Source: a virus. From it: a DNA stretch of 21,790 nt. Below, piece by piece: positions 1-21,790 of the stretch. The DNA is taken from positions 1 to 21,790 of IMG/VR virus record IMGVR_UViG_3300020470_003912; one strand, given 5' to 3'. The translations under genes and the position numbers were made by a program. Every line of letters begins with the position of its first letter. Position 1 is the first letter of the stretch. The notes beneath the pieces were generated by a model. That model had not been told where the DNA came from. It was given only the letters and a program-made list of their open reading frames with translations, and did no database searches.

Positions 1-781
1 TATATTCGGTATCTCTCATCTTACTTAATATAGAAGTCAATGATTTAGCTTTAAAGTTATGCGCTTCATCACCGAACACACAACCAAATTGCTCAAACCA
101 CGTACCCGGCATTTTATATATTGATTGCCAAGTGCTTATAACTATCTTTTCCTTATCTGCAAATTTTGGTCTTCCTGCATATATCCTATGCATACAACTA
201 TCTTCAAACCCTATATCATCAGTCGAATAATCAGCAAAATCAGAATACATCTGTTGAACTAAACTCGTTGTAGGAACTACTATTAACACCCTTTTATTAT
301 AGTTCTCAAGATACCATCTTGCAATACAGTATATTATAAGAGATTTACCTGAAGCAGTAGGAGATAATAAGAGTGCACCCTTATTAGCTAAACAATATTC
401 TATTGCTCTATATTGATAATCTCTTATTTGTATTTGTTTTCCATTTGTAGTTAAATTATAAGAACTTAAAAAACTCATATCAACTTCTTGATCAGTATTA
501 GGATAACCATAATAGTTGTCATGTTCAAGCTCTATTTTATAATTTCTACCTTCAACTCCTGCAAATTCTTCAATATAGGGATATAGTCCTGCATATAATT
601 CTTTACTGTGTATATTAAAAAGACGAATCTTTCCATCCCATACTTTATTTCTATAAGCTGGCATAAACTTATAACCTGGGACAAAGAAAGTAAAAAAGTC
701 ACTCAACTCATTTAGAGCTGAAGGTTCACCATCTACTGTTATAAAAGCATGGTTCTTCTTTTTTACTTGTAGTATAGACAT
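1..781 (-). CDS. uvsW: UvsW-like DNA/RNA helicase, N-terminal part (cut by window edge)
   Basis: Superfamily 2 helicase that in T4 unwinds branched DNA and R-loops, drives branch migration, and helps switch replication from origin-dependent to recombination-dependent mode. About 260 residues are visible, against roughly 500 in T4 UvsW; the rest lies beyond position 1. I read this frame directly from the sequence. The N-terminus starts MSILQVKKK and leads into the small UvsW N-terminal domain. The Walker A motif SPTASGKS falls at residues 140-147 (K146), and the DEAH box is D238-E239-A240-H241. The ATG at 781-779 overlaps the uvsY stop as TAATG, so the two are probably translationally coupled; the ribosome binding site is weak. 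Family assignment is firm from motifs plus the uvsY neighbour. Confidence 0.93.
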   Translation of the reverse strand, partial: MSILQVKKKNHAFITVDGEPSALNELSDFFTFFVPGYKFMPAYRNKVWDGKIRLFNIHSKELYAGLYPYIEEFAGVEGRNYKIELEHDNYYGYPNTDQEVDMSFLSSYNLTTNGKQIQIRDYQYRAIEYCLANKGALLLSPTASGKSLIIYCIARWYLENYNKRVLIVVPTTSLVQQMYSDFADYSTDDIGFEDSCMHRIYAGRPKFADKEKIVISTWQSIYKMPGTWFEQFGCVFGDEAHNFKAKSLTSILSKMRDTEY

Positions 782-1224
782 TATACACCGGATGTGAACT
801 TACGCCATTCAATCATATTTTTAATTGTCTGGTGTCGCCACTTTATGCTTTCTAATATTTCTTTAAGGGTATCTGCTTGTGTTTTATATAATTCTATTTT
901 AGCTAATGCAGTTTGAATATGTTTATCTGAATCATAATAATAATCCATTTCACCTTTTAATATCTTTAAACCGTCAAGTGGATCATAACCCCAACCTAAC
1001 TGATCAATTTTTTCCTGTGGCATCTTACCATTATACCAAAGCCATTTATCTCTTAAAAGTACTTTAAAATCTAATTCTAATTTTTTCACCTGCAGTTTTG
1101 CGTGTGAATGAAGTTCTAAGTATTTTGAGTGAAGTTTTGCTGCATCTCTTGATGCATTATCGAGATTCATTTCATCGATTTGCGAGTCACGTTTCCACAA
1201 CTCGTGTATTTCATCTAGTGTCAT
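781..1224 (-). CDS. uvsY: UvsY-like recombination mediator protein
   Basis: T4 UvsY loads the UvsX recombinase onto gp32-coated single-stranded DNA and is needed for recombination-dependent replication. This 147-residue protein is close to T4 UvsY (137 aa). It has the same opening pattern (M-L--------D--ID), charged helical content throughout, and a C-terminal helix rich in aromatic and basic residues (IKWRHQTIKNMIEWRKF). The ATG at 1224 has an AAGGA ribosome binding site 6 bases upstream. It sits directly before uvsW with overlapping stop and start, the classic UvsY/UvsW pairing. Identification rests on overall resemblance and synteny, as the family has no catalytic motif. Confidence 0.88.
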   Translation of the reverse strand: MTLDEIHELWKRDSQIDEMNLDNASRDAAKLHSKYLELHSHAKLQVKKLELDFKVLLRDKWLWYNGKMPQEKIDQLGWGYDPLDGLKILKGEMDYYYDSDKHIQTALAKIELYKTQADTLKEILESIKWRHQTIKNMIEWRKFTSGV

Positions 1225-1249
1225 AATATATCCTTAGTCGTAGTATTAT

Positions 1250-1783
1250 CTATAGGAATTTGTAATAGGAATAATTGAATGATGTAATAGCAGTGAGATA
1301 CTCTACATCTGTTGCATTAGTAGTAAATGGGAGAGAGCTGATTGAAATAGGATATGCATCAACAAATTGTATTTGAGTTCCTACGTTGTTATGACTAGTA
1401 AGAATCTGCAAAGTTAAATCTCTTGTTTTTCTTTCATTATATGTAGTTCTTCCAATTTTTTTATCTGGTTCTGTTATTAACCCAACAATCCAATCGTGTA
1501 TTTCCTTATAGTTTATCATATCTTCATCAACGAGAAATGCAACTTCTAAAGGCGCATATTCTAGTTTATCAGGCATAGTAGTAATGTTCCTTTGTTTATA
1601 CATCAAAGGTGCACCTGCAGTAGATACATCTGGAAGTGCTGCAGTTTGAACAAAATACTGAGCATTTTTATATTTCATATTATCGATTAATAATCTAAAA
1701 CCAGTAGGATTAACAAAGGTAGTTTCATCCTGAGTTGGTGCTACGTAGGTATCAGTAAAATTAACCGTTGGTGTATATGGCAT
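1250..1783 (-). CDS. probable gp3-like tail terminator / tail-tube-fold protein
   Basis: A 177-residue protein. Its C-terminus (DAYPISISSLPFTTNATDVE, then alternating aromatics in FNYSYYKF) resembles the last strands of the gp19 tail tube in this same window (FPTNISAIDLSYDTENAIEE), so a tail-tube fold is likely. T4 gp3, which caps the tail tube and stabilises the sheath before head joining, is almost the same length (176 aa), and in marine T4-like phages gp3 tends to lie between gp23 and uvsY, as here. I therefore favour gp3. A gp48/gp54-type baseplate tube protein is the main alternative. The ATG at 1783 overlaps the stop of the upstream 41-aa gene (TAATG) and has a GAGGA ribosome binding site 9 bases upstream. 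Confidence 0.65.
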   Translation of the reverse strand: MPYTPTVNFTDTYVAPTQDETTFVNPTGFRLLIDNMKYKNAQYFVQTAALPDVSTAGAPLMYKQRNITTMPDKLEYAPLEVAFLVDEDMINYKEIHDWIVGLITEPDKKIGRTTYNERKTRDLTLQILTSHNNVGTQIQFVDAYPISISSLPFTTNATDVEYLTAITSFNYSYYKFL

Positions 1784-1908
1784 TAATCGTCATCCTCGTA
1801 AATAAAAATATCTGGTTTTGCATCTTTTCTTTTATATTTAAATCTCCATAAAAGAACAGTCAAATGCATTTTAAACCATTTCCTTATTCTATTTATATAA
1901 GTTATCAT
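1783..1908 (-). CDS. small conserved-looking phage protein, 41 aa, unknown function
   Basis: A short open frame whose product starts MITYINRIRKWFK, continues with a short hydrophobic/aromatic segment (MHLTVLLWRF), then a basic stretch (KYKRKDAK), and ends in an acidic tail (YEDDD). A membrane-associated micro-protein is possible but not shown. The frame overlaps the 3' end of the SGNH gene by 20 bases and joins the next gene by TAATG, which argues that it is translated. Two starts are possible: ATG at 1908, with a weak GATGG ahead, or ATG at 1869 (28 aa), with a better AAGGA 11 bases upstream. The annotated longer form is a choice, not a certainty. Confidence 0.55.
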   Translation of the reverse strand: MITYINRIRKWFKMHLTVLLWRFKYKRKDAKPDIFIYEDDD

Positions 1909-2827
1909 ATCCATCTTTTATTTTATCAAAAATATATCTTTGACCATCAGCATTTGGATGTCTATCAGGCTCTCCAGTACGATCACGTTCTTCACCTGTC
2001 ATTGCATCAATACATTGTTTATTTGCATTGTTTTTTCTTGATTTTTCATTATAATCTAATGTAAATCCATCTCTAGCTAGTTCTAGATAAACAGGATCTA
2101 TTCCGTCTTTTTCTTTCATATGCATTTTATCCCATACATAAATTCCTCCAGCTAATGGAATAAAGGGTGCACCCCAAAACTGTTCATCATCTTCTATTTT
2201 TTCCATTAATGGGTATTCTTCTATAATTTTATATGTAGCATAGGTTACATCTAGTTTTCTTTTTGTTCTGCTTTTTTCAAAATTCAGAAGGCCTGATATA
2301 TAACCTGCAGGTCTATCAGATTTTGTCGGGCCAAAATCTTGTACTATATTAACAGGGTGTAATAATTGAAATACAAATAATTTTATACCATTTGCTTTAG
2401 CAGCTTGTTGTATAGCGTACATACAAGTAAAAGCTGTTTTAACTGATGCTTTATAAATCTCTTCAGGATAATCTTTTCGAAGTTCATTCCATGCATACAT
2501 GCCTGGTTTACCTCTACTCAAAAAATGTGGAGGATTGTTTTTTGTCAAGCCATGCATATAAGGAAACATGAATCGAGACCAACTACTCATTCCTATAGTT
2601 ATAAGTTCAATATCTTCACCGTATTTAGCAATTGCTTGTAATGTACGATTTAAATGATTTATGGGCCCATCGCCACTCTTTGCACAATTAATTAATTTTA
2701 AACCAGCATGTTCTGCTAAATATTGATCCCACCATTTAAATCCAGACGGGTTTTCTATACCATAAGTGTGATTAAAGAAATCATGATCAGTGAAACTGCA
2801 ACCTGTACTAATACACAGTGATCGCAT
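1889..2827 (-). CDS. SGNH/GDSL hydrolase-like protein
   Basis: A 312-residue protein with the outline of the SGNH esterase/acetylhydrolase fold. Block I is STGCSF with candidate nucleophile S11; a block II glycine lies in CAKSGDG (about residues 49-55); the C-terminal block V is DRHPNADGQ, with candidate catalytic D288 and H290. The usual GxND of block III is replaced by IGMSSWSRF, so the oxyanion Asn is not obvious. SGNH enzymes typically remove or transfer acyl groups on glycans. The frame could open at ATG 2851, but ATG 2827 has a strong GGAG 8 bases upstream (TTGGAGTAAAAAATATG) and starts right at the conserved domain, so I use 2827. It overlaps the carbamoyltransferase end by 20 bases. 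The substrate is unknown. It is not part of the T4 core. Confidence 0.8.
   Translation of the reverse strand: MRSLCISTGCSFTDHDFFNHTYGIENPSGFKWWDQYLAEHAGLKLINCAKSGDGPINHLNRTLQAIAKYGEDIELITIGMSSWSRFMFPYMHGLTKNNPPHFLSRGKPGMYAWNELRKDYPEEIYKASVKTAFTCMYAIQQAAKANGIKLFVFQLLHPVNIVQDFGPTKSDRPAGYISGLLNFEKSRTKRKLDVTYATYKIIEEYPLMEKIEDDEQFWGAPFIPLAGGIYVWDKMHMKEKDGIDPVYLELARDGFTLDYNEKSRKNNANKQCIDAMTGEERDRTGEPDRHPNADGQRYIFDKIKDGYDNLYK
1890..1897 (-). promoter_or_regulatory. possible late promoter before the 41-aa gene / gp3-like gene
   Basis: Perfect TATAAATA on the minus strand at the very end of the SGNH gene. It lies inside the longer form of the 41-aa gene but 20 bases ahead of its internal ATG (1869), which would favour the 28-aa form for transcripts starting here. 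Confidence 0.4.
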
Positions 2828-4130
2828 ATTTTTTACTCCAATTTTCAGCATCTTTCCATGTATTTATAATGGGTTCGCCTTTTATGTTTAACGATGTATT
2901 AAGCAGCATAGGACACCTACTCATCTTCCACCATTCTTCTAATATAGGTCTTAATATAGACCTACAGTTCTTTTTTACTACCTGCACGCGCGCAGACCCG
3001 TCCACGTGCGTGACAGATTTTAGATCATGTTTTGCTTTTGCAACATATTGCATGTATTCATTCATTGGTCCTTCGAAGTATTCATCAGCAAATTCTTCCA
3101 AGATTGCAGGTGCAAAGGGTCGAAATTTTTGTCGTTTTTTAATAGTGTTAACAGTTTCTGCAATATCCTTTCGGGGATCAGCAAGGAAGCTCCTATTGCC
3201 CAAACTACGAGGACCGAACTCTGCACGACCATGAGCAACACCGCAATAAGAATGCTTATAGATATGTTCAGCAACTTTACTAGGCGAAACATTAACTTGA
3301 ATATCATGTCCAAGATATACATCCTTCCATTTAAGTGGTTTATCCAAGTAAGCTGCAGCTGCGCCTAAACTAGCACCCGCATCACCGGGATTAGGCATCA
3401 TCCAAATATCATCAAATAGATATGTTATTTTACTGTTAGCAACACAGTTCAATGCAACTCCTCCACCATAACAAAGGTAACTTGAATATTGTCTAGCCTT
3501 TTGCATAATTTGAATAATCTTATTTTCTATTAACCATTGAGCAGATGCTGCGATGTCTTCATTTCGTGCATTTGGTAGTATATTTCCACAACCCTTATGA
3601 AGATTTGTTTCAAGAAGATATTCTAAATCATATATAGGCTCACCAAAAGCAGCCATACCCATTGTAATGTATTCATCTTCTTGCGGTTTTAATCCTAACC
3701 TCTGTGTTATTGCAGAATAGAATAAACCTAATGAATATGGGTATTTCTGTGACCATACCTTCTTCTTTTTATACCAAATAGAACACGTATCCCATTCTCC
3801 TATAGCATCTATTATAACACAAACGGGTTCATTTGTAAACGGTTTTGTGTAATAAGATGCTGCAGCGTGAGACCAATGATGATGAAATGATTTAGTAGTG
3901 AGTTCTCTGAATTTAAACTTTTGACCAGAATATAACATTCGAGTGCTCTTAAGAATTGGTTTCTCGTAGAACACTTTAATGCCTTGATCTTTAGGCATAT
4001 CAGGATGTAAATATTTGTCATTCTTTAAACGACTATAACGTTCAGCATGACCTGCATATATTATGTTACCATTCAAGTCAATTATCGTTTTAGCCGCATC
4101 ATGAAATCCATAAGACAGACCAGTAATCAT
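2808..4130 (-). CDS. NodU/CmcH-family carbamoyltransferase
   Basis: Members of this family make carbamoyl-adenylate from carbamoyl phosphate and ATP, then transfer the carbamoyl group to a hydroxyl of a sugar or other small molecule. The 440 residues carry the family motifs in order: GFHDAA (8-13), the His cluster HHHWSHAA (83-90), D108, MGMAAFG (157-163), GGGVALNC (222-229), GDAGASLGAA (249-258), GRAEFGPRSLGNRS (301-314), KFRPFAPA (335-342), HVDGSARVQ (375-383) and NTSLNIKGEP (411-420). The C-terminus stops about 20 residues after the last motif, shorter than most relatives. It lies just after the gp23 terminator with a late-promoter octamer immediately ahead, but almost no leader or ribosome binding site. 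Such genes occur in some marine T4-like phages; the acceptor is unknown. Confidence 0.93.
   Translation of the reverse strand: MITGLSYGFHDAAKTIIDLNGNIIYAGHAERYSRLKNDKYLHPDMPKDQGIKVFYEKPILKSTRMLYSGQKFKFRELTTKSFHHHWSHAAASYYTKPFTNEPVCVIIDAIGEWDTCSIWYKKKKVWSQKYPYSLGLFYSAITQRLGLKPQEDEYITMGMAAFGEPIYDLEYLLETNLHKGCGNILPNARNEDIAASAQWLIENKIIQIMQKARQYSSYLCYGGGVALNCVANSKITYLFDDIWMMPNPGDAGASLGAAAAYLDKPLKWKDVYLGHDIQVNVSPSKVAEHIYKHSYCGVAHGRAEFGPRSLGNRSFLADPRKDIAETVNTIKKRQKFRPFAPAILEEFADEYFEGPMNEYMQYVAKAKHDLKSVTHVDGSARVQVVKKNCRSILRPILEEWWKMSRCPMLLNTSLNIKGEPIINTWKDAENWSKKYAITVY
2861..2868 (-). promoter_or_regulatory. possible late promoter for the SGNH gene, inside the carbamoyltransferase
   Basis: Perfect TATAAATA on the minus strand, 33 bases before the SGNH ATG at 2827. 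Transcription would start near 2855 and the leader would include the GGAG ribosome binding site. It is embedded in Ile-Ile-Asn-Thr codons, so chance cannot be excluded. Confidence 0.5.
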
Positions 4131-4135
4131 GACTT

Positions 4136-4143
4136 TATTTATA
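4136..4143 (-). promoter_or_regulatory. T4-type late promoter octamer before the carbamoyltransferase
   Basis: Perfect TATAAATA on the minus strand, five bases before the ATG at 4130 and directly after the gp23 terminator. T4 late transcription usually starts about 6 bases past the octamer, which would give a nearly leaderless message. Position relative to the terminator supports function; the short distance is odd. Confidence 0.55.
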
Positions 4144-4145
4144 AC

Positions 4146-4171
4146 AAAAAAAGGGAGGCCGAAGCCTCCCT
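4146..4171 (-). terminator. Rho-independent terminator after gp23
   Basis: On the minus strand this reads AGGGAGGC, TTCG loop, GCCTCCCT, followed by a run of T. It is a perfect 8-bp stem closed by a stable UUCG tetraloop with a U-tract. It lies 23 bases beyond the gp23 stop, so it should end the capsid transcript and give it a stable 3' end. Confidence 0.93.
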
Positions 4172-4193
4172 AGTTTAACCTATAACTTATATC

Positions 4194-5534
4194 TTATGAA
4201 AGGATATTTGTTATCTTTGTGATTCTGTAGTACGGGTTGGCCCTTACTGCACCAACTGTTCCGTCTGTAGCCACAAATGGGTTAGCAATCATTCCATATC
4301 GAGTTTTAAAACCGATTTTTGGTTGAAATGAATTTTCCCCTACTGCTCGTACCATAGTTAGCGGTACGTATGGGCAATAGAAAAGACCTGCGTCGTATGG
4401 ATTAGGTCCTTTATAGCCTAGAGTACAGTAATCTGTATTGGCATAAGGATCTAAGTATACTCTCATTCCACCTGAAAGAGTACCGGCAAAAGTTGTACCA
4501 GTATCATCAACTGAAAGTCCAGCATTTCCTGAGATTGCAGGTGTGTAGTCTAACATTCCAGAAGCTGAAAGAGCAGCAGCAACGTCAGAAGAACACATTA
4601 GGAAGTTACCTTTTCCTCTTCGTGTTTCTTTTGCAATTACGTTAGCTTCTCTCATTAACTGAACTAGAAGACCTTTGTACTTCTCAACTGACCAACGGCC
4701 ATCTGAGTCAGCATTCACATCAAATGTACCATCTGTTGTGATGTCTGTTTGTACAGAACCTTGCTTAGCTCTAGAGTTGATTGTTCTAACTACTTCCCTG
4801 TTGATTTCAGCAAGGATTTCAGCAGAAAGAATGTTTGCCAACTCAGACTCAGCATCTAGACCATGAATTGCTTTAAGGTCTTGTGCTAATTCCATGGTGT
4901 ACTCAGCTTTAAGAGCTCTTGACTTTGCAGTCACAGTTGCTTTATCGATTGAGAACGCCATTTGAGCGAAGTTAGTTCCACCACCGTCGCCAAGAGCTTC
5001 AGCAGCAGATGTTGCCATACCAGTACCAAGACCGAATGCGTCTTCAACTGCGTCTGCACCGCCTGAGGTGTCAGCAGAAGATTCACCAGTTACTCCTGGA
5101 GGGTTAATATCGCCAACCAAGGATGATGAACCACCACCTTGTGTGCCTGTTCCTGAGAAGTCTGTATCAGCTTCGTTGAATAGAGCCTCTGTACCACCTT
5201 GTGATGTGTACTTAGACTTCATTGCAAAGATAAGACCTGTTGGACCAGTCATTGGCTGCACACCACAAATGTCGTATGCAATTAAGTTAGGCATAGCTCT
5301 TCGAACTAGACCAATAAGAATTGGATCCCAGTTATCGATATTTGAGCCAGTTGCGTTAGCAGGTGCCTCAGTCAATTGAAAGTTTTGCTGAGAACGCTCT
5401 TCTTGAAGAGCCTTTTCAGTGTTTTCAAGGACTGTAGCGGTTACAGCTCGGCGATGCTTGTCGCCAAGAGAAGGAGCTTCTTCTGCATCTAATACAGGTG
5501 TCCACTTCTCCATTATTTTGTCGCTAGTAAACAT
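4194..5534 (-). CDS. 23: major capsid protein gp23
   Basis: Builds the hexamer lattice of the head. The 446-residue product has the gp23 N-terminus (IMEKWTPVLDAEEAP near residue 7) followed by the standard gp23 body (GSNIDNWDPILIGLVRRAMP near 63, then YDICGVQPMTGPTGLIFAMK). A likely prohead-protease cleavage site of the T4 (I/L)xE type is L54-T55-E56, which would remove about 56 residues during maturation. It is shorter than T4 gp23 (521 aa), as in other marine relatives. The ATG at 5534 has an AAGGGAGA ribosome binding site. It follows scaffold gp22 after 14 bases and is followed by a strong terminator. Confidence 0.97.
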   Translation of the reverse strand: MFTSDKIMEKWTPVLDAEEAPSLGDKHRRAVTATVLENTEKALQEERSQQNFQLTEAPANATGSNIDNWDPILIGLVRRAMPNLIAYDICGVQPMTGPTGLIFAMKSKYTSQGGTEALFNEADTDFSGTGTQGGGSSSLVGDINPPGVTGESSADTSGGADAVEDAFGLGTGMATSAAEALGDGGGTNFAQMAFSIDKATVTAKSRALKAEYTMELAQDLKAIHGLDAESELANILSAEILAEINREVVRTINSRAKQGSVQTDITTDGTFDVNADSDGRWSVEKYKGLLVQLMREANVIAKETRRGKGNFLMCSSDVAAALSASGMLDYTPAISGNAGLSVDDTGTTFAGTLSGGMRVYLDPYANTDYCTLGYKGPNPYDAGLFYCPYVPLTMVRAVGENSFQPKIGFKTRYGMIANPFVATDGTVGAVRANPYYRITKITNILS

Positions 5535-5548
5535 AAAGTTTTTCTCCC

Positions 5549-6613
5549 TTATTTACTTTTTTTAATTGCTGCAAGATAACGAGACATTGACTCATTTACT
5601 TCAACTGTTTCAGCTGGAGTTTCGTCAACTTCATTAACTGCATCGGGTTTAGTTTCAGCTGGAGACTTGAAATATGACTCTTTCAAGGTATTCAACTTAG
5701 ACTGATAGTCTTCTGCTGAATCAAAAGAGACACCTTCTGCAAGTGACTTCAACTTTTCGGTTTGTGCGTCAGAAAGGTCAGAAGATGCTTCGGCTAAAAT
5801 AGCATCCTTATTGAGGTTACCGTTTTCCTCTTTAAGTTTGATATTTTCTTCCATTGTAGCATTTACTTGCTCTTCTAAGTCATCATTTTTCTTGGTGAGT
5901 TCATCAACAAGATCAACTTTTGACTCAGGAACTTCGATGTAATGCTCATTGAAAACACCGTGTAGCGCCTTGATAAAAGATTCTGAGATTTCAGTGCGAA
6001 GACCAGCTTCCATTGCAATCTTATTTTCTTCCATCCACTTCTCTACGACGTAGTTGAGGTAGCCATCAACCTTCTCAACGATGGTTGTATGAATACTTTT
6101 GGTTTCTTCCTCGAGCTCTTCCTTATACTGCTCATCAAGCCTGTTGACATGTTCTGCCACTTTTGCTTTAACTGCAGCTTCGAAAATAACTTCTGCTTTA
6201 GAGCGGAAGCCATCAGAAAGAGTTGCTTCAGATTCCACTAGGGCATTAAGATCTTCGTCAAAATTATTGGTGTTATCAATAACTTCTCCGACTTCCTCAT
6301 TACCTTCATGGTAATGGGCATATACCTTAGACATTTCGTCTTTGGACATACCATTCATTTTTGTAAACATTGCATTGATCATACCAGCTTTAGTGGCAGG
6401 CTTTTTAGCCTTAGGATCTGCTGCCTTTTTAGGCTCTGACTTATCGATAGCAGCTTTAGTATCGTCTGCAGCTGCAGCGCCATCTACCTCTTTATCAGCA
6501 TCAGCTTCCTTCACTTTAGCTTTTTCTTCCAAGTTTTCCTCGTTAACTTCGTCAACAATTTCATCTTGGAGTTGATCTTCAACAATGTCATTTTTAGAGT
6601 CATTATCTGACAT
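5549..6613 (-). CDS. 22: prohead core scaffolding protein gp22
   Basis: Internal scaffold around which the gp23 shell assembles and which the gp21 protease then degrades. It has 354 residues, longer than T4 gp22 (269). The N-terminal ~70 residues are very acidic and Ala/Glu/Asp-rich, followed by a Lys/Ala/Pro linker. The conserved scaffold stretch MSKDEMSKVYAHYHEG lies near residues 93-108. A long Glu/Lys-rich helical and coiled-coil centre follows, and the C-terminus ends in YLAAIKKSK. The start at 6613 has a strong GGAGGAG ribosome binding site. Identity is supported by composition plus its place between the protease and gp23; in isolation sequence alone would be less decisive. Confidence 0.93.
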   Translation of the reverse strand: MSDNDSKNDIVEDQLQDEIVDEVNEENLEEKAKVKEADADKEVDGAAAADDTKAAIDKSEPKKAADPKAKKPATKAGMINAMFTKMNGMSKDEMSKVYAHYHEGNEEVGEVIDNTNNFDEDLNALVESEATLSDGFRSKAEVIFEAAVKAKVAEHVNRLDEQYKEELEEETKSIHTTIVEKVDGYLNYVVEKWMEENKIAMEAGLRTEISESFIKALHGVFNEHYIEVPESKVDLVDELTKKNDDLEEQVNATMEENIKLKEENGNLNKDAILAEASSDLSDAQTEKLKSLAEGVSFDSAEDYQSKLNTLKESYFKSPAETKPDAVNEVDETPAETVEVNESMSRYLAAIKKSK

Positions 6614-6629
6614 TATTACTCCTCCGAGT

Positions 6630-7268
6630 TTAAAGTTTAGAGAGGAAATCTTTGAAAGCTTTCATCTGCAAATCTGCAGATCCATGAGCTGACTTGATCT
6701 CAGTCTCGAGTTTTTCAATTTCTTGAGCTCTAAAAGTACCGTTTTCCATTATCCATTCTACTCCTTCCATGACTCCGTTAACGAAGGCTTGTGGAGCAGA
6801 AGGATCTTGAACAACGTCGATAGCATTTAACATGAAGTCAGACTTCACGTAATTTGTACCGCCTTTAGTTTCAAGACTACCCATACCACGACTTGAGACT
6901 GCCAGTTGAACTCCCCCTTCCATAAGGCCTTGTACGATTTGGCCCATAGGAGTATTCAAGACAGTCGCCTTTCCCACCACATTATTACCGTTCCAATTAA
7001 GCTCAGTAATTTTATGGGAAACTTTATCCAAGTTGATCGTTGGTCCTTCAGGGTGGTTTAATTCACCGACCGCACGACCCTTGGTAACCTGTTCGCTGTT
7101 ATATTTGTTAACAGCATTTTCTAAGATTTGTTTAGGATAAATCCGGCCGTTCCTATTCTTCTGTTCGGCCTGCATAAAAACACCTTCAATGACAAGACTT
7201 TTCTTACCATTTTTCTCTTCTGTGATGTAGTTTAATTCTACATCATTATGTTCTGTAATAAGCTTCAT
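6630..7268 (-). CDS. 21: prohead protease gp21
   Basis: Serine protease of the T4 gp21 type, which cleaves core and shell proteins at (I/L)xE sites during head maturation. It has 212 residues, matching T4 (212 aa). Motifs visible are the N-terminal VFMQAEQKNRNGRIYP, GELNHPEG with candidate catalytic H72, and LAVSSRGMGS with candidate nucleophile S125 or S126; D81 may complete the triad. The ATG at 7268 directly abuts the TAA of the upstream gene, so translation is probably coupled. Confidence 0.96.
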   Translation of the reverse strand: MKLITEHNDVELNYITEEKNGKKSLVIEGVFMQAEQKNRNGRIYPKQILENAVNKYNSEQVTKGRAVGELNHPEGPTINLDKVSHKITELNWNGNNVVGKATVLNTPMGQIVQGLMEGGVQLAVSSRGMGSLETKGGTNYVKSDFMLNAIDVVQDPSAPQAFVNGVMEGVEWIMENGTFRAQEIEKLETEIKSAHGSADLQMKAFKDFLSKL

Positions 7269-7505
7269 TTATCCACCCATCAAATCTGTAAATTCTTTTG
7301 CAGCTTTTTCTGCATCTTTAATACTTTTAAATTCGTCTAGTTTATCACCGTCGACGTACACACAGTGATAATTACCTTTTTTAGTAATCACTGCTTCATA
7401 TTTCTTCTTTTTACCGACTTTAAAAGTCTTAACGACTTTTTCACCGGCCTTAGCTTTGTAGGCACCTTCTTCAAGTTCGACTCTAAGCTGCTTGAACTTC
7501 TTCAT
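7269..7505 (-). CDS. 68: prohead core protein gp68-like
   Basis: A small basic protein of 78 residues in the T4 position of gp68, between gp67 and gp21. In T4 this gene product is a minor prohead core component that affects head shape. The sequence has a Lys-rich N-terminal half (KAKAGEKVVKTFKVGKKKKY) and an acidic amphipathic C-terminal helix (FKSIKDAEKAAKEF). It is about half the length of T4 gp68 (141 aa). The ATG at 7505 lies inside the end of gp67 (23-base overlap) and has a GAGGA ribosome binding site within gp67 codons. Assignment rests mainly on synteny. Confidence 0.75.
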   Translation of the reverse strand: MKKFKQLRVELEEGAYKAKAGEKVVKTFKVGKKKKYEAVITKKGNYHCVYVDGDKLDEFKSIKDAEKAAKEFTDLMGG

Positions 7506-7773
7506 CGCTTTCCTCTTCGTCGTTACCTTCCTCAGCTTCGGTTTCAGTTTCTTCTTCTGATGTCTCTTCCGATTCAGCCTCTAAAGTTTCATCATCGGTT
7601 TCAACTTCTTCAATTTCTGGAGCTTCTTCTTCTCCAATACTCTTAGCTAATTCTATTTTTTTAGCATCAAGAGCAGCATTCAATCTATCACTCATCAAAG
7701 AATCAAATTTCTTTGTGGCATTAACCATATCATTTCCGGCAATGTCCGCAATTAAATCATCTATACTCATCAT
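7483..7773 (-). CDS. 67: prohead core protein gp67-like
   Basis: A 96-residue protein. The N-terminal half is helical (DDLIADIAGNDMVNATKKF, then ALDAKKIELAKSI) and the C-terminal half is almost entirely Glu/Asp/Thr/Ser. T4 gp67 is likewise a small acidic internal head protein processed by gp21. Its position directly after portal gp20 matches T4. ATG 7773 is followed at once by a second ATG (7770); the ribosome binding site AAAGGA lies upstream of both. A perfect late promoter octamer lies upstream, so this gene probably heads the prohead operon 67-68-21-22-23. Confidence 0.82.
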   Translation of the reverse strand: MMSIDDLIADIAGNDMVNATKKFDSLMSDRLNAALDAKKIELAKSIGEEEAPEIEEVETDDETLEAESEETSEEETETEAEEGNDEEESDEEVQAA

Positions 7774-7788
7774 ATTTTTCCTTTATTT

Positions 7789-7796
7789 TATTTATA
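7789..7796 (-). promoter_or_regulatory. T4-type late promoter for the prohead operon
   Basis: Perfect TATAAATA on the minus strand in the short gap between gp20 and gp67, 15 bases before the gp67 start, followed by AAAGGA. Spacing to a start site and ribosome binding site is tight but workable. This is one of the best placed octamers of the window. Confidence 0.75.
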
Positions 7797-7809
7797 AAAA
7801 AACAATTTT

Positions 7810-9357
7810 CTACGCATCATCATCACGATCTTGAGATCGCGGTGCTGGACGATCATTATCTAAATCATCATCCTGGTTATCTTCTGCGTTATCTGGAGCC
7901 ATATCATCTACATCGCCCTCAGCTTTAATTTGCTTATCAATTTCAGCAATATCTTTATCTTTTTGGAATAGAACATTCCTTCTAATCCATTCTACTGAGA
8001 AGTATTTGCCTACATATTCATCAATTTCTCTTAATGTGCCAAGTCTTTCTCTTAATAGTTCAGATTCTTTAAGTTCTGAAAAGTGAGAATCCTTCATGAA
8101 ATTAATTCTAATCTTATTAGCAATTTCTGAGAATTCTTCTTCAGTCAATATTCCTTTTAATACACATTGAGTTTTTAGAATGTCGATATACAACATACTA
8201 AATCTCTTTCTTAGTCTATCTACAAACTTCTGAAACTTTAATTCGTCTCTTGTAATTTCAGAAGCTCGTCCTAACGAAAATTGAGCTTCTTGTTCAAGTC
8301 TATTAATAGGCACATTAAGTGACCTATATAGTTTCTTTTGAAAATAAATTATGTCATCTATTTGCCCTAGATTTTCACCTCCAGGTAATGTAGTAATCTC
8401 TGTTCCTCTACCACCTTCTCTTCGAGGTAACCAAAAATCTTCGAGCATAGACATTTGTTTAGTCTGATCTTTAACCTCTCCGGTTGAAGCATTATAGACA
8501 AGTTTATTTCTATACTTTGTCATAATGTTTCGTAGGTACTCTTCTGCTTTACCCTTGGGTAAGTTACCTACATCTATATAAAATATTCTTCTTTCTGGAG
8601 CTCTCGAAAGTCTATATATGACAAGAGAGTCTTCTAGCATTCTCAACTGATTTACAGTTTTCATACATTTGTGCAGGTATGAATAAACTGATTTGTGATC
8701 AGGAGAATATAAACCCGATGTTACGTGTGTAATAGAATCCTTACTAATCTTTAAACCCTGATTAGTCTTATTCATATTATTATTTTGAAAGATATAATAC
8801 TCATTAGTCCCTTTAACTAAGTCTTGACCTGTGAGTTTATCTTTTTGCTTTTTAATTTCTTTAACTTTTTTAATCTTAAGAGGATCAATACATCTTAATT
8901 CAATGACTCCTCCTTTAGGGTTATTCACGTCTATTATCTTATGATAATACAACCTTCCGTCGATATACCATTTTCTAAAAATATCGTGGCCCTGCCAATT
9001 CATATTTAAGAGTTTAGTTATATGTGTAAACTCGTCATGAATTTTCTTTTTAATTGAAGCAGATTGTTCAACATCATCTAAAACTAAAGCTACAGGACTG
9101 TGTGTTTCATCTGCAACTATAGCTTCGTTAATAATGTCTTCGATAGCAGCATCAACTTCCGGTTGAGAAGCCGCATCTCTGTATTTCATAATCTGATCGT
9201 TTTCGGTCTTAGACTTTCCTCCGTCCATATCGATATATTGCCCGAAATGACCTCCAGCATTGACGACCTGGCCAACACCTTCATCATCGGGTGGAACAAA
9301 GGAAACCTTCTTAGGTTCCGGTTTACGTTTTATTTCGTATCCAAATAATTCTGCCAT
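7810..9357 (-). CDS. 20: portal vertex protein gp20
   Basis: Dodecameric portal through which the genome is packaged and ejected, and which nucleates prohead assembly. The 515 residues match T4 gp20 (524 aa) in length and layout. Recognisable stretches are IINEAIVADETHSPV (about 75-89), the core around SRAPERRIFYIDVGNLPKGK (251-270), EDFWLPRREGGRGTEITTLP (306-325), and the region of NVPINRLEQEAQFSLGRAS (348-366). The last 34 residues are an acidic, disordered-looking tail. The ATG at 9357 is preceded by AAAGGTG and by a GC-rich hairpin. Confidence 0.97.
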   Translation of the reverse strand: MAELFGYEIKRKPEPKKVSFVPPDDEGVGQVVNAGGHFGQYIDMDGGKSKTENDQIMKYRDAASQPEVDAAIEDIINEAIVADETHSPVALVLDDVEQSASIKKKIHDEFTHITKLLNMNWQGHDIFRKWYIDGRLYYHKIIDVNNPKGGVIELRCIDPLKIKKVKEIKKQKDKLTGQDLVKGTNEYYIFQNNNMNKTNQGLKISKDSITHVTSGLYSPDHKSVYSYLHKCMKTVNQLRMLEDSLVIYRLSRAPERRIFYIDVGNLPKGKAEEYLRNIMTKYRNKLVYNASTGEVKDQTKQMSMLEDFWLPRREGGRGTEITTLPGGENLGQIDDIIYFQKKLYRSLNVPINRLEQEAQFSLGRASEITRDELKFQKFVDRLRKRFSMLYIDILKTQCVLKGILTEEEFSEIANKIRINFMKDSHFSELKESELLRERLGTLREIDEYVGKYFSVEWIRRNVLFQKDKDIAEIDKQIKAEGDVDDMAPDNAEDNQDDDLDNDRPAPRSQDRDDDA

Positions 9358-9372
9358 ATTTCACCTTTAAAT

Positions 9373-9398
9373 AGGGGAGGAGATAGAAGTCCTCCCCT
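9373..9398 (-). terminator. hairpin between gp19 and gp20, possible terminator or processing site
   Basis: Minus strand AGGGGAGGA, 8-base loop, TCCTCCCCT: a perfect 9-bp stem 14 bases past the gp19 stop. Only a short ATTTAAA follows on this strand, so termination is probably partial. It may instead protect the gp19 message. On the plus strand a TTTT run follows, so it could also stop antisense transcripts. Confidence 0.65.
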
Positions 9399-9411
9399 TT
9401 TAGTTTAACCA

Positions 9412-9939
9412 TCAAGTAGTTGTGTTAGATTCCCAGTACTGAACTTGGAGTTCGACTGTAAATTCCTCAATCGCATTCTCAGTATCGTAAGAAAGATCGA
9501 TTGCAGAAATGTTTGTTGGGAAGGTACCACGTATATCATAAAGCTTTACTGATTCGCCAGCTTTATTAAGCTGTTCAATCCTCATGTCGGCTTGATAGTC
9601 GACAGGATTTACCATACCAGTATTAGAGTTATGTTGGTTAATACCATTCATCCAACGTTCCATAGCATTACGTACTGAAAAGTCAGTATCGTTAATGATT
9701 GTTACTGTCCAAGGTTCAAAGGTTCTATCACCAGCGATTTGCAATTGTCTTCCTCTAAAAGGAACCATAATTGGCGCAATCACTGAAGATGGTAAGGTTG
9801 CAGCTTTACACATAAACGATGTGAGTTCCACATCTCCTTGTGCAAATGATGGAAAATTGATTGTAGCCTTGAAGAGGTTGGCGCGGGCTCCGCCACCAAC
9901 TAACTTCGACTTAAAATCATCTACGCCTAAAATTGCCAT
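9412..9939 (-). CDS. 19: tail tube protein gp19
   Basis: Subunit of the inner tail tube. It has 175 residues, against 163 in T4. The conserved N-terminus (LVGGGARANLFKATINF, about 13-29), the centre (PFRGRQLQIAGDRTFEPWTV near 60-79, then NDTDFSVRNAMERWM) and the end FPTNISAIDLSYDTENAIEE plus VQYWE are typical of T4-like tube proteins. The ATG at 9939 lies 10 bases after the sheath gene, with a strong TAGGGGG ribosome binding site overlapping the gp18 stop. The gene is followed by a strong hairpin. Confidence 0.97.
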   Translation of the reverse strand: MAILGVDDFKSKLVGGGARANLFKATINFPSFAQGDVELTSFMCKAATLPSSVIAPIMVPFRGRQLQIAGDRTFEPWTVTIINDTDFSVRNAMERWMNGINQHNSNTGMVNPVDYQADMRIEQLNKAGESVKLYDIRGTFPTNISAIDLSYDTENAIEEFTVELQVQYWESNTTT

Positions 9940-9949
9940 TTTTTACCCC

Positions 9950-11704
9950 CTAACCTGCTATTTCACTGAAGTCTACACCAGTTCGTGTAGCAACAAAATT
10001 CAGTGTTATAAAGTTAATAGATCTTGCAGGTTTGATGAAGATGTCTGCAACAAACTCATTAGCATCTACAACTTGACCAGTATTATTGGTTTCGTCGCAA
10101 ATTACCTTAAAGTCCGTAATACCTCTTCGTCCCTTTACCTCTCTTAGGAAAGGTTCTACTAAGTTTCTAAACTGGGCTCTTGTAAATTCATCATTGAATT
10201 CAAAGAGTTGAAACTTAGCTGCTGTTGAGATAGCCTTTTCAAGAACAATAAACAAGCGTCTTACGTTGATTCTGTCGAAAGCTGAAGGTCTTGACAATAG
10301 TGTCTTATCTCCGAAGAGTACTGTACCTTCACCTGGGAATGCAACGATAGGATTAGTTCTAGCTTTATAGAGTGTATCCCTTTCTGCTTGCTTTGGATTA
10401 AAGTTAATTCTCGTTACGCCTAGTAACTGTCCTCTGTTAAAACCTGCAGGTGAAAACCATGCATCGGCAACATTGTCAGTATTTGCTAGAAGACCTGCTA
10501 CATGTCCACTCGAAGGAATATCGATAAATACGTCGTTATACTTATCATATACCTTAGCAGAAGTTGAATCCAACATTCCGTATGAACTTGAAGTTAGGTA
10601 ATCAGCAAAAGCTTTAACTAGTGCCGGCCTTGTTGTTGCAGCTGTTCCGCCACCTACTAGTGTGACTGAACTCTGTGCACCTGGGTTTGTGGTAAAACCA
10701 GTTGGAGGAGAAATTACTGCTACGCAGTCTTTTCTAGCTACAGCTATTGCAATTAAGTCATTAGCAATTGCTACACAATCAGCACTTGACCCAGCTAGAG
10801 TTTCACTTAGCGGAGGTGATATCAATATACTGACATCATATGTTGATGCATCTTGAACTGTGTCAAATCCACTTTGGATTTCACCAGCTGTATAAGCATC
10901 ATCATCTGTTCCACCAGTTAAACTTGCAGAGATTGCAGTTCCACCGTCACCGTCGAAAACTTTACTTGAAGCTTGCGCGGATAAGGCAATACCTGAATCG
11001 GTAAGTCCAGTGTCATGATCCATCCACCATATATACTCAGATTGGCTATTAATAACCTCTTTGTAATAATTGGTAGTACCATCGTCATTCTTGGCATCTG
11101 ATGCCATAGAAAGATATTCGAATCGTTCTAGAACTGTATTGGCTGTTCCTGTCCAATGTCCATCTTCATCTATTACGATAATGTGGACTTCGTCAAGAGC
11201 GCCTGTTACGCCTAGTTTAGTTGCATGGCTTGATGTGCCTGGAGCAGCATCAAACTGAGTTGCATAAGCCCAACTGGCAAAACCAGTTGAGGAACACACT
11301 TCAACTTTTAGAGAGTTGCCCAGTGTTCCGGGCCACTTAGCTGCCCATGATCCAACCGAACCCTGACCAGCAGAGTATGATTGAAGATAGGTATTGTTTG
11401 TTCCTATTTTTACTGGAGTACCAGATACACACGCATTAACTGCGCCTGTACTAGCACGAATAACTCTTAGATCATTACCGTACTGTAGGAAAGCAGCTGC
11501 GGTAAAGTAGCTAGTGTTATTAGTAAGATTAGGAGTGCCAAACTTTTCAGCCAAGTCGTTTTCTGAGGTGATCTGCGTCGGTACACCCATTGGACCCCAG
11601 GAGAATGCTCCACAAAAGGCACCAATGGAGGAAGAGACGGCAGGAACAACGTTAGTGAGATCAATCTCTTTAACGCGTACACCTGGAGATACTTGGAAGC
11701 TCAT
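9950..11704 (-). CDS. 18: tail sheath protein gp18
   Basis: Contractile sheath subunit. The 584 residues begin with the sheath signature PGVRVKEIDLTN (about 7-18). The C-terminal conserved half, from about 427, includes FNPKQAERDTLYKARTNPI, GEGTVLFGDKTL, and from about 477 the domain starting INVRRLFIVLEKAI and ending FVATRTGVDFSEIAG, which packs around the tube. It is shorter than T4 gp18 (659 aa) because the variable outer domains are smaller. A late-promoter octamer lies 61 bases upstream and an AAGGGG ribosome binding site precedes the ATG. Confidence 0.97.
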   Translation of the reverse strand: MSFQVSPGVRVKEIDLTNVVPAVSSSIGAFCGAFSWGPMGVPTQITSENDLAEKFGTPNLTNNTSYFTAAAFLQYGNDLRVIRASTGAVNACVSGTPVKIGTNNTYLQSYSAGQGSVGSWAAKWPGTLGNSLKVEVCSSTGFASWAYATQFDAAPGTSSHATKLGVTGALDEVHIIVIDEDGHWTGTANTVLERFEYLSMASDAKNDDGTTNYYKEVINSQSEYIWWMDHDTGLTDSGIALSAQASSKVFDGDGGTAISASLTGGTDDDAYTAGEIQSGFDTVQDASTYDVSILISPPLSETLAGSSADCVAIANDLIAIAVARKDCVAVISPPTGFTTNPGAQSSVTLVGGGTAATTRPALVKAFADYLTSSSYGMLDSTSAKVYDKYNDVFIDIPSSGHVAGLLANTDNVADAWFSPAGFNRGQLLGVTRINFNPKQAERDTLYKARTNPIVAFPGEGTVLFGDKTLLSRPSAFDRINVRRLFIVLEKAISTAAKFQLFEFNDEFTRAQFRNLVEPFLREVKGRRGITDFKVICDETNNTGQVVDANEFVADIFIKPARSINFITLNFVATRTGVDFSEIAG

Positions 11705-11784
11705 TTTCTTTCCCCTTGTAATTTACATTAAATGGTTTTCATAATACGGTAATTTTCATAATATTATTTATAAATAATAAAATC
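11705..11784 (-). promoter_or_regulatory. gp18 leader with T4-type late promoter (TATAAATA at 11765-11772)
   Basis: An 80-base gap between gp17 and gp18. TATAAATA on the minus strand at 11772-11765 would start transcription near 11759, giving a ~55-base leader for the sheath mRNA. The octamer is part of the palindrome TATTTATAAATA, so the plus strand has one too (11769-11776). The leader holds two copies of an 11-base direct repeat (TTTTCATAATA on the plus strand, 11736-11746 and 11753-11763). No terminator hairpin is seen. Confidence 0.75.
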
Positions 11785-13392
11785 CTAAAAAAGCCCAGTA
11801 TTTCCTACAACTTTCCAGACCTGACCATCGGATTCAATTTCTTCTTCCTCTTTATTGTCGTCCGGCATTATTCCAACTGGAGCTAATTCTTCTTCTAGAA
11901 CCTTCATATGTTCAGCAAACATCATATCTTTTACATTAATATCAGTCATTTCTGCAAAATAAAACGTAGTTGCAAACCAACCAAATAGGACTAAATTCAT
12001 AACTAAGTCGTCATGATTGGTTCCTTCGGCTTCATAACTTGATCCTTTTGCAACAAATGTTGAAAGTTCCATAATGGTGTCAGCGTCTACAACTTCTAAC
12101 TTAAAGTTTTCAACAAAATCCTTAAGATTTGAACACCCTATTCTTTTAACCTTTTTTGTCATCATAACACCGACGGCATTTGCTTTTACCGAAGATTCTA
12201 CATGACAATTTTCATACTCTAAATCATAATACAAACCGTTACAAACTACTGCGCCTGAATCGTTATTCTCAATAACTACATAGGCATCATTGTACGTTTT
12301 TGCATATTTATAGATAATATCAGGGAAGAGCAAAGGAGAGATAGTATTATCGCGATACACGGCAACCTGCTTAAACGGGCGACTGCTAATATCGATCACA
12401 TTAAATGTAGAATAATCCTGACCTCTTCCCTTCGCGCTATCGACAAAAATCATATACTTACACCCATTTGCGGGTTTCTGATATACAGCTACTGATTCTT
12501 GTCTATAAATTGGTGCTTTTGCTTTAAGTTGTAATAACACATTTCCCTGTATAAGTGTGTTACCTGTTCCGTGAAAGTTGTTTCCAAATTCCTGATCAAA
12601 TTGCAACTCAGAAGTATTTGAAATAGTAGATTCTTTCCACTTTTCATCTCTCCCAGGAACATCCCACCAATCTATCCTAAACGGAGAATATTCATTTGTC
12701 TTTTGTACAGCACCTTCCCAAAGCTTATGAAAAACATTTCCAACACCGTTTGCGGTTGATGTTATAATAACTTTAGTATCAGTACCAGAAGAAACAACCG
12801 GATAAGTTGAAGTATAGAACGCCGACGCATTTTCAACAAAAGCAAACTCGTCTAGGAATAATAAGTTGACAGACATACCTCGAATAGATGAACCCGAAGT
12901 TGCTGCAGCAATAATCCTGCTATTATTACTAAATTCTATGTTTCCTTTATTAACTATCTTACATCCAGGCTGTAAAAAGAATGGTAAGTTTTCGAGTGCG
13001 ATCTGAATTCTTGCAAGCATCTCTCTTGCAGTCGCACCTTTATTAGCTAATATGGCTATAGTTTTTTCGGGATTAAAGATAGCATACCATAGAATGTATA
13101 CGACAGAACTAATCGATTTTCCAGACTGTCGACACGCTAATACTATACTAAATCTATTTTTATTGAATTCCTTAAACATTGTCTCCTGATAAGGATACAA
13201 GTCAAAGGGAATAAGACCTTCATCTAGTGAAATGATTTTAATATACTTCTTAGCAAAGTATACGGGATCCTTCATGCATTTAGCATACTCGAATACATCA
13301 TTTTGAGTCCAAGGTTGCTCTACTCCATCCCTTTTTATTTGAGGATTTCCTAGATAACCAAAATCACTATTCTTTAGAGACGCTTGCGTCAA
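11785..13392 (-). CDS. 17: terminase large subunit gp17 (packaging ATPase and nuclease)
   Basis: Motor that translocates DNA into the prohead and cuts the concatemer. The ATPase domain has Walker A RQSGKS (88-93), Walker B LLFLDE (177-182, D181/E182) and coupling motif TSTANG (211-216). The nuclease domain has VDSAKGRGQDYS (D318), IENNDSG (E375) and NHDDLVM (D461/D462). The 535 residues compare with 610 in T4. No ATG suits the start: the frame opens at 13422, and homology to T4 gp17 (YLGNPQIKR-----QPW matching T4's YMGLPNLKR) begins well before the first Met (residue 40). TTG at 13392, with a weak AAGAG ahead, is the best candidate; it lies in a 26-base overlap with gp16. Confidence 0.96.
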   Translation of the reverse strand: MTQASLKNSDFGYLGNPQIKRDGVEQPWTQNDVFEYAKCMKDPVYFAKKYIKIISLDEGLIPFDLYPYQETMFKEFNKNRFSIVLACRQSGKSISSVVYILWYAIFNPEKTIAILANKGATAREMLARIQIALENLPFFLQPGCKIVNKGNIEFSNNSRIIAAATSGSSIRGMSVNLLFLDEFAFVENASAFYTSTYPVVSSGTDTKVIITSTANGVGNVFHKLWEGAVQKTNEYSPFRIDWWDVPGRDEKWKESTISNTSELQFDQEFGNNFHGTGNTLIQGNVLLQLKAKAPIYRQESVAVYQKPANGCKYMIFVDSAKGRGQDYSTFNVIDISSRPFKQVAVYRDNTISPLLFPDIIYKYAKTYNDAYVVIENNDSGAVVCNGLYYDLEYENCHVESSVKANAVGVMMTKKVKRIGCSNLKDFVENFKLEVVDADTIMELSTFVAKGSSYEAEGTNHDDLVMNLVLFGWFATTFYFAEMTDINVKDMMFAEHMKVLEEELAPVGIMPDDNKEEEEIESDGQVWKVVGNTGLF

Positions 13393-13729
13393 TTGTATTC
13401 TCTTTCTTTTTCGCTTTATCGATCAACATTCGTTGTAGATCAGTAGTGGATCCTACGAATACATTATTTTGTGTCATACTATTTGGAAGAGATAGTTTAC
13501 TTTCTTGTTCTAAATCTTTTTTATCCTTTTGAAGTTTCATCAGCTTTTCAACCACGTCAGCATTCTGTCTGATGGAATTAGAAAGAACTTCAAAAGCTCT
13601 CGGATGCTCGCTTTCTCGAGCAAGGTCTAATAGAATATCTATACCTTCTTGTCCTTTTTCTGCTAGATTATAATACATACTTCTCGTAAAATCATAATCG
13701 TCTTGTACTTCTTTTTTATTTTGTGTCAT
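13367..13729 (-). CDS. 16: terminase small subunit gp16
   Basis: Ring-forming regulator that recognises DNA and stimulates gp17. It has 120 residues, shorter than T4 gp16 (164). The visible pattern is the T4-like helical core: DFTRSMYYNLAEKGQEGID near residue 13, then HPRAFEVLSNSIRQNADVVE and a Lys-rich coiled-coil (KLMKLQKDKKDLEQ, about 62-76). A short C-terminal segment (STTDLQRMLIDKAKKK) probably contacts gp17. It overlaps the gp17 start by 26 bases, so gp17 translation is probably coupled to it. Confidence 0.92.
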   Translation of the reverse strand: MTQNKKEVQDDYDFTRSMYYNLAEKGQEGIDILLDLARESEHPRAFEVLSNSIRQNADVVEKLMKLQKDKKDLEQESKLSLPNSMTQNNVFVGSTTDLQRMLIDKAKKKENTIDASVSKE

Positions 13730-13730
13730 T

Positions 13731-14723
13731 TTAATATGCCAAATCTTTCACTGACGCGGCTGTACCAAAAGCACCTGAAGTTCCTCCTGAAACAACTTCA
13801 CCTACTAAAAAGTTCGCGTCTAGACTATTTATTTTAACTGTTGTACCAGTTGCCGATGTGTTGGTTTGCGTTACAAACTTACCAGTTGCGCCTGATATCG
13901 ATCCCGTAACATTCTCATTTGCAGTAAATGTTGCAATACCGTTTGTAGTCAATACTATTTCCTGCGCATCCGGTGTAGATGGGAATGAATATGTATTAGT
14001 TACAGTATACGTGTCATCAGGATTAGCATTTGCAGGATCGGTTGTTGTAGTAATTTTTTCAAATATGGCATCTGTTGTTTGATTGTTTATGTCAGTAATA
14101 ACAGTTCTGATATAACCAGAAGTAGACTTAGGTCCATAAAATCGTACTCTTGTTTCAAAGTCTAAGGAATATATTATTGCTCTTCTACTTAAGAAGTCTC
14201 CTTCATAGTCATCGCTTAAAGTTATAGAAGTTAACGTAATAGGCGTATCTGCTTTAAACTGACCGTTTGCTTCTTTAACAGTAACAGTATATTCAGGTTG
14301 AAAGTAAGGAATAATCTGTTCTAAAATCTGTAAAGCTTCATCTTGTTGTTTTGTAATAATATTCAACTGAAAACCTATTCTATAAGGAACAGGTCCTAAA
14401 TATTTGTCTCTACTATTAGCAACTGTAGAATTTACTACCTGGTGAGTATTCTTATGAAGCTTAGTATTAGTATCATACGTCAACTGAGTAATTTCAAAAG
14501 ACATTCTTGGAAGTTTAATTGCTATTCTTGGGTCGTCTAATCCTGGTCGAGATTCTATTCTTGAAATAAACTTCTGCCTGGGCCCGTACGCGAGCGGGAC
14601 GCGCGCGCTAGATAATACCTTATTAGCGCTGTCTCTTTTAACAACATGAATATCATTGAATATGGTTCCAAATACTGCAACCATGTTTCTTATTGCGTTA
14701 TGGTAAAAATGATCTCCAAACAT
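13731..14723 (-). CDS. 15: tail completion / sheath terminator protein gp15, with C-terminal extension
   Basis: T4 gp15 forms the hexamer that caps the tail and docks it to the neck. The first ~250 residues follow T4 gp15: MFGDHFYHNAIRN, RVPLAYGPRQKF (41-52), PRMSFEITQLTYD (72-84), QILEQIIPYFQPEY (132-145), and SRRAIIYSLDFE (179-190). The protein is 330 residues against 272 in T4. The extra C-terminus holds two copies of a Gly-rich module (about 266-284 and 305-325, pattern F--GE-V-GG-SGA) also found inside gp13. The start overlaps the gp14 stop as TAATG. Codons 39-50 form a striking GC-rich patch. Confidence 0.93.
   Translation of the reverse strand: MFGDHFYHNAIRNMVAVFGTIFNDIHVVKRDSANKVLSSARVPLAYGPRQKFISRIESRPGLDDPRIAIKLPRMSFEITQLTYDTNTKLHKNTHQVVNSTVANSRDKYLGPVPYRIGFQLNIITKQQDEALQILEQIIPYFQPEYTVTVKEANGQFKADTPITLTSITLSDDYEGDFLSRRAIIYSLDFETRVRFYGPKSTSGYIRTVITDINNQTTDAIFEKITTTTDPANANPDDTYTVTNTYSFPSTPDAQEIVLTTNGIATFTANENVTGSISGATGKFVTQTNTSATGTTVKINSLDANFLVGEVVSGGTSGAFGTAASVKDLAY
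13746..13928 (-). repeat. two Gly-rich module copies in the gp15 C-terminus
   Basis: Copy 1 encodes FTANENVTGSISGATGKFV (13872-13928) and copy 2 encodes FLVGEVVSGGTSGAFGTAA and the residues just after it (13746-13811). Copy 2 resembles copy 1 of the gp13 insertion at the DNA level as well: in a 39-base stretch I count roughly 30 matching bases. Confidence 0.8.
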
Positions 14724-15655
14724 TAATTTGTCTCACTTGGGTCGCCGAAAGGATTACTTTCTGAAAAGTCGATTATAGAATCACCTTCAATTTCAAACTC
14801 TCTGTTATCTGCAACTGCGTCGTCTCTGCTAAACTTCGCAGCTTCAGCTGTATTAATACCGTGAACTGCGTTAATAGTCCATTGTATACCACTCTCATCA
14901 GAAGAAACTAAATTACCTCCAGTGGTAAATTCCCTAACTGTAGTATCAGTACTTCCTACGTTTATAATATCTATTGTTGATTGTGTAGCACCTTTATCCC
15001 ACCTAGCAATTTCACCAGTAACTCTTATAGGATCACCGTTTCCATCTGTTCCTAATTGTTTATAAACCTTTTCGCCTATAACTCCATTTCTACTACCATG
15101 TGAAACGTCAAGAGTTATAGAAGCAGAATAGGAAGCTTCAAAGTTGTCAATTGCAGCAATACCTGTATCGATTTGCTCATTGCTATATTCGAATAACTCA
15201 CATTCAAGTCTAAACGTAGGTAAGTTATTCATTTGATAAAATGGCTGTTCGTGTTCTACAAATTTAATTTCAAACATAGAACGTGACATCGGTAAGTATA
15301 TTAAGTCTCCCTCTACTGGACGACTTGTTGTAACGTCATTATTGAATATTCCTACTAGTTGTTCCCACCTTCTTCGCGAAACAATAAGTGTAGCTTGATC
15401 TCTAACTTCAAGTCCAAATTTTCCTAATAAATCACCTTCGCCTGCAAAACCTTCGGTATTTTCGATATACATTTCTATGTTATATGCATCGGTGAACCTA
15501 GCATAGTCCTCATTAAGAAGTTCATCAACAGTAATAGAAGTCCTAGGAATATACATGACGTCCTGTCCGTACATCTTAAGGGATTCAATTACTAAATCCT
15601 CAAATAAGTGTTGTTCAGCTTTAACTTTGGGTGAAAAGTATACGTTAGTAGGCAT
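14723..15655 (-). CDS. 14: neck protein gp14, with inserted beta-rich module
   Basis: With gp13, T4 gp14 forms the neck that closes the packaged head and accepts the tail. It has 310 residues against 256 in T4. Shared stretches are YGQDVMYIPRTSITVDELL (29-47), GDLLGKFGLEVRDQATL (74-90), EGDLIYLPMSRSMFEIKFVE (115-134), PFYQM (138-142) and the C-terminal SNPFGDP (300-306), which aligns with SNPFDND of T4. An extra segment at about 190-262 (IGEKVY, then VTGEIARWDKG, then FTTGGNLVSSDESGIQW) has the look of a small beta-domain related to the gp13/gp15 modules. It lies 3 bases downstream of gp13. Confidence 0.92.
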   Translation of the reverse strand: MPTNVYFSPKVKAEQHLFEDLVIESLKMYGQDVMYIPRTSITVDELLNEDYARFTDAYNIEMYIENTEGFAGEGDLLGKFGLEVRDQATLIVSRRRWEQLVGIFNNDVTTSRPVEGDLIYLPMSRSMFEIKFVEHEQPFYQMNNLPTFRLECELFEYSNEQIDTGIAAIDNFEASYSASITLDVSHGSRNGVIGEKVYKQLGTDGNGDPIRVTGEIARWDKGATQSTIDIINVGSTDTTVREFTTGGNLVSSDESGIQWTINAVHGINTAEAAKFSRDDAVADNREFEIEGDSIIDFSESNPFGDPSETN

Positions 15656-15658
15656 GGT

Positions 15659-16618
15659 TTAACCCACCATAAAGTTAGGAGGCATTTCGTATTTAAGTTG
15701 CATTTCCTCTTCAATTTCTTTTATTTCAGTAGTAGCTTCTTCCATTATTCGGTTTCCATTAAGAGTTACGCCACCAGGAAGTTGCATGCCTTCAAATTTA
15801 GATAAATTACTTCCCCACTGTTTCTTGATAAGAGCTGTAAGATACCTTTTTAAAAACATATCATTATATACGTCAGTATATGTTGCGGGATCAACTAGTC
15901 TAAAGCATTCAACTATAACATAGCTATCTTTCTTTAAATCATTTTCCCAATCAGCATCTATATAAAGCCTATTCATATGCCTATTGAACCTAACGGTGTC
16001 TGCACCATTAAATACCATGTGCATAGTTGCAAGGTGTTGTTGAGTTTGATAATAGTTAGCTATACCGTGACCTGCTCTCATATTAAATACATCGTTAAGG
16101 TGTATTTGATACTTAGCATCAAACATATTAATACTTGAATCTTCATCATCTAGCGGAAATATTTGCTGTACGGTAGTAACAGCATCTGGAATAGCGATAT
16201 AACCGTTTTCGGTATCGCCTTTAGTTATAGCAGAAATAGTCGCGGTACTTCCAGAAGAACCGCCTGTGATTGTTTCATTTGCTGCAAAAGGAATATTTGT
16301 TTCTTCGAGTGTATTATATCTTATATTAGGTGAGGTGAATTCTTTAATAGTAGCTTTAGCTCCTGAAGTTCCACCTGTAATAGTTTCACCTTCTGTAAAT
16401 CCACTAGGACTTCCACTAAGTGCCATTAACGAATTAGTTATCTTGTGTTTTATATAATCTTTATATACAGCATCTGAATGATACTCTTGATAGAACTGTA
16501 AAGCCTCATCGGCTCTATCGTCTAATTGATCATCGTCAACGTTTATTTCGATTACGGGGTGTCCTAAATTTCTAAGACAGTAATCTAATAAGGTTTCTCT
16601 TGTTGTAGGTTTTGCCAT
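15659..16618 (-). CDS. 13: neck protein gp13, with two inserted Gly-rich repeats
   Basis: Neck/head-completion protein that binds the portal after packaging. The start is ATG 16618 (MAKPTTRETLLDYCLRNLG); the frame also contains a TTG two codons earlier, less likely. It has 319 residues. The N-terminal pattern LRNLGHPVIEINVDDDQLDD (17-36) with DRADEALQFYQEYHSDAVY just after it is characteristic, as is the end EEEMQLKYEMPPNFMVG. Between KHKIT (about 58-62) and GYIAIPD (about 139-145) lie two copies of a module, FTEGETITGGTSGAKATI (74-91) and FAANETITGGSSGSTATI (111-128). T4 gp13 (309 aa) lacks this, as far as I can recall. A late-promoter octamer lies 35 bases upstream. Confidence 0.92.
   Translation of the reverse strand: MAKPTTRETLLDYCLRNLGHPVIEINVDDDQLDDRADEALQFYQEYHSDAVYKDYIKHKITNSLMALSGSPSGFTEGETITGGTSGAKATIKEFTSPNIRYNTLEETNIPFAANETITGGSSGSTATISAITKGDTENGYIAIPDAVTTVQQIFPLDDEDSSINMFDAKYQIHLNDVFNMRAGHGIANYYQTQQHLATMHMVFNGADTVRFNRHMNRLYIDADWENDLKKDSYVIVECFRLVDPATYTDVYNDMFLKRYLTALIKKQWGSNLSKFEGMQLPGGVTLNGNRIMEEATTEIKEIEEEMQLKYEMPPNFMVG
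16235..16399 (-). repeat. two Gly-rich module copies inside gp13
   Basis: Copy 1 at 16346-16399 and copy 2 at 16235-16288 encode 18-residue segments agreeing at 11 or more positions, with the shared core NETITGG or GETITGG followed by SG. Copies related to these end gp15. Confidence 0.85.
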
Positions 16619-16652
16619 ATCCAAAAGTCCCGGAGTTTAATTGTTCTAGGAC

Positions 16653-16660
16653 TATTTATA
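16653..16660 (-). promoter_or_regulatory. T4-type late promoter before gp13
   Basis: Perfect TATAAATA on the minus strand in the 49-base gap between the adhesin cassette and gp13. Transcription would start near 16647, giving a ~29-base leader. It separates the neck/packaging genes from the adhesin genes as an independent late unit. Confidence 0.75.
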
Positions 16661-16667
16661 CTCACGT

Positions 16668-17933
16668 TTATCCTAGCAGCATCCCGCTTACTTGAGTGTA
16701 TTTACCGTGATAAAGGTACCAGTTTGTTTGATTACCTGTAGCGTGTGATGAACTATAAATCGAATATCTAAATTGAATTTCATCATTAACAGCACAGTCA
16801 ATTATTGTAGACATAGTATCGGTAAACCAACCATCACCGTTACCGTCATCGTTCGTTCCCTGGTCAGTGTGTATGTAATCAACACCATTTTTAGTAATCA
16901 TAAATAATAAGTCGTTTATATATGTACTTGTATTCATTCTATACATAACCTGCATAGAAAAAAAGTATCTTCCTGCAGTTGGAACGGTAAATATGCCGCT
17001 AGTATTATTCATATGATTTCCAACGTTATGATGTGATTGCCAGTTGACAATAGTATGTGCAGCCCCATCTAACATATAAAAACCAACATTACCATTAGGA
17101 CCCCATGAAGCAAAAGATGGTTGACGTGCAAAAACATTATGACCTAATTCATTGATTCTCATACTTTCAACAAAGCTACCACTGTTTTTAACTGCTATAG
17201 CAAACTCACCGTCAGCGTCACCGCTATTAGTGTCACCAGTTATCTTAACACTGTCTACTAAAGCGTTACTAGTATTCAATGCTCCTAATAGAATATCATA
17301 ACCTCTATTACTTGTGTTATACGCACGATAGAAACCAGACATATAGTTTCCAATAACAGTAAGTTGCCTTTCAGGAACTTGAGCTCCTGGAAAAGGTGAA
17401 CCTCCTCCTGAAATTCCTACGCCTCCCTCTTTATCAATCTTCATTCTTTCTAAAGGAGTATCGTACGCACTTGTACCTGAATTCCATCCTGTAGTTATAA
17501 AGCTAAGACCGTGACCTGCTCTTGAATCGAGCTGTATAGCAGATGCATTTTCTCCTGAAGCTCCTATAACGTTATTTCCGGCTGCATTCAAAGTTAAATT
17601 GGCGCCAAGCATATGATAACTACCTGACCCATCGGAGTAACTGCTTATAGAGAAAGGAGGACCCGCGGGATTAGATGAGGTTATAGCAAAAGCAGGTGTT
17701 CCGTCATTAGATTTAACGTCTATAGTAGCAGTTCCACTGGATTGTCTTAAAGCAAGAACAGAACCAAGAGCTGAAAGATCTATTTTGTCAGACGTAACTG
17801 CATCATTAGCTAACTCTGCAACTGTAATGGCATTAGCCGCAATATCCTCGGCAGCAATTACGTCTGCTGATATATGAGCAGTTTGTACTGCATTGTCTGC
17901 TATTCCGTGTAATGTGATTTTATCTATTGCCAT
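16668..17933 (-). CDS. tail fibre / adhesin with stalk repeats and C1q-like head
   Basis: A 421-residue structural protein, last of the fibre cassette. Residues 1-50 carry degenerate stalk repeats (IADNAV, DIAANAITVAELANDAVTSD) like those seen in many phage fibres. The middle is beta-rich with repeated peptides such as LERMKIDKEGGVGI and ESMRINELGHN, typical of fibre shaft domains. From about 270 the sequence looks like a C1q/TNF jelly roll: TSGIFTVPTAGRYFFSMQV, NGVDYIH, AVNDEIQFRY, and terminal VSGMLLG. C1q-like heads trimerise and could bind a receptor. The ATG at 17933 directly abuts the TAA of the upstream gene. The specific virion position is not known. Confidence 0.8.
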   Translation of the reverse strand: MAIDKITLHGIADNAVQTAHISADVIAAEDIAANAITVAELANDAVTSDKIDLSALGSVLALRQSSGTATIDVKSNDGTPAFAITSSNPAGPPFSISSYSDGSGSYHMLGANLTLNAAGNNVIGASGENASAIQLDSRAGHGLSFITTGWNSGTSAYDTPLERMKIDKEGGVGISGGGSPFPGAQVPERQLTVIGNYMSGFYRAYNTSNRGYDILLGALNTSNALVDSVKITGDTNSGDADGEFAIAVKNSGSFVESMRINELGHNVFARQPSFASWGPNGNVGFYMLDGAAHTIVNWQSHHNVGNHMNNTSGIFTVPTAGRYFFSMQVMYRMNTSTYINDLLFMITKNGVDYIHTDQGTNDDGNGDGWFTDTMSTIIDCAVNDEIQFRYSIYSSSHATGNQTNWYLYHGKYTQVSGMLLG

Positions 17934-18527
17934 TTATTGCAAGACCTCCTGAACCATAATTGTACTACCACAAGATGAATCATAAGCTTGAGTATTTTGT
18001 CCAGTTCTATTAATAAAAATTCCTTCACTATCTCCAGTTGTCATAACCTTCACATCATATGTAATTTGTGATGTTGTATTAGGTGTGTCTAGGTAAGAAG
18101 CCGAATATGTATGAGTAGAATAATAATAGGTCAGATCACTGTGTTCTTTTCTCACATTAAACCAAACATTGCTCCACTGTGTACCAACATCCTGACTATC
18201 TAAACCTCCACCCCATACCGTATTTTGAGTCCCGCCTGAAATAGATCTATAACACCTAACAAGTCCAGAATGATGATTACGATGTGTCGCTGAAAGACTC
18301 ATAGTAACCAAAATCAGACTGGTAGCAAATTTCGGTGTAATATTAACTGAATATACTGTAGTAAAACTTGTTGACGTTACAACCGATTTTGCCGTGTGTC
18401 GAGTCATATTAAAATTATTAAGATGACCAGCCGGAAGATCAACTGTTCCAGCTGCAGTTGCACCTTGAATAGCATCTATTGAAAGAGTTGTAGATGAAAT
18501 CGAAGTATCTGTAATAGAAGTTGCCAT
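17934..18527 (-). CDS. probable tail fibre component, beta-rich
   Basis: A 197-residue Ser/Thr-rich protein. A short N-terminal segment (MATSITDTSISSTTLSIDAI) resembles attachment peptides of its neighbours. The body has alternating hydrophobic strands (TSFTTVYSVNITPKFATSLI, then LVTMSLSATHRNHH), a pattern I associate with marine phage fibre domains where a strand pair around SFTTV---ITPKF is followed by a jelly-roll-like fold. No catalytic motif. The end (IMVQEVLQ) lacks the LxG ending of its neighbours. The ribosome binding site AGGATAAG is part of an 18-base sequence repeated at another junction. Function is inferred from context. Confidence 0.65.
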   Translation of the reverse strand: MATSITDTSISSTTLSIDAIQGATAAGTVDLPAGHLNNFNMTRHTAKSVVTSTSFTTVYSVNITPKFATSLILVTMSLSATHRNHHSGLVRCYRSISGGTQNTVWGGGLDSQDVGTQWSNVWFNVRKEHSDLTYYYSTHTYSASYLDTPNTTSQITYDVKVMTTGDSEGIFINRTGQNTQAYDSSCGSTIMVQEVLQ

Positions 18528-18539
18528 ATCTTATCCTAT
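18522..18539 (-). repeat. 18-base gene-junction repeat, copy 1
   Basis: Minus strand ATAGGATAAGATATGGCA, spanning the stop of the 276-aa gene, the ribosome binding site and the first two codons of the 197-aa gene. Identical to 20664-20681. Confidence 0.9.
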
Positions 18540-19361
18540 CATGTGCCCGCTAAATTGACAATTAGGTCCATATATCGATACTCCATGAGTATAAGCACCT
18601 ACGAGTGGACGACACGTGTCATTACCAACTAAATACATTATGGTTGATATACTAGAACCCTGATCATAATCTCCTGAATTATAATAACCTTCCATTATAT
18701 ATGTGCCATAATAATTAGCGGCGTTCTTTTCAAAGTAGGCCCAATAATAACCGGAATTATCACCGTGATTATTATCTTTCTTACCATACAAACTAAGATT
18801 AAACTGATAATAGCCTGAAATCGGTGCAGTAAAATAACCGGTCGCACCACTATAGTGGTTACCATTATTGAAATGCATAGCGTCTGATCTCGGCACTGCA
18901 TTACCTGAACCGGTTGTTGCTGTAGACCACCCAGAACTCGCACCACTAAATCCCAAGTTATAACAACAAAACGCTGGCACGCCTGGAGTAGTTACGTAAC
19001 CGTTATTTTGAACTTTTAAATACTCTGTAGACGAATGGTCCATGACCACCAACAGTGGATAACCAGGGTTATCACCACTTGGTGCTGATATTTTAACTCC
19101 ATAAGGATTTACACCGGTGTTTCGAAAATGCGCTATAAAATTGCTACCACTATTTTTCATAACCGAAAGTGCACCAGTATCAACGTCAGAGGTATTACCT
19201 ATGTGCACTTTTTGCGCACTGGCATCTACATGAAAAACATTATTTGTTGTATTAATGTCATTTGCAATAGTTCCAAGAGTTAAAGATCCATCAGTTGCAA
19301 GAGTAATAGATGCACTACCTGCACTAGGATTTTGTAAATTCTCTAACTTAAGCGTTGACAT
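18531..19361 (-). CDS. tail fibre / adhesin with C1q-like head
   Basis: 276 residues. The N-terminus (MSTLKLENLQNPSAGSASIT) is a common opening of marine phage fibre proteins and may be the attachment peptide. A beta-rich shaft follows (FHVDASAQKVHIG, KVQNNGYVTTPG). From about residue 127 the sequence fits a C1q-like domain: AFCCYNLGFSG, TGYFTAPISGYYQFNLSLYG and terminal CQFSGHMIG. Several Cys are present (two adjacent near 132). ATG 19361 follows the stop of the 92-aa gene after a few bases, with GAAGAG ahead. Confidence 0.8.
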   Translation of the reverse strand: MSTLKLENLQNPSAGSASITLATDGSLTLGTIANDINTTNNVFHVDASAQKVHIGNTSDVDTGALSVMKNSGSNFIAHFRNTGVNPYGVKISAPSGDNPGYPLLVVMDHSSTEYLKVQNNGYVTTPGVPAFCCYNLGFSGASSGWSTATTGSGNAVPRSDAMHFNNGNHYSGATGYFTAPISGYYQFNLSLYGKKDNNHGDNSGYYWAYFEKNAANYYGTYIMEGYYNSGDYDQGSSISTIMYLVGNDTCRPLVGAYTHGVSIYGPNCQFSGHMIG

Positions 19362-19367
19362 AAACTA

Positions 19368-19646
19368 TTACTCTTCTGGTATTGAAGGTCTATTATTTGC
19401 TTCACTTACTTCTTTTGCTGTTTGCACAACCTTCAGCTCAAACGCTTGCTCCACTTGTGCATCTGCACCGGTGGCTAATTGGACTGAATTTGCATTACAG
19501 TGTTCAACTAATTTAGCAATAATCTCGTCTTGTGCTATTCTAGCTCGATTTTGTGCTGCATTATTAATCCAATCTGAAGGGCTAACTGCGCAATACTCCA
19601 TACACTTTTCCTGTGTATCTGTAAGAGGGACGCTAATATCTACCAT
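19368..19646 (-). CDS. small helical protein of unknown function in the fibre cassette
   Basis: A 92-residue, mainly helical protein (EKCMEYCAVSPSDWINNAAQ near residue 13, then RARIAQDEIIAKLVEHCNAN), with three Cys and an acidic end (SIPEE). I do not recognise a family. It differs in composition from the Gly/Ser/Thr-rich fibre genes on both sides. The ATG at 19646 has a good AGGAG ribosome binding site and a GATAAATA late-promoter variant 26 bases upstream. A fibre chaperone or minor tail protein would fit the place, but this is only context. Confidence 0.75.
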   Translation of the reverse strand: MVDISVPLTDTQEKCMEYCAVSPSDWINNAAQNRARIAQDEIIAKLVEHCNANSVQLATGADAQVEQAFELKVVQTAKEVSEANNRPSIPEE

Positions 19647-19671
19647 TTCTTTCTCCTAATTATTATATCTA

Positions 19672-19679
19672 TATTTATC
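19672..19679 (-). promoter_or_regulatory. possible late promoter, GATAAATA variant
   Basis: GATAAATA on the minus strand matches the NATAAATA late motif known from marine T4-like phages. It lies 26 bases before the 92-aa gene, with AGGAG between. It overlaps the stop of the preceding gene. Confidence 0.5.
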
Positions 19680-20265
19680 CTACTAAGTAGCCTTGAAATC
19701 CACTATATGTCGACCCGTCATAGCTCAGGTATATGTTTGAGTGATTATTTGCATGCCACAATCCAGCCCAAATTAAATCTCCAGCCTGACACTGAATAAG
19801 TTGGCTGGTACGGATGCCTCTCTCAATAATATTAGTTCCTGACCTGTTATGATAAGAAACTCTTGTTGAAGACCCACTTCTTTCGCGCCAGAGAGTGAGT
19901 GATATCGATCCACAAGTATCAGCATGATGAAGGTGCACTTCTGCCCAGTATATTCCAGCTACAGGGCAAGTAAATTTATTATTAGCAAAATTACCGCCAA
20001 TATCAAAATCTTCTCCATCCCAAACCAATAATTCTGTTGATTGATGAGGGGTTGAAATCCAAGTTTGAGTAGTGTTATAAACTGACCACGCAGGATTATT
20101 ATTGGTTGCAGTACCATCTATCGTTAGATCACCGTTCAACGTAAGATTATTACTTGCATCTTTTACTGGAAGTTTTGATAAATCAATACTATTTGATCCA
20201 GCCGTTGATGGAACCGTTAGATCATAATATCCTGATGAATCACCTGAAACTCTTATTGTACTCAT
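19675..20265 (-). CDS. tail fibre / adhesin with C1q-like head
   Basis: 196 residues from ATG 20265. The frame also contains a GTG at 20277, but ATG 20265 forms an ATGA overlap with the upstream stop and has AAGGTGG a few bases ahead, so I prefer it. The N-terminus (MSTIRVSGDSSGYYDLTVPS) and SNNLTLNGDLTIDGTATN make a short shaft. The rest (about 57-196) is C1q-like: PVAGIYWAEVHLHHADTCG, QCQAGDLIWAGLWHAN and terminal FQGYLVG. Confidence 0.8.
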   Translation of the reverse strand: MSTIRVSGDSSGYYDLTVPSTAGSNSIDLSKLPVKDASNNLTLNGDLTIDGTATNNNPAWSVYNTTQTWISTPHQSTELLVWDGEDFDIGGNFANNKFTCPVAGIYWAEVHLHHADTCGSISLTLWRERSGSSTRVSYHNRSGTNIIERGIRTSQLIQCQAGDLIWAGLWHANNHSNIYLSYDGSTYSGFQGYLVG

Positions 20266-20669
20266 ACTACCACCCACCTTGCATTTGAACCGAGTGTTAC
20301 AGTAACTCCTGATGCAAGTGTTACTGGTCCTGCTGTCACCGCGCTCCTATTAGCACTTAATGTATAATTAGAAGCTACTGACTGCGCATTTGTGTAGAAT
20401 ATGTCATCCTCAGCTACGTTAGAAAATGATATTGTACCGCTACCATTTGTAATAAGTGCTTGACCACTTGTTCCGTCTGATAAATTAAGAGCATCTATAC
20501 CTACTGAATTAGTTGCAAGCTTAGGCGCTGTTACTGCATCATCTATAATATCAGTTGTTGTAACTGCGTTAGCTGCAATATCATCTGTAACAATTACGCC
20601 GGTTCCAATGTGATCAGTCGTGATTGAGTTATTAGGAATTGAAGCTGAATGTATTTTTCTTACTGCCAT
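20262..20669 (-). CDS. small fibre stalk / connector protein
   Basis: 135 residues. The first ~60 are degenerate stalk repeats (IPNNSITTDHIGTGVIVTDD, IAANAVTTTDIIDDAVTAPK) closely similar to the N-terminus of the 421-aa fibre. Then come DGTSGQALITNGSGTISF and a C-terminal module (QSVASNYTLSANRSAVTAGP, ending ARWVVV) seen in many marine phage fibre proteins. There is no C1q head, and the gene ends in ATGA overlap with the next gene, so the two products may have been one fibre that is now split, or assemble together. Confidence 0.75.
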   Translation of the reverse strand: MAVRKIHSASIPNNSITTDHIGTGVIVTDDIAANAVTTTDIIDDAVTAPKLATNSVGIDALNLSDGTSGQALITNGSGTISFSNVAEDDIFYTNAQSVASNYTLSANRSAVTAGPVTLASGVTVTLGSNARWVVV

Positions 20670-20681
20670 ATCTTATCCTAT
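20664..20681 (-). repeat. 18-base gene-junction repeat, copy 2
   Basis: Identical to 18522-18539. Here the upstream gene stops at TAG inside the repeat, whereas in copy 1 it stops at TAA in another frame, so shared protein coding cannot explain the identity. Confidence 0.9.
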
Positions 20682-21202
20682 GCTGTGATCCTATATCCCG
20701 AAAACCAAGATTCATGCCCTTGTGTACTACCTAAAACTCCAACATTACTTCCATAGTCATGATATACCCACATCTTTAAGATATCACCATCACTTAATCT
20801 ATGAATAGTATTAGTTTCAACACTCATATATGCACCTGTGCCGTTACCACCTGCGGTTCCTTCAAATTGGGATATATCTGTTGAACCTAGCGTAATTTTA
20901 ACTATAAGCCTATTGATATATCTATTACCCATTCTAATATGTCCAGTAAGGTGATACAATCCAGCAGTTGCACTTGTGATTACAATAGTACTATTAATTT
21001 TTAAATTGTGTGAATCATATTGCGCAGTGTCAAGACTAACCTCAGTCCAACTCCCACTAGAAACATTTACACCAGCTTCTGAATGCACTAACTTCCAATG
21101 AGGAACTTTTTCAATACGTGATGTTCCATCGTCTGCTAAACTTATAGCAGTTGCTGTACCTCCTGTAGCTTGAATATTATCTACTTTTAAGTTGCTTACC
21201 AT
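20678..21202 (-). CDS. fibre / adhesin with C1q-like head
   Basis: 174 residues. The N-terminus MVSNLKVDNIQATGGTATAI parallels MSTLKLENLQNPSAGSASIT of the 276-aa fibre, a shared attachment-type peptide. From about residue 34 (PHWKLVHSEAGVNVSSGSW) the protein reads as a C1q-like domain: TATLYHLT-like strand SATAGLYHLTGHIRMG, LSDGDILKMWVYHDYGS, and terminal WFSGYRITA. The ATG at 21202 overlaps the upstream stop as TAATG. Confidence 0.75.
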   Translation of the reverse strand: MVSNLKVDNIQATGGTATAISLADDGTSRIEKVPHWKLVHSEAGVNVSSGSWTEVSLDTAQYDSHNLKINSTIVITSATAGLYHLTGHIRMGNRYINRLIVKITLGSTDISQFEGTAGGNGTGAYMSVETNTIHRLSDGDILKMWVYHDYGSNVGVLGSTQGHESWFSGYRITA

Positions 21203-21768
21203 TATTCTCTAATCTCTTTCCATTGTATAAACCCATATTTTGGATTAGCATTTCCATAATCAAGAATCCATATAGTATCACTGCTTGAAGATAATCTAGT
21301 TTCCCAATAAAATTTCAAATCACCGGTGTAAGTTTTTAGTGCAGCTTTATAGTTCGAGTTAAAATCAGTTCTCCAAGTCATAGTACTTATATCAGCAAGA
21401 CCCGTAGCTGTAGGATAACCCGTCCAACCCCAATAATCTGCCATACCGTTAGGTAATAAATCCATCAAAAACGCATTACCGCTATTGATCGAAGTATCTG
21501 CAGTATAACCCTGACATCTTATACCAGATCCACTTGCACCTGAACCGTAGATATATGTTGGACATGTAAATGTCACTTCTATATGACTGCTGTTATTTAT
21601 TTTAGGAATAGTTAATACGTTACCTGACTGAGAACAATTTGTTGCAATTTGTCCTGTACCGTTAATGGCTATTGTAACCCAAGAAGTTGAAGTAGTTGAT
21701 AGCCGTGCGCCTGAACCATATCCAGTATTATAACTTCCTGTTTGAAGTATTCCGCCAGGCTGAACCAT
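21202..21768 (-). CDS. probable fibre protein, possibly 5'-truncated by the window edge
   Basis: 188 residues from ATG 21768. The frame stays open to the window end at 21790 (residues TYTDKGS before the Met), so the gene could begin outside. An AAGGG four bases before ATG 21768 makes an internal start plausible. The sequence is Gly/Ser/Thr/Tyr-rich and beta-like (STTSTSWVTIAINGTGQIAT, NNSSHIEVTFTCPTYIYGSG) with a C-terminal strand region DTIWILDYGNANP and KYGFIQWKEIRE. It resembles marine phage fibre domains, but no firm family can be named. Confidence 0.65.
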   Translation of the reverse strand: MVQPGGILQTGSYNTGYGSGARLSTTSTSWVTIAINGTGQIATNCSQSGNVLTIPKINNSSHIEVTFTCPTYIYGSGASGSGIRCQGYTADTSINSGNAFLMDLLPNGMADYWGWTGYPTATGLADISTMTWRTDFNSNYKAALKTYTGDLKFYWETRLSSSSDTIWILDYGNANPKYGFIQWKEIRE

Positions 21769-21790
21769 AGAACCCTTATCAGTATAAGTT

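Follow-up and report, generated by a model that had tools for sequence, protein, structure and literature searches.

What does a T4-like phage do with a carbamoyltransferase and an SGNH-fold protein whose genes lie between those for its major capsid protein and a tail completion protein? The window (the whole 21.8-kb stretch of DNA analysed here) is a virus record by itself. It covers the late region of a marine, T4-like myophage, on the minus strand, with the gene order fibre-like genes, gp13 to gp23, the carbamoyltransferase (CT), the SGNH gene, a gp3-type gene, uvsY, and uvsW. The genes that concern this question are as follows.

4194..5534, minus strand: gp23 major capsid protein, the upstream neighbour (Pfam, PHROG and cultured-phage matches)
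2808..4130, minus strand: CT, by sequence a compact O-carbamoyltransferase of 440 aa (Pfam, PHROG, invariant columns in 29 relatives)
1889..2827, minus strand: SGNH-fold protein, 312 aa from the preferred start at 2827 (alternative ATG at 2851)
1250..1783, minus strand: gp3-type tail completion or head-proximal tail-tube-family gene, the downstream neighbour (Pfam, PHROG)
781..1224, minus strand: UvsY, a context gene (Pfam, PHROG)

The original prediction, that two overlapping genes occupy positions 1889-4130 between capsid and tail-completion genes, was largely right in what it observed, save for a start codon that is corrected below and one promoter that is doubtful. Both ORFs are real, their strand, coordinates and the existence of an overlap are confirmed, and they are flanked by gp23 upstream and, downstream, by a gp3-type gene that matches proteins annotated as 'tail completion' and 'head-proximal tip of tail'. 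Judged by gp23, the closest cultured phages are Methylophilales phage Melnitz (62.5%) and phage C48C1 (61.6%), followed by the Pelagibacter phages Mosig (60.6%) and HTVC008M (60.4%). Melnitz, HTVC008M, C48C1 and S-CAM7 have at most one small ORF between gp23 and the gp3-type gene, after which come uvsY and uvsW, and neither a CT nor an SGNH gene is present in that interval. Thus, the CT-SGNH pair is an insertion in an otherwise conserved block.

By its sequence, the gene at 4130..2808 is a compact NodU/TobZ-type O-carbamoyltransferase, as had been proposed. Both Pfam domains (PF16861, E = 3e-45; PF02543, E = 4e-35) score far above their curated cut-offs, with 154 bits versus 27 for the C domain and 122 bits versus 24 for the N domain, and PHROG 1601 is matched at 5.5e-77. 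The Kae1-like N-terminal part carries HHxxH (residues 84-88), D108-A-I-G-E112 and NPGD250AG, and the YrdC-like C-terminal part carries GRxEFGPRxLGNRS, KxRQKFRPFAP, THVDGxxRVQ and LLNTSLN. Twelve of these positions are invariant across 29 sequences (H84, H88, D108, D250, R308, R313, K331, R333, R337, H375, D377 and R381), and we take the invariant motifs to be the metal site and the carbamoyl-phosphate/ATP site of the NodU/TobZ-type family. The Kae1-like metal site (HxxxH plus Asp) and the YrdC-like carbamoyl-phosphate/ATP motifs align to NovN, and a profile built from 29 CT relatives matches the structures of NovN, GdmN, a 597-aa carbamoyltransferase and TobZ at E = 1e-51 to 1e-77. With the NodU/CmcH/TobZ enzymes of solved structure (TobZ 3VEN, GdmN 7VYJ, NovN 9S2T) the window CT has in common the Pfam N and C domains, the HHxxH plus D metal site, and the motifs GRxEFGPRxLGxRS, RPFAP, THVDGxxRVQ and LLNTSxN. 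It differs from them in being the shortest form (about 440 aa, versus chains of 576-702 aa), in belonging to a separate, well-supported clade, and in having an SGNH partner.

In a maximum-likelihood tree, the window CT falls inside a clade of 57 rows with support of 100/99. Outside this clade are the cyanophage and pelagiphage 'Nol' enzymes, the Nitrospira/Bradyrhizobium type, and the 5-hydroxymethylcytosine CT described in eLife in 2021, the last on a very long branch that makes its exact placement unsure. The enzymes of PHROG 1601, 'Nol-like carbamoyltransferase' (P-SSM2 nol, HTVC008M, P-RSM4), are likewise phage-borne and of the same superfamily, but the Nol enzymes of cyanophages and HTVC008M lie outside the compact clade; their genes neighbour replication, oxygenase or sugar genes, with no SGNH gene alongside.

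The second protein is highly diverged, and its identity is less direct. The original prediction of an SGNH protein is borne out by the family alignment and the predicted fold, but not by single-protein searches of Pfam, PHROGs and 50,697 phage records, which gave no significant match: the window protein alone reaches GDSL in Pfam at E = 0.03, below cut-offs, whereas some of its relatives score GDSL at 3e-5. In the alignment (residues counted from the ATG at 2827), the conserved positions are G9-C-S11-F-T13, W33, N47, G52, R85, D288-x-H290-P and G295. Block I reads G-C-S-[FY]-T, with a catalytic Ser near the N-terminus that is invariant (31/31 sequences), and the block II residues G52 and N47 are present in 30/31 and 29/31, respectively. 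Block V has an invariant Asp and His (in A2), spaced DxH (D288, H290) rather than the canonical DxxH. For block III, no conserved Asn corresponding to that of GxND was found in the alignment, and its place is taken by W-[ST]-x3-R, in which R85 is invariant (31/31). An AlphaFold2 model (pLDDT 74.8, pTM 0.78) has the strand and helix order of SGNH proteins, and model and Foldseek search together give a flavodoxin-like alpha/beta/alpha fold. The top PDB matches are GDSL lipases and esterases, TesA, acetyl-xylan esterases and the acyltransferase SsfX3, mostly with probabilities of 0.99-1.00 but with TM-scores to the query of merely about 0.2-0.4.

The window protein shares its fold, N-terminal Ser and C-terminal Asp/His with SGNH/GDSL hydrolases and acyltransferases (TesA, CE acetylesterases, SsfX3, the SGNH domain of OafA/OafB), and differs from them in having GCSFT for GDS, Arg for the GxND Asn and DxH for DxxH, and in having neither a signal peptide nor a membrane domain. 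With Arg in place of the block III Asn and DxH in block V, the protein cannot be presumed to act as a hydrolase; 'SGNH-fold Ser-Asp-His protein' is the safer label, and 'hydrolase' would exceed the evidence. In every representative the catalytic Ser lies no more than about 25 residues from the N-terminus and, in the model, the first strand begins at residue 4, which together leave no room for a signal peptide. Its expected place of action is the cytoplasm, unless the protein forms part of the virion.

The prediction that the two genes form a pair is upheld by their conservation as a module. Among 80 IMG/VR loci encoding a CT of the clade, the next gene is an overlapping SGNH gene in 57, in several unrelated contexts. 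On non-redundant tree rows, an SGNH gene is adjacent to CT in 33/56 clade members and 0/54 outside it (Fisher p ~3e-13, a value to be read with the interrelatedness of the clade rows and with the composition of the outside set, which is mostly Nitrospira and not independent). The homologues thus co-occur rather than never being found together, the outcome that was to have spoken against the pairing. The remaining 23/56 clade members have no SGNH gene alongside, and so CT can act without one. In genome contigs with CT identity of at least 40%, the SGNH gene adjoins CT on either side, and the pair is found in either gene order in contigs assigned to Actinomycetota, Collimonas and Magnetococcales. 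Some of these contigs are clearly phage, such as L085, with the same gene order as a viral locus (L041); others, among them those of Nocardia, Glycomyces, Actinokineospora and Collimonas, look bacterial. No description of a CT-SGNH pair in phages was found in the open-access full texts of the literature. Among cultured phage records, a member of the window SGNH family is detectable only in Pelagibacter phage Mosig EXVC030M, whose sugar island encodes an SGNH homologue, an ArnB-like protein, a radical SAM protein, a CT and a methyltransferase. There, the SGNH-family member is about 2 kb from the CT, beside the ArnB-type sugar aminotransferase gene; the two are not adjacent, lie outside the gp23-gp3 slot, and the CT is of another branch.

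The control of the inserted genes can be read in part from the following signals.

4152..4171, minus strand: intrinsic terminator after gp23 with a UUCG loop, AGGGAGGC-TTCG-GCCTCCCT followed by a T run
4136..4143, minus strand: T4-type late octamer TATAAATA, 5 nt ahead of the CT start codon
2861..2868, minus strand: second octamer TATAAATA, inside CT codons (I-I-N-T), a doubtful promoter
1890..1897, minus strand: third octamer TATAAATA, overlapping the SGNH stop codon (TATAAATAG encodes ..YK*)

The terminator that had been noted directly ahead of the pair is found at 4171-4152 and is kept in all relatives compared. The octamer TATAAATA occurs 8 times in the window against 2.98 expected, a count reached by 1 of 100 shuffles. 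A perfect octamer had been claimed ahead of each gene, and both are exact on the coding strand (4143-4136 and 2868-2861), but only the first is conserved. The CT octamer, right behind the gp23 terminator, is present in 12/12 relatives (10 with TATAAATA, 2 with GATAAATA) and is invariably exactly 5 nt from the ATG, and no Shine-Dalgarno site is found upstream of that ATG. T4 late promoters span about -13 to -6. With the 5-nt spacing, the predicted transcript start would thus be the A of the ATG itself, and CT is probably translated leaderless. In Melnitz, Mosig and relatives, late-region octamers mostly precede the next start by 15-60 nt or more, and the 5-nt spacing recurs only after gp23, ahead of the gp3-type gene in Mosig and of a small ORF in HTVC008M (AATAAATA). 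This recurrence at the same site in cultured phages suggests that the insert adopted a promoter that was already there.

The second octamer is exact in the window and near-identical relatives only, being replaced elsewhere by AATAAATA, GATAAATA, GGTAAATA or GGTCAATA, and it falls in the codons of the conserved GEP[IM][IV]NTW motif of CT; on both counts it is weak evidence for a promoter, and a late promoter belonging to the SGNH gene itself was rejected for the lack of conservation. The start codon of the SGNH gene is most likely 2827 rather than 2851, as the 2827 start (MRSLCISTGCSFT) has a GGAG 8 nt upstream and the 2851 start has none; the relatives start at the equivalent of 2827, with an identical 20-nt overlap with CT. 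The overlap that had been reported therefore stands, but with a length of 20 nt instead of 44. From these signals, it is more likely that the SGNH gene is co-transcribed with CT and translated from its own GGAG at 2827. The third octamer is conserved in most relatives (also in L003, L005, L006, L007, L008, L009, L010 and L055) and is probably the late promoter of the gp3-like gene. As to timing, read from motifs, the late expression that had been proposed for both genes is well supported for CT by its conserved promoter element, but a separate late promoter for SGNH is not.

A further property of the locus lies in the SGNH gene itself, the interior of which corresponds to a stretch that varies sharply among relatives.

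1950..2789, minus strand: SGNH interior matching the hypervariable, allele-swapped stretch of relatives

Within the gp23-CT-SGNH-gp3 lineage, proteins compared pairwise are on average 89% identical for gp23, 87% for CT, 82% for gp3 and 87% for UvsY, but 39% for SGNH, and phages that share CT at 98-99% and the tail gene at 95-98% have SGNH proteins merely 45-56% identical. For instance, L008 and L010 are 99% identical in CT, 98% in gp3 and 45% in SGNH, with synonymous divergence (dS) of 0.10 for gp23, 0.24 for CT, 2.33 for SGNH and 0.20 for gp3. DNA identity drops about 38 nt into the SGNH gene and is restored over its last ~60 nt, ahead of the gp3 gene, leaving conserved edges of ~13 codons at the 5' side and ~20 at the 3' side. 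Synonymous sites that are saturated between nearly unsaturated flanks indicate replacement by a divergent allele; positive selection in situ, or fast point mutation, was rejected as the cause since the saturation is confined to SGNH. The pattern recurs in a second lineage (L036, L040, L042, L043, L048), where CT is 84-94%, the flanks 80-91% and SGNH 42-60% identical, with SGNH synonymous sites near-saturated or saturated. These comparisons mean, as far as sequences can tell, that SGNH alleles are exchanged by recombination among close phages, and a swap-prone SGNH partner beside a constant CT is the new result here. The contrast is weaker in other lineages, L027/L030 and L064/L073 (75-81%), and the window and its nearest relative, L003, have the same SGNH allele (93%). 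One further pair, L029/L032 (CT 99%, first SGNH 37%), was rejected as a simple swap, as L032 has two tandem SGNH genes of which the second resembles the SGNH of L029. The original prediction had contained neither this hypervariability nor the leaderless spacing, nor the third octamer.

What the pair does has to be judged from its company. In the window itself, a 21.8-kb fragment, the pair has no glycan gene beside it. In other phage lineages, the neighbours of CT-SGNH include genes for an NAD-dependent epimerase/GDP-mannose dehydratase, a UDP-glucose/GDP-mannose dehydrogenase, a cytidylyltransferase, a phosphomannomutase-like protein, GT17 and GT family 1, and elsewhere GT8 and radical SAM proteins; GT8 is detected at E <= 0.001 in 11/18 CT-bearing records. 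This context agrees with the glycan role that had been proposed, and the earlier interpretation as a whole is partly supported. Bacterial members of the clade also occur in apparent natural-product loci (L107), and thus the acceptor may be something other than a surface glycan. For pelagimyophages, it has been proposed that glycosyltransferase islands serve to alter the host surface and so to prevent coinfection (PMC7029224), and SGNH domains acetylate O-antigen, with the SGNH region setting specificity (PMC7448272). The pair would share with phage O-antigen modification and superinfection-exclusion cassettes the proposed logic of altering host surface sugars by phage enzymes, and would differ in its predicted carbamoylation, as opposed to acetylation or glucosylation, and in its late slot in a presumably virulent myophage.

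We give a probability of about 0.5 to the reading that the two genes form a late, cytoplasmic glycan-tailoring module between gp23 and gp3 that alters sugars, whose activities, acceptor, cooperation and role we infer. The YrdC-like half of CT would convert carbamoyl phosphate and ATP to carbamoyl-adenylate, and the metal site of the Kae1-like half would place the carbamoyl group on a hydroxyl, most likely of a sugar. The SGNH partner, a putative Ser-Asp-His enzyme acting as an esterase or as an acyl or carbamoyl transferase, would work on the same glycan and decide which acceptor is handled, and close phages would hold CT constant and swap the SGNH gene by recombination. The most likely use would be a late alteration of newly made host surface glycan, with a virion glycan less likely, and the altered glycan could prevent re-adsorption of progeny or competing phages late in infection. 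A more specific version, by analogy, is a modular system in which SGNH would be an exchangeable acceptor-specificity subunit of a constant CT, possibly even the actual carbamoyl carrier, with alleles swapped at the conserved gene edges to match variable surface sugars; we hold this version to be doubtful. The AT3/SGNH and PatA/PatB acetylation pairs are the analogues for such a carrier.

Hypervariability between conserved flanks is also a feature of receptor-binding genes, and the SGNH protein might instead set host range as a receptor-binding deacetylase carried on the virion, or as a tail protein, with CT a separate modification gene alongside. Some SGNH members weakly match tail-fibre or virion PHROGs (best E 0.0009-0.003), and in Klebsiella prophages the SGNH tail fibres work as esterases linked to the capsule type (PMC13123978). 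Yet the window protein lacks an anchor or trimerisation domain, its catalytic block (S11) coming at the very start, and the family goes with CT in many contexts, bacterial contigs remote from tail genes among them, which makes a tail protein unlikely. Quite unlikely, too, is the tailoring of a small molecule or modified peptide, as in actinobacterial biosynthetic clusters or radical-SAM/SPASM islands. The solved enzymes NovN, GdmN and TobZ have antibiotics as substrates, SsfX3 serves a polyketide pathway as an acyltransferase with the SGNH fold, the actinobacterial pairs have PLP decarboxylase and ligase-like genes among their neighbours, and several phage loci with the pair have many radical SAM/SPASM genes; against this, nucleotide-sugar and glycosyltransferase genes surround the pair in other lineages, and in the window it stands alone among virion genes.

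It is improbable that CT and SGNH are neighbours with no common pathway, gathered in a post-gp23 slot that accumulates cargo genes. Such a slot would fit the other small genes in the same neighbourhood of HTVC008M and C48C1, as well as the clade CTs that lack an SGNH gene beside them (23/56), but it does not fit the way the two genes remain together, and overlapping, across several unrelated contexts and in either order. Carbamoylation of hydroxymethyl-cytosine in phage DNA, as by the viral enzyme of eLife 2021 (PMC8670742), has precedent in a phage CT with that activity and the same Pfam families. The window CT is only 26% identical to that enzyme, which falls outside the 100/99 clade (on a long branch of unsure placement) and has GPRALCNTTTLA where the window CT has the canonical GPRxLGNRSxLADPR. 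In addition, that study found co-occurrence of a thymidylate-synthase-type gene with CT to be typical of modified contigs (PMC8670742), but such genes are present in only 2/18 CT-bearing records (the 18 are mostly fragments, so their absence weighs little), and the window CT is in a late position beside gp23; a DNA-base role is accordingly very improbable.

The preferred reading of a glycan-tailoring module bears on the many sugar-modifying genes in phages of abundant marine bacteria whose roles are guessed. The pair gives such genes a concrete and testable partner, and the natural SGNH alleles in near-identical genomes offer a clean comparison. The conserved arrangement of octamer, 5 nt and ATG after gp23 likewise makes leaderless late translation directly testable. 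Carbamoylation as a phage surface-modification chemistry would, if true, extend the known acetylation and glucosylation, and a constant enzyme whose partner is exchanged among close relatives is what an arms race, or target matching, would leave behind.

In the lineage of the window, the start codon that follows the terminator of the major capsid gene, gp23, lies exactly 5 nt from a T4-type late promoter octamer (4130-4143, minus strand), and the same spacing after gp23 is found in the cultured Pelagibacter phages HTVC008M (L169, near 1547-1560) and Mosig (L173). This shared arrangement is a candidate for leaderless late mRNA. At the other end of the gene pair, the stop codon of the SGNH-fold gene is overlapped by a perfect late octamer (1890-1897, minus strand; TATAAATAG) that is kept in eight related loci, and is likely the promoter of the gp3-type, tail-completion-like gene downstream. 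Octamers are also present upstream of gp18 (11765-11776), where they lie on both strands and overlap each other, as they do in L055 and L012.

In L032 (9322-11009), L022 (9302-10853), L027 and L030, the carbamoyltransferase gene is followed by two tandem SGNH genes, whereas L029, with a carbamoyltransferase 99% identical to that of L032, has a single SGNH gene similar to the second L032 copy. In the large marine phages L015 (10011-17137), L014 and L019, the carbamoyltransferase-SGNH pair is adjoined by islands rich in radical SAM/SPASM proteins, which also hold PP-loop (QueC-like) ATPases and GT8-like proteins.

The carbamoyltransferase on a Streptomyces parvus contig (L087) shares 57% identity with that of the marine phage and is nested among phage and MAG sequences in the tree, and may represent a recent transfer or a misassembly. 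The genome contigs L085, L090, L096 and L103, with bacterial or archaeal names, carry phage gene sets, and are probably phage contigs binned into MAGs.

Elsewhere in the window, fibre-like genes with similar N-terminal repeats lie in a row (16668-21768, minus strand), at the position where a host-recognition cluster has been described in pelagimyophages.
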